NCBI RefSeq assembly: GCF_914768025.1
Contig: NZ_CAJZCE010000002.1
Span: 1 to 64,000 of the forward strand
Reading direction: 5' to 3'
DNA length: 64,000 nucleotides
Source: Snodgrassella gandavensis
GTDB taxonomy: Bacteria > Pseudomonadota > Gammaproteobacteria > Burkholderiales > Neisseriaceae
The first letter of the stretch is position 1. Each line of letters starts with the position of its first letter. The notes beneath the pieces are model-generated. The model had not been told where the DNA came from. It was given only the letters and a program-made list of their open reading frames with translations, and ran no database searches. This document shows, in pieces, positions 1-64,000 of the stretch. The position numbers and the translations under genes are program-made.

Positions 1-1
1 C

Positions 2-160
2 AGCAGAGTAATAGTTTATCCCGCTAACGAGAAATACGCACAAATTCCAGCTCAATATCTTGTAGATGAACGCGGACGTTATATAGATGAAAATGGTAAT
101 CTTACTGATCAACCTGTAGAAAATCCTTACTATCGAGATTATATGAAGCATCACAGATAA
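2..160 (+). CDS. C-terminal end of an unidentified protein, cut by the window edge
   Basis: An open frame enters from the left edge and ends in TAA at 158-160, giving 52 residues with no start in view. The fragment is polar and tyrosine-rich (ending YYRDYMKHHR). I do not recognise a family. It sits next to other toxin-like scraps, so it may be the tail of a polymorphic toxin cassette, but that is inferred from context only. The sequence to the left would decide it. Confidence 0.4.
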   Translation, partial: SRVIVYPANEKYAQIPAQYLVDERGRYIDENGNLTDQPVENPYYRDYMKHHR

Positions 161-241
161 TATCATTCAGAGATGGAATTTAAATAGTCCGGTAGAATAA
201 GACTATCAATTATATGATCTCTCTGATTATGGTGAGAAACT

Positions 242-352
242 GCAAAAGAACTGGTGCAATGGAATACCGGTGGGCTGATACTGAATGCCATCGGCGCAGG
301 ATTGGCCACACCAATCAATATTTTAGGGGATAGTTACAGTACAGCACTATAG
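242..352 (+). pseudogene. Scrap resembling the pre-toxin region of a large exoprotein
   Basis: A 36-residue open stretch with no start codon contains WNTGGLILNAIGAGLATP and ends at TAG 350-352. The GG-L-LNAIGAGL-P pattern resembles the region just before the variable toxin domain in filamentous-haemagglutinin/CdiA-like exoproteins; this match is from memory and weak. The frame is closed upstream by a frameshift around 240. It is read as a leftover of toxin-cassette shuffling, not a working gene. Confidence 0.3.
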
Positions 353-380
353 GATAAATATTTGATTGCTAAAGTAGAAA

Positions 381-818
381 TTAAAACACAGCATTTTTAT
401 CCCAGATGAAATGTGCTACAGGAATCCATTTGTGGTCTTTTTCTTCAAACCAAACAGTAAGATTTTCTTCATTACTGCTAGCCCATGTTACTTCCCTAAT
501 TTTTATATCTCTGCTCCTTATTTCTTTTTGTGTAAATTGTTTGGATAGTCCTGCTCTAAATTCGGTAATAAAACCGTCTTTTTTACCCAGAATAAAAGTT
601 TTATCCCATAAGGGCGGATATTTTTTTATCAGGCTATCTACAGGTGTTTGTTCTATCAGATTGAAATTGATAAATTTTTCCATAGTATCTCTATTGGTTC
701 TATTTAACTCTTTATTGACTACTATGTGATTCTCCCGATTATTCTCTTCTATTACTTTAATTTTATTGCACGAAGATAGTAGCAGAATAAATAATATAAT
801 GAATATATAGTTCTTCAT
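381..818 (-). CDS. Putative lipoprotein, candidate immunity protein
   Basis: This 145-residue protein has a short basic start, a hydrophobic stretch (residues 4-15) and a lipobox LLSSC with Cys at about 17, so it should be exported and lipidated. The rest is polar, with no domain I recognise. It starts only four bases after the end of the interrupted metallopeptidase gene (823-1464) on the same strand, suggesting one transcript. A small lipoprotein directly behind a putative secreted peptidase is the usual layout for a periplasm-acting toxin and its immunity protein, but that role is inferred from position. It is AT-rich compared with the core genes. Confidence 0.6.
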   Translation of the reverse strand: MKNYIFIILFILLLSSCNKIKVIEENNRENHIVVNKELNRTNRDTMEKFINFNLIEQTPVDSLIKKYPPLWDKTFILGKKDGFITEFRAGLSKQFTQKEIRSRDIKIREVTWASSNEENLTVWFEEKDHKWIPVAHFIWDKNAVF

Positions 819-822
819 AATT

Positions 823-1464
823 TTATATTAGATAAAAAGTTGTATCAGGTAACATGGTGTTTAGCTGATTTAGAATATAATCTAAATGACGTTTCCGTAA
901 TTCATTTCCTACATTCATTACGCTGGGGTAATCCAGTTTAAAGCCTCCATTAATGCGATTATCATCATGATATTCATCTGAATGTCCAATGATTGGAATA
1001 TTCCCCACAGTGTGCCCAAATTCATGAGCAATAGGAAATTGATAATACTCTTTCAAACCAAAGTAACCCCTATATTTTGATTTAATATCTTCGGTATCTA
1101 AGCTAATTATTCTTTGATCCCAGATTACATAACTTATTTCAAAACCTTCCGGAGCTATTTTGATTACATTTACTGTCCAGTGAGGATTTGTTGATACCTA
1201 TTTGATGTCAAAATCTACGGTGAAAACACTATTTTTATGTTTTACAGCAAAGCTAGATAGTCCCTTAATTTTTAACTTAAAATAATTTCCCCAAATTTTG
1301 CTAATAAGAATATCAGCAGGTTGATGGAATTTTCTTGTTTCCCTTATGGTCCAAGGGGTAGCTCGGGTAGACCAGTTATATTGCCATTTTTCCTGAATAA
1401 GAATGGTATTTCTATCTTCTTCTATGAAAATATCTATTCTTGCCGTTCTTTTAATAGTATTCAT
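823..1464 (-). pseudogene. Zinc metallopeptidase-like gene split by an in-frame amber stop
   Basis: One reading frame runs from ATG 1464 to TAA 823 and is broken only by TAG at 1198-1200, after residue 88. The part after the stop continues without shift for 124 residues and contains HEFGHTVGN (His-Glu-x-x-His zinc motif), then SDEY, then SVMNVG followed by ELRKRH, an arrangement seen in zincin-type effector peptidases. Read through, the protein would be 213 residues with no signal peptide. A separate product could start at TTG 1056. The lipoprotein gene follows after four bases. A toxin silenced by a nonsense mutation while its partner gene stays open is the simplest reading; amber readthrough or a sequencing error is the alternative. 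Confidence 0.6.
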
Positions 1465-1706
1465 AATTAGAAGTTTAGTATCATTAAATCAATTTAAATA
1501 TTTAAATTTGAAAAGCAAAATATATCTAACTTTTGAATTAATACTTATTTTTGAGTGTATGCCATAATTGATATTTGTGTAAAGTAATGAAACTATTAGT
1601 ATGGTTTAACTGAATTGCTGTCTGACTGGTTTGTTACTAAGTAGCCACAGAGTTGGGCATATTAGTCTTTTAACAATACATTTGAGTAGAAAATGAGCCT
1701 ATTTTA

Positions 1707-2336
1707 ATGCTGCTCAGTGCACTACATGTATCCACGCCAATGTTGGCGTATAAGCACTGGCTCTATGGGGTTTTGTATGCACTTAATTCGATGCAGGAAA
1801 TCATGGCTGATCATTATCTGCAACGGCTGGAGCATCTGGCCCGTCAGTTTGTTTATGGCCGTTTTCTCAATAGTGGCACTGGTGCAGATTATTATCATAT
1901 GATTTATAAAAATGGCAGCTATCCGCTGTTTTTAAAGGACAATCAGTAGGCGCTGGCGTGATTTAAGTATGGCATGATTGAAAACAATCTGGTGTTTAAT
2001 TGTCTAGATTATCTGATTTGGTGGGAGGCAAAAGCGGCAAGTGATGCTGATGAGGTTATTGAAAGTTTTAAGTTTACCCAGCGTAGTTCTGTTGAGTATT
2101 TTTCGCCGCAGTATCCCATGGATGGAAAAGATGGTTTACCGGATACCATACTTCATTATTTTGGTAATCTCTGCTTAATCAGTCACAGTAAAAATATACG
2201 CCTGAGTAATTTTTCGCTAATGATAAGGCAGGAATATTTTGAGAAGTCAATACAAGACAACAGTATTGGTTCACTTAAATTATATGAAATGCTTAGCTTA
2301 ATGAGGGAAGAAAATTCATGGGGCGAGGCGAAATAA
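1707..2336 (+). pseudogene. Remnant of a DUF262/DUF1524 (GmrSD-like) protein
   Basis: Two open stretches in the same frame (1707-1949 and 1974-2336) are separated by TAG 1947-1949 and TGA 1959-1961. The second part has VEYFSPQ, matching the DUF1524 VEHxxPQ motif with the histidine changed to tyrosine, and then [18 protein letters not shown], matching the G-N-L-x-L-L/I-S-x-x-x-N-x-x-L-S-N segment of that family. DUF262/DUF1524 proteins include GmrSD-type modification-dependent restriction enzymes. The N-terminal DUF262 part is missing, so this is the eroded tail of a lost defence or restriction gene. The family assignment is by motif memory. Confidence 0.5.
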
Positions 2337-2596
2337 AAGCGCACGAACAATGCATGCTGAAATTTTTTGAAAAAGATTCAACAATCAGCCTTAGAGGCCA
2401 ATCTGATTAAAGTGCGCTTAGCTGAATGGATATTTAAGAATAAATACGGTTAGTATTGCTTATGTGATAAGAACAATTAAATTGTATTATTTAATCGTGA
2501 TTGATAAGAAAATTTAGTTTGTATGCAGAAAAGATGAAATCAAATGGTTATTGCGGTAAATTGTGCTTAAGGGTTTATTGATTTCAGCCATAGAGA

Positions 2597-3829
2597 TTAC
2601 AATTTATTTCTGTTTGGGAATGAAATAAAACACAATAGTGCAGCGAATGTCAGTATAGCTACAGCGCACCACACAGCACTCCATCCGTAGCCATAGGCGA
2701 TACGAGCAATGATAATAGGGGTTAGAAACGAAGTGATAAATACGGTAGTACCAACCATACCCAAGGCTGTCCCTGCACGTTCAATGCCTGCTTTTACTGC
2801 TACCTCGGTATAAGCAATACCATGCCATGCATGGCCAAATAAACCAGTTAGCACGACAAATACAACACCCATATATGTATTATTCACCATTAAACAGAGC
2901 ATCAAGGAGGCTATTCCTCCAAGTATGGCGTAGTATTTTAATAAGGGGATACGATTCTTTTTTCTGTCTGTATAGTAGCCTGACCAAATCCTGAGTATTC
3001 CGCCGCCAATCTGCACAATAATGAGAATAACAGAGATTGATGTTAAACCTATATGTAGGATATCGCGCATATAGATACCGCCAAATGTAAGTACTGCCAT
3101 TTGAGGTACTGTTAGAAAACCCGCGGCCATAACGACCTTCCAGACTTCAATACTTTTCAGTGGTGAGGGAATGGTAAGCGTTGATTTGGATGCATTTTTT
3201 GATTCGGCATGTTTGGCGTTGATAAACAACACAACCACAAGACCAACGCTCAAGCCTGCGATGGCTAACACGGTAAACATCAGTTCAAAACCATATGAAT
3301 GGGCCAACCAAGGCAGTAGTCCTGTACCAATCGCTCCGCCAACCGGGATTGCAGTTTGGCGAACACTCATGGCAAATCCACGCTCACTATCATCAAACCA
3401 TGACATGACTGTTCTGCCTGATGAGGAGTTAATACTACCGCTGAAAGCCCCAGTTATTGCTAGGGCTGCGCCCAAGTGTAGATACTTGACACCTTCAGGC
3501 GAAGCCTCTGGTGTAAGTGATATGGCGATTAAGGCATATACTATCGCTGATGACCATAAGCCGAGAATCAGAACTTTTTTGTCACCTAGTTTATCTGTGA
3601 GTAGCCCCCAAAGTATTTCTGAAGCCGCAACTCCTAATCCCATTGAACCTAAAACAAAACTAAGCTCGTATAATGAAAAATGATAAGCATCTCGCATTAA
3701 AATTCCGGTAATAGGAATGCCTGCAAAACCCATGGCAAATGTTGCTTGTGCTAGAACGCCAATTGCAAGCACAAACCAACGATAATTATTTTTTTTATCC
3801 ATTTCTGTTTTGTATTCTTCCAATACCAT
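2597..3829 (-). CDS. Major facilitator superfamily transporter
   Basis: This 410-residue inner-membrane protein has about twelve hydrophobic spans and the MFS motif A variant GLLTDKLGDKKVLILG between spans 2 and 3. Substrate is not evident; the overall look is of the anion or carboxylate-type MFS carriers. Start choice is open: ATG 3829 gives 410 residues, while ATG 3802 (MDKKNN) follows a GGAAG by about 13 bases and would remove a nine-residue polar extension. It stands alone, with scraps of decayed genes on both sides. Confidence 0.8.
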   Translation of the reverse strand: MVLEEYKTEMDKKNNYRWFVLAIGVLAQATFAMGFAGIPITGILMRDAYHFSLYELSFVLGSMGLGVAASEILWGLLTDKLGDKKVLILGLWSSAIVYALIAISLTPEASPEGVKYLHLGAALAITGAFSGSINSSSGRTVMSWFDDSERGFAMSVRQTAIPVGGAIGTGLLPWLAHSYGFELMFTVLAIAGLSVGLVVVLFINAKHAESKNASKSTLTIPSPLKSIEVWKVVMAAGFLTVPQMAVLTFGGIYMRDILHIGLTSISVILIIVQIGGGILRIWSGYYTDRKKNRIPLLKYYAILGGIASLMLCLMVNNTYMGVVFVVLTGLFGHAWHGIAYTEVAVKAGIERAGTALGMVGTTVFITSFLTPIIIARIAYGYGWSAVWCAVAILTFAALLCFISFPNRNKL

Positions 3830-3979
3830 ACGAAATAGTATGTGTTTTTTTATACTATGCCGTTTTTGTATATTGGTAAACGAAATTTGTTATAATTTTT
3901 ATTATTATGTAAATAATATTTGTGTTACCACGTCAGTTTGTATGTTTTTTTAATATAATGGGCAGTAATAATAGATAAT

Positions 3980-4175
3980 GCAGTTATTAATGGTTTTGGC
4001 TGTCTCTCTGTGCGCGCAATACAGGAGAATCTATACGATATCGACATTGCTGCGATCATAGGCTAAACACCAAGCCGATGTTGTACTGGAATTAACGGGT
4101 GTATTTAATGATGGTAAGAAAGTACGGCTCATTTTAAAGCATGAAGGTAAGGATGCTTATCTTTGTACCTGTAAA
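3980..4175 (+). pseudogene. Remnant of glyceraldehyde-3-phosphate dehydrogenase gene
   Basis: Two translated pieces match different parts of GapA-type GAPDH. The first, from 3983, reads VINGFG then VRAIQENLYDIDIAAI, the N-terminal NAD-binding strand and helix (family: AINGFGRxGR...RAI...YDI-IVAIND). It is stopped at 4064. The second, from 4074, reads ADVVLELTGVFNDGKK then VRLILKHEGKDAYL, matching the family segment DVVLECTGFF...A-HL-GAKKV. The part between and everything after are gone, including the catalytic Cys region. It is not translatable as a protein. A strong terminator about 55 bases downstream could be the old gene's. Confidence 0.55.
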
Positions 4176-4227
4176 ATAAGCATTGCTATTTTACACTGGT
4201 CTGATAAAATATCACTTATGGAACAGC

Positions 4228-4259
4228 GCAAGCCGCCAAAATCGGGCGGCTTGCTTTTT
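4228..4259 (+). terminator. Rho-independent terminator upstream of greA
   Basis: A ten-base stem GCAAGCCGCC / GGCGGCTTGC (4228-4237 with 4245-4254) is followed by TTTTT at 4255-4259. It closes whatever transcript once came from the GAPDH remnant side and insulates greA, whose ribosome site begins about 45 bases later. Confidence 0.85.
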
Positions 4260-4315
4260 GTTATTAATACGAAATACCGTTGGCGCATTTAGCTGCGGTA
4301 TCTTGGAGAAATATG

Positions 4316-4792
4316 ATGCAAAAAATTCCGTTGACCGTAATTGGTGCCGATTTGCTGAAGCAGGAGCTGCAAGAACTCAAGAGTGTGGCTCGTCCTGCTG
4401 TGATTGAGGCTATTGCTGAGGCACGTTCACATGGCGATCTGTCGGAAAATGCAGAATACGAAGCTGCTAAGGAAAAACAGGGCTTTATTGAAGGCCGGAT
4501 TGCTGAAATTGAGCATAAGCTCTCACTGGCGCACATTATTGACCCGAAAGAAACCAATGCCGATGGTAAAGTGGTATTTGGGGCAACAGTAAAAATGCAG
4601 GATCTGGAAACTGAGGAAGTGGTTAGTTATCAGATCGTTGGTGAAGATGAGGCCGATATTAAACAGGCAAAAATTTTTGTTGGTTCACCAATAGCCCGCG
4701 CGTTGATTGGCAAGGAAGAAGGCGATGTGGCCGAAGTTCAGGCACCGAGTGGTGTGCGTGAATATGAGATTCTTGAGGTTTTTTATATTTAA
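4316..4792 (+). CDS. greA: Transcription elongation factor GreA
   Basis: GreA rescues backtracked RNA polymerase by stimulating cleavage of the nascent RNA 3' end. The 158-residue product has the N-terminal coiled coil with the acidic tip segment [19 protein letters not shown] and the C-terminal FKBP-like domain ending YEILEVFYI, matching family length. Two ATG codons lie together at 4313 and 4316; GGAG at 4305-4308 fits the second better and gives the usual MQKIPLTV start. It lies between a terminator and a shared convergent terminator, so it is probably monocistronic. Confidence 0.97.
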
Positions 4793-4852
4793 GCAGGCGG
4801 TTTTTAATCAGTTGTCTGTTGTCTTAGGTTAAAATGCTAGGACAAAATAATT

Positions 4853-4884
4853 AAGCGATTCATGGTAATGAATCGCTTTTGTTT
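4853..4884. terminator. Bidirectional terminator between greA and yhbY
   Basis: Perfect eleven-base stem AAGCGATTCAT / ATGAATCGCTT (4853-4863, 4868-4878) with loop GGTA. It is followed by TTTGTTT on the plus strand and by a T-rich run on the minus strand (AATTATTTT), so it can serve both convergent genes. It overlaps the last codons of yhbY by two bases. Confidence 0.8.
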
Positions 4885-5185
4885 ATTCAGTTGTTTCAAC
4901 TTTACGGCGGTACAACACCAGTTGTTTGCCGATGTGCTGTATCAGCTCGGCGCCTGTGGCGGTGCACAATGCTTCGGCAATGGCAATCCGGTGTGCACGT
5001 TCGTCACCGGCAACCTGTACTTTAATCAGCTCGTGTGCTTCGAGATTGCGGTTGGTTTCGGCGATTACTTCGGCTGTTAGCCCGTGCTGCCCAATTAATA
5101 CGACCGCATGCAGTTGATGCGCGCGTGCTTTTAATGCCATTTTATCTTTACTGCTTAGTTTTTCAGTTGCCATTTTGGTTTCCAT
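4883..5185 (-). CDS. yhbY: YhbY-family RNA-binding protein (CRM domain)
   Basis: This 100-residue protein consists of a single CRM domain, a small fold that binds rRNA during 50S subunit assembly. The CRM signature appears as LKARAHQLHAVVLIGQHGLT, followed by the RNA-contact region LIKVQVAGDER and the end VLYRR. It starts at ATG 5185; ATG 5173 (MATEK) is a possible alternative. As in enterobacteria it is divergent from the rlmE-ftsH genes, here with one extra gene in between. Confidence 0.9.
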   Translation of the reverse strand: METKMATEKLSSKDKMALKARAHQLHAVVLIGQHGLTAEVIAETNRNLEAHELIKVQVAGDERAHRIAIAEALCTATGAELIQHIGKQLVLYRRKVETTE

Positions 5186-5572
5186 ATTGCTAAAACCTAC
5201 CTATCCGGTTGGCGGATACGCTGGTTGAATTCAGATTGAGCTATTTTAAATGAGGCAGCCAATTTTTTATAGTTAATATCAAGCTGATTTTATGTAATAG
5301 GTATGTTATTTGTGTGTTACTAGCTAATTGACTCTGTCAGAATATGTTGTATAAGTAATATGAGGTTGTGAATACATGTGAGGAACTGGTAAGCAGAAGT
5401 TTGTCTGTTGGGTATAACTGAATAGTTATTTGAAATATGTGTTGATTTTATCTTTTTTTGATAATATATGTTTAAATTATTGAAGTTGCTTCAGGTTGAG
5501 TGTCATGTATGGCTCTGAACTGTTTCTGTTTTGAATATTTTAAACTTTGATTGATGCTGTTTTGAATTAATA
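5186..5572. other. Divergent intergenic region, nothing certain
   Basis: The 387-base AT-rich spacer separates yhbY (minus) from the membrane protein gene at 5573 (plus). It should hold two outward promoters, but I see no clear pair of -35/-10 boxes or operator, and no open frame with a family resemblance. Confidence 0.4.
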
Positions 5573-6124
5573 ATGATGAAATTTCAGCGTGTATACAGTG
5601 GGACATTGTGGGTGCTGGACACCATTTTTTTCAGACTGTTTGCGTGGTACTGGTTAATGGGATTGTTTATACACGTTCTTTCCTATACTGAAGCGCGGGA
5701 CAGTATGAGAAAAGAATCTATGTTTCCTTTTGATGTGGCGGTATTTCAGGCTGATGGTTCTTTTGAAGGTATCAGTTATACGGCAGATAGAGACGTCAGG
5801 TCTGCAAATACCTCCTATCTGGCTCCTGTGCCTAAGGGGCATAAGCAGTATGGTGAATATAGTTCGTTTAGTTATCAGGTGATTGAGCAGCGGTCACAGC
5901 AGCAGTTAATCCAGACAGTTTCTAAAGATGATGAGCGCACTACATGGGCAACCTATGTGGCAGCCCATGATTCGATTATGCCGTTAACCACCAGAATATA
6001 TGCTTTTGATTATATGCCGGCTTCTGCCGCTGCGGCTTTTATTGTAGTGCAGTTGCTGAAGTGTTTTATCCGCTATCTGATTTGGAGAAATCAAATCAGG
6101 TTGAGCTGTGCTGCTGAGTATTAA
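5573..6124 (+). CDS. Unknown two-span membrane protein
   Basis: The 183-residue product has one hydrophobic segment near the N terminus (about residues 11-36, rich in Trp, Phe and Leu) and another near the C terminus (about 149-170, with an AAAAF run), joined by a polar loop of roughly 110 residues. I recognise no family. Starts at ATG 5573 and 5576 are equally possible. It sits between yhbY and rlmE, where enterobacteria have nothing. The frame is long and the two-span layout coherent, so it is likely real. Confidence 0.6.
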   Translation: MMKFQRVYSGTLWVLDTIFFRLFAWYWLMGLFIHVLSYTEARDSMRKESMFPFDVAVFQADGSFEGISYTADRDVRSANTSYLAPVPKGHKQYGEYSSFSYQVIEQRSQQQLIQTVSKDDERTTWATYVAAHDSIMPLTTRIYAFDYMPASAAAAFIVVQLLKCFIRYLIWRNQIRLSCAAEY

Positions 6125-6392
6125 CGGCTGAATCAATTTTGTATGCTGAGTAGGTTATTTGTATTTTGTTTTGTTAATCAGTATTTTGCTTAAAGCACTG
6201 CTGGCAGTATGATGCAAAGAAGATAGATTCAGGTTTGAGGTAGAGGTGGTGAGTTCGGTTTGTTTTGATGGTTGGCTAGGATAATCTGCTGCTGTTTTAG
6301 GCTGCTAAATTTATCAGTTTTGCTGCTGGTATGCTCTGTATTCTGCTGCGATTTCACGATACAATGTGAAGGTTTTTTCAAGAAATTGCATC

Positions 6393-7013
6393 ATGGGTGT
6401 TCGTTCTAAATCTTCCAGTGCATGGCTCAATGAGCATGTTAACGATCATTATGTTCATTTGGCTCAGAAAGAAGGCTATCGTGCACGTGCAGCCTACAAG
6501 CTGCTGGAAATCAATGATAAGGATCATCTGATACGGCCGGGTGCGGTGGTGGCAGACTTGGGCAGTGCGCCCGGCAGTTGGTCGCAGGTTGCAGCTAAAC
6601 TGGCCGGTAAGCAAGGGCAGGTGTTTGCGCTGGATATTTTGCCAATGGAACCAGTGCCAGGTGTGCGCTTTATTCAGGGTGATTTTCGTGAGAATGAGGT
6701 ACTGGTGCAGTTTGAAACGTTACTGGATGGCTGTGAGTTAGATCTTGTAATTTGTGATATGGCACCCAATATGTCAGGCAATAACATTACGGATCAGGCG
6801 CGCAGTTTGTATCTGGCAGAGTTGGGTCTGGAGTTTGCACAGGCACATCTGAAACAGGGTGGTGATTTTCTGGTGAAGGTGTTTCAGGGCAGTGGTCTGC
6901 AAGAGTTTCAGCAGGTAATGAAAGATAGCTTTGCACAGGTATTGATTCGCAAGCCGAAAGCTTCACGTGACCGTTCCAGTGAAATTTATCTGCTCGGTCG
7001 CGGTAAAAAATAG
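6393..7013 (+). CDS. rlmE: 23S rRNA 2'-O-ribose U2552 methyltransferase RlmE
   Basis: RlmE (RrmJ/FtsJ) uses SAM to methylate U2552 of 23S rRNA late in 50S assembly. The 206-residue protein shows the SAM site DLGSAPGSWSQVA, and the catalytic K-D-K-E tetrad is consistent with YKLLEI, CDMAPNMSG, LVKVFQG and SSEIYLL. The start is set at ATG 6393 (MGVRSKSS), matching the neisserial N terminus; an in-frame upstream start at 6366 would add nine unlikely residues. No strong ribosome site is visible. ftsH follows after 83 bases, the common heat-shock operon order. Confidence 0.96.
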   Translation: MGVRSKSSSAWLNEHVNDHYVHLAQKEGYRARAAYKLLEINDKDHLIRPGAVVADLGSAPGSWSQVAAKLAGKQGQVFALDILPMEPVPGVRFIQGDFRENEVLVQFETLLDGCELDLVICDMAPNMSGNNITDQARSLYLAELGLEFAQAHLKQGGDFLVKVFQGSGLQEFQQVMKDSFAQVLIRKPKASRDRSSEIYLLGRGKK

Positions 7014-7096
7014 TTATGATGGCCAAGGCCTGAGGGTATTGGCTGTGTTGACTATTCTGAACAACAATTAATTAACCTCCTTAGGAGTTTCTGACA

Positions 7097-9067
7097 GTGC
7101 GGAATACCGTAAAGAATCTTTTTGTCTGGCTGGTGCTGGCGTTAATTTTAATGGCCGCATTCAATGCCATAACTGAGAAAAAAGAGAGTAAACAGAAGAT
7201 TGAATACTCTCAGTTTATTCAGCAGGTTAACAAGGGTGAGATTGCCAGCGTAAATATTGAAGGTTCGGTAGTTAATGGCTTTCAGTTAAAAGGGTTGCGC
7301 AATGATAAATCATCTTTTACCACTAATGCTCCTACGCCACTGGAGAATGGTTTAATTAATAATCTGCTGGCCAAGAATGTTCGGGTTAATGTGATTCCGG
7401 AAGAAAAGCCCAGTATTTTAACTAATCTGCTTTACAGTATGTTGCCAATGCTGTTGTTGATTGGGGTGTTTTTCTATTTTATGCGCTCTATGCAGGGCGG
7501 CGGCGGTAAGGGCGGTGCTTTCTCTTTTGGTAAAAGCCGTGCCCGTCTTCTGGATAAGGAAGCCAATAAAGTTACTTTTGCCGATGTGGCTGGTTGTGAT
7601 GAAGCCAAGGAAGAAGTACAGGAAGTTGTGGATTATCTGCGTGCTCCGCAGCGTTACCAGACGCTGGGTGGCCGTATGCCTCGTGGTATTTTGATGTGCG
7701 GCAGTCCGGGTACAGGTAAGACTCTGTTGGCCAAGGCTATTGCTGGCGAGGCGCAGGTACCGTTTTTCAGTATTTCCGGTTCAGATTTTGTGGAAATGTT
7801 TGTTGGTGTAGGTGCTTCACGCGTGCGCGATATGTTTGAGCAGGCGAAGAAAAATGCACCCTGTATTATTTTTATTGATGAAATCGATGCGGTAGGCCGC
7901 CAGCGTGGTGCCGGCTTGGGTGGTGGTAACGATGAACGTGAGCAAACTCTGAATCAGTTGCTGGTTGAAATGGATGGTTTTGATAGCAATACGACAGTGA
8001 TTGTGATTGCAGCCACTAACCGTCCCGATGTGCTTGATCCTGCACTGATGCGTCCGGGTCGCTTTGACCGGCAGGTGGTCGTACCCTTACCGGATATACG
8101 TGGTCGTGAACAGATTCTGAAAGTACACGCAACTAAAGTGCCTTTGGATAAGTCTGTGGATTTGCCGGTGCTGGCACGTGGTACTCCTGGTTTCTCTGGC
8201 GCTGATTTGGCCAATCTGGTAAATGAAGCTGCACTGTTTGCCGGTCGTCGTAACAAGACCAAAGTTGATATGAGTGACTTTGAAGACGCCAAAGATAAAA
8301 TTTATATGGGGCCGGAACGTCGCTCTATGGTGATGCATGAGGATGAAAAGAAAGCCACTGCTTACCATGAATCTGGCCATGCGGTTGTTGCTGAGACGCT
8401 GGATTTTACTGATCCTGTGCATAAGGTGACGATTATGCCACGTGGTCGTGCACTGGGGCTGACGTGGCAGCTACCGGAACGTGATCGCATCAGTATGTAT
8501 GAAGACCAGATGCTCAATAAGATTTCAATTTTGTTTGGTGGCCGTATTGCTGAGCAACTGTTTATTGGTCGTGTTTCTACCGGTGCTTCTAATGACTTTG
8601 AACGCGCTACTCAGCTTGCCCGTGACATGGTGACGCGTTATGGTATGTCTAAGAAGATGGGGCCAATGGTGTATGGTGAAAATGAAAACGAAGTATTTCT
8701 TGGGCGTTCGGTAACTCAGTCGAAAAATATTTCTGAAAAAACCATGCAGGAAGTGGATGCTGAAGTACGTCGTATCCTTGATGAGCAATATGCTGTTGCT
8801 TACAAAATTCTGGATGAAAATCGGGATAAGATGCATGCCATGGCCAAAGCTTTGATTGAGTGGGAAACCATTGATCGTGATCAGGTGCTGGAAATCATGG
8901 CTGGCAAAGAGCCTAGTCCACCGAAAGATTTCAGTGAAAATGTGGTTAAGGATGCTGAAGCTGAGCAACCTGTTGCTGAAGAAACTGCTGCAACTGATTC
9001 TGAGGCAGAAGCTGTAAGTGATGCTGAAACTAAAGCGTCAGAACCAGAGCAGAAATCACAGCAATAA
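7097..9067 (+). CDS. ftsH: ATP-dependent zinc metalloprotease FtsH
   Basis: FtsH is the membrane-bound AAA+ protease that removes misassembled membrane proteins and regulators. The 656-residue product has a first span near residues 8-22, a periplasmic domain, a second span near 111-130, Walker A GSPGTGKT at about 201, Walker B IIFIDEID, the second-region-of-homology arginines (MRPGRFDR) and the zinc motif HESGH at about 424. The tail is acidic and alanine/glutamate-rich. The start is GTG at 7097, supported by TAGGAG at 7082-7087; no ATG fits. Confidence 0.98.
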
Positions 9068-9082
9068 TGTAATTGAGTTTTC

Positions 9083-9109
9083 AACGGCAGCTATAGCTGC
9101 CGTTTTTTA
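9083..9109 (+). terminator. Rho-independent terminator of ftsH
   Basis: Nine-base stem AACGGCAGC / GCTGCCGTT (9083-9091, 9096-9104) with loop TATA, followed by a T run to 9108. It starts 15 bases after the ftsH stop codon, so folP needs its own promoter. Confidence 0.9.
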
Positions 9110-10045
9110 TACCTATTTTTTTATGATAATGGGCATGTGGTTGTGATGGTTTGGTTAATATATGACATTCTATAATCTGCATATACGCTTAGTGAAATGG
9201 CTTAGGCAGTTAAACAAGCATTGGAAAACAGGCTGGCTGAAAGATGATAATTTTGCCTCAGCTAGCAATAGGGAATGCTAAGGCAATATGATTGTTAGCA
9301 GCCCGGATAAATCCGGATAGTTCAGTTATGGTGATAAATTAATAATTTTATTTAATTGTTTGTGGATTGATGCTGCGATTCGATTTGATTGAATATATGC
9401 CAATTTTATGGATGAAAGTATTTGGATAGTAGATTCTGGTACTGGTTAACAATAAATAATATTGGCCTGATATATATTATTGATATAAGTATGTAAATCT
9501 GTAAATTTAATATTGTTTCTGATATTGGGTATGATGTTGGGGCGATTATTGCACTCAGGCCATGATTTCTTTTTAATCCTGTATCGGCGGTGTTTGCGCA
9601 AGCAATCTGCAAGTAAACAACAGTGTTGGCAAAGGTAGTGGCAATAAGATAATAGTGGTTTAAATCAATATTATTGCAGGATTATTCTGATACTATGCTG
9701 TTTTTGTATAGGCAGGAAATTCTGGCTGGTATGAAGTAACAGACGGGGAATGTTGGATGTCAGGCAAGTGTTACTTGCTATGTATAAGCATAGGGCTGGT
9801 ATTTGGTGTTAAGTATATGACTTTGGATGTTTTCTAAATGATTGTTACGCTGATGATTGGCGCTATGTGATATTTAGCCGGGTATGGTTAGCGTCGATTA
9901 GGTATTTGTTTAACTCATAACGGATTTGATGCTGAAAAATGCCGCAGGCTGGTTTGAGGTACTTTGCAGTTGATAGCGGTGCTATCAGCAGTGAGTGCAG
10001 GCAAATGCAGTTGTATTGGCTATTGTTGAAAGATAATGATTGATT
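9110..10045. other. Long non-coding spacer between ftsH and folP
   Basis: About 930 bases without a convincing gene. A 39-codon frame at 9162-9281 (plus) is open but has no ribosome site or family resemblance. Small palindromes occur near 9305-9318 (CCGGAT/ATCCGG) and 9976-9990 (GATAGC/GCTATC). The region may be an eroded gene or a long leader of folP; nothing in it can be named. Confidence 0.4.
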
Positions 10046-10906
10046 ATGGATAGTTCGATGCAAGTCTACTGGCAGTGTGGCCGGTTTCAGATTGATCTGG
10101 TTCAACCTAAAATTATGGGGATTGTTAATTTAACGCCGGACTCGTTTTCTGATGGTGGCCGTTACAATGCTTCGTTGACGGTGGCGTTAAATCATGCTGA
10201 GCAGTTGCTGAAAGATGGGGCTGATATTCTGGATATTGGCGGGGAAAGTTCACGTCCGGGCTCGGCTTTTGTGTCGCCGCAGGAGGAGTGGGCACGTATT
10301 GAACCGGTATTGCGTGAATTGATCACTTGGAATGTGCCGTTAACGGTGGATACGCGGCGTGCATGGGTGATGCGTCAGTTATTCGAACAGCAGCTTGTGG
10401 ACGGGATTAATGATATTCAGGCACTGGAAGATGCTGATGCTGTGACTTTGCTGGCGCAGCAGCAGGATGTGGGAATATGTCTTATGCATATGCAGGGGCA
10501 GCCGGAGAGTATGCAGCATAATCCTGTTTATGAGGATGTGGTGCTAGAGGTTGGTCGGTATTTGCAGCAGCGGGTGCAGGTATGTGAACAGGCTGGTATC
10601 ACCCGCAGGCGCCTGACGGTAGACCCGGGCTTTGGTTTTGGCAAAACCCTTGAGCATAATATTGCGTTGATGCAGGATTTTGCAGTATGGCAGACACTGG
10701 CGGGGTGTCCGGCGCTGATTGGTGTGTCGCGTAAAACGATGATTGGTTTGCTGACTGCTGAAACAGACCCGCAGCAGCGGGTTGCTGGCAGTGTTGTGGC
10801 GGCAGTGGCAGCAGTGGCACGCGGGGCTGCGATTGTACGGGTGCATGACGTACGTGAAACCCGGCAAGGTTTGCAGGTATGGGCTGCTTTGGGTGCTCGT
10901 GTGTAA
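10046..10906 (+). CDS. folP: Dihydropteroate synthase
   Basis: FolP condenses 6-hydroxymethyl-7,8-dihydropterin pyrophosphate with p-aminobenzoate to form dihydropteroate in folate synthesis. The 286-residue TIM-barrel protein has the pterin site signatures [16 protein letters not shown] and [12 protein letters not shown], the TVDT strand, DPGFGFGKT and, near the end, GVSRKTMIG in place of the more usual G-x-SRK-x-F/M-I-G. The start is taken at ATG 10046; a TTG at 10040 in the same frame is less likely. folP followed by glmM behind ftsH is the same order as in many proteobacteria. Confidence 0.96.
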
Positions 10907-11170
10907 TGAAAGAATATTTGCTTTCTCTGTATAAGCTGTTTTTATGATTTTGTTATTCTGGAAGTATTCGGATTATAAATAAAGGTGGCTATAAGATATG
11001 TATTGGCGATAGGCAGATGATTCAGTGTTCGGGTTCATGCTTTGGCTGGAAAAGTATGCTGTATTTGGGGATGTTGGTTGAATAAGTTTTCAAATAGTAT
11101 TTTATTTACTGACTGAACGGCTATGCCTGTTCTACAATACCAATCTTGTTTTAATTGGTTGGAGCAGGTG

Positions 11171-12514
11171 ATGGCAAAGAAATATTTCGGTACTGACGGG
11201 ATACGTGGTGAGGTAGGCAAGTTTCCGATTACGCCTGAGTTTGTACTGAAATTGGCTTATGCCGCTGGTCATGTTTTAGTGCAGCATGGAACTGATCATC
11301 AACCTACAGTGCTGATTGGTAAGGATACGCGTATTTCTGGCTATATGCTGGAAGCGGCGATGGAGGCCGGTTTTACTGCGGCAGGTGTGAATGTGCTGCT
11401 TACTGGGCCTCTGCCTACGCCGGGGGTGGCGTATTTAACCCGTGCGCTGCGTCTGGATTGCGGGGTGATGATTTCTGCTTCACATAATGCTTATCACGAT
11501 AATGGGATTAAATTTTTTGCTGAGGGTGGGGTGAAGCTAAGTGACCATCTGGAGCTGGAAATTGAAGCAGAACTGGAAAAACCAGTGCAAACGGTGCCTT
11601 CCAGCCAGCTTGGCCGCGCTAGGCGTATTAATGGTGCGGTTGACCGTTATATTGAATTTTGCAAGTCTACTTTTCCCAGCCATCTGAATTTGCGTGGTTT
11701 GAAGCTGGTGGTAGATACTGCCAATGGTGCAGCCTATGCTGTGGCTCCCAAGGTTTTCCATGAGCTGGGTGCGGATGTGGTATGCATTGGTGATAAGCCT
11801 GATGGCTATAATATCAATCAGAAAATCGGTGCCACCTATACTAAATCATTGCAGGCAGCAGTATTACAGAATGAGGCTGACTACGGTATTGCGCTGGATG
11901 GTGACGGCGACCGACTAATGATGGTGGACAAGGTTGGCAAGGTCTATGATGGTGATGCGCTAATTTATGTTATTGCCAAGGCACGTGCTGCAGCTGGTTG
12001 TCTGCATGGTGGTGTGGTTGGCACGGCTATGACCAATCTGGCGATGGAACAGGCATTTAAACGGCTGGACATTGATTTTGTCCGCGCTAAAGTAGGTGAC
12101 CGTTATGTGCTGGAACAGTTGCATCAGCACCGATGGTCGCTGGGAGGTGAGGCCTCTGGCCATATTGTTTGTCTGGATAAACATAATACTGGTGATGGGA
12201 TTATCGCAGCTTTACAGGTCTTTGCAGCCTTGCAGGATTTACAGCAGGATTTGGCCAGTATACTTACTGACTGGCAGCCTTTTCCGCAAACCATGATTAA
12301 TGTCCATATTGAACCGGATCAGGACTGGCAGAGTATTGCTACACCGGTGGCAGATGAGGTGACTGCACAACTTGGCGAAAATGGACGTGTGGTACTTCGT
12401 CCATCAGGAACAGAACCGGTGGTGCGGGTGATGGTGGAAGCACGCCAAACTGAAGTTGCGCGGCAGGCAGCCGAAAAAATTGCTGATGCAATTGTGGCGG
12501 GTTTGGCGGATTAA
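11171..12514 (+). CDS. glmM: Phosphoglucosamine mutase
   Basis: GlmM converts glucosamine-6-phosphate to glucosamine-1-phosphate for UDP-GlcNAc, needed for peptidoglycan and lipopolysaccharide. The 447-residue product has [10 protein letters not shown] at the start, the phosphoserine loop [12 protein letters not shown] with the catalytic Ser at about residue 104, the Mg site DGDGDR, the sugar loop GGEASGH and the phosphate-binding [12 protein letters not shown] at the end. The start at ATG 11171 follows GGAGCAGG at 11161; a longer frame from 11123 is rejected because MAKKYFG is the family N terminus. Confidence 0.97.
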
Positions 12515-12551
12515 ATCTGTCCGGCCAAAATGAGAGAAGAACGGGCATTTT

Positions 12552-13226
12552 ATGTTTGCATTGCTGGAAGCTTTTTTTACTGAATATGGCTATGCAGCGG
12601 TATTTCTGGTATTGGTGGCCTGTGGCTTTGGCGTGCCGATACCGGAAGATGTAACGCTGGTTACTGGTGGTGTGATTGCCGGTCTGGGGCACGCGAATGT
12701 GCATACGATGTTTTTGGTAGGCATGGCTGGTGTGCTGGTAGGTGATGGCCTGATGTTTACTGCCGGACGGGTATTCGGTCATCGTATTCTGAAATTCCGT
12801 TTTGTACAGCGGGTAATGACGCCGAAGCGTTATGCTCAGGTGCAGGATAAGTTTGATAAGTATGGCAGCCGGGTGCTGTTTATCGCTCGTTTTCTGCCGG
12901 GATTGCGTACGCCGATTTATATTACGGCGGGTATCAGTGGTAAGGTTTCCATTCTGAAATTTTTGCTGATGGATGGTCTGGCCGCGATGATTTCGGTACC
13001 TGTGTGGGTGTATCTGGGTGAATATGGTGCGGAAAATATCGACTGGCTGATGCATAAGGTGCATCAATTTCAGGCAGTTGTGTATATTGTCATTGGTATT
13101 GGTGTGCTGGCTTTGCTGTATTACTGGTGGAAGAAACGCCAGCGTGTGCAGTTTTTTAAACGCAAGATTGCTGAAATTCGTCAACGTCGGCGTAATCGCA
13201 TGCAGCAAAAGCAAAATTTGAAATAA
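12552..13226 (+). CDS. DedA-family (SNARE-associated/VTT) membrane protein
   Basis: The 224-residue inner-membrane protein has the DedA signatures FGVPIPEDVTLVTGG, a G-D-x-x-x-Y/F-x-x-G-R-like segment (VGDGLMFTAGR) and the F-x-x-R-F/L-P-G-L-R-T-P motif (FIARFLPGLRTPIY), with four to five hydrophobic spans and a very basic C-terminal tail. DedA proteins are linked to undecaprenyl-phosphate and lipid recycling and to membrane-potential upkeep; which role applies here cannot be read. It follows glmM by 37 bases and may be cotranscribed. Confidence 0.92.
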   Translation: MFALLEAFFTEYGYAAVFLVLVACGFGVPIPEDVTLVTGGVIAGLGHANVHTMFLVGMAGVLVGDGLMFTAGRVFGHRILKFRFVQRVMTPKRYAQVQDKFDKYGSRVLFIARFLPGLRTPIYITAGISGKVSILKFLLMDGLAAMISVPVWVYLGEYGAENIDWLMHKVHQFQAVVYIVIGIGVLALLYYWWKKRQRVQFFKRKIAEIRQRRRNRMQQKQNLK

Positions 13227-13248
13227 ACTGCTGAATTTTCGTGTTGAT

Positions 13249-13279
13249 AAAAAAGACAGTTGTGATAACTGTCTTTTTT
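13249..13279. terminator. Bidirectional terminator between dedA gene and plsY
   Basis: Thirteen-base stem AAAAAAGACAGTT / AACTGTCTTTTTT (13249-13261, 13267-13279) around GTGAT. The A and T tracts make it usable from both sides, fitting the convergent genes. Confidence 0.85.
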
Positions 13280-13300
13280 GTTGGCTGTTTGCTGTGTGTT

Positions 13301-13903
13301 TTATTTGCTTTGGCCGATTTTGCTTTCACGCCCGCTGAATAGGTTTTTAATATTACTTTTGTGCCGGTACAGTACGAGTAAATCAATCACAATAACGGCA
13401 AAGACCCAGCTTGTTTGCGGTATAAACCACCAGGCGATAAATGGGCTGATCAGGGTGGCAATCAATGCGGCCAGTGAAGATACTTTGAAGCCGAAAGCGA
13501 TGACAAGCCAGACAGCAGCGCAAATCAGTGCAGTTGGCCATGATAAGGCCAGTAGCACGCCCAGTGCCGTAGCCACGCCTTTGCCTCCTTTAAATTTGAA
13601 AAATACCGGCCACATGTGGCCGATAAGAACCGCTATTGCCACGATGGCAATGGTGCTGTTGTCTAATTGCCATGTGGATTGATAGCGCTCTGCCAGCCAG
13701 ACGGCCAGCCAGCCTTTGAATGCGTCGCCAAGCAAGGTAAGGGCGGCAGCACTTTTTCTGCCGCTACGCAGGACATTGGTGGCACCGGGGTTGCCTGAAC
13801 CGTAGCTGTGCGGGTCGGGCATGCCCATGCAGCGTGAAACAATAACGGCAAAAGACAAGGAACCCAACAAATAGGCACCGATAATTGCAAAGTAGTTAGC
13901 CAT
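13301..13903 (-). CDS. plsY: Glycerol-3-phosphate acyltransferase PlsY
   Basis: PlsY transfers an acyl group from acyl-phosphate to glycerol-3-phosphate, the first step of phospholipid synthesis with PlsX. The 200-residue multi-span protein has the three family motifs: LLGSLSFAVIVSR (motif 1), GSGNPGATNVLR (motif 2, phosphate binding) and FKGGKGVATALG (motif 3). The start ATG 13903 gives the full family length. It is divergent from folB. Confidence 0.95.
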   Translation of the reverse strand: MANYFAIIGAYLLGSLSFAVIVSRCMGMPDPHSYGSGNPGATNVLRSGRKSAAALTLLGDAFKGWLAVWLAERYQSTWQLDNSTIAIVAIAVLIGHMWPVFFKFKGGKGVATALGVLLALSWPTALICAAVWLVIAFGFKVSSLAALIATLISPFIAWWFIPQTSWVFAVIVIDLLVLYRHKSNIKNLFSGRESKIGQSK

Positions 13904-13961
13904 AAAGCGGTTTCTTTAGTCTACAATCTAAGGGTTTGCATTTTAGCCCAGTGAGTTGGAC

Positions 13962-14315
13962 ATGGATACTATCTTTTTACATGGCATGAGTGTGCAGACG
14001 CTGATCGGTGTGTATCAGTGGGAACGGCAGCAGCAACAGACTTTGCTGCTGGATTTGGATATTGGTACCGATTTTCAGCAGGCTGCGCAAAGCGATAATA
14101 TTGACGATACGATTCATTATGCTAGAGTCGCTGAGAATTTGCGTGAGGCATTGGCTGAACAGGAATTTCTGTTGCTAGAAGCGCTGGCTGAATATGTGGC
14201 GCAATTTATTCTGACTCGTTACGGAGCATTGTGGGTGCGGGTGAAGGTTGTGAAGCCGGGTATTCTGGCCGGAGTCAAAGAGGTGGGTGTGCTGATTGAA
14301 CGCCAGTGTACCTGA
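13962..14315 (+). CDS. folB: Dihydroneopterin aldolase
   Basis: FolB cleaves 7,8-dihydroneopterin to 6-hydroxymethyl-7,8-dihydropterin in folate synthesis. The 117-residue protein has the N-terminal LHGMSVQTLIGVYQWER (family: G-L-x-x-x-T-I-x-G-V-x-x-W-E), the pterin-binding LLEALAEYVAQ with the conserved Glu, and the C-terminal VKVVKPGIL strand (family K-P). The start is ATG 13962; TTG 13956 is in frame but unnecessary. The downstream epimerase gene follows after 38 bases. Confidence 0.93.
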   Translation: MDTIFLHGMSVQTLIGVYQWERQQQQTLLLDLDIGTDFQQAAQSDNIDDTIHYARVAENLREALAEQEFLLLEALAEYVAQFILTRYGALWVRVKVVKPGILAGVKEVGVLIERQCT

Positions 14316-14353
14316 AGTGATCATTGCCTGCCTTGCTTGGAAAAGGACGTGAT

Positions 14354-14974
14354 ATGCATACACCGGTATGGACTGTGACGCAGATGAAGGCATGGGAAGA
14401 TGAGCAGAATAAGGCTGGTTTTAGCTATGCCCGAATGATGGAGCATGCGGGTAGCCGCGCCGCAGAGGATTTAATGAGGCGTTTTCCGTCTCCTCAGCAT
14501 ACGCTGGTGCTTTGTGGTAAGGGTAATAATGCTGGTGATAGTTTGGTGCTGGCACGGAGATTGATACAGCAGCACTGGCCGGTAACTATTATGTGGTTAC
14601 AGGGACAGCAGTTATCTGTTTTGGCCGCAGTCAATCAAGCAAGTTTACCCGTTACGATAGAGTATGCGGATATCGCGCAGTTGGACACTTTACTGCCATC
14701 GGTGCAGGTAGTGGTGGATGCGGTGTATGGCACTGGTTTTCATGGGGAACTGCCACAGATTGTCAGGCAATGCTTTGCTGCGGTGGCTCAGGCTGATGTA
14801 TTTCGGGTAGCATTGGATATGCCCAGTGGGGTGGCCGGTGATGGAGATACGGTGGCCAGTGGCAGTTTTCAGGCACATCTTACCTATGCTTTTCAGGCGT
14901 TGAAACCCGCACATTGTCTGGCACAGGTTCGACAGTTATGTGGAGAGGTGCTGTGTATTAATTTACAGAACTGA
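14354..14974 (+). CDS. nnrE: NAD(P)H-hydrate epimerase (YjeF N-terminal domain only)
   Basis: The enzyme epimerises damaged, hydrated NAD(P)H so that its S form can be dehydrated. The 206-residue product matches the YjeF N-terminal domain: VTQMKAWEDEQ at the start, MMEHAGSRAAE, the nucleotide loop LCGKGNNAGDSLVLAR, VVVDAVYGTGF with the catalytic Asp, and LDMPSGVAGDGD. The C-terminal dehydratase domain found in many bacterial fusions is absent, so the dehydratase must be elsewhere. Start ATG 14354 with AAAAGGA at 14341. Its 3' end overlaps the convergent NUDIX gene by 12 bases. Confidence 0.9.
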   Translation: MHTPVWTVTQMKAWEDEQNKAGFSYARMMEHAGSRAAEDLMRRFPSPQHTLVLCGKGNNAGDSLVLARRLIQQHWPVTIMWLQGQQLSVLAAVNQASLPVTIEYADIAQLDTLLPSVQVVVDAVYGTGFHGELPQIVRQCFAAVAQADVFRVALDMPSGVAGDGDTVASGSFQAHLTYAFQALKPAHCLAQVRQLCGEVLCINLQN

Positions 14975-15595
14975 TGTCATTTGCCGATACCATGCTTCAT
15001 AACATTGTGCCACGTGCAGTAACATACAGGCGGTGGCACCCCAGATATGCCAGTGTTGGTAATGCAAATGGTAAACGGGAAGCCGGTGTTGCTGATAACG
15101 CATGATGCTTTGCTGGTATTGGCTACTATCCAGAACGATGGATAGGGGAATGGCAAATATTTCGCTGACTTCAGCATGGTTGAGCTGCCATTGCAGGTGT
15201 GCACTGCTCCAGGCTAGAACTGGGACGACTTTAAAGCCGCTGGGAAGATAGCATGGTGGCAGGGTACCGGCCAGATGCCACTGGCTGCGAATCAGGCCGG
15301 CTTCTTCTGCGCTTTCGCGAAATGCAGCTGTGATGCTGTTTTCATTATCTTCCAGTTTGCCGCCGGGAAAGGCGATTTGTCCGCTGTGCTGACGCAGTTG
15401 CTTGCTGCGTTGGCTTAGCCAGATTTGTGTGGCGCCATGATTCCAGTCGAAAGGCATGAGTACCGCAGCTCGCCGATAGATAACAGGCAGTTGTTGCAGC
15501 AATTGTTGGCGCTGATTGAGTATTGCCGAGGTAGTGGTGGTACTGGCATAATGCAAAAACTGGTTCAGGCTATCTGATGAAGTAAACATATTCAT
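14963..15595 (-). CDS. NUDIX hydrolase, CoA pyrophosphatase type
   Basis: The 210-residue protein carries the NUDIX box beginning FPGGKLEDNE and ending RESAEEAGL, preceded by the extra segment LSQRSKQLRQHSGQIAFPGG that marks the NudL/CoA pyrophosphatase subfamily (L-x-x-R-S-x-x-L-R-x-H-x-G-Q-I-x-F-P-G-G). Such enzymes split CoA into 4'-phosphopantetheine and 3',5'-ADP; activity here is inferred from that motif. Its 3' end overlaps nnrE by 12 bases in convergent orientation. Confidence 0.88.
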   Translation of the reverse strand: MNMFTSSDSLNQFLHYASTTTTSAILNQRQQLLQQLPVIYRRAAVLMPFDWNHGATQIWLSQRSKQLRQHSGQIAFPGGKLEDNENSITAAFRESAEEAGLIRSQWHLAGTLPPCYLPSGFKVVPVLAWSSAHLQWQLNHAEVSEIFAIPLSIVLDSSQYQQSIMRYQQHRLPVYHLHYQHWHIWGATACMLLHVAQCYEAWYRQMTSVL

Positions 15596-15739
15596 ATACT
15601 AAGAATATTGGCCGTTTGATGTATTTATATATATATTGATTAGGCGTAATTGACAGAATGATCTATAGGGATAGGGAATTGTGTCTGAAAAGATGTCGGA
15701 AGTAAATTGGGCTAATCAGCCGCGGTGTTATAAAAATTA

Positions 15740-15789
15740 AAACCAGTTCATAAACAGCGGGATTTGCCATAGGAACTGGTTTAGTTTTT
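15740..15789 (-). terminator. Terminator downstream of hemN, inside a 309-base spacer
   Basis: Inverted repeat AACCAGTTC / GAACTGGTT (15741-15749, 15773-15781) with a 23-base loop. On the minus strand the stem is followed by TTTTAATTTTTATAA, fitting termination of hemN transcripts before the NUDIX gene. The rest of the 15596-15904 spacer is AT-rich; another short palindrome, TGCACC/TGGTGCA, lies at 15854-15872. No gene is seen there. Confidence 0.6.
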
Positions 15790-15904
15790 AACCGTCAATG
15801 TGATTTGTTGTTAAATAAACGGCATAATAGCAGCTTATGCTATTTGTTTGTTTGCACCATTATTTGGTGCAGTTAAACAGGTGGTGGCTAGTGTTATTTA
15901 ATTG

Positions 15905-17290
15905 TTATAGTGTGCGCGAATACTGGGCTTCTGTGCGTTTCTGACGTAAATGATAGTCAAATACCATAGCGATATTGCGAATCAGCAGACGTCCTTTCGG
16001 GGTAACCTGTAGTTGCTGATCGGTAAGATTGAGCAGACCAAGCTGTGCCAGTTGCTGTAAATCAGCCTGTTCAGTTGCGAAATAGGTTTGAAAAGGCTGT
16101 TGCATGGCCGCACTATAGTCATGATAGTTGAGCTGGAAGCGACACATTAAATCCTGTATCACTTGTCGGCGCAATAAATCATCTGCGTTAAGCTGATAGC
16201 CACGCATAACTGGCAGGCGGTTTTCATCCAGTGCCTGATAATAGGCGGTTAGTTCTTTTTCATTCTGGCTGTAGATATTGGCTATTTTGCCAATACTGGA
16301 TACGCCAATGGCAATTAAATCGCAGTCGGCATGGGTTGAATAACCCTGAAAATTGCGTTGCAGACGTCCTTCTGACAGGGCAATAGCCAGTTCATCATCC
16401 GGTTTGGCAAAGTGATCCATGCCAATAAAGATATAGCCTTGCTGTAACAGGTATTGTACGGTATTTTGCAGGATATCCAGTTTGACGCTGCTGTCTGGTA
16501 CAGCTGCGGTATCAATCCGCCGCTGGGGTTTGAACAGGTGCGGCAGGTGGGCATAGTGATACATGGCAATGCGGTCTGGCTGTAATTGCAGTACATGCTC
16601 CAGAGTGCAGCGCATGGAAGCTTCTGTCTGATGTGGCAGACCATAGATTAAATCAACGCTGACTGACTGAAAGCCATTACGGCGAGCGGCTTCAATTACG
16701 GCACGGGTTTCAGCTTCACTCTGAATGCGGTTGACTGCCTGCTGTACGGCGGGGTTGAAATCCTGAATGCCGACACTCATGCGGTTAAAGCCAAGTTTGC
16801 CCAGATGGGCAACTGAACTGGCGGTAACTTTGCGTGGGTCGATTTCAATGGAGTATTCACCCTGACTGGTTAGGGTAAAGTAGCGGCTGATGCTGGCAAA
16901 GATGTGGCTTAGCTGGTCATCGTTAAGAAAGGTGGGTGTGCCGCCGCCGAAGTGCAGTTGTGCCAAGAGCGGCTTGCTTTGCCAGTTTTGCGCCAGAAGT
17001 GCCAGCTCTTTGTCCAGATACTGGATATAGAGGTCTGCACGGCTGGTATCTTTGGTAATGATTTTATTACAGCCGCAATAGTAGCAGATGGTATTGCAAA
17101 AGGGTACGTGCACGTACAAGGATACGGGCTGGCTACCGATGTGCTGCTGTAGGGCAGTCTGTAACTGTGCCGCCGTGAAAGTGGTATTAAAGCGGTCAGC
17201 AGTAGGGTAGGATGTGTAGCGCGGGCCCGAAGCGGGTAAGGAAGCAATAAGAGAGCGGTCAAACTCTATGTTGATGTGTGGTGTGTTCAT
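15905..17290 (-). CDS. hemN: Oxygen-independent coproporphyrinogen III dehydrogenase HemN
   Basis: This radical-SAM enzyme decarboxylates coproporphyrinogen III to protoporphyrinogen IX without oxygen, for haem synthesis under low oxygen. The 461-residue protein has the N-terminal PRYTSYPTADRF typical of true HemN, the iron-sulphur motif CNTICYYCGC with Cys at about 65, 69 and 72 plus 74, the SAM segment LHFGGGTPT and the HemN C-terminal domain (QDLMCRFQLNY). It is divergent from an FNR-type regulator, and a perfect FNR box lies in the shared spacer, which suggests oxygen control. Confidence 0.96.
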   Translation of the reverse strand: MNTPHINIEFDRSLIASLPASGPRYTSYPTADRFNTTFTAAQLQTALQQHIGSQPVSLYVHVPFCNTICYYCGCNKIITKDTSRADLYIQYLDKELALLAQNWQSKPLLAQLHFGGGTPTFLNDDQLSHIFASISRYFTLTSQGEYSIEIDPRKVTASSVAHLGKLGFNRMSVGIQDFNPAVQQAVNRIQSEAETRAVIEAARRNGFQSVSVDLIYGLPHQTEASMRCTLEHVLQLQPDRIAMYHYAHLPHLFKPQRRIDTAAVPDSSVKLDILQNTVQYLLQQGYIFIGMDHFAKPDDELAIALSEGRLQRNFQGYSTHADCDLIAIGVSSIGKIANIYSQNEKELTAYYQALDENRLPVMRGYQLNADDLLRRQVIQDLMCRFQLNYHDYSAAMQQPFQTYFATEQADLQQLAQLGLLNLTDQQLQVTPKGRLLIRNIAMVFDYHLRQKRTEAQYSRTL

Positions 17291-17487
17291 GAGGTAGTAA
17301 TAATTATTTTTGTTGAATGGCTTAGTGAATGAAATAGATAGGGTGATAACTATTTATGGTAGAATAAGTATATGTAGCAGTAAAGTAAAGCAGGAAATAT
17401 GTAATAAGCCTATTTTATATTAGAGCAGGGTCTGATATAAAATTCAATTCACTCCGTCAATAATGTGTAAGGTTATTTAGAGAATTT

Positions 17488-17501
17488 TTGATTTATATCA
17501 A
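17488..17501. promoter_or_regulatory. FNR box between hemN and the FNR gene
   Basis: The sequence TTGAT-TTAT-ATCAA matches the FNR consensus TTGAT-N4-ATCAA in all ten defined positions. It lies 56 bases before the FNR-type gene start and about 200 bases before the divergent hemN start. The position suits autoregulation of the regulator and possibly activation of hemN; the direction of effect is not visible. Confidence 0.85.
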
Positions 17502-17557
17502 TGTATTGGTTAGGTGATGATCGTTGGAAAAGTGTAACAGGTAATTATTAATATATT

Positions 17558-18301
17558 ATGATTAAATTGCATAAACAGGGTGAAATAGTACAGAAATTAT
17601 GTGAGAAATGTTCTCTGTATGTTCTTTGTATGCCGGTAATGCTGAATGAACGGGAATTAACTGATTTAGGTGCTATTATTCGCCAAAGTCGTCGCCTGAA
17701 AAAAGGTGAGTACCTGTTTCGTGCTGGAGAACCTTTTAGTGCAATATTTGCAGTGCGTACTGGTTTTTTTAAAACTATGGTGAATAGTCAGGACGGGCGT
17801 GATCAGGTAACTGGATTTTTTATGTCTGGTGAGCTGCTGGGGTTGGATGGCATCTGTAATAGTATTCATGGCTGTGATGCTGTGGCTCTGGAAGACAGTG
17901 AAGTTTGTGAGTTGCCGTTTAATAATCTGGAAGATGCCAGTAATCTGTTACCTTCATTACAAACACATTTTTATCGTCTGCTGAGTCAGGAAATCCTGCG
18001 CACACAGGAGCTGATGCTGATGCTGGGTAATATGCGTGCTGAAGAACGTCTGGCGGCATTTCTGGTTAATTTGTCTCATCGTCTGAGTTTCCGTGGTTTT
18101 GCAGCCAATGATTTTATTCTGCGCATGTCACGTGAGGAAATTGGCAGCTATCTGGGGCTGAAACTAGAAACAGTGAGCCGCACTCTGTCCAAATTCCAGC
18201 ATGAGGGCTGGATTAAGGTTGAACACAAGCACATACAGTTATTACGGCCGTGGATGTTGCAGGAAATGGTGATGCAGTGCCAGAAAGTGGCGGCGAATTA
18301 A
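17558..18301 (+). CDS. fnr: FNR-type oxygen-sensing transcription regulator
   Basis: FNR binds a 4Fe-4S cluster, dimerises without oxygen and switches anaerobic genes. The 247-residue protein keeps the four cluster ligands: Cys 15, 18, 24 near the N terminus and Cys 117 in EVCELPF. The cAMP-binding-like barrel spans about residues 30-140, followed by the dimer helix and a C-terminal helix-turn-helix whose recognition helix ETVSRTLSKFQ carries the Glu-x-x-Ser-Arg that reads TTGAT-N4-ATCAA. All key residues are present, so it should be oxygen responsive. A matching FNR box lies just upstream. Confidence 0.95.
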   Translation: MIKLHKQGEIVQKLCEKCSLYVLCMPVMLNERELTDLGAIIRQSRRLKKGEYLFRAGEPFSAIFAVRTGFFKTMVNSQDGRDQVTGFFMSGELLGLDGICNSIHGCDAVALEDSEVCELPFNNLEDASNLLPSLQTHFYRLLSQEILRTQELMLMLGNMRAEERLAAFLVNLSHRLSFRGFAANDFILRMSREEIGSYLGLKLETVSRTLSKFQHEGWIKVEHKHIQLLRPWMLQEMVMQCQKVAAN

Positions 18302-18323
18302 ATCTTGCCTGTATCTGAAACAG

Positions 18324-18359
18324 GGCTGTAGCATACGATTGTTGCTACAGCCTTTTTTG
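18324..18359 (+). terminator. Rho-independent terminator of fnr
   Basis: Ten-base stem GGCTGTAGCA / TGCTACAGCC (18324-18333, 18343-18352) followed by TTTTTT. A second inverted repeat, CAACCGCAT / ATGCGGTTG (about 18394-18402 and 18422-18430), lies just beyond and may end the minus-strand gene at 18433. Confidence 0.9.
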
Positions 18360-18432
18360 TTTTGGATAATTGCTGGCTATGTCTGACCTGAGTGCAACCG
18401 CATTATCATCAGTTTACTGATATGCGGTTGTA

Positions 18433-19215
18433 TCAGGCATAACTGGCCATGGCTGCCAGCTTGAGGGTGTCCTTGCCATAAAATCTGGCGGTGAGGTAGC
18501 GCATCCAGCGGATTTTACGCAAACTGTTGGCCACAATGGTGTGGACTTCGTGGGGTTGATTATGCAGCATAGTGTCCCACAAGGCTTTGGCCTGACTGGC
18601 TACGCTGTATTCCTGCATCAGGCGTGCGCCTGAGTGCAAGTAACACAGCCAGTCGCGGGCATGGCAGTGGGGTAAGGTCATGACTGACCGTGGGTCGTCT
18701 TCAAAATCAATAAAGCCTATGCTGTGCTGATTCACGTAAATCATGTTGCGGGCAAAGGTTTCACTCAGGTACTGCTTGCGTTTGTGTACATCCGCGATAG
18801 CGTTAAGACCAAGCTGCCAGCGTTGCAGCAGGATTTCTGGCTGGTGTTTGTGCTGTTTCCATTCGTTTTCCAGATTGTGTTCGCCAATATGGCTAATCAT
18901 CAGTGCATCCGGCTGCTGTGCCAGAATGGCCGGTACCTGAACGCCTGCTGCGGCCAGAGCCTGCAATCGGGCTGCTTCGGTTTGCAGGGAAGGGGTACCG
19001 CCTAGATTGGGTACAGGCTGAAGCATGTGAATGCCGCTGATTTGCTGGGCTATTTTTAACAGACGATAACGCCAGGCACTGTTGCGTGCGCCAGCCTGTC
19101 GTACCCATACTTTCTCTCCATTTGCCAGTGTGTGGCTTTGCATCAGGCCGGTTTGTATAAGCAGGCACTGCTGTAAGGCATGTTGATAAAAGGCAGTGGA
19201 ATCGGAAACAGTCAT
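18433..19215 (-). CDS. Kinase-fold protein, lipopolysaccharide-kinase-like
   Basis: The 260-residue protein looks like the small aminoglycoside/LPS-kinase branch of the protein-kinase fold. Near the N terminus are VWVRQAG (candidate ATP-site strand) and ARNSAWRYRLLKIAQ. After the middle come IADVHKRK, SETFARNMIYV and IGFIDFEDDP, which resemble the catalytic-loop Asn and the metal-binding Asp of this fold (H...N...D-F-E-D). The target is not known; sugar of the lipid A core is a guess from family. The start at ATG 19215 (MTVSDST) is preferred over a longer frame that would run into the neighbouring gene's end. Confidence 0.6.
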   Translation of the reverse strand: MTVSDSTAFYQHALQQCLLIQTGLMQSHTLANGEKVWVRQAGARNSAWRYRLLKIAQQISGIHMLQPVPNLGGTPSLQTEAARLQALAAAGVQVPAILAQQPDALMISHIGEHNLENEWKQHKHQPEILLQRWQLGLNAIADVHKRKQYLSETFARNMIYVNQHSIGFIDFEDDPRSVMTLPHCHARDWLCYLHSGARLMQEYSVASQAKALWDTMLHNQPHEVHTIVANSLRKIRWMRYLTARFYGKDTLKLAAMASYA

Positions 19216-19283
19216 GTAACTTGTTGCTGAAAATTCAAAACAGAATGTTGATTGTACTATAGTTGTGTTTGTTACTCTTAAAT

Positions 19284-20597
19284 TTAAGGTAATAAATCTT
19301 TCAGACGGTAATAACCGACACCAAGCCATTGTGCTGGCAGGCGCAACAGCTTGCCCCCCGGAAAATTGTGATGGCTTATTTTTTCAAACAGACGCAGACG
19401 ACTGTCATCACCGCCGATGGCTTCGGCAATAATCTGTCCGCCCAGTCCGGTAGCAGCCACGCCATGTCCGGAAAATCCCTGTAAAAAGTATAGCTGCGGA
19501 TTAAGCCGGCCAAAATGGGGCATACGGTTCATGCTGATGTCAACTTGTCCACCCCAGGCATAGTCAATGTGTACGTCTGCCAGTTGCGGAAAAACTTTTA
19601 ACATATCACGGCGCATGCCCTGAATTAATTGCTGCTGGCCGGGCTCACGGCCAGAGTAGTTAACTTTGCCACCAAATAACAGGCGTTTGTCTGCGCTGAG
19701 GCGGTAATAATCAAGTACGAAACGCGTGTCACAGACGGCCATGTTGTTTAGTATGAGTTGCTGCGCACGCTCACCTAGTGGTTCTGTTGCAATCATATAA
19801 GTGCCTACCGGCAGAATTTTGGCTGCCAGTGACTGGATGGGTGCGTGTTGCAAGCTGCGGGTAAAGGCGTTAACGGCGATAACAAGATTTTTGGCCATAA
19901 TCCAGCCATTCGGTGTGGTAATCCGGTAGCCATGCTGCCAAGGTTTAAGGGTGAGCATGGGGGATTGTTCGAATAGCAGTGCGCCGGCTGCTGCCGCAGC
20001 ACGTGCCAGTCCCAGTGTGTAGTTGAGTGGATGTAAATGGCCGGCCTGCTGGTCAAATATGGCACCTACATAGCGTTCGCTGGCCAGTTGTTGTTGTAGT
20101 TGGTGTTGATTCCATATCTGGTAATCGTGAAAATGATAATGTGTGGCGGCTTCTTTTACCCATTCAGTTAGGGCATGCAGATGCCGTGGCCGGATGGCAA
20201 CATGGGCATAGCCACGGTGCCAGTCGCACTCTATCTGGTAAGTTTGTATCTGTTGTTCTACCAGAGCAACGGCTTGGCGACTCCACTGCCACAGGGTCTG
20301 GGCATTTTTCAGGCCAAGCATATTGGCTATGCTGCTCATTTCGGCAGCGTAGCCATAAATCACCTGACCACCATTACGGCCGGAAGCACCGTAGCCAATC
20401 TGCGCTGCTTCGATAAGTGCCACACTGCGCTGCTGCTGTGCCAGTGGCAATGCCGTGCTGATACCACTCAGGCCACCACCGATAATACACGTTTCAACTT
20501 CTACCGTACCCTGTACACTGGGGTAGTGAGTGTGGTCATTGCGGCTGGCGGTATAATAGCTGTGAATGGGTTCTGTATGTGTGAATGATGTAGACAT
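19284..20597 (-). CDS. FAD-dependent amine oxidoreductase, PuuB-like
   Basis: The 437-residue protein belongs to the DAO family of FAD amine/amino-acid oxidases. It has the dinucleotide-binding motif CIIGGGLSGIS at about 37-47 and the family segment GYGASGRNGGQVIYG; the C-terminal FAD segment is LQGFSGHGVAATGLGGQII. These resemble gamma-glutamylputrescine oxidase (PuuB). The gene is followed (in its own direction) by the kinase-like gene and preceded by potI, potH and potG, so oxidation of an imported polyamine is a reasonable inference. No puuA, puuC or puuD genes are in the window. Confidence 0.8.
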   Translation of the reverse strand: MSTSFTHTEPIHSYYTASRNDHTHYPSVQGTVEVETCIIGGGLSGISTALPLAQQQRSVALIEAAQIGYGASGRNGGQVIYGYAAEMSSIANMLGLKNAQTLWQWSRQAVALVEQQIQTYQIECDWHRGYAHVAIRPRHLHALTEWVKEAATHYHFHDYQIWNQHQLQQQLASERYVGAIFDQQAGHLHPLNYTLGLARAAAAAGALLFEQSPMLTLKPWQHGYRITTPNGWIMAKNLVIAVNAFTRSLQHAPIQSLAAKILPVGTYMIATEPLGERAQQLILNNMAVCDTRFVLDYYRLSADKRLLFGGKVNYSGREPGQQQLIQGMRRDMLKVFPQLADVHIDYAWGGQVDISMNRMPHFGRLNPQLYFLQGFSGHGVAATGLGGQIIAEAIGGDDSRLRLFEKISHHNFPGGKLLRLPAQWLGVGYYRLKDLLP

Positions 20598-20676
20598 GGG
20601 CGCTGGGTGAGACAGGGCTGAAAGATGAAAAATTGGCAGTTATCGCGAATCAGATAACTGCCATTGTAAATGAATA

Positions 20677-21558
20677 TTATTTATTAGCCTCAAGCAACTG
20701 GCTCTGGCGGTAGGCTTCAGCCATTTCTCGTTCGCGTCTGGTGTTTTGTCGCATCATGCAGTAGTTGATGCCGATAGCCAAAGTACCTACCAGTGCGATA
20801 ATGATGGTGGCCAGTACGTTCATTTGTGGATCCAGTCCCAGTTTGATTTTGGAGAAAATAATCATGGGCAGGGTGGAAGAACCCGGGCCGGACAGGAACG
20901 AAGTAATCACCAGATCATCCAGAGATAGGGTAATGGATAACAGGAAGCCAGAAGCAATTGCCGGTGCAATAGAGGGCAGGGTAATCAGGAAAAATACTTT
21001 TAATGGACGTGCTCCAAGGTCTTTGGCCGCTTCTTCCAGTGACTGGTTCAGTTCGGACAAGCGCGAACGGATAATAACAGTCACGTAAGCCATGCACAGG
21101 GTGGTATGACCGAGCCAGATGGTAAAGAAGCCACGTTCAAAATACAGGAAGCTTAAAGCACTGTTTTGCAGTAGCATTTGCACCTGAATAATCAGCAGCA
21201 GCATGGACAGGCCGGTGATGATATCCGGCATAACCATCGGTGCAGACACCATGCCGGCAAACAGGGTATTGCCGCGAAAGCGCTTGATGCGTGCCAGTGC
21301 ATAACCGGCCAGTGTGCCCAGAATAACGGCTGCTGCGGCTGAACATAGGGCGATGCGTACGGACAACCATGCTGCATCCAGTATCTGTTCGTTCTGTATC
21401 AGCTTGCCATACCATTGGGTTGAGAAGCCGCCCCAGACGGTAACCAGACGCGAGCTATTAAATGAGTAAATAACCAGAATCACCAACGGCATGTACAGAA
21501 AGGCCAGTCCTAGAATCAGCATGCCTCTGAGAAACCAGGATGATTTTTGGTTATGCAT
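20677..21558 (-). CDS. potI: Putrescine ABC transporter permease PotI/PotC type
   Basis: This 293-residue inner-membrane permease has about six spans and the EAA loop that contacts the ATPase, seen as EAAKDLGARPLKVFFLITLP. It begins inside the end of potH (eight-base overlap), so the two are translationally coupled. Together with PotH and PotG it would form the channel for polyamine import. A 79-base gap separates it from the oxidase gene downstream. Putrescine versus spermidine specificity cannot be decided without the binding protein. Confidence 0.88.
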   Translation of the reverse strand: MHNQKSSWFLRGMLILGLAFLYMPLVILVIYSFNSSRLVTVWGGFSTQWYGKLIQNEQILDAAWLSVRIALCSAAAAVILGTLAGYALARIKRFRGNTLFAGMVSAPMVMPDIITGLSMLLLIIQVQMLLQNSALSFLYFERGFFTIWLGHTTLCMAYVTVIIRSRLSELNQSLEEAAKDLGARPLKVFFLITLPSIAPAIASGFLLSITLSLDDLVITSFLSGPGSSTLPMIIFSKIKLGLDPQMNVLATIIIALVGTLAIGINYCMMRQNTRREREMAEAYRQSQLLEANK

Positions 21559-22519
21559 GGCCGGCTCCTTCTTTAATTTCGCGGGTTTCGTAGCGATGGA
21601 ACAAGGTAATCGGAATCACCAGTAACAGCACCATAATTACGGCTACGGCTGAAGCCAGAGGCCAGTTATTTTCGCCAAAGAATGCTTGCCACAATATTTT
21701 ACCAATCAATTGGTTTTCAGGGCCGCCTACCAGTTCGGGAATCACAAATTCGCCTACTGCCGGAATGAACACCAGCATTGAACCAGAAATAATACCGGCC
21801 TTGGACAGGGGCAGGGTAATGGAAACAAAAGCCTTAATCGGGCCGGCACCTAAATCAGCTGCTGCTTCCAGCAAACGGTTATCCAGCTTCACCAGTTGGG
21901 TGTATAACGGCAGAATCATAAAGGGCAGATAGGCGTATACCATCACCAGATTCACAGAAAATGAGTTATAGAACATATCCAGCGGATGGTCGATAAGCCC
22001 CCATTTCAGCAGATAGGTGTTGATGATGCCGTTATGGCCGAGCAGGCTCATCCATGCATACACACGCAACAGGAAGGAAGTCCAGAAAGGCAGCATAATG
22101 GCAAGCAGCAGACCATTGCGGATTTTTTCTGGGGCCCGGGCAATGGCGTAGGCTATCGGATAGCCCGCCAGAAGGCAGATTAGTGTGGTGGTAAAGGCAG
22201 TTTTGATCGATAGCCAGTAAGTCAATAGGTAAATATTGTCACCACGATTGCCAGTTAGCATCTGTCCGAGAGAAAGCCAGAAATCGTTAAAGATGTCAGC
22301 ATAATTCTGATAGCTGACCAGAATATTGATGTGCCCCAAGTCGGTATCAAGGTTGTATAGCGGTGTATAGGGCGGGATGGCAATGTCCTGTTCGCCGAAA
22401 CTGATTTTGAGTACGATAAAAAACGGTATCAGAAACAGTCCCAGCAGCCAGGTGTAGGGGATGCCAACTACTAGCCCCTGAGTGGGGCGCAAGCCTTTGA
22501 GGCGGTTAAACCAATTCAT
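21551..22519 (-). CDS. potH: Putrescine ABC transporter permease PotH/PotB type
   Basis: The 322-residue permease has about six spans and the EAA-loop sequence EAAADLGAGPIKAFVSITLP. A ribosome site GGGAG sits eight bases before ATG 22519. It lies 19 bases after potG and overlaps potI, forming one operon. The extended N terminus with a polar periplasmic region before the second span is usual for PotH. Confidence 0.9.
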   Translation of the reverse strand: MNWFNRLKGLRPTQGLVVGIPYTWLLGLFLIPFFIVLKISFGEQDIAIPPYTPLYNLDTDLGHINILVSYQNYADIFNDFWLSLGQMLTGNRGDNIYLLTYWLSIKTAFTTTLICLLAGYPIAYAIARAPEKIRNGLLLAIMLPFWTSFLLRVYAWMSLLGHNGIINTYLLKWGLIDHPLDMFYNSFSVNLVMVYAYLPFMILPLYTQLVKLDNRLLEAAADLGAGPIKAFVSITLPLSKAGIISGSMLVFIPAVGEFVIPELVGGPENQLIGKILWQAFFGENNWPLASAVAVIMVLLLVIPITLFHRYETREIKEGAGHA

Positions 22520-22538
22520 GTTTAAGCTCCCACGGCTG

Positions 22539-23669
22539 TTAATGGGTCAAAGGACTGGCCTGATTGTCCGGCCAACTGATGTAAACTTTTTCTTCCCATG
22601 TGGGCATGGGGATGTTGGATTGTTCCCAGTATGAGGATAAAACCTGACTTTTGATGATTTTGCCGGAAGGGAGCTGGATATGAAAAATACCAAAGCTGCC
22701 CAGATAGGCAATTTCTTTCACGATGCCTGCTGACCAGTTATATTCCTGCGTTGGCTGTTCGCGATAGATGTTAATGTCTTCCGGACGAATGGACAGCCAG
22801 ATGTTCTGGTCTTCCGGTCCGCTGATGCCATGACCAAGATAGACTTGCTGTTGCAGTTCAGGACACTGAATAATGGTGTGATCGGAACCATCTTCTGTAA
22901 CTTTACCGGCCAGAATATTGGTTTCACCCATAAATTCAGCGGTAAAGCGGCTGTTTGGATAGTCGTAAATGTCAGAGGGCGTACCTACCTGTTGCAACTG
23001 CCCGTCAGACATGATGGCTATGCGCGAGGCCATGGTCATGGCTTCTTCCTGATCATGAGTAACCATGATGCAGGTGGCACCTACTTTTTCCAGTGTATTA
23101 ACCAGTTCGAGCTGGGTTTGTTGCCGTAATTTTTTGTCCAGTGCACCCAGTGGTTCGTCCAGTAGCAGTAGTTTTGGCCGTTTGGCCAGACTGCGCGCCA
23201 GTGCAACACGCTGCTGCTGTCCGCCGGAAAGCTGGTGTGGTTTACGCTTGGCGTATTTAGTCATTTGTACCAGACGCAGCATTTCTTCGACACGAGCGCT
23301 GATTTCGCCTTTCGGAAGTTTGTCCTGTTTCAGGCCGAAAGCGATATTCTGTTCGACACTCATATGCGGAAACAGGGCATAACTCTGAAACATCATATTG
23401 ATGGGACGATCATAGGGTTGCAATTTGGTGATGTCCTCTCCATCAAGGATAATTTGTCCCTGAGTCGGTGTTTCCATCCCGGCCAGCATGCGTAATAGGG
23501 TTGATTTACCGCTACCGGAGCTGCCAAGCAAGGCGAAAATTTCATTTTTTTTAATGGTGAGATTGACATGGTCAACGGCGTAGTTGTCGCCATAGGTTTT
23601 GACGATGTCTTTAATCTGTAAGTAATGTGCGGGATCGGCACCTAGCTTGGTGGTTGCGTTTTCGCTCAT
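22539..23669 (-). CDS. potG: Polyamine ABC transporter ATP-binding protein PotG/PotA type
   Basis: The 376-residue ATPase has Walker [10 protein letters not shown], the Q-loop region [11 protein letters not shown], signature LSGGQQQR, Walker [13 protein letters not shown] and a C-terminal TOBE domain (SIRPEDI). Start ATG 23669 gives MSENATTK; a longer frame from 23795 is not supported. The operon potG-potH-potI lacks potF/potD, so the periplasmic binding protein must be encoded elsewhere. Confidence 0.92.
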
Positions 23670-24193
23670 GATAAGGGTTACTCCAGAAAAATCGTTCCAG
23701 CCAATGCTCGGCATATGGATGTTTACTGTAATGTGTAAAGAACGGTGCAAAAACGATTCTGCTCCTGCTTTAGGGGGGGCATTGTATGCAAGCATTTTGC
23801 GTGGGGCAATGAAATTTAACTGTTAATACATTTAAATTCTCCACTTGGTGTATAACTTTGCATGTAAACAGGTATTTAGGGCTGCTTTCTAACTTGAATT
23901 AATTTTTGTTAGGATCACGCTAAGATACGGGTTTTAAAGTATGACCTGTCTGGCAAACTGAGTAATGCCTAGTGTATCATGTAATAATTGTCTGTTATAT
24001 TCGTTCAGGTCTGGCTTTGTCTGATAACTGAACTATGCTACTTATATGCATGGATGTCTATTTACCATATAAGTGGATTATGCAAAAAATTTTCCATTTA
24101 ATCAAAAAGTTTTCGCCATTTTACTGAATTGGTAAAGTGAATAGGATGTGATTGTCTGCTATAAGCTAGTTTTAGCTATAGGTGGTATAGGTA
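23670..24193. other. Divergent spacer between potG and coaBC
   Basis: A 524-base AT-rich spacer between two outward genes. Promoters for both must be here; I cannot assign boxes with confidence. A short repeated motif, TTAATACATTTAAATTC, near 23822 and several A/T palindromes are present. No gene or stable terminator hairpin is seen. Confidence 0.4.
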
Positions 24194-25390
24194 ATGAAAA
24201 AAAAGGTATTGCTGGGTATTTGTGGTGGTATTGCTGCATATAAAAGTTGTGAGCTGGTGCGGCTGCTGAAAAAGGCAGGGCATCAGGTAAATGTGGTGAT
24301 GACTCAGGCAGCTACTGATTTTATCAGCCCAACTACCTTTCAGGCTCTGAGTGGGGAACCAGTATTGCTGGATACACACGATGGGTCTGGTGGCAATGGC
24401 ATGGCACATATCAATTTAAGCCGTCAGGCAGATGTGATGCTGATTGCGCCGGCTTCTGCCAATACGCTGGCAAAAATAGCTCAGGGTATGGCAGATAATC
24501 TGCTCACTACGCTGGTGGCTGCACGTAGCTGCCCGCTGGCTGTTGCACCCGCTATGAATGTGCAAATGTGGAATAATCCGGCCAATCAGCGCAATCTGGC
24601 TTTATTGCAGCAGGATCAGATAAAAATACTGGGGCCGGCAGTTGGCGAACAGGCCTGTGGTGAAGTTGGCAGCGGGCGCATGCTGGAAGCGGCAGAATTG
24701 GCTGATATGTTAGTTGATGTCTGGACACCGCCTGTTCTGGCGGGTAAAAGGGTATTAATTACTACCGGAGCCACTTTTGAGGCCATTGACCCCGTACGCG
24801 GTATTACCAATATTTCCAGCGGGCAGATGGGGATGGCGCTGGCGCGTGCATGCCGCGCAGCCGGCGCTAATGTCTCTCTGGTGTATGGGCAGGTGCAGAC
24901 GGCGCTGGCCGCCGGGCTGGCTTATACTGAACAGGCCATCAGTACGGATGCGATGTTGGCGGCGGTACAACGCTTATTGCCTGAGCAGGATGTGTTTATA
25001 TCGGTAGCTGCGGTGGCTGATTACAAGGTTAGAAACCGCAGTGAACAGAAACTGAAAAAACAGGCCGGCCAATCCGTACCAGTGATAGAGCTTACTGAGA
25101 ATGCTGATATTCTGGCTACTGTGGCTGCCCGGGCTGATGCGCCGTTCTGTGTCGGTTTTGCCGCAGAAAGTGAGCATGTGCTGGAGCATGCACGTGCCAA
25201 ACGGCTGAAAAAAGGTGTGCCGTTATTGGTGGCCAATGAGGTGAGTCGGGCAATGGGTAAAGCCACCAATCAAGTGATACTGCTTGATGACGAGCAGGAA
25301 GCTGCCTTACCGCAGATGAGTAAAGATGATACGGCTACTGCAATTGTTGCCCGGCTGGCGCAACTGCTGGCGCAGCAGTGCTGTAATTAA
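24194..25390 (+). CDS. coaBC: Bifunctional phosphopantothenoylcysteine decarboxylase/synthetase CoaBC
   Basis: CoaBC joins cysteine to 4'-phosphopantothenate (CoaB, C-terminal) and decarboxylates the product to 4'-phosphopantetheine (CoaC, N-terminal, FMN). The 398-residue protein has the flavin-domain start [17 protein letters not shown], the catalytic His region LLDTH, the [12 protein letters not shown] motif, the reducing Cys in [15 protein letters not shown], and in CoaB the nucleotide site [18 protein letters not shown]. Start ATG 24194 follows GGTAAT. dut follows after 74 bases, a frequent pairing. Confidence 0.96.
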
Positions 25391-25464
25391 GACTATATTT
25401 ATGTATTGGGAGCTTACTGCCCCGATATTTGTTAACTGTAAATTATATAAAGACTGGTTGGTTT

Positions 25465-25926
25465 ATGAGTGCTTCTGAGTTATCTGTACAAATTAAGGTA
25501 TTGCATCCGTTAATGGCGGAACAGTTACCACAATATGCAACTGTTGGTTCGGCTGGTCTGGATTTACGCGCCTGTATTGAAGCACCGGTTACTTTACAGC
25601 CGGGCGAAAGCTTTTTGTTGCCAACCGGACTAGCCGTATATCTGGCCGACCCGGGCTACGCAGCCTTAATATTGCCGCGTTCCGGTCTGGGACATAAGCA
25701 CGGTATTGTACTGGGTAATCTGGTGGGGCTGATTGATTCTGATTATCAGGGTGAATTAAAAGTATCGCTGTGGAATCGTAGTCAGGAAACATATGTAATT
25801 GAACCACTAGCACGGATTGCGCAGATGATTATTGTGCCGGTGATGCAGGCGGCTTTTAGCGTTGTGGATGAGTTTGTGCAAAGCAGCCGCGGAGAAGGTG
25901 GTTTTGGCAGTACTGGCCACCAATAA
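25465..25926 (+). CDS. dut: Deoxyuridine 5'-triphosphate nucleotidohydrolase
   Basis: Dut hydrolyses dUTP to dUMP, limiting uracil in DNA and feeding thymidylate synthesis. The 153-residue trimeric-type enzyme has all five motifs: [29 protein letters not shown] with the catalytic Asp, ARIAQMI and the C-terminal [10 protein letters not shown]. The start ATG 25465 (MSASEL) fits the family; an upstream in-frame start at 25429 would add twelve residues. Confidence 0.97.
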
Positions 25927-25946
25927 TTTTTGGTGTTAAATAAACG

Positions 25947-25986
25947 AAAAGCAAGGTATCCGGATGGATTACCTTGCTTTTTTTTG
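25947..25986 (+). terminator. Rho-independent terminator of coaBC-dut
   Basis: Twelve-base stem AAAAGCAAGGTA / TACCTTGCTTTT (25947-25958, 25970-25981) followed by more T residues to 25985. It starts 20 bases after the dut stop. Confidence 0.9.
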
Positions 25987-26067
25987 CCATGGCACTGGCT
26001 AAACTGCTTACTGCATATTTGCCTCAGTATTCTGACCGGCCATACGGATTTGTGATTGATAACCACA

Positions 26068-28131
26068 CTATTGTTGGCGATAACGCTCAATCAGCATATT
26101 TTGCATATTGGATACAGATTCATTGTCTGCTGCTTTAACACGCTGATACCGGCCGTCCGGCTGCATCAGCCATGCACACTGATTATCAGCCAAAGCGAGC
26201 ATCAGCGTTTCCTTGATTATACGTTGTTTTAGCTCAGGTGTTTCAATTGGTGTGCAAATTTCTACACGGCGGAACAGATTGCGCCCCATCCAGTCGGCAC
26301 TGGATATCCATACTTTGGTGTCACCACCATTTTCAAAATAAAATACCCGCGCATGCTCCAGCAAGCGGCCGACAATGGAACGAACCCGAATATTTTCCGA
26401 TAGCCCTTTAACGCCCGGGCGCAGTACACACATTCCGCGCACAATCAGCTCTATCTGCACGCCAGCCTGACTGGCTGCATACAGGGCATCCACCATAGTG
26501 GGTTCGACCAGAGCGTTCATTTTGGCAATAATACGTGCTGTTTTGCCGGCTTTTGCCTGTTCGATTTCATTATTAATGCTCTCGAGCAGCATTTTGTGTA
26601 GTGTGAACGGGCTTTGGGCTATTTTATTCAGGTGATTGGGTTGCCCCAGCCCTGTAATTTCCATAAACACAGTATTGACATCAACACTGATGTCCGGGTT
26701 GCAGGTCATGAGTCCCAAATCGGTATAAATGCGGCTAGTACCTTGATGGTAGTTACCGGTGCTGATATGTGCATAGCGTTTCAGTTTGCCGTCTTCGCGG
26801 CGCACAATCAATGCCATTTTTGCATGAACCTTGTAGCCGAATACGCCATAGACTACGTGAGCACCAGCAGCTTCTAGCTGGCTGGCCCAGTTCAGATTGG
26901 TTTCTTCGTCAAAACGTGCCATCAGTTCAACTACTACCGTAACCTGTTTACCGGTCAGTGCTGCTTTCATCAGTGCCTTCACCAGATCGGAGTTGCTGCC
27001 GGTGCGGTAGATAGTCATTTTAATGGCAATAACCTGAGGGTCATCTGCTGCCTCCTGAATCAGACGCACTGTTGGTTCGAAAGACTGATAGGGGTGGTAG
27101 AGCAGAATATCGCGCTGGCTGATAATACTGAACAGGTCGCGATTTTTATTCAGCATGGCCGGCGTACCGGGAATAAATGGTGGAAATTTTAAATCGTTGC
27201 GTTCAACCATGTCCGGTACGGCCATCAGGCGTACCAGATTCACCGGTCCATTCACCCGATACAGCTCATCACGTCCCAGATGGAAATGACTGAGGAGGAA
27301 GTCGTAAACATGTGCCGGACAGTTGTCTGCTACTTCTAAGCGCACACCCTCTCCATACTGGCGTCCCTGCAACTCACCGGCAATGGCGGTGCGCAGGTTT
27401 TCTAAATCTTCTTCGTCCACGCTTAAATCGCTGTCGCGGGTAATACGGAACTGGTAGCAGCCTTTGACAGTCATACCTGTGAACAGCGTATGTACATGGG
27501 CATGCAGGATTGAAGACAGAAAAACAAAACCATCGTGGCCATTGCATAATTCTTTGGGCATTTTCAATACCCGTGGCAGAATACGCGGCGCCTGAACAAT
27601 TGCCATGCCTCCAGTCCGGCCGAAAGCATCTTTACCTTCCAGCTCTACAGCAAAATTCAGTGATTTATTAAGTAAACGTGGAAAAGGGTGAGATGGATCC
27701 AGTCCAATGGGGGTAAGGATGGGTAGCAGTTCATACTGGAAATAATCAGCCACCCACTGGCGTTGCGCCTCACTCCATGCGCTGCGCGGATAAAACGATA
27801 TACCTTCATTGCGTAAGGCCGGAATCAGCTCGTCGTTAAACAGGCGGTATTGTTCGGCAATGATGGCATGTGCCTGTTTGGTGACATTGGTGATAACAGT
27901 ATCCGGCAATTCGCCATTGGCCAGCGGAATATGGGGCGAGAGCTGGCGGGTACGGCGCAGCCATGCCATGCGTACTTCAAAGAATTCATCCAGATTGGAA
28001 GAAACAATGCATAAGAAACGTAAACGTTCGAGCAGGGGTACCTGTGTATCCTGTGCCTGTGCCAGTACACGACGATTGAATGCCAGCAGACTAAGTTCAC
28101 GGCAAAGTAAGTGTGGCTGAATTTTGGACAT
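26068..28131 (-). CDS. ppk: Polyphosphate kinase 1
   Basis: PPK1 polymerises the terminal phosphate of ATP into long-chain polyphosphate, used in stress response and phosphate storage. The 687-residue protein has the N-terminal helical domain, the head domain, and the two HKD-like catalytic parts; the histidine to be phosphorylated is in YKVHAK and a second conserved His in YAHISTGNYHQGTSR. The C-terminal region VWISSADWMGRNLFRRVE is typical. Full family length. No adjacent ppx is seen. The acyltransferase gene lies about 85 bases upstream on the same strand. Confidence 0.97.
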   Translation of the reverse strand: MSKIQPHLLCRELSLLAFNRRVLAQAQDTQVPLLERLRFLCIVSSNLDEFFEVRMAWLRRTRQLSPHIPLANGELPDTVITNVTKQAHAIIAEQYRLFNDELIPALRNEGISFYPRSAWSEAQRQWVADYFQYELLPILTPIGLDPSHPFPRLLNKSLNFAVELEGKDAFGRTGGMAIVQAPRILPRVLKMPKELCNGHDGFVFLSSILHAHVHTLFTGMTVKGCYQFRITRDSDLSVDEEDLENLRTAIAGELQGRQYGEGVRLEVADNCPAHVYDFLLSHFHLGRDELYRVNGPVNLVRLMAVPDMVERNDLKFPPFIPGTPAMLNKNRDLFSIISQRDILLYHPYQSFEPTVRLIQEAADDPQVIAIKMTIYRTGSNSDLVKALMKAALTGKQVTVVVELMARFDEETNLNWASQLEAAGAHVVYGVFGYKVHAKMALIVRREDGKLKRYAHISTGNYHQGTSRIYTDLGLMTCNPDISVDVNTVFMEITGLGQPNHLNKIAQSPFTLHKMLLESINNEIEQAKAGKTARIIAKMNALVEPTMVDALYAASQAGVQIELIVRGMCVLRPGVKGLSENIRVRSIVGRLLEHARVFYFENGGDTKVWISSADWMGRNLFRRVEICTPIETPELKQRIIKETLMLALADNQCAWLMQPDGRYQRVKAADNESVSNMQNMLIERYRQQ

Positions 28132-28216
28132 GGGACATACCTGTGTCTGTTATTAGGAGTAAGGGTGTGTCAGTTTGGTATTATTTTACTAACCTTGGCA
28201 CTGTTTCGTGCGCTGG

Positions 28217-28834
28217 TCAAGCGTCGTGTGTGTTCTTTGGTGGCCAGCGATTGTGAATAAACTGGCCTGGATTTTGATAATTCAATACTTTAGCGTAATT
28301 ACCTGCAGCAGTTGCATTTGCCGGAATATTTTTGGTGACAACACTACCGGCACCAATGGTGGCATTATCACCGATGCAGACATTTTCAATCAGATTACAA
28401 TTGGGGCCGATATAGACATTGTCACCAATAACGGCAGCCAGTCCATTGTTGGCGCCAATTACGGTATAGGGGGAAAGATTGATATTATTACCCAGCCGGG
28501 CACTGCTATTAATAATCAGTGGCCCGCCGTGGCCGATATACAACCCGTAGCCAATAGGAGTGCGCGGGCTGATGATGATTCCACTGCGGCGTTTCTGCCA
28601 AACATACATCGGATAGGCCAGTTTGCGCCAGATTCCCGGTGCAGCAGCCAGTCTTAGCCAGCAAGAAAAGCGAAAGCCCCGGTTACAAAAGTAGTAGCGT
28701 ATAAGTGTGCGCCAGTCAGTACGGCCGCTATAACGAAATAAATCACTTTTAATAAGCTGTATAACCATAAAAGCTGTAACAAGGTATTGGACAAATAAAA
28801 AAAGCTGTTCATCTGCATACAGTCGAACAGCCAT
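28217..28834 (-). CDS. Left-handed beta-helix acyltransferase, serine acetyltransferase-like
   Basis: The 205-residue protein has an N-terminal hydrophobic stretch (about residues 11-27) and a C-terminal run of hexapeptide repeats (IGYGLYIGHGG, VIGANNGLAAVIG, VYIGPNC, VCIGDNATIGAGSVV), the trimeric acetyltransferase fold. It resembles the CysE-like enzymes found in polysaccharide clusters more than housekeeping CysE, because of the hydrophobic N-terminal part and short length. The acceptor is unknown. It begins six bases after yggX ends, so the two are probably cotranscribed. Confidence 0.7.
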   Translation of the reverse strand: MAVRLYADEQLFLFVQYLVTAFMVIQLIKSDLFRYSGRTDWRTLIRYYFCNRGFRFSCWLRLAAAPGIWRKLAYPMYVWQKRRSGIIISPRTPIGYGLYIGHGGPLIINSSARLGNNINLSPYTVIGANNGLAAVIGDNVYIGPNCNLIENVCIGDNATIGAGSVVTKNIPANATAAGNYAKVLNYQNPGQFIHNRWPPKNTHDA

Positions 28835-28840
28835 TAGATT

Positions 28841-29113
28841 TTATTCCTGTGGCGGAGTATAGCCGCTGATTTGGTCGGCACCCGCGCCGAAGAAATAATT
28901 TTCCATTTGTTGGGTAATATACTGGCGGGCACGTGGGTCGGCCAAACTGAGGCGGTTTTCATTAATAATCATGGTCTGATATCGTAACCAGCCGTCCCAT
29001 GCTTCCTGTGATACGTTATCGTAAATGCGTTTACCCAGTTCATTGGGAAATGGCGGAAATTTCAAGCCGGGTGCTTCTTTGCCCAGTTTGACGCAATGCA
29101 CTGTATGACTCAT
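28841..29113 (-). CDS. yggX: Fe(2+)-trafficking/oxidative-damage protection protein YggX
   Basis: The 90-residue protein matches YggX, which protects iron-sulphur enzymes from oxidative damage. Seen are the N-terminal [13 protein letters not shown] with the conserved Cys at about residue 7, [27 protein letters not shown] and the C-terminal ISGYTPPQE. Full length. In other proteobacteria it sits beside mutY; here it is between argA and an acyltransferase gene. Confidence 0.95.
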
Positions 29114-29174
29114 GAGTCTTCCTTAGTGGCAATCAGAGAAAAGGGTAGATTGTAAAAGATTTTGCTGCTAGCGT

Positions 29175-30512
29175 TCAAAGCTGGCGGCGAAATATTTTCG
29201 AACGGCGTTTATTGCTGGTGTACTGCTGCTGCCGCTCTGCCGGTAATTGTGCCAGTGTGGCACTGCTAAAGCCGCGTTCGACAAACCAGTCGCCGGTATG
29301 GGTGCTCAGGGCAAACAGTTCCTGTAGCTGTAACTCTTGTGCCTGTTTGATGACATGTGCCAGCAGCAGATCGCCGTAGCCGCGCGCACGCGCATCTGGG
29401 GAAACAATCAGGCAGGCCAGCTCACCAGCATTTTCCTTGGGATAAACATGCAGAGCTACGCAGCCATAAACATAGCAATCCTGTTCCAGCACGGAAAATT
29501 CATGGATATGGTTTTCCATGTACTCACTATCGCGCGACAGTAGAATACCGGCAGTTTCTAATGGAGCAATCAGTTGCAGAATTTCGCCGATGTCCTTGTT
29601 TTCAGCCGGGCGGATACGCATGAACGGCGCTTTGGCCATAGCAGTGCCACTGCCTTCGCGGGTAAATAATTCCTGTAGCAGGCTGCCGTCTTGTAGGCCG
29701 GAAAGAACGTGCACGCGTTGCACGCCATGTTCAAGTACATGTGCCGCAGTCTGCAACAGTTCCGTCTGGCGTTTATCGGTGATGTTTCTGGCCAGAAGCT
29801 GACCGATTTCAATACAATTCAGTTCACTGATGGTTTGCTGCTGTTCATCCAGTAAGCCTTGTTGTGTGCCCAGAAAAATCAGTTTTTCTGCACTAATCGC
29901 TTCGGCAACAGCCTGAGCAACTTCATTTACCTGTAAACGATAAGACTGGCCACTGAGTGAGTGGCCAATCGGGCTGATTAATACTAGCTGATTGTGTGCC
30001 AGACGCTCCTCAATGGCAGCAGCATCCACCTTGCGTACACAGCCGCTATAGCACATATCAATACCATTAATCACGCCTAGTGGTTTGGCGCGCAGAAAAT
30101 TGCCACCAGCAATGCGTACATTGGGTGCGCTGTGTTCCATTACCTGTGTCGGTATCATCGACAATGCTGCTTCCAGATTAAAGCGTGCTATGCCACTGGC
30201 CTGTTTTACCAGTTCGAGAACGGTTCCATCGGTAATAGGATTTTCATCGATGCTCACGGCAGTGCTGCGACCGGCTATGGCCTGAATATATTGACTGCAA
30301 CCGTGAATGATGACCAGACGCATGCCCAGACTGGTGAGTAACAGTATATCGGCCGCCAATGCCGCCAGTTTGTCACTTACCAGAACATGACTGCTGATGG
30401 CCAGCACCAGAGTCTTGCCGTTAAGGTGGTGAATATAAGGAGAAGCCTGACGAAAATCGTGAATAAAACGGTTATTGTGAAAAAATTCTCGATTACCTAC
30501 AGGCATACTCAT
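29175..30512 (-). CDS. argA: N-acetylglutamate synthase ArgA
   Basis: ArgA acetylates glutamate with acetyl-CoA, the first step of arginine synthesis. The 445-residue protein joins an amino-acid-kinase-like domain (about 1-285; LVIIHGCSQYI and ITDGTVLELV) that usually binds the arginine feedback signal and a GNAT acetyltransferase domain (about 290-445; CLIVSPDARARGYGDLLLAHV is the acetyl-CoA site). The start codon overlaps the stop of the zinc-ribbon gene by four bases, showing translational coupling. Confidence 0.95.
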   Translation of the reverse strand: MSMPVGNREFFHNNRFIHDFRQASPYIHHLNGKTLVLAISSHVLVSDKLAALAADILLLTSLGMRLVIIHGCSQYIQAIAGRSTAVSIDENPITDGTVLELVKQASGIARFNLEAALSMIPTQVMEHSAPNVRIAGGNFLRAKPLGVINGIDMCYSGCVRKVDAAAIEERLAHNQLVLISPIGHSLSGQSYRLQVNEVAQAVAEAISAEKLIFLGTQQGLLDEQQQTISELNCIEIGQLLARNITDKRQTELLQTAAHVLEHGVQRVHVLSGLQDGSLLQELFTREGSGTAMAKAPFMRIRPAENKDIGEILQLIAPLETAGILLSRDSEYMENHIHEFSVLEQDCYVYGCVALHVYPKENAGELACLIVSPDARARGYGDLLLAHVIKQAQELQLQELFALSTHTGDWFVERGFSSATLAQLPAERQQQYTSNKRRSKIFRRQL

Positions 30513-31309
30513 TTTACTGCCATTAAATAAAATAACTGCATCATCAGTACCGTTAACGCAACAATTGTGGCCAGAGTCCAGTTAAATTCTTTGGATAATT
30601 TGTCCTGCTGGTGGTGCAGGAATTCTGTTTTGGCATGGATGGCATCGGTTTTTTCGATAGCATCATTAAGCAGCAATGGTACATCTGCCTGATTTGTGTT
30701 GTCATTAGGCAGTAAGGTAAAAACAAGATTATTCAGGTTATTCACATTACTGTTCATGGATATATTGGTCGTGCTTTCCTCCGGCACATGTACCGGTGTA
30801 TTGGTAGTAGCCGATGTTTCTTTTACCGAAACCTGTGCAAAAGCAGGATTACGTAGCAGTTCACTGCTAGCTAATTGTGGCTGCGGCGTTGATAAATGTT
30901 CTGGTTCCGGTTCTGCTACTGTAGGCTGGCGGATTTCAACTTTATTGGCCACCTGATTTAACAAAGTATTCAGATTCGGCCGCTTATCGATAACAGCGGT
31001 ATTTTTGGGTGTGGGTGCACTGGTATAAATTTGCGTCTGCGCGCGTTTGGGGGCGACGGTCTGGCTCAGTGCGTTGCTCAGCATATCTATGACTTCCTCG
31101 GCACTCAATACCGGCTGGTCAGAATCAGAATGACCGTTTTTGCTGGGCGCAGGCTGCGGGGTAACATTTTTGTTGGTGCGGATTTTGGATACAACAGTAA
31201 ATTTGTACTGACACTGACGACACACAACACGTCCTCCATCGCGTGGCGGTGTCATTACGGTATTTTCTGCATGGCATTTGGGACAAATAACAGTAATTGT
31301 TTTAGACAT
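30509..31309 (-). CDS. Zinc-ribbon membrane protein (MJ0042 type), short form
   Basis: The 266-residue protein starts with a zinc ribbon (CPKC at about 9-12 and CRQC at about 30-33) of the MJ0042 type. A long polar, Gln/Pro/Asn-rich stretch follows, and the protein ends in a hydrophobic helix (TIVALTVLMMQLFYLM) at the extreme C terminus. In many betaproteobacteria the gene after prmA encodes such a ribbon plus a large DUF3426 domain behind the membrane span; here that domain is missing, leaving a tail-anchored cytoplasmic protein. It overlaps argA by four bases and follows prmA by 124 bases. Function unknown. Confidence 0.75.
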   Translation of the reverse strand: MSKTITVICPKCHAENTVMTPPRDGGRVVCRQCQYKFTVVSKIRTNKNVTPQPAPSKNGHSDSDQPVLSAEEVIDMLSNALSQTVAPKRAQTQIYTSAPTPKNTAVIDKRPNLNTLLNQVANKVEIRQPTVAEPEPEHLSTPQPQLASSELLRNPAFAQVSVKETSATTNTPVHVPEESTTNISMNSNVNNLNNLVFTLLPNDNTNQADVPLLLNDAIEKTDAIHAKTEFLHHQQDKLSKEFNWTLATIVALTVLMMQLFYLMAVK

Positions 31310-31433
31310 GATTATTTCAGCAAACCAAAATAGTTAAAAAAGGAGGAAATTCAGTACTGTCAAAAGCGGATAGCCGTTAAATTGCGTTAGCGTGTCGTAT
31401 CAGTGCTGTTAGACAAATGGCAGTGCCGGGTGA

Positions 31434-32330
31434 TTATGCCCTTTTACGACCACTAATGCATACCCAGCCATCCAGTGTTCTGGGTGGATTTAAATCAAAC
31501 CACTGGCAATAAATTTCACTCAGCTCTTCCGTTTGTTCAGCCAGAATACCTGATAATACAATTTCGCCACCAGTACGGGTACGCTCAGCCAGCATTTGTG
31601 CCAGCAGGCGCAGCGGATTGGCCAGAATATTGGCGATGACAATATCGAACTGCTGTTCGGCGGGCAGGTCATCCGGTAGAAAAAACTCGGCATCTACCTG
31701 ATTCTGTAGCGCATTATCCTGACTAGCGCGTATGGCCTGCGGGTCGATGTCTACACCACAGGCTCGGCCAACCCCCAGTTTCAGTGCTGCGATTGCCAGA
31801 ATGCCGGAACCACAGCCATAGTCAAGCAGGGTTTCACCACCACGCACTTGTTTATCTAGCCATTGCAGACACAAGTGGGTAGTGGGGTGGCTGCCCGTAC
31901 CAAACGCCAGCCCGGGGTCCAGTTGCAGATTAATCACATCTGGCTCGGTTGGCTGATTGTGCCACGACGGCGTAATCCACAAGCGGGAAGAAATCTGAAT
32001 CGGATCAAACTGTGATTGTGTCAGTCGTACCCAGTCCTGCTCGGGAATGGTTTCCAGATAATAATGTGGCATGTCAATGGCACAATCGCGTGCAGCAGCA
32101 GATACGATGGCTTCAATATCGGCATTTTCATCAAATAATGCCACAATATTGCTTTGCAGCCATACCTGCTCGGTGGGCATATCTGGTTCGCCAAAAATAG
32201 GCTGCTCATTATCATTACCGGCATTGGCATCTTCAATAGCGGTACTCAATGCGCCATTTTCAATTAGTGCATCGGAGAGCTTATCGACCTGCCCCTGTGT
32301 AACTGTGATAACAACTTGTTGGTAGTGCAT
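31434..32330 (-). CDS. prmA: Ribosomal protein L11 methyltransferase
   Basis: PrmA trimethylates several amino groups of ribosomal protein L11 with SAM. The 298-residue product has an N-terminal L11-recognition domain and a C-terminal methyltransferase domain with LDPGLAFGTGSHPTT, the SAM motif LLDYGCGSGILAIAALKLG and NILANPL (the N-x-x-x-NP-like catalytic loop). The position behind accC is a widespread betaproteobacterial arrangement. A hairpin between accC and prmA may separate the transcripts. Confidence 0.95.
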   Translation of the reverse strand: MHYQQVVITVTQGQVDKLSDALIENGALSTAIEDANAGNDNEQPIFGEPDMPTEQVWLQSNIVALFDENADIEAIVSAAARDCAIDMPHYYLETIPEQDWVRLTQSQFDPIQISSRLWITPSWHNQPTEPDVINLQLDPGLAFGTGSHPTTHLCLQWLDKQVRGGETLLDYGCGSGILAIAALKLGVGRACGVDIDPQAIRASQDNALQNQVDAEFFLPDDLPAEQQFDIVIANILANPLRLLAQMLAERTRTGGEIVLSGILAEQTEELSEIYCQWFDLNPPRTLDGWVCISGRKRA

Positions 32331-32349
32331 GGCTTTTTACCGTGTGTGG

Positions 32350-32388
32350 ATTTTTTATAAAACTTCAGGCAGCCACTGCGGCTGCCTG
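32350..32388 (-). terminator. Hairpin with DUS-like arms between accC and prmA
   Basis: Inverted repeat CAGGCAGCC / GGCTGCCTG (32366-32374, 32380-32388) with loop ACTGC. On the minus strand it is followed by AAGTTTTATAAAAAAT, a modest T-rich tail, so it may end accBC transcripts. One arm extended reads GGCTGCCTGAA, identical to the core of the Simonsiella-type DNA uptake sequence dialect as I remember it; paired uptake sequences acting as terminators are common in Neisseriaceae. Confidence 0.5.
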
Positions 32389-32420
32389 CAGACAAAAGCG
32401 CAATGTACGCATATTGTAAA

Positions 32421-33779
32421 TTATTTTTGTGCTTCTTTGTGTTTTTGTAACCATTGTTCAAGATAATGAATACTTTCACCACCCTGAATAAAGCCCGGAT
32501 CAGCAAAAATATCGCGATGCAGGTTGGTATTGGTTTTAATGCCCGTAATGGCCAGCTCCCGCAGCGCTACACGCATTTTAGCAATGGCTTCTTCGCGGTT
32601 ACGCCCGTGAGTACAGACTTTACCAATCATACTGTCGTAGTAGGGCGGTACGGTGTAGCCTTGATAAATATGGCTGTCGATGCGCACGCCATTGCCGCCG
32701 GGCTGGTGGCAACTGGTAATCAGCCCCGGGCTGGGGACAAATGTGTACGGGTCTTCAGCATTAATCCGGCACTCGAAAGCATGTCCCTGTAAGCGAATAT
32801 CAGCTTGGGTATAGGATAACGGCAGGCCGGAGGCAACACGGATTTGCTCCTGCACAATATCCACACCGGTAATCAGCTCGGTAATAGCATGCTCTACCTG
32901 TACACGGGTATTCATTTCAATGAAGAAAAATTCGCCGTCTTCATACAGAAATTCAAAAGTACCTGCACCACGGTAGCCAATGCGCTTACAGGCAGCCACA
33001 CAGGCAGTACCAATACGTTCCCGTTCTTCTGGTGTGATAAACGGCGCTGGCGCTTCTTCAATTACTTTCTGATGGCGTCGCTGCATAGAGCAGTCACGTT
33101 CACCCAGATAGATGGCATTGCCATGCTCATCACATAATATCTGGATTTCAATATGGCGCGGTTTTTGCAGATAACGCTCCATATACACGGCTGGATTGCC
33201 AAAAGCTGCGCCAGCTTCGGTGCGGGTCATTTCTACCGCAGCCAGCAGGTCTTCAGCTTTTTCCACCACGCGCATACCGCGACCGCCACCACCACCGGAA
33301 GCCTTAATAATCACCGGATAGCCAACTTGCGCACCGATTTTTTCAATTTCATGCGCGTCTTCGGGCAAAGCACCGTCTGAACCGGGTACACAAGGCACCC
33401 CCGCAGCCTGCATGGCCTTTTTGGCAGAAACCTTGTCACCCATATGGCGGATGGTTTCCGGACGTGGGCCGATAAATACAAAACCGGACTGTTCCACCTG
33501 TTCGGCAAAACCATCATTTTCAGCCAGAAAACCATAGCCCGGATGAATGGCATCCGCATCGGTAACTTCGGCTGCGGAAATCAGGGCAGGAATATTCAGA
33601 TAACTCTGAGCAGAGCTGGCCGGGCCAATACACACAGATTCATCTGCCAGTTTCACATGTAAGGCATCACTGTCGGCTTCCGAATGCACAGCTACTGTTG
33701 CAATACCCAGCTCGTGGCAGGCGCGCAGAATGCGCAGTGCAATTTCGCCACGATTGGCAATAAGAACTTTTTTTAACAT
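32421..33779 (-). CDS. accC: Acetyl-CoA carboxylase, biotin carboxylase subunit
   Basis: AccC carboxylates the biotin of AccB using ATP and bicarbonate, the first half of malonyl-CoA formation. The 452-residue protein has the start [17 protein letters not shown], the ATP-grasp glycine loop [12 protein letters not shown], the bicarbonate/biotin region [13 protein letters not shown] with the catalytic Glu and Arg, and [13 protein letters not shown]. It follows accB by 46 bases, forming the accBC operon with aroQ in front. Confidence 0.98.
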
Positions 33780-33825
33780 AAGGCAATACCTTGTAAGAAA
33801 CGGGAAATATTACTGATATTAAGGA

Positions 33826-34290
33826 TTACTCAATAATAAACAGCGGTTCACCGAATTCAACAGGCTGCCCATTAGCTATAAGAATTTCTTTCACTACGCC
33901 ACTGTGATCAGCTTCGATTTCATTCATCAGTTTCATGGCTTCAATGATACACAGGGTATCACCAGCATTAACCGTCTGACCCACTTCAACAAACGGTGCG
34001 GAAGTGGGGCTGGCTGCACGGTAAAATGTGCCGACCATCGGTGATTTTACCGCTTTGCTCAGGTCGGGGGCGGCAGCTTCTGGTGCAGACGCAGTTGCTG
34101 TCGTTTCTGTGGCTGCTGCCGGTGCTGCCATCATAGCAGGCTGTTGCTGCATCGGCGCCGCATATATTGGCTGGGTTGCCGCAGTAGTACGGGTAATGCG
34201 TACTTTTTCCTCACCTTCGGTAACTTCGATTTCGGCAATGCCGGATTCTTCTACCAAATCAATGAGTTTTTTCAGTTTACGTAAATCCAT
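33826..34290 (-). CDS. accB: Biotin carboxyl carrier protein of acetyl-CoA carboxylase
   Basis: AccB carries the biotin between carboxylase and transcarboxylase. The 154-residue protein has an N-terminal helical part ([18 protein letters not shown]), an Ala/Pro/Gln-rich flexible linker and a C-terminal biotinyl domain with the thumb segment ([10 protein letters not shown]) and the lysine to be biotinylated in [13 protein letters not shown]. Full family length. Confidence 0.97.
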
Positions 34291-34331
34291 ATTATGAACC
34301 CTTGTGTGTTTGGACTTGACCGCAATAGGTA

Positions 34332-34790
34332 TTAGTGTTGGCGGCTGGTCTCTTGAATGTATTCAATTGCCCGATGTAATGCCGCTTCGTAACCGTATAC
34401 GCCCAGACCACAGATTACGCCCATGGCAATATCGGACAGATAGGAATGGCGCCGGAAAGCTTCGCGGGCATGTACATTGGAAATATGTACCTCAATAAAT
34501 GGTTTACCGGCAGCAGCAAAAGCATCACGGATGGCAACACTGGTATGAGTAAATGCCCCCGGATTAATGATAATGAACCGGGTATCATCAGTTAAAGCCG
34601 CCTGAATGCGTTCTGTCAGAACATGTTCAGCATTGCTTTGCAGAGTTTCCAGCGTCATGCCGGCTGCCTGTGCCTGTACCTGCAGCTTCTGATTGATGTC
34701 TGCCAGTGTGGTATAACCATATATATGCGGTTCACGCACGCCCAAAAGATTAAGATTGGGGCCGTTTAAAACCAGAATAGAGGCACTCAT
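34332..34790 (-). CDS. aroQ: 3-dehydroquinate dehydratase, type II
   Basis: AroQ removes water from 3-dehydroquinate in the shikimate pathway. The 152-residue dodecameric type II enzyme has [18 protein letters not shown] with the catalytic Arg and Tyr region, [16 protein letters not shown] and [19 protein letters not shown] with the catalytic His. aroQ-accB-accC is a conserved order. The gene is 41 bases before accB. Confidence 0.97.
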
Positions 34791-35055
34791 AGATTTATTG
34801 ATTTTAGCAAAATTGCGTCATTTTTGCCGAAAATGCGCGCAGATGTCCAGTGTTTTCGTATTTATTTCGCTGTGTAAATGCAGTTCTTCTATACAGATTG
34901 TAGTCTGGCAGCCTTATTCTGCGTGCACACTACTTAAATTTTTGTCTGAAATGATGGCAGGAGTTGAGAGGGTAGAAATATAAATGTCAGGCAAGCTGAT
35001 AAATGCAGAATAATCGAATCTTCTTTTATCAAATGATAATTTGATCATCTATGGT

Positions 35056-35226
35056 TTAGTCATAATAATAAACAAAACCTTCTGCAATATTCTTAACTGC
35101 TAACTCGTTCTCAGTTAGAATTTTTCCGTCCCAGATATAATCAGGTTTGTCTTTTAGTATAACTTTACCAACAGGATTATTGTGAAAATAAAAATATCCG
35201 CTATTAATAAATAATGATTTTGTCAT
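35056..35226 (-). CDS. Small hypothetical protein, 56 residues
   Basis: ATG 35226 to TAA 35056 encodes a polar 56-residue protein beginning MTKSLFINSGYFYFHNN and ending EGFVYYYD. No ribosome site is visible. It starts 13 bases after the stop of another open stretch (35239-35421) on the same strand. I recognise no family; the acidic, tyrosine-rich tail and neighbour arrangement recall small immunity-type genes, but this is only impression. It may be a fragment. Confidence 0.3.
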   Translation of the reverse strand: MTKSLFINSGYFYFHNNPVGKVILKDKPDYIWDGKILTENELAVKNIAEGFVYYYD

Positions 35227-35238
35227 TATTAAAATACA

Positions 35239-35421
35239 TCAACCTTTTAGAGCATGAACAGTAACAGTTTTATAATTTGCCAAGTTTTTTCTGTCTTCGC
35301 GCCAGATAATGTTTGTAATTTCATCATAACCAAGCTGCATTAAATAATATATTAGCGATTTTAAATAGATAATAGAGTAAGAAGTAAGGAATAAAACAAT
35401 GATTAAATATAATATCTTTGT
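35239..35421 (-). pseudogene. Open stretch with one hydrophobic helix, start lost
   Basis: A 60-residue open stretch without a start near its beginning encodes a hydrophobic segment (ILYLIIVLFLTSYSIIYL) followed by a polar part (YDEITNIIWREDRKNLANYK) and ends at TGA 35239-35241. The first ATG, at 35340, would give only 33 residues. It looks like the end of a small membrane-anchored protein whose front has decayed. Function not recognisable. Confidence 0.3.
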
Positions 35422-35804
35422 TTACTGTTCAGGTAGCTTATTGAGTCAGTTTAAATTTCGTCTTTCCATGGTTTCATACTTGCTAGCGGTATTGAGTGGA
35501 TGAATAATATAATTAAATCATGTTGTTAATTTAAGAACCTATCGTTTTTTTTGTGATGATTATTTAAAAAAATAATTAATATTTGGTGGTCTGTTATGGT
35601 GTCAGCTACGATAGGATAAAGCTATGATTTAAGAATAAATTTCAAAATTAAAAACAATATTAATTATAAAAATACTTTAGATAACATTGATTTCTGGAAA
35701 ACCGGCTAATTGGCCTCTGGCCAGCATACTATCGGGTGCTACTGCTTCGCAGCTTACCGCAGCAGGCATATAATACGTCTTTTGCCGTTTTCAGGCACTA
35801 GTAC

Positions 35805-36845
35805 ATGCATATTAATGATTTTGATTTTGATTTGCCGCCAGAACTGATTGCGCAACATCCGCCGGCCGTGCGTGGCAGCAGCCGTTTGCTGGTTGCCCTG
35901 CCCGGGCAACAGCCGGCAGACAGTGAATTTACCCGGCTGGCTGACTATATTGCAGCCGGTGACGTATTGGTATTTAACAATACCCGTGTAATGAAAGCCC
36001 GTCTGTTTGGCCACAAGGCCAGTGGCGGCCAGATTGAAGCGTTGATTGAACGCGTGCTGGATGCGCATACCGCGCTGGCACATGTGCGTTCATCCAAATC
36101 GCCCAAACCGGGTACGGAGCTGATTTTTGAAGGTGGCCTACATGCACAGATGCAGGCACGTCAGGGTGAGCTATTTGTGCTGCGCTTTGCCGGCAGCCAG
36201 ACAGTATGGGAGCTGCTGGCCGCTCACGGGCATCTGCCTTTACCGCCATACATTACCCGTTCAGCCGATAATGACGATGATGAACGTTACCAGACAGTGT
36301 ATGCCAAGCATGAAGGCGCGGTGGCTGCGCCGACTGCCGGTTTGCATTTTACTGATACTATTATGCAACAATTGCGCAATAAAGGCGTGCATCTGGCCGA
36401 AGTAACCCTGCATGTGGGTGCAGGTACTTTTCAGCCGGTGCGGGTAGAGAATATTGCCGAGCATCATATGCACAGTGAATGGTATGACGTGAGTGAAACG
36501 GTCGTGGCAGAAATAGAAGCTGCGCATGCACGGGGTAATAAAGTCTGGGCAGTGGGTACCACCGCAGTACGCGCACTGGAATCTGCTGCGCGCAGTGGGA
36601 AATTGCAGGCCGGGCAGGGGGATACCAGTATATTTATTACCCCCGGTTATCAGTTTAAAGTCATCGACCGCATGATTACCAACTTTCACCTGCCCAAATC
36701 AACGTTACTGATGCTGGTGAGTGCTTTTAGCGGTTATGATGAAATCCGTGCCATTTACCAGCATGCCATAGCAGCACAATACCGTTTTTTCAGTTATGGC
36801 GATGCCATGCTGCTGGGTAATCTGGCGCAAACAAAAACAGAATAA
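35805..36845 (+). CDS. queA: tRNA preQ1(34) S-adenosylmethionine ribosyltransferase-isomerase
   Basis: QueA transfers the ribosyl part of SAM to preQ1 at tRNA position 34 to make epoxyqueuosine. The 346-residue protein has [12 protein letters not shown] at the start, [43 protein letters not shown] and the C-terminal [17 protein letters not shown]. Full length. gloA follows after 11 bases. Confidence 0.97.
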
Positions 36846-36856
36846 AGGAACAAATC

Positions 36857-37249
36857 ATGAGAATGTTACACACTATGCTGCGCGTAGGCGATCTGGATAA
36901 ATCACTGGCGTTTTACCAGGATGTGTTAGGCATGAAGCTGCTGCGGCGCGAAGATTTTCCCGGCGGCCGTTTTACTCTGGCCTTTGTCGGTTATGGTGAA
37001 GAATCCAATAGCACCGTGCTGGAATTAACCCATAACTGGGATACCCATGCCTATGAGCTGGGTAGCGGATACGGCCATATTGCTATTGAGGTAGATGATG
37101 CTTATGCTGCCTGTGATGCTGTGCGCGCCAAGGGCTGTCGGGTAACACGCGAGGCCGGTCCCATGCAGCATGGCACGACAGTAATCGCGTTTGTGGAAGA
37201 CCCGGATGGCTATAAAATTGAATTTATCCAGAAAAACAAACCTGCATAA
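36857..37249 (+). CDS. gloA: Lactoylglutathione lyase (glyoxalase I)
   Basis: GloA isomerises the hemithioacetal of methylglyoxal and glutathione to S-lactoylglutathione. The 130-residue protein is the nickel-type short form: metal ligands His 5 ([11 protein letters not shown]), Glu about 56 ([10 protein letters not shown]), His about 74 ([11 protein letters not shown]) and Glu about 122 (GYKIEFIQ). An AAAGGA ribosome site lies before ATG 36857. The start follows queA by 11 bases, so they are likely cotranscribed. Confidence 0.96.
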
Positions 37250-37405
37250 TCAGCCGGCGGTGCTTTAAGCCCTAAAGTGCCACCAACTGCTAAGATTACG
37301 CCAGATGGCCGTGCTGCCGTCTGTTGCTGCATCACCATGGTTTTTCAGTGCTTGACGCTGGTTTTGTCAGCCTACTATGATGCGGTTATTCACATGCTTA
37401 TGCAT

Positions 37406-37455
37406 CCGGTCTGGGACGACCCGGCCGGTAAATTCTCATGCAGGACGGCCTGCAT
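37406..37455 (+). promoter_or_regulatory. Guanidine-II (mini-ykkC) riboswitch
   Basis: Two consecutive hairpins each close on the diagnostic ACGR tetraloop. Hairpin 1 spans 37406-37428 (CCGG and CTGGG, loop ACGA at 37416-37419, then CCCGG and CCGG). Hairpin 2 spans 37438-37455 (ATGCAGG, loop ACGG at 37445-37448, CCTGCAT). Nine bases separate them. This is the architecture of the guanidine-II riboswitch class, which usually sits in front of SugE/Gdx guanidinium exporters, exactly as here. The palindrome CCTGTACAGG (37459-37468) covers the ribosome site AGGA of the gene, suggesting translational control. Assignment rests on motif and context; no covariance model was run. Confidence 0.85.
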
Positions 37456-37475
37456 TAGCCTGTACAGGAACAATC

Positions 37476-37793
37476 ATGGCTTGGCTGTCATTATTACTGG
37501 CCGGATTACTGGAAGTAGTCTGGGCCATTGGTCTTAAATACTCACAGAATTTCACTAAACTGACACCCAGCATCATTACGCTGGTGGCTTTGGTTGGCAG
37601 TTTTCTGCTACTGGCACAGTCGATGCGCTCCTTGCCGGTAGGGACCGCCTATGCGGTATGGACAGGGATTGGTGCAGTGGGTGCAACCATTGTGGGTATT
37701 ATCGTTTTTAGGGAACCGGCCGGCGTCATGCGTCTGATTAGTTTGGGACTGATTATTATCGGTATCATCGGGCTGAAATTTGGTGCCCACTAA
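37476..37793 (+). CDS. gdx: Guanidinium exporter of the SMR family (SugE/Gdx)
   Basis: The 105-residue inner-membrane protein has four spans, the invariant Glu in the first ([15 protein letters not shown], about residue 13) and the SugE/Gdx-type signature W-A-I-G-L-K-Y; the fourth span ends the chain at KFGAH. SMR proteins of this subtype export guanidinium by proton exchange. The start is ATG 37476 with AGGAA at 37466; a longer frame from 37377 would translate the riboswitch and is rejected. Guanidine-dependent induction is predicted from the upstream riboswitch. Confidence 0.93.
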
Positions 37794-37899
37794 AGCATTG
37801 CCGTGTTTGGCTGTTTGCCAGTATCTGCTAAAAATCATCTGTTTATAGCCTATAGCCATTAATGACGACCAACAGGCTGGACTTTTGCCTGAATATAAA

Positions 37900-37914
37900 T
37901 AATAATTATTATCA
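37900..37914. promoter_or_regulatory. Fur box upstream of siderophore-binding protein gene
   Basis: TAATAATTATTATCA differs from the 7-1-7 Fur core TGATAATnATTATCA in one position. It lies 27 bases before the start codon at 37942, overlapping the likely promoter, so iron repression by the Fur encoded at 48812 is expected. Confidence 0.75.
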
Positions 37915-37941
37915 TTATTTAACGCAAAGAGGTGGTTTGTC

Positions 37942-38883
37942 ATGAAAAAAATCTTGGCGATGGCTGTGTTATCTGCATTAGCTTTGGGGCTGAGTGCCTG
38001 TCAAAGTACAACACCAGTTACGGTAACGCAGACAAGTGGGGAAATTAAGCTGCCGGCTGAACCACAAAAAATTGTGGTAATGGATTTTGGTGCACTGGAT
38101 ACCTTGGATGCACTTCGTGTCGGTGACCGGGTAGTTGCTGTGCCAGAGCAAAGCATACCCAGTTATCTACACCAGTATCAGAACGATCAGGTACAAAATG
38201 CAGGCCAGATGAAAGAGCCGGATATTGCCGCCATTCAGGCACTCAAACCAGACCTGATTATTATGAGCGGACGCCAGAATGCTTTCTATAAAGATTTAAG
38301 TGCCATTGCTCCTACCCTGAATTATTCAGTTAATGCCGCAGATGGGCATTATTATGAAGATGTGAAAAAGCAAATCCGCCTGTTGGGAAAAATTGCCGGT
38401 AAGGAAACACTGGCGCAACAACACGTGAAAGCATTAGACTTGAAAATGAGTGCAGCCCGCGAGCTGGCACAGCATTCAGACCAAAAAGCCATCGTGGTGC
38501 TGCATAATGACGGCCATGTTATGCTGATGAATCAGGGCACTTATCCGGCACTGATTTTTGATGAACTGAAAATTAAACGTGCTGTGGCTGCGGATGCGCT
38601 GCCCACACCTGCTATCGCTGATAATGGCAGGCCTGCGCCAGTAATGGTGGATAGCCAGTTTATCAACCAATACCATCCAGATATCATTTATATTGTTGAC
38701 CGCAGTAAAGCCATCGGCAAAACACCGCTGCGCAATGACTATTTTGATGACAAGGTATTGCAGCGTATCGGTACAAAAGTAGTCTATCTCAGTGCCGATT
38801 TATGGTATTTGTCTGGTAATGGGCTGGAAAGTTTGAACCAGCAGATTGATGAAGTCGTGAAACCTTTGAACAACATTAATTAA
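37942..38883 (+). CDS. Siderophore/iron ABC transporter substrate-binding lipoprotein (FetB-like)
   Basis: The 313-residue protein has a lipoprotein signal (lipobox LSAC, Cys about 20) and the helical-backbone binding-protein fold: KIVVMDFGALDTLDALRVGDRVVAVPE at the front, KPDLIIMSGRQ in the first lobe and HPDIIYIVDRS in the second. It resembles FetB/CeuE-type catecholate siderophore binders. A Fur box precedes it and a strong terminator follows, so it stands alone; the permease and ATPase genes are not in this window. Ligand not determined. Confidence 0.85.
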   Translation: MKKILAMAVLSALALGLSACQSTTPVTVTQTSGEIKLPAEPQKIVVMDFGALDTLDALRVGDRVVAVPEQSIPSYLHQYQNDQVQNAGQMKEPDIAAIQALKPDLIIMSGRQNAFYKDLSAIAPTLNYSVNAADGHYYEDVKKQIRLLGKIAGKETLAQQHVKALDLKMSAARELAQHSDQKAIVVLHNDGHVMLMNQGTYPALIFDELKIKRAVAADALPTPAIADNGRPAPVMVDSQFINQYHPDIIYIVDRSKAIGKTPLRNDYFDDKVLQRIGTKVVYLSADLWYLSGNGLESLNQQIDEVVKPLNNIN

Positions 38884-38906
38884 CATCACAAAATACCAAG
38901 CAAAAG

Positions 38907-38937
38907 CCAGCCATTACTACTAATGGCTGGTTTTTTT
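38907..38937 (+). terminator. Rho-independent terminator of the siderophore-binding protein gene
   Basis: Ten-base stem CCAGCCATTA / TAATGGCTGG (38907-38916, 38921-38930), loop CTAC, then TTTTTTT. The rest of the 38884-39192 spacer presumably carries the pntAB promoter, not resolved. Confidence 0.92.
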
Positions 38938-39192
38938 GTATTATGTACGTGTCTATTCTTCCTGAAGCGGATATTTGACTTTTATCTGCGTCAGTTTGAT
39001 GTTATTGTTAAATTTTTTAAATCAGACAGAAATAACGCCATCATTGCGGTTTTATTGCCCTGTTTTCGATACTATAGCGGTTGTAAAAACAGCATAGAAT
39101 ATTGCTGGTCTGGCCTGCCAGTGGCCTGATGGCATATCACTTACTGTCAAAAAAATTGATTTTTACGGCACCTTCCTCGGAAAGGAATAAGA

Positions 39193-40731
39193 ATGAAGAT
39201 AGGTATTCCACGCGAATCTCTTGCCGGTGAAACCAGAGTAGCGGCTACGCCGAAAACCGTTACCCAGCTAATTAAATTGGGGCATGAAGTTGTTATTGAA
39301 CATGATGCCGGCAAAGCGGCCAGTTTGTCTGACGGACTGTACCATGAAGCCGGTGCAACCGTGGCTGATGCTGCAACCGTCTGGCAGTGCCCGCTGATAT
39401 TTAAGGTAAACGCGCCCAATACTGATGAAATTGCGGCCATGAATGAAGGTACGATTCTGGTCAGCTTTATTATGCCGGCACAGCAGCCAGAACTGCTTGA
39501 ACAGTTGCAGGCGAAAAAAATTACCGTGCTGGCCATGGATATGGTTCCACGCATTTCGCGTGCGCAGGCAATGGACGCACTGTCTTCAATGGCCAATATC
39601 AGTGGCTATCGCGCTGTTATCGAAGCTGCGGAAAACTTTGGCCGTTTTTTTACCGGTCAGATTACTGCTGCCGGTAAAGTACCACCGGCTGAAGTACTGG
39701 TCATCGGCGCCGGTGTGGCTGGTCTGGCCGCCATTGGTACTGCGCGCCAGCTTGGTGCCGTAGTCAATGCTTTTGATACCCGACCGGAAGTGGCTGATCA
39801 GATTGAATCCATGGGCGGTAATTTCCTGCATCTGGACTATCAGGAAGAAGAAAGCAGCAGTGGTGACGGCTACGCCAAAACCATGAGTGCTGCCTACATT
39901 GAAGCAGAAATGAAACTGTTTGCCGAACAGGCCAGACAGGTTGATATCATCATTACCACGGCCGCGATTCCGGGCAAACCAGCTCCAAAACTGATTACCC
40001 GCGACATGGTAGACAGCATGCACGAAGGTTCGGTAATCGTTGATCTGGCTGCTGCAACTGGCGGTAACTGCGAATATACCGAGCCCGGTAAAATTATTAC
40101 CACAGCCAATGGCGTGAAAATAATCGGCTATACCGATATGGCCAACCGGCTGGCTGGACAGTCCTCACAATTATATGGCACCAATCTGGTTAATCTGGCT
40201 AAATTACTCACGCCGAATAAAGATGGCGAATTAGCACTGAACTTTGAAGATGTGATTATCCGTAACATGACTGTTACCCATGAAGGCAACAGCATGTATC
40301 CGCCACCACCAATTCAGGTGTCTGCCGCACCCAAAGCGGCAGCAAAAGCCGCAGCATCTACCACTACTGCGCCGGCAGTGCAGCCGGATACGGCAAAGAA
40401 AAAAATCATTTGGGCGGCCATTGCCGTTATGCTGGTGTTATGGGTTGGCGCGGTGGCGCCGGTGGCCTTTCTCAACCACTTTATGGTGTTTGTACTGTCC
40501 TGCGTCGTGGGCTACTTTGTGGTATGGAATGTGAATCATTCCCTGCATACGCCGTTAATGTCGGTAACCAATGCCATTTCCGGCATTATTGTACTGGGGG
40601 CATTGCTGCAAATCGGGCAGGGACATGGTTTTGTGTCATTGTTAGCCTTTATTGCAGTGGCCATTGTCAGTGTCAATATCTTCGGCGGCTTTGCTGTTAC
40701 CCGTCGTATGCTCAATATGTTTCGTAAGTAA
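39193..40731 (+). CDS. pntA: NAD(P) transhydrogenase subunit alpha
   Basis: PntAB couples proton flow to hydride transfer from NADH to NADP+. The 512-residue alpha subunit has the NAD-binding domain I ([17 protein letters not shown] start; [18 protein letters not shown] nucleotide loop; [16 protein letters not shown]-like region near 300), an Ala/Pro/Lys linker at about 372-400 and four C-terminal membrane spans. Domain I and membrane part are in one chain, as in E. coli. Start ATG 39193 follows GGAAAGGAAT. pntB follows after 12 bases. Confidence 0.97.
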
Positions 40732-40743
40732 GGGAGAAACAGG

Positions 40744-42123
40744 ATGTCTCAAGGTATCGTAACTGCCGCCTACATCGTTGCTGCCGTATTGTTTATTCTG
40801 AGTCTGGCCGGACTGTCGCAGCAAGAAAGTGCCAGACGTGGCTGCTATATGGGGATAGCCGGCATGGCCATCGCCCTGATTGCTACTGTTTTCAGCCAAG
40901 ATGCGCACGGATTGGGCTGGGTGATTATTGCCATGGTGATAGGTGGTGCAGTTGGCCTGCAACAGGCTAAAAAAGTAGAGATGACCCAGATGCCGGAGCT
41001 GATTGCCATGCTGCACAGCTTTGTTGGTCTGGCCGCTGTACTGGTAGGTTTCAATAGCTACATTGACCCGCACGATGTAGATTCGGATATGTTCACCATT
41101 CACCTGATTGAAGTTTTTCTGGGCGTATTTATTGGTGCGGTCACATTTAGCGGCTCTCTGGTGGCGTGGGGCAAACTGAATGGCAAAATTGCCAGCAGCC
41201 CCTTGCAACTGCCACACCGCCATCTGCTTAATCTGGCAGCTCTGGTATTGTCTTTCCTGCTGATGCTGTGGTTTGTGGGTGTGGATGGTTCTGGCTTTGC
41301 GCTGATTGTGATGACCCTGATTGCACTGGCCTTTGGTTACCATCTGGTAGCTTCAATTGGCGGGGCGGATATGCCAGTAGTGATTTCCATGCTCAACTCC
41401 TATTCAGGCTGGGCTGCTGCCGCTGCCGGTTTTATGCTTGACAATGATTTACTGATTGTTACCGGTGCACTGGTGGGTTCTTCCGGTGCTATCCTGTCGT
41501 ATATCATGTGTCAGGCCATGAACCGCAAGTTTCTGGCGGTGATTGGCGGTGGCTTTGGTACAGCGCCCGTAGCGGCCAGTGGCGACAATACCCCTGCTGG
41601 TGAAGTGCAGGAAATCAAACCGGAACAGGTAGCCGAAGCATTAAAAAATGCGCATAGTGTTATCATTACCCCGGGCTATGGCATGGCTGTGGCACATGCT
41701 CAGAATGCAGTGGCCAGTATCACGGCCAAATTGCGCCAGCAGGGTGTGAATGTGCGCTTTGGCATTCATCCGGTAGCCGGCCGTCTGCCCGGACACATGA
41801 ATGTGCTGTTGGCTGAGGCCAAAGTACCCTATGATGTGGTACTGGAAATGGACGAAATCAATGATGATTTCAATGATACCGACGTGGTACTGGTGATTGG
41901 TGCCAATGATACCGTTAATCCGGCAGCGGTTACTGATCCGGGCAGCCCCATTGCCGGTATGCCGGTACTGCATGTCTGGAAAGCCAAAAATGTAATTGTC
42001 TTCAAGCGTTCCATGCAGTCTGGCTATGCAGGTGTAGATAATCCGCTGTTTTATGAAGAAAATGTCAGAATGTGTTTTGGTGATGCCAAAGCAACACTGG
42101 ACGAAGTGGATAAAAATATCTGA
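40744..42123 (+). CDS. pntB: NAD(P) transhydrogenase subunit beta
   Basis: The 459-residue beta subunit has about nine N-terminal membrane spans and the soluble NADP-binding domain III at the C terminus, with [47 protein letters not shown] and the C-terminal [16 protein letters not shown]. With PntA it forms the membrane transhydrogenase that supplies NADPH. Start ATG 40744, after AGGGAGAAACAGG. Confidence 0.98.
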
Positions 42124-42136
42124 GCAGTAGTTAAAA

Positions 42137-42171
42137 AAAAACAGTCTGGAAACTATCCAGACTGTTTTTTT
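42137..42171 (+). terminator. Rho-independent terminator of pntAB
   Basis: Nine-base stem ACAGTCTGG / CCAGACTGT (42141-42149, 42157-42165) flanked by A tract and T tract (T run 42165-42171). It starts 17 bases after the pntB stop. Confidence 0.92.
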
Positions 42172-42536
42172 ATTGCTAAAAAAATTATCCGTAGTGGCTA
42201 CAGTACAGTCACAGCTTTAATATACAACATGACCACTGTGCGACTGTCACTACTTTATGTAAAGCCAGACTACACAGCTCCTGTAACAAACCAAAAGGGG
42301 CTTACACATAAGCAGCAGTCTGCCACCATGCCATTAGTTTTGGCATTTTATTACTACCATGTCATGTTCAAGCAACTGATTATGCAAATCTTCTACAGAC
42401 TTGATGACATGCGCTCGCTGGTGGGTAGCAAAAGCCAGAATAAGCAGTCAATCATCTTCTATAATACGCTAATTCACCAGAAAACATCAGATTGTTAATT
42501 GAAAATCAGTTCTTGGCCGCTTTCAAAAGCTCAACG
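42172..42536. other. Spacer between pntB and mogA
   Basis: 365 bases with scattered short frames but none with a ribosome site or family resemblance. Both neighbours end here (convergent), so no promoter is required. Possibly an eroded gene. Confidence 0.4.
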
Positions 42537-43112
42537 TCAGCGCTTGGGCAACACCACCGGACAGAAATCCGCATCAGTCTGAATCAGCGGGCCACCAACG
42601 GCATCCACCGCAATCGGTATCGAAGCAAAAATCCCCGGAATCAGTGTTTTACCGTGCTCATCCTTTACCCCGCCCAGCGTTTCGGCAATGGCAGATGGTT
42701 TACCGGGTAAATTCAGAATCAGACTGTTACCACGCAATACGCCTACCTGACGCGACAGAATAGCCGTGGGCGTAAAGTGTAAACTGATTTGCCGCATCAG
42801 TTCGCCAAAGCCGGGAATTACCCGGTCAGCCACTGCCAGCGTTGCTTCCGGTGTCACATCGCGCAGATAGGGGCCAGTGCCACCGGTAGTAAGAATCAGC
42901 GGGCACGCTTCCTTGTCCGCTAGCTGCGTCAGCGTACTTTCAATCAGAGCCTGCTCATCCGGTATCAGATGTTCGACCAGCTCCAGCGGATTCAACACCG
43001 CCCGCTGCAACCATTTTTTCAGTTCCGGCAAACCCTGATCAGCATAGACACCAGTAGATGCCCGGTCACTAATAGAAACCAGACCGATTTTTAATAAAGG
43101 TAGTGTACTCAT
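42537..43112 (-). CDS. mogA: Molybdopterin adenylyltransferase
   Basis: MogA adenylates molybdopterin before molybdate insertion. The 191-residue protein has IGLVSISDRASTGVYADQGL at the start, LILTTGGTGPYLRDVTPEAT with the phosphate-binding loop and catalytic Asp, and LNLPGKPSAIAETL. The start is ATG 43112 (MSTLPLL); a frame from 43142 adds ten unlikely residues. Divergent moaC lies 70 bases away, so a shared promoter region is likely. Confidence 0.94.
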   Translation of the reverse strand: MSTLPLLKIGLVSISDRASTGVYADQGLPELKKWLQRAVLNPLELVEHLIPDEQALIESTLTQLADKEACPLILTTGGTGPYLRDVTPEATLAVADRVIPGFGELMRQISLHFTPTAILSRQVGVLRGNSLILNLPGKPSAIAETLGGVKDEHGKTLIPGIFASIPIAVDAVGGPLIQTDADFCPVVLPKR

Positions 43113-43182
43113 ATCAAACCATCCCCAGCAGCAAAAAGGCAATTATTGTAATATAGACCTTTTAGCCTGTCAGTGAAGCAAG

Positions 43183-43668
43183 ATGAATTCAGACGAGTTA
43201 ACTCATTTCAATAGCCGTGGCGAAGCTCATATGGTAGACGTAGGTGCCAAGCCACACAGCAAGCGCATTGCCATTGCAAGCGGCACGATTAGTGTCAACG
43301 ATAACGCCTATAGCAAAATACTTAGCGGTAACAGCAAAAAGGGCGACGTACTAGGCGTTGCTCGAATTGCTGCCATACAGGCGGCCAAACAAACCAGTAA
43401 TCTCATTCCCTTATGTCACCCCATCGCCCTGACCCGGGTGAATGTGGATTTTAATCTTGATGACGAAAAGCGCAGTATAACCATCTGCGTACAAACCGAA
43501 AACACGGGACAGACTGGCGTGGAAATGGAAGCCTTAACCGCTGCCAGCATCGGCCTGCTAACTATCTACGATATGCTCAAGGCAGTAGACCGCAGCATGA
43601 CCATCAGTGACATTTGCCTGCAACATAAAGAAGGTGGTCAGTCAGGCAGTTGGCAGCGTCAATCTTAG
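43183..43668 (+). CDS. moaC: Cyclic pyranopterin monophosphate synthase
   Basis: MoaC closes the pyranopterin ring in molybdenum cofactor synthesis. The 161-residue protein has [18 protein letters not shown] at the start, [33 protein letters not shown] with the active-site His, [12 protein letters not shown] and the C-terminal [11 protein letters not shown]. Full length. Divergent from mogA. Confidence 0.97.
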
Positions 43669-44736
43669 AATAATCATCAGCATTTGCAGTTAGTGAATAT
43701 CACTGGCTGCATCTGCCGCTAATCATTTAGCTGTAACGGTAATTTATTGAACTTAAAACATTCCGTAACCGGAAAAGCCGTTTAATCTTTCAAACTTTCG
43801 TGAATAAAATATCTCGATAATCCAGAAGCTGTCTATTCATCTGAGTATTAACTACAGAGCATTCAATGACTAATAAGTTTTAAATATATCATACTGCTAC
43901 GCAGCGCACTGTTTTTAACTTTGAAGTAAAATTTTTTTAATATCTGTATTAAAAAAGATAAGTAAAACTAAAATGAAGATTTAATAATATTCCAATTCAA
44001 ATTAAAATAACCATAAATCTTAATAATTAATTAATGATATAATCAAATGTATTTACAAATTAATTTGTATAAATAAATTTAAGTTTTTTGTTGTACAAAT
44101 TGAGTTTAGATTTAGAATATCGCAAATTTTATGAACTGAAAGGATAGTAAGTACCAAGTTAAACCAGAAAAATCAGTTTTAAATAAATAACTATTCAAGT
44201 TTAGTTATAGAATAACTTATGTTTATTTTATAAAAAAAGGCTATAAGATTAACACAAGTTCACATATAATAGTTTATAGCTTGCCCCTTATATAAAGCAA
44301 GCTTTACCAATGGTTGTAATATTACGTGTTAATTTACGATTGCCTGATTGCATATACGGTGATTTAGGCGCAAATTAACCCATGTACAATCATTTTCTTG
44401 TACATGACGACATGGTATCATCAACGTTTACCCTATAGAGATATCATATTGAGCAGTTGTAGTGTAGTGCTAGTAGTTGATGTTGCACCAGTAAGCTTAA
44501 ATAGCAACTTTGGCTTAAATTTATAATGTTAGTTTGGAATATATTTAATGTGTTGAATTGCTACTCCTAATATATACACATACTAGATTATATCGCAAAA
44601 GTTATTTTTAGCAAGGTTTAATTTAATTTTATGTAGCTAAATGTTGTATCTAATTAAACTTTAAATTGTAAATGATTGTTTAATAATAAATTTTAAATTA
44701 AACCTTACATTGTTTTTATTTGAAGGTAATTCAAAT
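43669..44736. other. 1-kb very AT-rich spacer before the S24 regulator gene
   Basis: No open frame with a family match. The sequence becomes strongly A/T-rich from about 43860 to 44730. It holds a weak palindrome AGCTTGC/GCAAGCT (44278-44303), an eight-base palindrome TTGTACAA near 44091 and a clear inverted repeat at 44381-44406 (listed separately). It looks like the flank of an accessory element; the regulator's own promoter and operators are expected here. Confidence 0.4.
44381..44406. repeat. Inverted repeat CATGTACAA-N8-TTGTACATG
   Basis: Perfect nine-base arms (44381-44389 and 44398-44406) around an eight-base spacer. No T run follows, so it is not a terminator. The TTGTAC core recurs as the palindrome TTGTACAA near 44091 in the same spacer. 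Operator sites for the S24-type regulator encoded 330 bases downstream are one possibility; that is inferred. Confidence 0.5.
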
Positions 44737-45480
44737 ATGGAAAATTTTAACGTTGGCTTTGCCTCCAGAATGCAGGAAGTAGTGGATATTCTCGGCAGTG
44801 TTTCTGAGTTGTCCAGAAGAGTAGAGGTAGCGTACCCAACAGCATCAAAATGGGTTAGAGATGGAGCAGAACCCAGTACTACCAATCTGATTAAAATTGC
44901 TCGTGTTGCACAGGTAGAAATAAAATGGCTGGCAACAGGCATAGGGCCAAAAATTGATCAGAAAAGTGCAAAGTATTATGCAGAACTGCCTAATCCACTG
45001 GCAAAGAATACTCCTATCGGTGAAGCAGATTGTGGTTATGGTAACCATCACCATGCAGTTTGTGCCAGCGATTATGCATTTATTCCAGTATGTTCAACCG
45101 AAAACCCGGATAATATTGAAGCCACGGAAAGCAAAGCAATGTGTACCATTGCCTTTAACCGTAACTGGCTGGAAAATTATCTGAATGTTGATCCGCAAAA
45201 ACTCAGTACCCTGATTGTCAAGGATGACAGCATGACCGGTGTACTCAACGATGGCGATCATGTCCTGATTAATCACAGTAAAAAAGCTGGAGGCGATGGC
45301 CTATATGTGTTACGCATAGGAAAGAATATTTTGGTAAAACGCACCCAGCTCAAACCAAATAATCAATTGCTGGTAACATCAGCCAATAATGCTTATGAAC
45401 CATTCACCATCGATTTAGCTAATAGCGAACAGGATTTTGAAATTATCGGCAAAGTAGAGTGGTTTGGTCGCAAAATCTAA
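44737..45480 (+). CDS. Phage-repressor-like regulator (HTH plus S24 LexA-type peptidase)
   Basis: The 247-residue protein has an N-terminal XRE-type helix-turn-helix (about 20-65; SVSELSRRVEVAYPTASKW) and a C-terminal S24 peptidase/signal-peptidase-like domain with the self-cleavage Ser in VKDDSMTGVLNDGDHVLIN and the Lys in GLYVLRIGKNILVKR. Such proteins switch off phage or stress genes and may self-cleave after DNA damage. A GAAGG lies 11 bases before ATG 44737. No other phage structural genes are near except a TraR-type zinc finger at 46030, so it may be a domesticated or orphan repressor. Confidence 0.85.
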   Translation: MENFNVGFASRMQEVVDILGSVSELSRRVEVAYPTASKWVRDGAEPSTTNLIKIARVAQVEIKWLATGIGPKIDQKSAKYYAELPNPLAKNTPIGEADCGYGNHHHAVCASDYAFIPVCSTENPDNIEATESKAMCTIAFNRNWLENYLNVDPQKLSTLIVKDDSMTGVLNDGDHVLINHSKKAGGDGLYVLRIGKNILVKRTQLKPNNQLLVTSANNAYEPFTIDLANSEQDFEIIGKVEWFGRKI

Positions 45481-46029
45481 ACCGCTAAAGTACATCATAT
45501 CTGGCTGTATGCATTGTAGCTGGTAAACCAGAAACCACTAATTAAACCAGAATAAAGTCTGTTTATCGGTTATAGCGACTTTTATACAATTAGAAAAATA
45601 CAGCATAGCGCTAGCCTGCAACGAAAAGCAGATGCATGCAGATAGGTGCTAATAAATGCATGTTCATAATGTAGACAAATCAGGCTAGTAGTGTTTCAAT
45701 CATCCATATTGCTGTTAGCGGCAACGGATAAAACTAATATACTTCGTGGCCTAGTTAGTTATGATTATCAAACCGCTTTTCTATCGGGCTGATTGAGCAC
45801 TTTCCGCAGATCAGACTAATTGTGCCAAGCAAGTTTTGCAAATTCAAATACAGAAATAACACCCGTATATCAGTTGTAGGCTTAAAGCTTTATACTGACT
45901 TCAAACACTAAATTTCTAGCCATTACCATCGCTTTGTTCAATAAATCTTTATCATTTAAATAGCAATTGTGTGAATTTTTGCATGGTGCAAGCCATTCAA
46001 TCTGTGCCAGATAGCCCAATTCAATTGGC
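45481..46029. other. Spacer after the S24 regulator
   Basis: 549 bases with no gene that I can support. A minus-strand frame at 45882-46121 overlaps the zinc-finger gene in another frame and shows no domain; I do not call it. No terminator hairpin with T run is visible behind the regulator. Confidence 0.4.
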
Positions 46030-46302
46030 CTAGCGTAGCTGACTGTCCTTACTGCCACGCCGGTTATATAGACTGAATGCTTTCTGTATTTCCTTATCGC
46101 GTTCGGTTTGGCAGCCAACACAAAAGCGCACGCCCTGAATGGCCTGACGGCGTGCTAATGGAATAGCTTCACCACATTCTTCACAAAATTCTGCACTTTC
46201 TGTTGCATACTCCATCTGCTGACGTACATGATTGAGGGCATCTGCTATTGTGCTCTCTATCTGCTGATTCACAGCATCATCTGAAGCCCATCCACTGGCC
46301 AT
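46030..46302 (-). CDS. TraR/DksA-type zinc finger protein
   Basis: The 90-residue protein has a helical N-terminal part (VNQQIESTIADALNHVRQQ) and a four-Cys zinc finger CEECGEAIPLARRQAIQGVR followed by CVGCQ, the signature of TraR/YbiI-type short DksA relatives that bind the RNA polymerase secondary channel. These small forms are typical of phages and plasmids. Together with the S24 regulator it suggests leftover phage genes. Start ATG 46302. Confidence 0.85.
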   Translation of the reverse strand: MASGWASDDAVNQQIESTIADALNHVRQQMEYATESAEFCEECGEAIPLARRQAIQGVRFCVGCQTERDKEIQKAFSLYNRRGSKDSQLR

Positions 46303-46955
46303 AATAAATTCCTTTAAATATCAGTATATTGAAATGGAGATTGTTCATTTGATTTTCAATATGCTGCTGATTAATATCATTATGGTTAGACTGGATGGTT
46401 AGATAAAATCACTGCCACAGCCATCCAGAAAAAACACAAGATAAACGTACATGCCGGCTGCGAGTAATGATTGAAATGCGAGCGGAAAAAAGGCTCTTGT
46501 TATAGTTGAAAGCGCTTGTAACTCATTTGTCCGCGCGATAGTTATAGTGTTGTGTACAAATTTTATTAAATAATATTTAGTATACAACAATTTACATCAT
46601 ATTTTGTATTGATTGTCATATTGCTGCGTTACTTTGTAATGAATCAGCACCTGTTAATTATTCAATCCATTTGCTTACAGGGCGAGCTTGAAAGACCAAT
46701 ATGTATATTTAGAAAATAATCATTTAACCATCAGCTTTGAAATTATTCCTGAATTTTCCATTGATCAGTTTACAGTAACAGGCAGTTGGTATTGTGTATT
46801 TGGCATATATTGATTATTTACTACTAAAATTAAATTAGCCTATCTAAATCATATATTTATTTACTTCTGGCTGGATTGCAATATGCGCTATGGTTTTATA
46901 GACTGATTTTGATTTCTCTTGTTAAATCAAAATATTGTTGAAAAGGATGTGAATC
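46303..46955. other. Spacer before the copper-storage protein gene
   Basis: 653 AT-rich bases. A plus-strand open stretch at about 46658-46813 encodes some 50 residues (containing YVYLENNHLTISFEII and SIDQFTVTGSWY) without a start codon and could be the tail of a decayed gene; I do not recognise it. A 63-codon minus-strand frame at 46399-46590 has one hydrophobic segment but no support. No clear copper-regulator (CueR) palindrome was seen upstream of 46956. Confidence 0.35.
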
Positions 46956-47285
46956 ATGGATGCACTGAAATTTAAGGAATGTGTAGAAGCATGTAACTGT
47001 TGTATAGCCTTGTGCCAGTATTGCTCAACAGCCTGTCTACAGGAAGATGATGTCAAAATGATGGCTAAATGCATCAGTCTGGATCTGCAATGTGCTGAAA
47101 TGTGTGCACTTGCAGTTAATTTTATGTGTAAGAACAGTGATTTTGTCGCACAGGTATGCCAGCTATGTGCTCAAGTATGTCGCGCTTGTGCGCAGGAGTG
47201 CGGGCGGTTTGATATGGGGCACTGCCAGCGCTGTGCCGAAGCCTGTAACGCCTGTGCAGATAAATGCATGGCTATGGCAGCCTGA
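46956..47285 (+). CDS. Cysteine-rich four-helix copper storage protein (Csp3-like, DUF326)
   Basis: The 109-residue protein contains 21 cysteines spaced along predicted helices (patterns such as CVEACNCC, CQLCAQVCRACAQEC and CQRCAEACNACADKC), the hallmark of DUF326 copper storage proteins, which line the core of a four-helix bundle with Cu(I)-thiolates. There is no signal peptide, so it fits the cytosolic Csp3 type. AAGGATG lies just before ATG 46956. It has its own terminator and stands alone in an accessory-looking region. Confidence 0.9.
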   Translation: MDALKFKECVEACNCCIALCQYCSTACLQEDDVKMMAKCISLDLQCAEMCALAVNFMCKNSDFVAQVCQLCAQVCRACAQECGRFDMGHCQRCAEACNACADKCMAMAA

Positions 47286-47304
47286 TTTATTTAGAGATTA
47301 TCTG

Positions 47305-47330
47305 GCCATTGTTGCAGACAATGGCTTTTA
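47305..47330 (+). terminator. Terminator of the copper-storage protein gene
   Basis: Eight-base stem GCCATTGT / ACAATGGC (47305-47312, 47318-47325) with loop TGCAG and TTTT after it, about 20 bases behind the stop codon. Confidence 0.75.
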
Positions 47331-47427
47331 ATATGTGCCACATAAAATTGTTGCCAGAAAACACATCAGCCGGTGAGCTTAATCGACTAAATTCCAATGA
47401 TAGCGCCTTGTATGGATTACAAAGCAT

Positions 47428-47459
47428 ACAAGGTTAGCCAGATTAATGGCTAACCTTGT
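47428..47459 (-). terminator. Hairpin downstream of dapB
   Basis: Thirteen-base perfect stem ACAAGGTTAGCCA / TGGCTAACCTTGT (47428-47440, 47447-47459) with a six-base loop, 23 bases behind the dapB stop on the minus strand. The T run after it is poor, so it may act with Rho or as an mRNA-stabilising stem. Confidence 0.6.
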
Positions 47460-47481
47460 CGTAAAGATACTCCGGCTATGT

Positions 47482-48682
<1,201 letters not shown>

Positions 48683-48811
48683 GCTGATACCTCGGAGCTG
48701 GGACGAAACAGTTAGCAATGGCGATGGCGGCATTGTATGACACCCAGTGGGCAATTGCCTTAAAAGTGCGTATTATAGCGAGTATTATCATCTAGTGGTG
48801 AAATAAGCATC

Positions 48812-49246
48812 ATGAATAACAATGTAGCTCAACTGAAAGATAACGGTTTAAAGGTGACAGGGCCCAGACTGAAGATTCTGGAGCTATTTGAGGCTCAGCC
48901 CGAGGAGCACCTGAGTGCAGAGGATGTATACCGGCGCCTGCTGGATGAAGGGGTTGAAATCGGCGTAGCCACCATTTACCGCGTACTTACCCAGTTTGAA
49001 CAGGCCAACATTCTGCTGCGCCATCATTTTGAAACCGGCAAGGCAGTTTATGAACTGAATCGTGGTGGCCATCATGACCATCTGGTTTGTATTAAATGTG
49101 GCAAAGTAACTGAGTTTTGCAGTGAAGAAATTGAAACACTGCAAAAGAAAATCGCCGACGATAACGGCTATCGTATTGTTGACCATGCGCTGTATATGTA
49201 TGGCGTATGTGGCGAATGTCAGCAGTTTGACAGTAAACACTTCTGA
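48812..49246 (+). CDS. fur: Ferric uptake regulator Fur
   Basis: Fur with Fe(II) represses iron-uptake genes. The 144-residue protein has the winged helix ([34 protein letters not shown]) and the metal-binding dimer domain with [16 protein letters not shown] and the C-terminal CGECQQF. Full length. A good Fur-box match is found in this window upstream of the siderophore-binding protein gene at 37942. aat follows after 27 bases. Confidence 0.97.
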
Positions 49247-49273
49247 ACTGAATAAGGGTCAGGGTGTGCGTGT

Positions 49274-50056
49274 ATGAATCAGCCTGAATACCGGCCATGT
49301 ATTCCGGTACTGTGTAGTGAAAATCTGGATTTTCCTGATATAGAATCTGCACAGCGCCAGCGTGATGGTCTGGTAGCTATCGGTGGTGATTTAAACCCGG
49401 CACGAATACTGGCCGCCTACCGGCGGGGTATTTTTCCATGGTATGCGCCTGATGAACCAATTATGTGGTGGGCTTTTGCTCAGCGGATGGTATTGTTTCC
49501 GGCTGAACTGAAAATCAGCCGTTCACTGGCCAAACATCTGCGCAATAAACCGTATGCGGTAACGATGAATTATGCTTTCCGGCAGGTTATTGCCAACTGC
49601 GCGCAAACGCCACGTAATGGCCAGAACGGTACATGGCTGGTACCGGAAATGCAACGGGCGTATTACACGCTGCATCAACAGCAGCATGCCTGTTCATTTG
49701 AATGCTGGTATCAGAACACGGACGGGCAGGCCTTTCTGGCAGGTGGTTTATACGGCGTGCTGCTTGGGCAGATATTTTATGGGGAATCCATGTTTGCCCA
49801 TGCTGGCGACGCTTCCAAAATTGCCTTTGTCCATGCTGTACGTTATTTGCAGCAGCAGGGCGTGCCGCTGATTGACTGTCAGGTTTATACCAATTATTTG
49901 GCCAGTTTCGGTGCGCGGGAAATTCCGTTTACTGATTTTGCCGCCTGTCTGCATCAGTTTAATCCACAGCCGCTGCCACAGCCCGTTAAGCCACAAGTAC
50001 TGGCCGACAATGGTGTCATCCCCTTACCCAGCGATAACCCTTACCTGAATCATTGA
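49274..50056 (+). CDS. aat: Leucyl/phenylalanyl-tRNA-protein transferase
   Basis: Aat adds Leu or Phe to N-terminal Arg or Lys of proteins, marking them for ClpAP. The 260-residue protein has LVAIGGDLNPARILAAYRRG, IFPWYAPDEPIMWW, GESMFAHAGDASKIAF and LIDCQVYTNYLASFGAREI. Start ATG 49274. Slightly longer than the E. coli enzyme owing to a C-terminal Gln/Pro-rich tail. dapD follows after 15 bases. Confidence 0.97.
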   Translation: MNQPEYRPCIPVLCSENLDFPDIESAQRQRDGLVAIGGDLNPARILAAYRRGIFPWYAPDEPIMWWAFAQRMVLFPAELKISRSLAKHLRNKPYAVTMNYAFRQVIANCAQTPRNGQNGTWLVPEMQRAYYTLHQQQHACSFECWYQNTDGQAFLAGGLYGVLLGQIFYGESMFAHAGDASKIAFVHAVRYLQQQGVPLIDCQVYTNYLASFGAREIPFTDFAACLHQFNPQPLPQPVKPQVLADNGVIPLPSDNPYLNH

Positions 50057-50071
50057 TTATAGGAATACTTT

Positions 50072-50890
50072 ATGTCTTTACAACAAGTGATTGAAACTGC
50101 TTTTGAAAATCGTGCCGAAATTACCCCGGCTTCTGTAACTGCGGAAGTAAAGGAAGCGGTAACAGAAACTTTGCAACAACTGGATAGTGGCCGCCTGCGT
50201 GTGGCTGAAAAACAGGGCAATCAGTGGCAGGTTAATGAATGGGCGAAAAAAGCAGTATTACTGTCATTCCGAATCAGTGACAATGTCATTGCTGATGATG
50301 CGGTGAACCGCTATTTTGACAAAGTGCCCACCAAGTTTGCCGGCTGGAGCGCGGCTGATTTTCAGCAGGCTGGTTTTCGTGCTGTGCCGGGCGCAGTGGT
50401 GCGTGCAGGCAGCCATATCGGTAAAAATGTGGTGCTGATGCCATCATTCGTAAATATCGGTGCGTTTGTTGATGAGGGCACCATGGTAGACACATGGGCA
50501 ACAGTAGGTTCCTGTGCCCAGATTGGTAAACATGTTCACCTCAGTGGGGGCGTGGGAATTGGCGGCGTACTGGAGCCTTTACAGGCTGCACCAACCATTA
50601 TTGAAGATAACTGCTTTATCGGTGCCCGTTCTGAAATTGTTGAAGGGGTGATTGTTGAAGAGGGCAGTGTGATTTCCATGGGCGTGTTTATTGGCCAGTC
50701 CACTAAAATCTACGACCGTGAAAGTGGTGAAATCACTTATGGCCGTGTGCCAGCCGGTTCTGTAGTCGTGTCTGGCAGTCTGCCGGCCAAAGATGGCAGC
50801 CATAGCCTTTACTGTGCTGTGATTGTGAAAAAAGTGGATGCCAAAACCCGCGCCAAGACCAGCGTGAATGAATTATTGCGTGGTATTTAA
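50072..50890 (+). CDS. dapD: Tetrahydrodipicolinate N-succinyltransferase
   Basis: DapD succinylates tetrahydrodipicolinate in the succinylase branch of diaminopimelate synthesis. The 272-residue protein has a helical N-terminal domain and a left-handed beta-helix of hexapeptide repeats ([39 protein letters not shown]), with the conserved Asp/Glu region [21 protein letters not shown]. Start ATG 50072 after a weak AGGAATAC. With dapB in the neighbourhood it supports lysine autonomy. Confidence 0.97.
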
Positions 50891-50910
50891 GCTTTAATCT
50901 GCTTGCAATA

Positions 50911-50949
50911 AATAAAAGCCTCTTACAAGCAGTAAGAGGCTTTTATTTT
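50911..50949 (+). terminator. Rho-independent terminator of fur-aat-dapD
   Basis: Sixteen-base perfect stem AATAAAAGCCTCTTAC / GTAAGAGGCTTTTATT (50911-50926, 50932-50947) with loop AAGCA. The T-rich right arm continues to 50949. It is also symmetric enough to stop minus-strand transcripts coming from the yqj-like genes. Confidence 0.9.
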
Positions 50950-51003
50950 GGAATGCGGCAGATATTGCATCTCTGGCAAAATCCAGGTATTGATTTTATC
51001 AAA

Positions 51004-51297
51004 TTAAGACCGGCGACTGGACTGATTGATTTTGCTGGCCATCAGCGTGGCAACAGTCAATAACGCACCTACTAATATCTTGTTACGCCAGCGTTTGGGT
51101 TTATTGGCCAGTTTCAGAACCAAACCACCAGCCGGAATTTTATCCACGATATTCAGCGAACGCTGCCACAGATTTGACTTAGTGGCATGATTACCATTTT
51201 TAAGCTGCTCAGCCAATAGTTTTAATCGTGCTCCCTGAGCCTGTAGGTCAAGCAGCTCACGTTGCTGTGCTATATTCAGCTTACCGAATTTACTCAT
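51004..51297 (-). CDS. Small membrane-associated protein, positional YqjK-like
   Basis: The 97-residue basic protein has one hydrophobic segment near the C terminus (ILVGALLTVATLMAS). It starts two bases after the YqjE-like gene ends and is the last of a three-gene run (DUF883 protein, YqjE-like, this), the same order as yqjD-yqjE-yqjK in enterobacteria. Sequence likeness to YqjK is slight, so the link is by position. These proteins are thought to associate with ribosomes or membranes in stationary phase. Confidence 0.65.
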   Translation of the reverse strand: MSKFGKLNIAQQRELLDLQAQGARLKLLAEQLKNGNHATKSNLWQRSLNIVDKIPAGGLVLKLANKPKRWRNKILVGALLTVATLMASKINQSSRRS

Positions 51298-51299
51298 AT

Positions 51300-51707
51300 T
51301 CAGTGTTCTCCATTAGCCTTGGCATTGCTTGTGTGTTTAAGATAGCTTATATCTTTATTTATGGCCGCAAGTGTCTCAGTCATAAACTGACTTTGTTTGC
51401 GCAATAATTTAACAATCAAAATGGTCAGAAGCAGGATTAAAAGCAAAAACAGAATGGCAATGCCAAAAAATACCCATACTTTGGCCTGTGGTGTGAGTAG
51501 AGTATTCAGACCGAATAGCAGACTGATAAAGCCCAGAAAAAACACCACTCCAGCCAGCACCACAAGTACCATCAGTACAATAATACTTTGTAGCTGGGCA
51601 ATGGCATCCAGCCGCAGCATACGTGCACGAATCCACAATAACTCACTGCCATATGTCAGCCAGATTTTTAGCTTGCGCAAATCGCGGCCAAGATTACCTA
51701 TACTCAT
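51300..51707 (-). CDS. YqjE-like/phage-holin-superfamily membrane protein
   Basis: The 135-residue protein has two hydrophobic helices (about 45-69 and 76-103; IVLMVLVVLAGVVFFLGF and VFFGIAILFLLLILLLTIL) between basic ends. This is the YqjE family layout. The start is set at ATG 51707 (MSIGNL); an upstream TTG at 51746 could extend it by 13 residues. It lies between the DUF883 protein and the YqjK-like gene on one strand. Function unknown. Confidence 0.75.
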   Translation of the reverse strand: MSIGNLGRDLRKLKIWLTYGSELLWIRARMLRLDAIAQLQSIIVLMVLVVLAGVVFFLGFISLLFGLNTLLTPQAKVWVFFGIAILFLLLILLLTILIVKLLRKQSQFMTETLAAINKDISYLKHTSNAKANGEH

Positions 51708-51736
51708 GCCATGGTATCCGTTTAAGAGTGAATCAT

Positions 51737-51773
51737 ATTCAGGCAATTGGTATATTTACCGCATTGCCTGAAT
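51737..51773. repeat. Inverted repeat ATTCAGGCAAT / ATTGCCTGAAT
   Basis: Perfect eleven-base arms (51737-51747 and 51763-51773) with a 15-base loop, located between the DUF883 gene and the YqjE-like gene. No T run follows on the minus strand, so it is either an attenuator or a pair of sequence tags; the arms contain GCCTGAA, as in Neisseriaceae uptake-sequence dialects. Confidence 0.5.
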
Positions 51774-51796
51774 GTAGCCTGTGCTGGTGGCACTGT

Positions 51797-52111
51797 TCAG
51801 CGTTTGCAGCGTCCCAGCATAACACCGGCAATAAAGCCCGCCGCAGCGGCAATACCCATAGCGTAATATGGCTGTTCACGTACCAGCTCATCAGTGCGTT
51901 CGGCTGTAGCACGGGCTTTTTCAGCCAGTGTACTTTCCAGATCGCTCAATTTGGATTTGGTATTACCCAATTTTTTGCGTAGCTGGTCTTTCAGCTCCTT
52001 GGCCTGATCAGAACCATTGTCACTGGCGTTGTCATATAAATTTTCAACTTCATCCAGCACAGAGCGTACTTCTTTCATCAAATCTTCTTTTTGGGAATCA
52101 AAATCAGCCAT
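51797..52111 (-). CDS. DUF883 (ElaB/YqjD/CsbD-like) membrane-anchored protein
   Basis: The 104-residue protein is helical and charged in the first 80 residues (coiled-coil-like, e.g. LKDQLRKKLGNTKSKLSDLE) and ends in one hydrophobic helix YYAMGIAAAAGFIAGVMLGR, the DUF883 signature. Family members tether ribosomes to the membrane in stationary phase in E. coli. The start is ATG 52111 with AGGAG eight bases before it. First gene of the three-gene run. Confidence 0.88.
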   Translation of the reverse strand: MADFDSQKEDLMKEVRSVLDEVENLYDNASDNGSDQAKELKDQLRKKLGNTKSKLSDLESTLAEKARATAERTDELVREQPYYAMGIAAAAGFIAGVMLGRCKR

Positions 52112-52333
52112 GATCATTCTCCTAACAAGTGGCGTGAAAATACTGACAACATCAAAATCAGCAGCCAGCTTAACCTGTGTCATGCAACAAACAGACTGCC
52201 AGTTTTGTTGCAATATCGGTTAAAATCATTATTGGCTGCTAACATCTGTTACACAAGAACTACCTTAGCACAAGGATATGTTTTTGCACAGATATTGATC
52301 TGTTAGCAATTGACCGTTTAATGGGGATGGATA

Positions 52334-53197
52334 ATGAGTGAGCTGGCGTTAGAGAAAATATATTCGGGTAAAGTACGGGATTTGTATGCAATTGACGGGC
52401 AGCACATGCTGATGGTCGCCACTGATCGCTTATCCGCTTTTGATGTAATTTTACCTGAACCTATAACAGGAAAAGGTGAAATTCTTACCCAGATATCCAA
52501 TTTCTGGTTTAAAAAACTGCAACATATCATGCCAAACCATTTTACTGGTGCAACAGTTTATGATGTGCTGCCACGCGAGCAGGCGGATAAAATTGCCAAA
52601 CGAGCAGTCGTAGTGAAAAAGCTGACTCCGCTGAAAATCGAAGCCATTGTCCGCGGTTATCTTTCCGGCAGTGGCTGGCGCGATTATCAGCAGACAGGTG
52701 CGGTTTGCGGCATTAAGTTACCGGCGGGATTGCGCGAAGCCGAACAGTTGCCGGAAGTGATTTTTACCCCATCCAGCAAAGCTGCTGTAGGCGACCATGA
52801 TGAAAACATCAGTCTGGCACAATGCACCACCTTGCTGGGTGAAGAACTGACCAGGCAGGTAAGCACCAAAGCCATTGAGCTGTATACCGAAGCAGCCACT
52901 TATGCCCGTAGCAAAGGCATTATCATTGCTGACACAAAATTCGAATTCGGTTTGGATGAGAATGGTACATTAACTTTAATGGATGAAGTGCTTACTCCGG
53001 ATTCCAGCCGTTTCTGGTCGGTAGATAACTATCAGGTTGGTACCAATCCACCTTCATTTGACAAACAGTTTATCCGAGACTGGCTGGAGGCATCCGGCTG
53101 GAATAAACAGCCGCCAGCACCGCAAGTACCGGCCGATATTATTGCCAAAACACTGGCTAAATATCAGGAAGCACTGCATTTACTCGCAGAAGTGTAA
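52334..53197 (+). CDS. purC: SAICAR synthetase (phosphoribosylaminoimidazole-succinocarboxamide synthase)
   Basis: PurC joins aspartate to CAIR in purine synthesis. The 287-residue long-form enzyme has [53 protein letters not shown] and [20 protein letters not shown]. Start ATG 52334 after GGGGATGGATA. Length exceeds the short E. coli form, as usual for the long bacterial and fungal-like class. Confidence 0.97.
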
Positions 53198-53689
53198 GTA
53201 TTTATTCAGAGTGGCAGATAAAACAGCCCGGCCAGTAACTGTTTGTGATGTGATAAATTGCTGACAGGAATATTCCGGTTGGAATATAACAGCACCAGTA
53301 CGTGAAAATAGCAGACACAGCCTTGACTGGGCGAAATGAGCATTAACTGCTGCTATCCATGACTAATGAAATAAGTGATTGGCCATGCAAGCCAGCCATC
53401 ATCACTGATTTCTTTGAAGGAAATTCTGCTTTAACCAAACAGGTATTATCCGTATGCTTACTAGGCTTTAACATTTACCAGTGTTAAAAGCATAGCTTAC
53501 GCCTTAGCAGGAAGCATTTGTATTAAACAACACCCGTGTTAGCCGGCCACGCGCCGGTTTTTTTTATCTGTATTCCGGCAGATTGAATTCATTAATATTT
53601 ACTTAATATAAATCATGATTAAAGAAAAAGAGTAAAGAATATTTCTGCAACAAAAGAATTACGGTTACAAATGTGTACCGTGCGCAATT
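53198..53689 (+). other. Spacer after purC with a terminator
   Basis: Roughly 490 bases with no gene. A terminator-like hairpin CCGGC/GCCGG with loop CACGC at 53543-53557 is followed by eight T residues (53558-53565), placed about 345 bases after purC, so another transcription unit may once have ended here. I could not recognise its remains. Confidence 0.5.
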
Positions 53690-54372
53690 TCAAAGATCCG
53701 CACTGACAAACGAGTAATATACATACGCGCACCTGCATCAGATTTTTTACCACAATGTACAATTATCTGCGTTACCGATTCACCATTGTGTGACCAGATT
53801 CGTACTGTCTGGTAGCAGGAGGGAGCACAACGGCGACTTACTGGCTTTTGTGTGTTTGACCCGTATCGCAATCATCACATCTGTGCCCAGCTTGGTTTGG
53901 CCGATGATGGCATAATCTGTACTGATATTTTTATTCTGTGCGTGGAAAATACCATGATTGCGACACGAAGTATGACCATCGCCGCTGAACGCATGGAATT
54001 GGGTAGCGTAAGCTGGGCAGCATTCAAAACAATATCCGCCCGAGTATCCAGATGCTGCATCTGCCCAAACAGGCTTTTACACTGATGGCCATGCTGATAA
54101 GCGTTGCCACACATCTGTTCTGAACACCAACCCCTATAGCACTGGCAATGTGTTCATTTCAAAATCAAAAGCAGCACATATTCAATCTGGCCGATTTTGC
54201 TGCATACAATGAAATTGTGCAGATTTATGAAGATGTGTGCGGTAGGGAATAGCACATTGATGTATAGACTACGCAAATGGCCAGCAAGTTAGCATGTAAA
54301 CATGACGAATGTAGTGATATATTAGCCGTCATTCACAAGCAGGGTTTTTTGCGCTCTTTAAATAAAACATAA
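53690..54372 (+). pseudogene. Eroded NfsA/FRP-type NADPH nitroreductase gene
   Basis: Piecewise translation in changing frames follows the NfsA family from front to end: SKIRTDKR and RAPASDFLPQCTIICVTD (family: RAASTSSxLQCxSIIRVTD), then after a TAG at 53814-53816 GFCVFDPYRNHHICAQLGLA (family: FLVFCADxNRH), then ENTMIATRSMTIAAERMELG (family: D-ALMAQNxxLAAESLGLG), a shifted MLHLPKQAFTLMAML (family: LLxLPxxVFPLFGL), FNLADFAAYNEIVQIYED (family: L-xYDAQMxxYY), and ILAVIHKQGFLRSLNKT at the very end (family: MLDFLHKQGF). Several stops and frameshifts make it non-functional. An oxygen-insensitive nitroreductase was lost here. Confidence 0.7.
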
Positions 54373-54604
54373 ATCCTGCCATACATATATAATACGCCTG
54401 CACAGACCACACTGTGTCGGTCTGTTCAGTAAGCTTTTATTTTTGCCAGCAGCTCCTTACAGTACAGTACTGGCTTACTTATCCACAATACCAGCTTATT
54501 CAGCAGATTGCTGATACTGTGTTGATTAACGCTGGTGTGAACAAATATACGTAGCCGGCGCTTATCCAGTTACCAAGCAGGCACCCACCAACCCATGTTA
54601 TCTG

Positions 54605-55417
54605 ATGATGGAAACCACCATGCCACAACATCCTTATCGCCGTTTACGTCCTGCACGCCATGAATTACCGGAAGTAGGCATATCCGAATCAGGTAACATC
54701 CGTTCCTTGCATCTGGGTACGCCTACCATTCAAAGCTCAATGAATGTAGATAATCCGGCCGAGCTGGTACTGTCATACAGCCGAGCCATGATGGCCTGGC
54801 TGCTGTTTATCGATGATATGCCGCAGCATATTACTCAGATCGGGTTGGGCGGTGGCTCATTTGCGCGCTGGATTGATGCCTATCTGCCTGATACCAGCCA
54901 AACTGCTGTTGATATCAATCCGCAGGTCATCAGCATTGCGCGCAGCATGTTTGAATTGCCGTTTGAAGGTGAAAAATTCGAAATTATCGAAGACGATGGT
55001 GCCGAATACATCAAAGTATTACGAGGTAATACCGACATCATTCTGGTAGATGGCTTCGATGGCGAGCAGATTATAGACAGTCTGGTAGCTGAACCATTTT
55101 TTGCTGATTGCCGTCAGGCACTCAGCGAACATGGCATCTTTGTCACCAACTGGTGGCAGGGTGACAAACGTTTTCAAACCTTTGTACGCCGCCTGCGCGA
55201 AGTATTTGACAACCGTGTGCTGATGGTGCCGGCAGAAACCCATGGCAATATTGCCGTACTGGCCTTTCAGCAGCCACCAACACTGCGCGACTGGGATAAG
55301 CTGAAAAAACGTGCCGGGCAGCGCGCCAGCCAGTTTAATCTGGATTTACCCGCCATGCTGGCTGCCATAAAAGCCCAGCAGGTACACAGCAATCGTCCGC
55401 TGTCATTTAATGATTAA
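54605..55417 (+). CDS. Spermidine-synthase-like protein
   Basis: The 270-residue protein has the class I methyltransferase/aminopropyltransferase fold: IGLGGGSFARWI nucleotide loop (about residue 79), AVDINPQVISIAR with the ribose-binding Asp, and EIIEDDGAEYI, then DIILVDGFDG in the position of the catalytic Asp. It lacks the long N-terminal beta-domain of classic SpeE, as in the short spermidine-synthase-like proteins of Neisseriaceae. Aminopropyl transfer is possible but not shown. Starts ATG 54605 or 54608. The ferredoxin gene follows after 68 bases. Confidence 0.75.
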   Translation: MMETTMPQHPYRRLRPARHELPEVGISESGNIRSLHLGTPTIQSSMNVDNPAELVLSYSRAMMAWLLFIDDMPQHITQIGLGGGSFARWIDAYLPDTSQTAVDINPQVISIARSMFELPFEGEKFEIIEDDGAEYIKVLRGNTDIILVDGFDGEQIIDSLVAEPFFADCRQALSEHGIFVTNWWQGDKRFQTFVRRLREVFDNRVLMVPAETHGNIAVLAFQQPPTLRDWDKLKKRAGQRASQFNLDLPAMLAAIKAQQVHSNRPLSFND

Positions 55418-55485
55418 ATAACCTCACGCTGGCGCACCAACTCGCACTGCCAGCGTAAACAGGCAGAAAGAATAAAGGAAAACCC

Positions 55486-55821
55486 GTGAGTTATTATGCC
55501 AAACATCTGTTTGTCTGCACCAATCGCCGTGATAACCCGTGCCGCCAGAGCTGCGGTGACGATAACGTCGGTGCCGATGCAGTTGATTACCTCAAAGGCC
55601 ATGCTAAAGCAATGGGGCTGATGGGCGTGGGTAAACTGCGCATCAGCAGTGCCGGCTGTCTCGGACGCTGTGATGAAGGGCCAGTTATGGTACTGTATCC
55701 GCAAGGGCGCTGGTATACCTATGTAGACGAAAGTGATTTACAGGAAATTCTTGATGAAGAACTGGCTAACGACCGTGTCGTTACCCGTTTATTAATGGAT
55801 AAACCCAAAAGTAGCGAGTAA
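55486..55821 (+). CDS. Thioredoxin-like [2Fe-2S] ferredoxin
   Basis: The 111-residue protein has the pattern of thioredoxin-fold ferredoxins: LFVCTNRRDNPCRQSCG near the front and SSAGCLGRCDEGPVMVLYP in the second half, giving four candidate cluster cysteines (Cys about 11, 23, 57 and 61). Such proteins carry electrons or act beside hydrogenase- and CobW-type enzymes; no partner is evident here. The start is GTG 55486 with AAAGGAAAA before it. The hydrolase gene begins five bases after the stop. Confidence 0.85.
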   Translation: MSYYAKHLFVCTNRRDNPCRQSCGDDNVGADAVDYLKGHAKAMGLMGVGKLRISSAGCLGRCDEGPVMVLYPQGRWYTYVDESDLQEILDEELANDRVVTRLLMDKPKSSE

Positions 55822-55826
55822 ACCCG

Positions 55827-56462
55827 ATGCTAAAGCAACAACCCAACATCTGGATTAACGGGCCGGCAGGACGGCTGGAAACCATCTATCTACCGGCACA
55901 GGGCACCGCCCGTGGTGTAGCCGTGATTAATCATCCTAACCCATTACAGGGCGGGCTGAATACCAACAAAGTCGTACAGACTGCTGCCAAAGCACTTACC
56001 GGACTGGGCTTTCACTGCTATCTGCCCAATCTGCGCGGTGTGGGCAATAGCGACGGCGAGCATGATTATGGCCGCGGTGAAGTAGCAGACTGCCTTGCTG
56101 TAGTTGATTTTGCCCGTTCCCAGCATCCAGAAGTGAACAAACTGGTGTTGTCCGGCTTTTCCTTTGGCGGCTATGTTGCCTTATTCAGTGCCTTAACTGC
56201 CCGTCCGGATGCCTTACTGCTGATGGGTCCTGCGATTGGCATGTATCCTGTTGATGCGCCCAATGCCTACAATCCAGCCACTACCTTACTGATTCATGGT
56301 GAAAAAGACGAAGTAGTACCATTGCAAAACAGCATGAACTGGGCAGAGGCGCAGGATTTACCTGTACTGGTTGTGCCCGGCTCCGGCCATTTTTTCCATG
56401 GCAAACTGATTTTGCTGCGCCAGTGGATTGAGCGGCTGTTTCCAGCGTTACTGGTTGAATAA
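55827..56462 (+). CDS. Alpha/beta hydrolase
   Basis: The 211-residue protein has the alpha/beta-hydrolase pattern: NHPNPLQGG near the oxyanion region, LRGVGNSDGEHDYG, the nucleophile Ser in LSGFSFGGYVALF, the acid in IHGEKDEVVPL and the His in PGSGHFFHG. It belongs to the small cytoplasmic dienelactone-hydrolase-like group (YitV/YfhR-like). Substrate unknown. It begins five bases after the ferredoxin gene, so likely cotranscribed. Confidence 0.88.
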   Translation: MLKQQPNIWINGPAGRLETIYLPAQGTARGVAVINHPNPLQGGLNTNKVVQTAAKALTGLGFHCYLPNLRGVGNSDGEHDYGRGEVADCLAVVDFARSQHPEVNKLVLSGFSFGGYVALFSALTARPDALLLMGPAIGMYPVDAPNAYNPATTLLIHGEKDEVVPLQNSMNWAEAQDLPVLVVPGSGHFFHGKLILLRQWIERLFPALLVE

Positions 56463-56753
56463 TAAAAATATTACTACCCTGAATGCTTAAATAAAATATA
56501 AGTAATTAAATATCAATACACTAATTTTAAAAGAGTTGTTCAGGGTAAATCAGAATTTACCTGCTCAGAATCTTATATTGGCAAGCACACCTATTAAACA
56601 ATATAGCCAACAGCTGAAAATAGGCAAGCCAATATAAAATTAATAAAGCGCGCTATCAGTTGATTACAGAATGTGCAGTACGCATCAATCCCTGATTGAA
56701 AATCACATCTGTACAAAATTGACGATTACATAGATAAACGGCTATTAATTATT

Positions 56754-57320
56754 TCATGCATTAGCGTTACCAATAGCGTCAACTATATCATATATATATA
56801 TCTTTTCTCGTTCAAAATCATGCCCCTCAACGCCAAAAACCGATGTGTAGGCGATCATACCTTCAAGTATTAACATAATCAGGCAAGCCGCCTGCTCAGA
56901 TGCTGCGGTTGCGCCCAGCCATTGAGAAATTGAAGTCTGCATCCATAGTTTGTGTTCTCTAACAATAGAGCATATTTCTTCACTTCTATTGCCATATTCA
57001 GCCTGAGCACGCACAAACATGCAACCGCGATAGTCGTTATCGTTAAACCACCTGATATGCCATGAAATAAGCGCATTAATTTTATCTTTTTTCTCCGAAA
57101 ATACCGCAATCACATCTGTAATTGACTTTTTAAAAAAAGCATTCCTCCTAAGTAATACTTTACTCACCAGCCCATTTTTGTCACCGAAATATTTATATAA
57201 CGTTCGTTTCGATACTCCTGCACGTTCTGCAACGAGCTCCAGACTAACAGCGCAGTAACCAAATTCATTAAAAAGTGATTCAGCAGCAGCAAGTATCTTA
57301 TCAATAATTTCAGATTTCAT
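56754..57320 (-). CDS. TetR-family transcription regulator
   Basis: The 188-residue protein has an N-terminal helix-turn-helix (LFNEFGYCAVSLELVAERAG and VSKRTLYKYFGDKNGLVSKV) and a helical ligand-binding C-terminal domain typical of TetR repressors. The start is ATG 57320 (MKSEIID); an upstream frame start at 57359 is less likely. It is divergent from the HPP membrane protein gene, and palindromes in the shared spacer match a likely operator, so it probably represses that gene and itself. The ligand is not evident. Confidence 0.88.
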   Translation of the reverse strand: MKSEIIDKILAAAESLFNEFGYCAVSLELVAERAGVSKRTLYKYFGDKNGLVSKVLLRRNAFFKKSITDVIAVFSEKKDKINALISWHIRWFNDNDYRGCMFVRAQAEYGNRSEEICSIVREHKLWMQTSISQWLGATAASEQAACLIMLILEGMIAYTSVFGVEGHDFEREKIYIYDIVDAIGNANA

Positions 57321-57420
57321 TATTTTGACGTTTTTAGCATATTTTTGTGATTTTATCACAATAACACCATTTTGGTTAATTATAAATATTATTTGACCAT
57401 AAATGGTTTTGAAAATACAA

Positions 57421-57476
57421 TAAGTAAACGCAATCGTTTATTTATTGTATTTATTTAAACAATAATGTTTACTTAT
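57421..57476. promoter_or_regulatory. Palindromic operator-like repeats between TetR and HPP genes
   Basis: TAAGTAAACG-N4-CGTTTATTTA (57421-57444, one mismatch between arms) is followed by TAAAC-N6-GTTTA (57455-57470), with GTTTACTTA repeated at 57468-57476. Repeated GTTTA/TAAAC half-sites in a divergent TetR spacer are the expected form of a dimeric operator. The second copy lies just before the HPP ribosome site. Confidence 0.65.
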
Positions 57477-57494
57477 TCATTACAGGAGGAATTC

Positions 57495-58046
57495 ATGTTA
57501 GTAAAAATTAAAGGGGGAGAGGCCATGCAGCCCCGACCTAATGCAGTAGCGATATTGAGAGGTTTTACTGGTGGCACTTTGGGAATTTTCGTGTTACTCC
57601 TGATAACTTACTGGAGCGGTACTTTAGCAATCATGGCTCCATTTGGTGCAACATGTGTATTATTATTTGCCGTACCTAAAGCACCATTAGCTCAGCCAAG
57701 AAGTGTTATCGGGGGGCATTTTATCTCGGCTTTAGTAGGGATTTTGTTCATCAATTTATTTGGTAATGGAATACTATCCATAGCATTAGCGGTTGGCATA
57801 TCCATTGCTTTAATGCAATTTTTACGTGTAGTCCATGCCCCTGCGGGTGCAAATCCTATTCTTATCATGATGTCAGGAATCACTGACTATTCATTCTTGT
57901 TGACACCCGTACTGATAGGTTCAGTTCTGTTAGTTCTTGTCGCTTTAATAGTCAATAATATCGGAGCCGGAACCCATTGGCCCTGTTATTGGCTGGGCTA
58001 TCATTCAGGTATGGATAACAAACATATAAAATCAAAAGGGGGTTAG
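57495..58046 (+). CDS. HPP-family integral membrane protein
   Basis: The 183-residue protein has four to five hydrophobic helices and the family motif region VVHAPAGANPILIMMSG (the H-P-P-A-G region written HAPAGA here), with MAPFGATCVLLFAVPKAPLAQPRSV before it. HPP proteins include a chloroplast nitrite transporter of plants and related cyanobacterial proteins; the bacterial substrate is not established. The start is ATG 57495 behind AGGAGGA at 57484-57490. Controlled, by layout, by the divergent TetR. Confidence 0.85.
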   Translation: MLVKIKGGEAMQPRPNAVAILRGFTGGTLGIFVLLLITYWSGTLAIMAPFGATCVLLFAVPKAPLAQPRSVIGGHFISALVGILFINLFGNGILSIALAVGISIALMQFLRVVHAPAGANPILIMMSGITDYSFLLTPVLIGSVLLVLVALIVNNIGAGTHWPCYWLGYHSGMDNKHIKSKGG

Positions 58047-58266
58047 CGTGCCTGTATGATTTGGCAGAATGGTTAATAACTCTCGGTATCTAAAGACCTC
58101 ATCAGGTACTAACTAATATCACGCCAATGCAATATGCAACACTGAAACAGACTGCTTAATTTTTTGGATAAGTTTTGTACTAGTAGGGTATTTAGATTAA
58201 AAATTTTATTATTGTACTTTATCCGGTTAATAAAAAAGGTATAACCATGATTATGCCTTTTTTAAT
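58047..58266. other. Spacer between HPP gene and small frameshifted gene
   Basis: About 220 bases, AT-rich, with no feature I can support. Together with the pseudogene and the spacer after it (58439-58730) it forms a nearly 700-base stretch without an intact gene before the PLD protein. Confidence 0.35.
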
Positions 58267-58438
58267 TTATACATTACAAATACGCTTGGAAGCACTGAGA
58301 CTTCCATCTTGCAAACAGGTTTTATACCCGCACAATAAGAAATACCGCCTTTTTTCCAGAGCAGGGCAAACAGCCTTTGACTTGTGCAATGCTAACCATG
58401 AAAGTAGCTGCGGTTATAATTAATAGCCATTTTTGCAT
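58267..58438 (-). pseudogene. Small exported Cys-rich protein, broken by two single-base losses
   Basis: ATG 58438, preceded by AGGAG, opens a signal-peptide-like stretch (MQKWLLIITAATFMVSIAQ) then KGCLPCSGKK. The frame then shifts. In the next frame it continues GGISYCAGIKPVC, and in the third frame DGSLSASKRICNV and a stop at 58267. Adding one A to each of two A runs (near 58359 and 58307) restores a continuous protein of about 56 residues with the pattern C..C.G..GGISYC....VCKDGS.S.SKR.C, known from small exported proteins of many Proteobacteria. Either recent decay or base-call error in A runs. Confidence 0.6.
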
Positions 58439-58730
58439 CACTACTCCTGTTATTTTAATTGATAATTAACGTTATTATAAATAAAATAAAATATGGATAT
58501 GATTGTTAATATTATGTTTTTATCAAAATATAGCTTATTGATACATTATCTTTTATGTTAGAAGCATTTTTATTTTGTCTAAATAAAGCACTTGTTGGAC
58601 AAAGCCTATAACAATACCGGCTAAATAATAAGTGATTTGGCTTAAGATTAATCAACAAAAAAGTTGTTGTAAATGACCATGTGCTATAGTCAGCACATTA
58701 AACATCTAAATGTTAAATTAGAGGATAAAT

Positions 58731-59699
58731 ATGAAAATTTTGAGAGAAGATTGTCTGCGTGAAATCTTACTACAAAATTATAATAAAAAAATTACTATTG
58801 TTTCTGCTTTTATAAGTGGAATTGAATCTGATATAAAACAATTACTTGATCAACATAATCAGGTTGAACTTATTATAGGGACAATCAATGCCTTTTCTTC
58901 TATCGATTTGATAGATTTTTGCATTGAAGAGGCTGAGGAGAATAATAATTTTAAATTTTATATTGATTTCAGATATGACGATAGCGTTCATTGGAAGCTC
59001 TATATGATTGAGCCAGATATTACTATTATAGGAAGCGCCAATTTTACCCAAAAAGGGCTGAAGCTTGTTCGAGATACATGCCTTTACATACAGAATAAAA
59101 AGTTGTACTTAGACTACTTAAAAGAAATTGCTGAAGTAAAAGTATTAGATAAAGTATTAGATTGTAAGGGTAAAAATTTTAATGATGAACTAGAAAAATA
59201 TAGAAAAAAACATTTAAAATCTAGAGTTTGGTTAAATTCAAATAGTACAGATTCAAGTTTGGAAGATTATTTAAAACAAGAAATTCCACCTGAATTAGCA
59301 ATTTTAATTTGGGATAGATATATGGATGAGGAGGAAATGAAATATATTGAAGCTAAAGTTGGAAAAGAAAATTCTTGTGAGCAACTAAATTTTGATAAGC
59401 ATGAATGCTTTAAGATTGATCGTGAGTATGAAAAAGACTATAGAGAAAATGAGATTATTTTATGTATGAATAAACGGGGGAATAAAATCAAGTTTTTTTG
59501 TTGCCAGAAAATTGTCGTTGATAAATCAAAAGGTAATATGTATCTTATTGATTTTTTAAAGAAGAGGTCTGAGGGGCCATTTAAATTAACCAAAGAAATT
59601 AAAAGTAGGCTTAAGGAAAAAGCTCTAGAATGGAGCAAAGATGAAACAGATAAAGTTAAATTAAGCTATGAAGATTTAAAGGAATTATTACAGAATTAA
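58731..59699 (+). CDS. PLD-type (HKD) nuclease-like protein, AT-rich orphan
   Basis: The 322-residue protein has one phospholipase-D-type half-site: HWKLYMIEPDITIIGSANFT, matching H-x-K-x4-E/D-x6-GSxN, within a domain like that of single-HKD nucleases and NgoFVII/BfiI-type restriction enzymes (residues about 5-125: ITIVSAFISG, VELIIGTINA, KFYIDFRYDD). Single-site enzymes work as dimers. Residues about 130-322 are charged, Lys/Glu-rich and unrecognised. Codons are markedly A/T-biased compared with neighbours such as purM, so recent acquisition is likely. A GAGG lies before ATG 58731. No methylase or partner gene adjoins it. Confidence 0.65.
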   Translation: MKILREDCLREILLQNYNKKITIVSAFISGIESDIKQLLDQHNQVELIIGTINAFSSIDLIDFCIEEAEENNNFKFYIDFRYDDSVHWKLYMIEPDITIIGSANFTQKGLKLVRDTCLYIQNKKLYLDYLKEIAEVKVLDKVLDCKGKNFNDELEKYRKKHLKSRVWLNSNSTDSSLEDYLKQEIPPELAILIWDRYMDEEEMKYIEAKVGKENSCEQLNFDKHECFKIDREYEKDYRENEIILCMNKRGNKIKFFCCQKIVVDKSKGNMYLIDFLKKRSEGPFKLTKEIKSRLKEKALEWSKDETDKVKLSYEDLKELLQN

Positions 59700-60062
59700 T
59701 GATTTTAATTTTTTTAGTGTCATATGTCTGGGTTATTTATTATGATGGCTGTAAGAAATTATCTATTTCTTTGATATTGTATCCTTGTTTGCACAGGAAT
59801 GATTAGTTTATTTAGGCACCATTCTGATTTATCTGAATCATTTAATAATATTTGAAGTGTTAATAAAGAAATAAGATTTTGTATAACTTGTCTGTGGAAA
59901 GCTTCCTAAGGAGAACAATTTTACTTGCGACAGACGAAAGTGCTTTTCACTACAAAATTAATTAGTTATCAGTATTATTTGACCAGATTAATTTGAAAAA
60001 AGCCCAGAAATTAGCGCAAGCTGATACTGGGCTTTTGATTTATATTCTGTAGATGTAATTTT
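59700..60062 (-). terminator. Spacer with the purM terminator at 59998-60036
   Basis: The stem AAAAGCCCAG / CTGGGCTTTT (59998-60007, 60027-60036) with a T-rich end on the minus strand (TTTTTTC) ends purM transcripts. The remainder of the 363-base spacer is AT-rich; I see no gene and no clear terminator behind the PLD gene. Confidence 0.75.
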
Positions 60063-61097
60063 TCAGCCTATTTGCGTTTGATGTTCATCACCCTGACGTG
60101 TACGAATGGTACCAATCTGGTAAACAGTTTCGCCCTCTTGCTGTAGAAAGTGCTGTACAGCAACAGCGTCTGCGGCGTCTACAATCATTACCATGCCGAT
60201 ACCGCAATTAAAGGTACGGTACATTTCCTGTATATCTACTTGTCCGGCCTGTTGTAACCACTGAAAGAGTTTTGGCAGTGGCCAAGACTGGGCGTCAATT
60301 GCGGCAACGGTGTTGTCTGGCAGGATACGGGGTACGTTTTCGCTGATGCCACCACCGGTAATGTGTGCCATACCCTTGATGGTAAACTGTTTTAATGCAG
60401 CCAGAACGGGCTTAACGTATAAACGGGTAGGGGCGATGATGGCCTGCCGCAGGGTTTGGCCATTTTCAAATTCGGCGTCCAATTCTGGTTGGGCACGCTC
60501 AATAATTTTGCGCACTAATGAATAGCCATTGGAATGAATACCATTAGAGGCCAGTCCCAGTACCATATCACCGGTCACAATACTGCGTCCGTTGATAACC
60601 TGTGCTTTTTCAACCACGCCTACAGCAAAGCCAGCCAAATCATATTCGCCATCTGGGTACATGCCGGGCATTTCGGCGGTTTCACCGCCAATCAGGGCAC
60701 ATCCTGATTGTTCACAACCGGCGGCAATGCCTTTAATCACTGCTGCTGCACGTTCAACATCCAGTTTACCACAGGCAAAGTAGTCCAGAAAAAACAGTGG
60801 TTCTGCTCCCTGTACCAAAATGTCATTGACGCTCATGGCCACCAGATCGATACCGACGGTATCGTGTTGATCCCATTCAAATGCCAGTTTTAGTTTGGTG
60901 CCTACGCCATCGGTACCGGATACCAGTACTGGCTGGCGGTATTTCTGGCTGATTTCTACAAGTGCGCCGAAGCCGCCCAAATCGCCTAATACTTCAGGAC
61001 GCATGGTGCGTTTGGCAAATGGTTTAATCTTTTCGACCAGCGAATCGCCAGCGTCAATATCAACACCGGCATCACGATAACTCAGGGACTGGCTCAT
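60063..61097 (-). CDS. purM: Phosphoribosylformylglycinamidine cyclo-ligase
   Basis: PurM closes the imidazole ring to AIR in purine synthesis. The 344-residue protein has the N-terminal [37 protein letters not shown], the ATP/metal site [33 protein letters not shown] and [16 protein letters not shown]. The start is ATG 61097 (MSQSLSY) with GGAAG before it; a longer frame to 61175 adds an unneeded 26 residues. Confidence 0.97.
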
Positions 61098-61476
61098 TAG
61101 TGTGCTTCCTTTGGACAAGAACAAAGCTGATTGAGATGGAATAGACAAAAACCGAGCAATTTTAACATTTTTCATCTTTTTACGGTGTTGAAATTGGCGC
61201 GGATGATTAGCTGGCGTATTCTGGCTTATATCTTTGTGACAGCTTTGAGCAGGATAAATAGTTGGCCAGTCTTTGCTTTAATGTCAGATAAAGGAGAGGG
61301 AAAAGATATGGAAAATGACTGGCTGCTATACCTGAATGTTTGTGATTTGCTGTTGGTTTTAATAGAATTACAGAGATAAAGATTCTATGTAACTTAGGAT
61401 AGCAATCAAAGAAAAAGGCCGAATTGATAAATTCGGCCTCAGGATTAGTCTGCTATATGCGGCTAATGTATGCTGC
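61098..61476 (-). other. Spacer between rplS and purM with the rplS terminator
   Basis: The stem AGGCCGAAT / ATTCGGCCT (61416-61424, 61431-61439) is followed on the minus strand by TTTTTC and ends the rpsP-rimM-trmD-rplS operon. In the other part a plus-strand frame (about 61204-61379) with a purine-rich GGAGAGGG before an internal ATG at 61309 encodes a short hydrophobic peptide; support is too weak to call it a gene. Confidence 0.6.
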
Positions 61477-61842
61477 TTAGGCTTTGCGAGCCGGCAGTTT
61501 TTCACGAATACGGGCAGCTTTACCGGTTAAGCCACGCAGGTAATACAGTTTGGCACGGCGTACATCACCACGGCGTTTAACTTCGATTTTTTCAACGGCT
61601 GGAGAATATAACTGGAATGTACGTTCTACACCTTCACCGCTGGAAATTTTGCGAACGATGAAGTTGCTGTTCAGGCCACGGTTGCGACGGGCGATTACAA
61701 TGCCTTCATAGGCTTGCAAACGGGTACGGCTACCTTCGGTAACGCGTACAGATACAACCACGGTATCACCAGGCGCGAAGGCTGGGATTTCTTTATTCAG
61801 ACGAGCGATTTCTTCCTGCTCTAATTGTTGAATCAAGTTCAT
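61477..61842 (-). CDS. rplS: 50S ribosomal protein L19
   Basis: L19 lies at the 30S-50S interface. The 121-residue protein has [60 protein letters not shown] and [20 protein letters not shown], all typical. Last gene of the conserved rpsP-rimM-trmD-rplS operon, 13 bases after trmD. Confidence 0.98.
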
Positions 61843-61855
61843 GTTAAGCTTCCTA

Positions 61856-62602
61856 TTATAATGGGATATCCCGTTCCTCTTGTCTGATACGCTGCAAGAG
61901 TCTGGATTCCTCTGGGGTTAATTCACGGTCGGCCAGTAAATCAGGACGACGTGTCAGTGTGCGCCTGAGCGCCTGAGTTAATCGCCATTGTGCGATTAAA
62001 GCATGATTACCGCTACGCAATACGTCGGGAACTGTCTGCTGACGAAATTCTACCGGACGGGTGTAATGCGGACAATCAAGTAAACCATTGGCAAATGAGT
62101 CTTCTACTGCTGAGCGTGCGTCACCAAGTGTGCCGGGTAACAGGCGGATTACTGCGTCCATTAACATCATGGCCGGTAATTCTCCACCGGAAACCACAAA
62201 GTCGCCGATACTGATTTCGGTTACTTCGTTGCTGGTGAGAATACGTTCATCAATACCCTCGTAACGACCACACAGTACAATCAGCGCCGATTCTCTGGCC
62301 AGACTGGCTGCCTGTGCATGATTCAGTGGTTTGCCCTGCGGGCTCATGTAAATCAATCGTCCCTGCGGGCTGCTTTGTCTGGCTGCATCTATGGCTGCCT
62401 GTAAGGGCGGAGCCATCATAATCATTCCCGGGCCTCCGCCAAACGGGCGGTCATCAATATGACCCAGTGGATTATCGGCAAATTGCCGCGGGTTGATTGC
62501 TGCAAACTGCCAGATGCCCTGTTGTAAGGCACGTCCGGTTACGCCACTGTCGGTAAGGGCAGTAAACATTTCCGGAAACAGGGTAATGGCTTGAATATGC
62601 AT
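61856..62602 (-). CDS. trmD: tRNA (guanine37-N1)-methyltransferase
   Basis: TrmD methylates G37 next to the anticodon to prevent frameshifting. The 248-residue SPOUT protein has [48 protein letters not shown] and [17 protein letters not shown] (SAM knot). The start is ATG 62602, whose first base is shared with the rimM stop (TGATG), so translation is coupled. A longer frame upstream is rejected. Confidence 0.97.
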
Positions 62603-63114
62603 CAGTAGTCGCTGCCCCAGTCGACACAAATCTGCCGTTGCGGCAAGTTTACTTCGTCGATGTACTGGGAGACAAAGGGAATCAGTTTACGGCCAAAAAC
62701 ACCATCTACTACCAGTACGTCATGAGCACCGGTTTGCATTAATGAACTGACAGTGCCCAGATTTTCCTGTGTACGGTTAAGTACGTTCAGGCCAATCAGG
62801 TCTGCCCAATAATACTCATCGTCATCGGTTTCGGCAAAGCTGGCACGGTCTATTTCGATGGTAAAGCCGCGCAGTAGTGCTGCGCTGTCACGATCGTGTA
62901 TTCCGTCAAACCGCACCTGTAATTCATCACCGCTGATTTTGCTTTCGGCAATGCTCACAGTTTTGGTTTGGCCATCTTTACTCAGCTGCCATTGCGGATA
63001 GTCGAGCAGGCTGTCGGTATATTCGGTATCGGAATGGATTTTCACCCAACCCTTTACGCCAAATACGCCTTTAATATAGCCCATTGCTACCCATTGTGGC
63101 TGTGTACTATTCAT
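62602..63114 (-). CDS. rimM: 16S rRNA maturation factor RimM
   Basis: RimM helps to build the head of the 30S subunit. The 170-residue protein has [20 protein letters not shown] in the first barrel domain and [22 protein letters not shown] and [15 protein letters not shown] in the PRC-type second domain. The start is ATG 63114 (MNSTQPQ). It lies 16 bases after rpsP and overlaps trmD by one base. Confidence 0.96.
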
Positions 63115-63130
63115 CTGCTTTACTGCTGAA

Positions 63131-63379
63131 TTAGGCCGCAGCCTTTTGTTCTTTAACCAGTTTGGCAACAGCTTCGCTTAATTGCGCGCCTTGGCCAATC
63201 CAGTGATTCAGACGGTCTGCGCTCAGACGTACGCGTTCCTGTTTTTCATTGGCAACAGGATTGTAAAAGCCAACGCGTTCGATAAAGCGTCCGTCACGAC
63301 GGTTGTGAGAGTCTGCTACGACAATGTTATAGAAAGGACGGTGTTTAGAACCACCGCGAGCCAAACGGATAACTACCAT
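63131..63379 (-). CDS. rpsP: 30S ribosomal protein S16
   Basis: S16 is an early assembly protein of the 30S body. The 82-residue protein has [41 protein letters not shown] and [19 protein letters not shown], all typical. First gene of the operon; its promoter should lie in the 63380-63784 spacer. Confidence 0.98.
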
Positions 63380-63784
63380 AGTGTATTCCTTAGTGAAAAA
63401 ATCGAAGTAATTTTATTCTGTCAAGATAACAGAAAATCGCTAATTTTAGTGGGTAATTCCCAGTCTTGGCAAGCTGTTAATGCATATTTGTTGCATATAT
63501 ATTGCTGTGGGTTTGTTTGTTGCTGGATATTTATTTTTCTGACATCTGGGCTGGTGTTGTTTGGGTAAATTATTGCTGTATATGGTTAAAATCCGATGGG
63601 GTGTGATGATGTTGGCCAGATATGCTGCTGGTTGTTTGGGGGCTTTTTTATAATTATTCTTATGAAAATCTTGTATTTATATGCTTTTTTCTGATATGTG
63701 CATTAGGTTTTTGCTATTTAGGGCTGCATAGCTTGATTTCTTCGCGTATCATAGCTGCCACATGTTTTTGCGGATATCTTAAAA
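63380..63784. other. Divergent spacer between rpsP and accA
   Basis: 405 bases holding outward promoters for the rpsP operon (minus) and accA (plus). Short overlapping frames are present on the plus strand but lack ribosome sites and domains. No operator or riboswitch recognised. Confidence 0.4.
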
Positions 63785-64000
63785 ATGAAACAGATTTTTT
63801 TGGATTTTGAACAACCTATAGCCGAGCTGGTACAGAAAATTGATGAACTGCGCTTTGTGCAAGATGAATCGGCTGTGGATATTTCCGAAGAAATCGCGCG
63901 CCTGAAAAAGAAAAGCGATGATTTAACCAAAAATCTTTTTGCCAAGTTGACCCCGGTGCAGATTTCGCAGGTATCCCGTCATGCCCAGCGTCCTTATACT
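63785..64000 (+). CDS. accA: Acetyl-CoA carboxylase carboxyltransferase subunit alpha, 5' part
   Basis: The first 72 codons of accA run off the right edge. Residues match the family start: [20 protein letters not shown], a coiled-coil-like helix ([21 protein letters not shown]) and [18 protein letters not shown] leading into the carboxyltransferase domain. With AccD it moves the carboxyl group from biotin to acetyl-CoA. accB and accC are at 32421-34290. No strong ribosome site is visible before ATG 63785. Confidence 0.95.

Follow-up and report, generated by a model that had tools for sequence, protein, structure and literature searches.

Can a nuclease gene that stands alone, with no methylase beside it, belong to bacterial immunity? 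The question is raised by a gene at 58731..59699 (plus strand) of the window, the 64,000-nucleotide stretch of Snodgrassella gandavensis DNA that was analysed here. It runs from ATG to TAA, encodes a PLD-superfamily protein of 322 amino acids for which full-length homologues were found, and has a likely ribosome-binding site, AGAGG, at 58720..58724 (plus strand, called by eye), six bases 5' of the ATG. Because relatives exist that are 32-39% identical across the whole protein, and because the median dN/dS of the Pseudomonas orthologues is 0.12, the reading frame is more than a chance one. A first-pass annotation had described its product as an orphan nuclease with one PLD half-site and an unrecognised C-terminal half, and had proposed either a solo anti-phage nuclease or a recognition-module fusion.

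With a GC content of 0.28 and a GC3 of 0.23, the gene has the lowest values among the listed ORFs of the window. The corresponding values for purM are 0.49 and 0.45, which confirms the striking A/T-richness that had been reported next to that gene. The gene looks foreign. Two other AT-rich stretches were seen in the window. One, at 381-2336, holds a small lipoprotein ORF, a HEFGH-containing short ORF and other short ORFs, and is possibly a metallopeptidase/immunity remnant; the second, at 44000-47500, includes a phage-repressor-like ORF (44710-45480, by eye).

The PLD nuclease half covers residues 1 to about 160 (58731..59210, plus strand), as delimited by Pfam, the structure model and superposition with Nuc (1byr) and BfiI (2c1l). 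Pfam PLDc_2 matches residues 18-134 with 40.9 bits (cut-off 27, E 2.2e-10), and the N-terminal PLD domain of RE_NgoFVII with 24.7 bits (cut-off 23.8). Both are above their cut-offs, so the single NgoFVII/BfiI-like half-site claimed earlier is upheld. The RE_NgoFVII score falls slightly under the cut-off in the homologues from Aeromonas diversa (locus L017) and from a phage contig (L035).

Each chain carries one HxK/GSxN set, reading H87-W-K89...G101-S102-A-N104. The H87-W88-K89 codons of the HxK catalytic motif lie at 58989..58997 and the N104 codon of the GSxN motif at 59040..59042 (both plus strand), placed by the sequence and the family alignment. In that alignment H87, K89, G101, S102, R114 and D115 are invariant in all 22 of the 22 rows with a residue present, and N104 is kept in 21 of 22. 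The canonical Asp of HKD is Glu94 in the window protein, at a position that varies across 23 rows (E in 19, S in 2, K in 1 and N in 1, the last being a C-terminal fragment). D115, whose codon is at 59073..59075 (plus strand), corresponds to the NREN-motif Glu in Zucchini (4ggj), according to a PDB profile match and the family alignment.

AlphaFold2, given a 23-row alignment, predicted the whole protein with a pLDDT of 83.8, falling below 50 at residues 104-113. In VIA-align, Nuc 1byr superposes on the predicted PLD half with Z 14.0 (rmsd 3.5 over 133 residues), followed by SauUSI (13.2), BfiI 2c1l (12.4) and the NgoAVII R-protein (11.5). Sequence searches gave fainter signals. A PHROGs profile search of the window protein found nothing significant, PDB sequence searches gave no E below 0.02, and a PDB profile search listed eight PLD proteins with weak scores, six of them chains of Zucchini/MitoPLD, a known RNase, at E 0.035 or worse. 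DrmC was the best PADLOC match of this half (22.6 bits), next to a weak half-match to DpdK. On the predicted structure, the assignment of the N-terminal half as a single-HxK PLD nuclease with the Nuc/BfiI/SauUSI fold is supported.

The C-terminal domain comprises residues 170-322 (59238..59696, plus strand) and is modelled as a stand-alone, weakly PUA-like fold. It had been called unrecognised, and rightly so: no Pfam or NCBIfam model scored above its curated cut-off, and PADLOC and PHROGs yielded nothing. When 19 family members were scanned with Pfam, the best match for this half was to a beta-propeller model, seen in 7 of the 19 with E 0.002. A beta-propeller identity was rejected, and this and the other weak Pfam matches were taken as spurious.

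Folded alone, the C-terminal part is predicted with a pLDDT of 86.3 and a pTM of 0.82. After a short first helix, the model has six strands in the order beta-alpha-beta-alpha-beta-beta-beta-beta-alpha. Foldseek returned no significant match for it; the first row was 3iuw (E 0.085), which we take to be an ASCH-type protein, and the next two were DrmA of DISARM. VIA-align placed DrmA (7s9v chain A, residues 13-119) on top with Z 5.2, above Lon-N (at most 4.1), ASCH 5guq (3.9), THYN1 (EVE; 3.8 and 3.6) and YTH (2.9-3.4), all of them low values (5.2 or less) of a kind that may reflect a mere common arrangement. Of the 50 VIA-align rows, 36 presumably belong to the PUA superfamily (Lon-N 8, ASCH-type 4, EVE 2, YTH 12, ATP sulfurylase N 8, RsmE-type 2), a count that amounts to about six families, with many rows repeating one protein. 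The other rows are, on the same assumption, 10 phage or secretion tail-type proteins and 4 others, including two DrmA.

No true EVE or ASCH domain was recognised by sequence. Pfam PF01878 (EVE) has no match in the window protein or in the 19 members, and hhalign of alignment A4 against EVE (14 sequences) and ASCH (5 sequences, from five of six loci, one having been omitted for a stop in its reading) gave a probability of 0.1%. The PUA-like claim is therefore kept at the level of the fold only, where it is somewhat better than evenly probable. The B3 domain of BfiI and the NgoFVII C-terminal DNA-binding domain are absent among the listed Foldseek and VIA-align matches of the C-terminal model, and neither has a Pfam match. 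A Gly-Asp pair shared by most of the relatives (G in 20 and D in 19 of 21) is Asn-Glu in the window protein, which counts against the reading preferred below.

The earlier idea of a recognition-module fusion is supported to this extent: the C-terminal half appears from its confident separate prediction to be a domain of its own, which could be a recognition module. Sequence profiles link it to neither EVE nor ASCH readers. As a side observation, the N-terminal part of DrmA is what the C-terminal domain resembles best, and DrmC is the best PADLOC match of the PLD half; this is either coincidence or possibly a shared reader. The accessible text of the DISARM structure paper PMC9142583 and of PMC12458937 and PMC11090510 states no link between the DrmA N-terminus or PLD partners and PUA domains.

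The label "orphan" did not last. The protein is a member of a family with representatives in a single Pseudomonas group, Methylococcales, A. diversa, Gilliamella, a pair of enterobacteria and a phage contig, and the homology extends through the C-terminal half. A scan of 84,980 species yielded 19 loci, all in Gammaproteobacteria: 12 in Pseudomonas and one each in Methylotuvimicrobium buryatense, A. diversa, two Methylococcales MAGs, Gilliamella sp. wkB108, Pseudocitrobacter vendiensis and an Escherichia sp. The scan used two short peptide patterns and so missed diverged members, of which one, L058, was found otherwise. Its Pseudomonas loci overlap with a set of genomes from that genus in which 23 of 25 carry the gene, and the two counts were not summed.

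Outside Pseudomonas the distribution is sparse. Two of the 61 genomes searched first have the gene. Both are among the 14 of the window's genus, one being the source of the window itself and the other G003, in which the gene is broken. Broader samples, with the own genome included, gave 4 of 398 for the phylum, 6 of 369 for the class (one further full-length match and four to the PLD half only) and 3 of 200 for the order (two being PLD-half matches). In the order of the Methylotuvimicrobium genome (G687) the figure is 3 of 151. Among 5426 E. coli genomes a DNA search found no copy and nothing beyond a match of 92 bases in two of them, and tblastn against phage records and against plasmids found nothing. 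In a viral collection, two of four protein scans found a single contig, L035, and the other two none.

The closest relative is the Gilliamella copy (L030), which is split in two frames and is 51% identical in its best segment, the pieces having 49% and 37%. Gilliamella and the window bacterium belong to different orders, and both are probably bee-gut symbionts. Broken or split copies also occur in G003 (CDS identity 91.3%, reading frame broken by three indels), L027 and the enterobacterial L034. The alignments differ in their members: L034 is excluded from all of them, L058 is only in A4 because it was found after A3, L005 is omitted from A3 as coming from the same genome as L019, and A4 omits L020, L023 and L032 as well as the N-terminal fragments L027 and L030.

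In the near relatives G002, G009 and G010, the blastn match to the window stops at base 58079 and resumes at 59932-59937, leaving 58080..59931 unmatched. The left edge of this segment is soft, since a multiple alignment keeps some similarity to about 58150 after a 35-base gap; G002 also has a second partial HPP gene copy with a short inverted match at window positions 58092-58182. A wider variable region, 56463..60062, is defined by the nearness of purM to the hydrolase gene in two other genomes. The alpha/beta-hydrolase gene, at 55827-56462 in the window, adjoins purM in G006 (about 0.6 kb apart) and G011 (about 0.16 kb), and in G008 one ORF of 353 amino acids stands between them. A single contig of G010 carries both flanks, separated by a lipoprotein gene and an interrupted reading that contains HExxH. 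The flanks of G002 and of G009 fall on different contigs, G002 having a HExxH ORF and lipoprotein genes, and G009 repeated lipoprotein genes on the purM side. The PLD gene sits in a variable island between the alpha/beta-hydrolase gene and purM.

Other contents of this site are of separate interest. At the same place in relatives (L067, L083, L084, L094, L097, L098) there is a metallopeptidase-like HExxH ORF in G002, interrupted in G010, and a lipoprotein gene of about 145 amino acids in one or several copies in G002, G009 and G010. Together they may represent a toxin and an immunity array that is expanding.

No attC pattern was matched in the window, so the locus at 58731-59699 has no integron cassette signature. 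Such a signature can be found in A. diversa. There (L017) the PLD gene lies between attC-type sites at 9785-9905 and 10888-10930, and the end of its ORF runs into the second. The second site matches TAACAAA-N25..45-GTTAG (0.02 expected) and folds back into a hairpin that has an extrahelical base (z -4.25); the first was called by eye from its ends only, and its folding (z -0.75) is no better than that of shuffles. PADLOC identified the neighbours as PDC-M50A (E 5.2e-31), ThsB (2.4e-66), PtuA (3.1e-161) and PtuB (1.2e-99), so the array sets a Thoeris-type TIR gene (ThsB) and Septu (PtuA/PtuB) alongside the PLD gene. No integron integrase scored above the cut-off in the A. diversa genome, which therefore holds an attC cluster without a detected integrase. 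It was also seen that PDC-M50A stands directly 5' of the ThsB-type TIR gene (8719-9775), with no ThsA among the ORFs read; together they may form a TIR system of two genes that travels as a single cassette.

The same 43-base attC occurs, identical, in L017 (10888-10930) and in Methylotuvimicrobium (L016, 12162-12204), a sign of cross-order cassette exchange. In L016 it lies downstream of the PLD gene, after ORFs of 113 and 265 amino acids (11056-12149) that have no Pfam or PADLOC match, and an integron integrase is found about 118 kb away in the same genome. The 265-aa ORF is uracil-DNA-glycosylase-like, by eye only. An attC-like stretch directly 3' of the PLD gene in L016 was rejected, being unsupported by folding (z 0.2).

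Further settings vary. On the phage contig L035 a lone PLD gene (GC 0.31) precedes genes for the terminase small and large subunits and the portal; an attC scan of viral contigs found none. The two Methylococcales MAG loci have a FitA-like RHH and a PIN-like ORF (L025) and HicA with PIN (L027). Both enterobacterial copies lie downstream of ilvA, the intact one (L031) next to a LysR-type gene, ilvY by position, and the broken one (L034) at the end of its locus. Beside the Gilliamella copy lie genes for a DnaQ-type exonuclease and a DUF454 protein.

Homologues are thus not confined to metabolic operons: an attC array, a phage and loci adjoining toxin-antitoxin genes are among their sites. The predicted association with defence genes was borne out only partially. 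The A. diversa array, the phage copy, the two toxin-antitoxin MAG loci and the variable island speak for it, but known defence systems adjoin just one of the seven non-Pseudomonas host loci whose neighbours were read or scanned. Neighbours were scored with PADLOC for L017 (seven genes, including the PLD protein), for two genes of L016 and for two each at L025, L027, L030, L031 and the Pseudomonas locus L019, and by eye elsewhere; the matches of the other scanned neighbours were generic, such as an ABC-F ATPase or a DnaQ-type exonuclease. The PLD protein itself is not listed in PADLOC-DB as a defence system and has only the weak DrmC and DpdK half-matches there.

The reading preferred here, held tentatively and somewhat short of even confidence, is that of a mobile, single-gene, methylase-less, restriction-like nuclease with a PUA-like reader of marked nucleic acid. 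PLD-superfamily enzymes such as Nuc and BfiI have a dimeric active site and cleave without metal through a phosphohistidine intermediate. By analogy with these two, the N-terminal domain, with one half-site per chain, would dimerise to complete one active site, and cleavage would be metal-independent, via a covalent phosphohistidine intermediate. The PUA-like domain would read a feature lacking in host DNA, most likely a modified phage base, and carry the nuclease dimer to the foreign molecule. Under this proposal no methylase is needed because only marked nucleic acid is cut. The gene would spread in integron-type cassettes, aboard phages and within chromosomal islands.

Ordinary restriction-modification was rejected, as the earlier annotation had already done: among the window ORFs inspected by eye, no methylase was recognised beside the PLD gene. 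A toxin-antitoxin pair was likewise set aside, no partner gene having been seen adjoining it. Integron cassettes are described as reservoirs of small defence genes, including type IV restriction, in the accessible part of PMC12409362, and PUA-nuclease fusions are named as typical methylase-less enzymes in that of PMC7897488. Moderate confidence attaches to a defence role, which would follow from locus context and from the habit of integron cassettes of banking small defence genes. A modified base as the target is suggested only weakly, by analogy with PUA-nuclease enzymes and with EVE-PLDc fusions. A larger claim can be made with clearly less assurance and is rather doubtful: that the proteins form a new family of compact, NTP-independent, modification-dependent nucleases, combining a PLD domain with a new PUA-superfamily reader that has no detectable sequence relation to EVE or ASCH, borne on cassettes and phages and shared by bee-gut symbionts of different orders.

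The evidence from Pseudomonas complicates the picture. Besides its presence in 23 of 25 genomes of the genus of G204, the gene has an upstream flank common to 14 of 20 fetched genomes and a downstream flank common to 16 of 20, the rest differing or reaching contig ends. At L019 it is flanked by an ABC-F-type ATPase (Pfam ABC_tran and ABC_tran_Xtn) and an OprD porin. Besides the overall 0.12, median NG86 dN/dS is 0.19 in the PLD half and 0.055 in the C-terminal part. These are crude values from 136 pairs of 17 equal-length CDS, and between distant pairs dS may be close to saturated. Constraint on the gene in Pseudomonas is evident, and it is greatest on the C-terminal domain, which favours a working reader whose ligand does not change. 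The same constraint speaks against a role in defence that is purely accessory. So strongly conserved a reader could serve equally well for a fixed host ligand or for a phage mark, and near-universal presence, mostly with common flanks, looks more like a resident function. The notion of a solo anti-phage nuclease accordingly has a mixed outcome, with mobile and defence contexts in its favour and near-universality in one genus against it.

The least improbable of the alternatives, though still unlikely, lies outside defence: a resident enzyme of nucleic-acid maintenance, serving repair, recombination or the turnover of RNA, which went to fixation in a single Pseudomonas lineage and which mobile elements picked up only now and then. 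The 23 of 25 genomes, the mostly common flanks and the purifying selection, strongest in the C-terminal part, all fit it, as do several other loci with a single copy amid housekeeping genes. Against it stand the patchy occurrence elsewhere (2 of 61 and 4 of 398 with the own genome included, and 3 of 151 in the order of G687), the copies in an attC array and a phage, and the broken or split ones in G003, L027, L030 and L034.

A smaller chance is given to RNA as the substrate. Many PUA, ASCH and YTH domains bind RNA, and a PUA-like domain that did so could direct the PLD half to cut RNA, possibly in abortive infection. The YTH readers among the PUA-like rows and the Zucchini/MitoPLD chains among the weak PDB matches (six of eight) point this way. 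The structural neighbours of the PLD half, however, include many DNA nucleases (Nuc, BfiI, SauUSI, NgoAVII), and no antitoxin or regulator was seen by eye beside the window gene.

It is less probable again that the protein is a selfish or phage-serving nuclease, acting in superinfection exclusion or host-DNA breakdown, of which the bacterial copies are decaying remnants. The lone copy ahead of the terminase genes in L035 and the four broken or split copies would be expected of such a gene, but the Pseudomonas copies are intact and constrained, and only one phage contig, and none of the phage records, contains it. A sequence-specific type II-like enzyme of the BfiI/NgoFVII kind, its methylase lost or elsewhere, is the least probable: the RE_NgoFVII match barely over the cut-off and the Z values of BfiI (12.4) and the NgoAVII R-protein (11.5) recommend it, but no methylase was seen by eye at the window gene or the homologous loci read, intact lone copies in many Pseudomonas genomes would be expected to kill an unprotected host, no Pfam match ties the C-terminal half to BfiI/NgoFVII enzymes, and L017 and L035 score slightly under the NgoFVII cut-off.

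If the preferred reading of a reader-guided, restriction-like nuclease is true, type IV-like immunity gains a two-domain, one-gene enzyme that has a new reader and is carried about by integron-type arrays and phages. A strongly conserved reader would imply one fixed target, whose modification a small set of modified DNAs could reveal. Near-fixation in one Pseudomonas genus would make that genus a natural setting in which to study when a defence gene turns resident.

A published description of this PLD plus C-terminal family was not found, a weak negative since most subscription journals fell outside the search. Several known systems share parts of the design. The BfiI, NgoFVII and NgoAVII R enzymes also have an N-terminal single-half-site PLD domain, joined to a C-terminal recognition part, but the window gene has no visible partner methylase or helicase and its C-terminal domain was not matched to theirs by sequence. 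SauUSI, a type IV enzyme with PLD, helicase and SRA-type domains, superposes well in its PLD half (Z 13.2), and the accessible text of PMC12707154 presents it as a modified-DNA nuclease with its reader at the C-terminus. It has an ATPase/helicase between PLD and reader, whereas the window protein, at 322 amino acids in total, has none. DrmC of DISARM, despite being the best PADLOC match, scores only 12.3 bits against an NCBIfam cut-off of 133; a DISARM or Dpd component was rejected on these weak family scores and on the lack of DrmA/DrmB or other partners among the ORFs read by eye.

Single-chain enzymes come closer. In the available portion of PMC11037411, the PLD-wH fusions Aba4572I and CbaI combine a PLD nuclease with a sensor and are proposed as type IV, as is suggested here for the window protein; their sensor is a winged helix for 6mA, while the window model is a six-stranded alpha/beta domain. 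VcaM4I (EVE-HNH), as far as the consulted part of PMC7897488 describes it, is, like the design proposed here, a single gene joining a PUA-superfamily reader to a nuclease with no methylase, but it has an HNH nuclease and an N-terminal true EVE domain where the window protein has PLD and its C-terminal domain. The nearest design is that of the EVE-PLDc fusions in the accessible text of Bell et al. 2020 (PMC7641849), which are also named in that of PMC8281217: a PLD nuclease with a PUA-superfamily domain, predicted to be modification-dependent and methylase-less, as is proposed here. The window protein differs from them in having no EVE Pfam match or profile link, its C-terminal domain being a separate, unnamed and weakly PUA-like family. 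EVE-PLD fusions had already been predicted (Bell et al. 2020), and the window family would be a further variant of that design.
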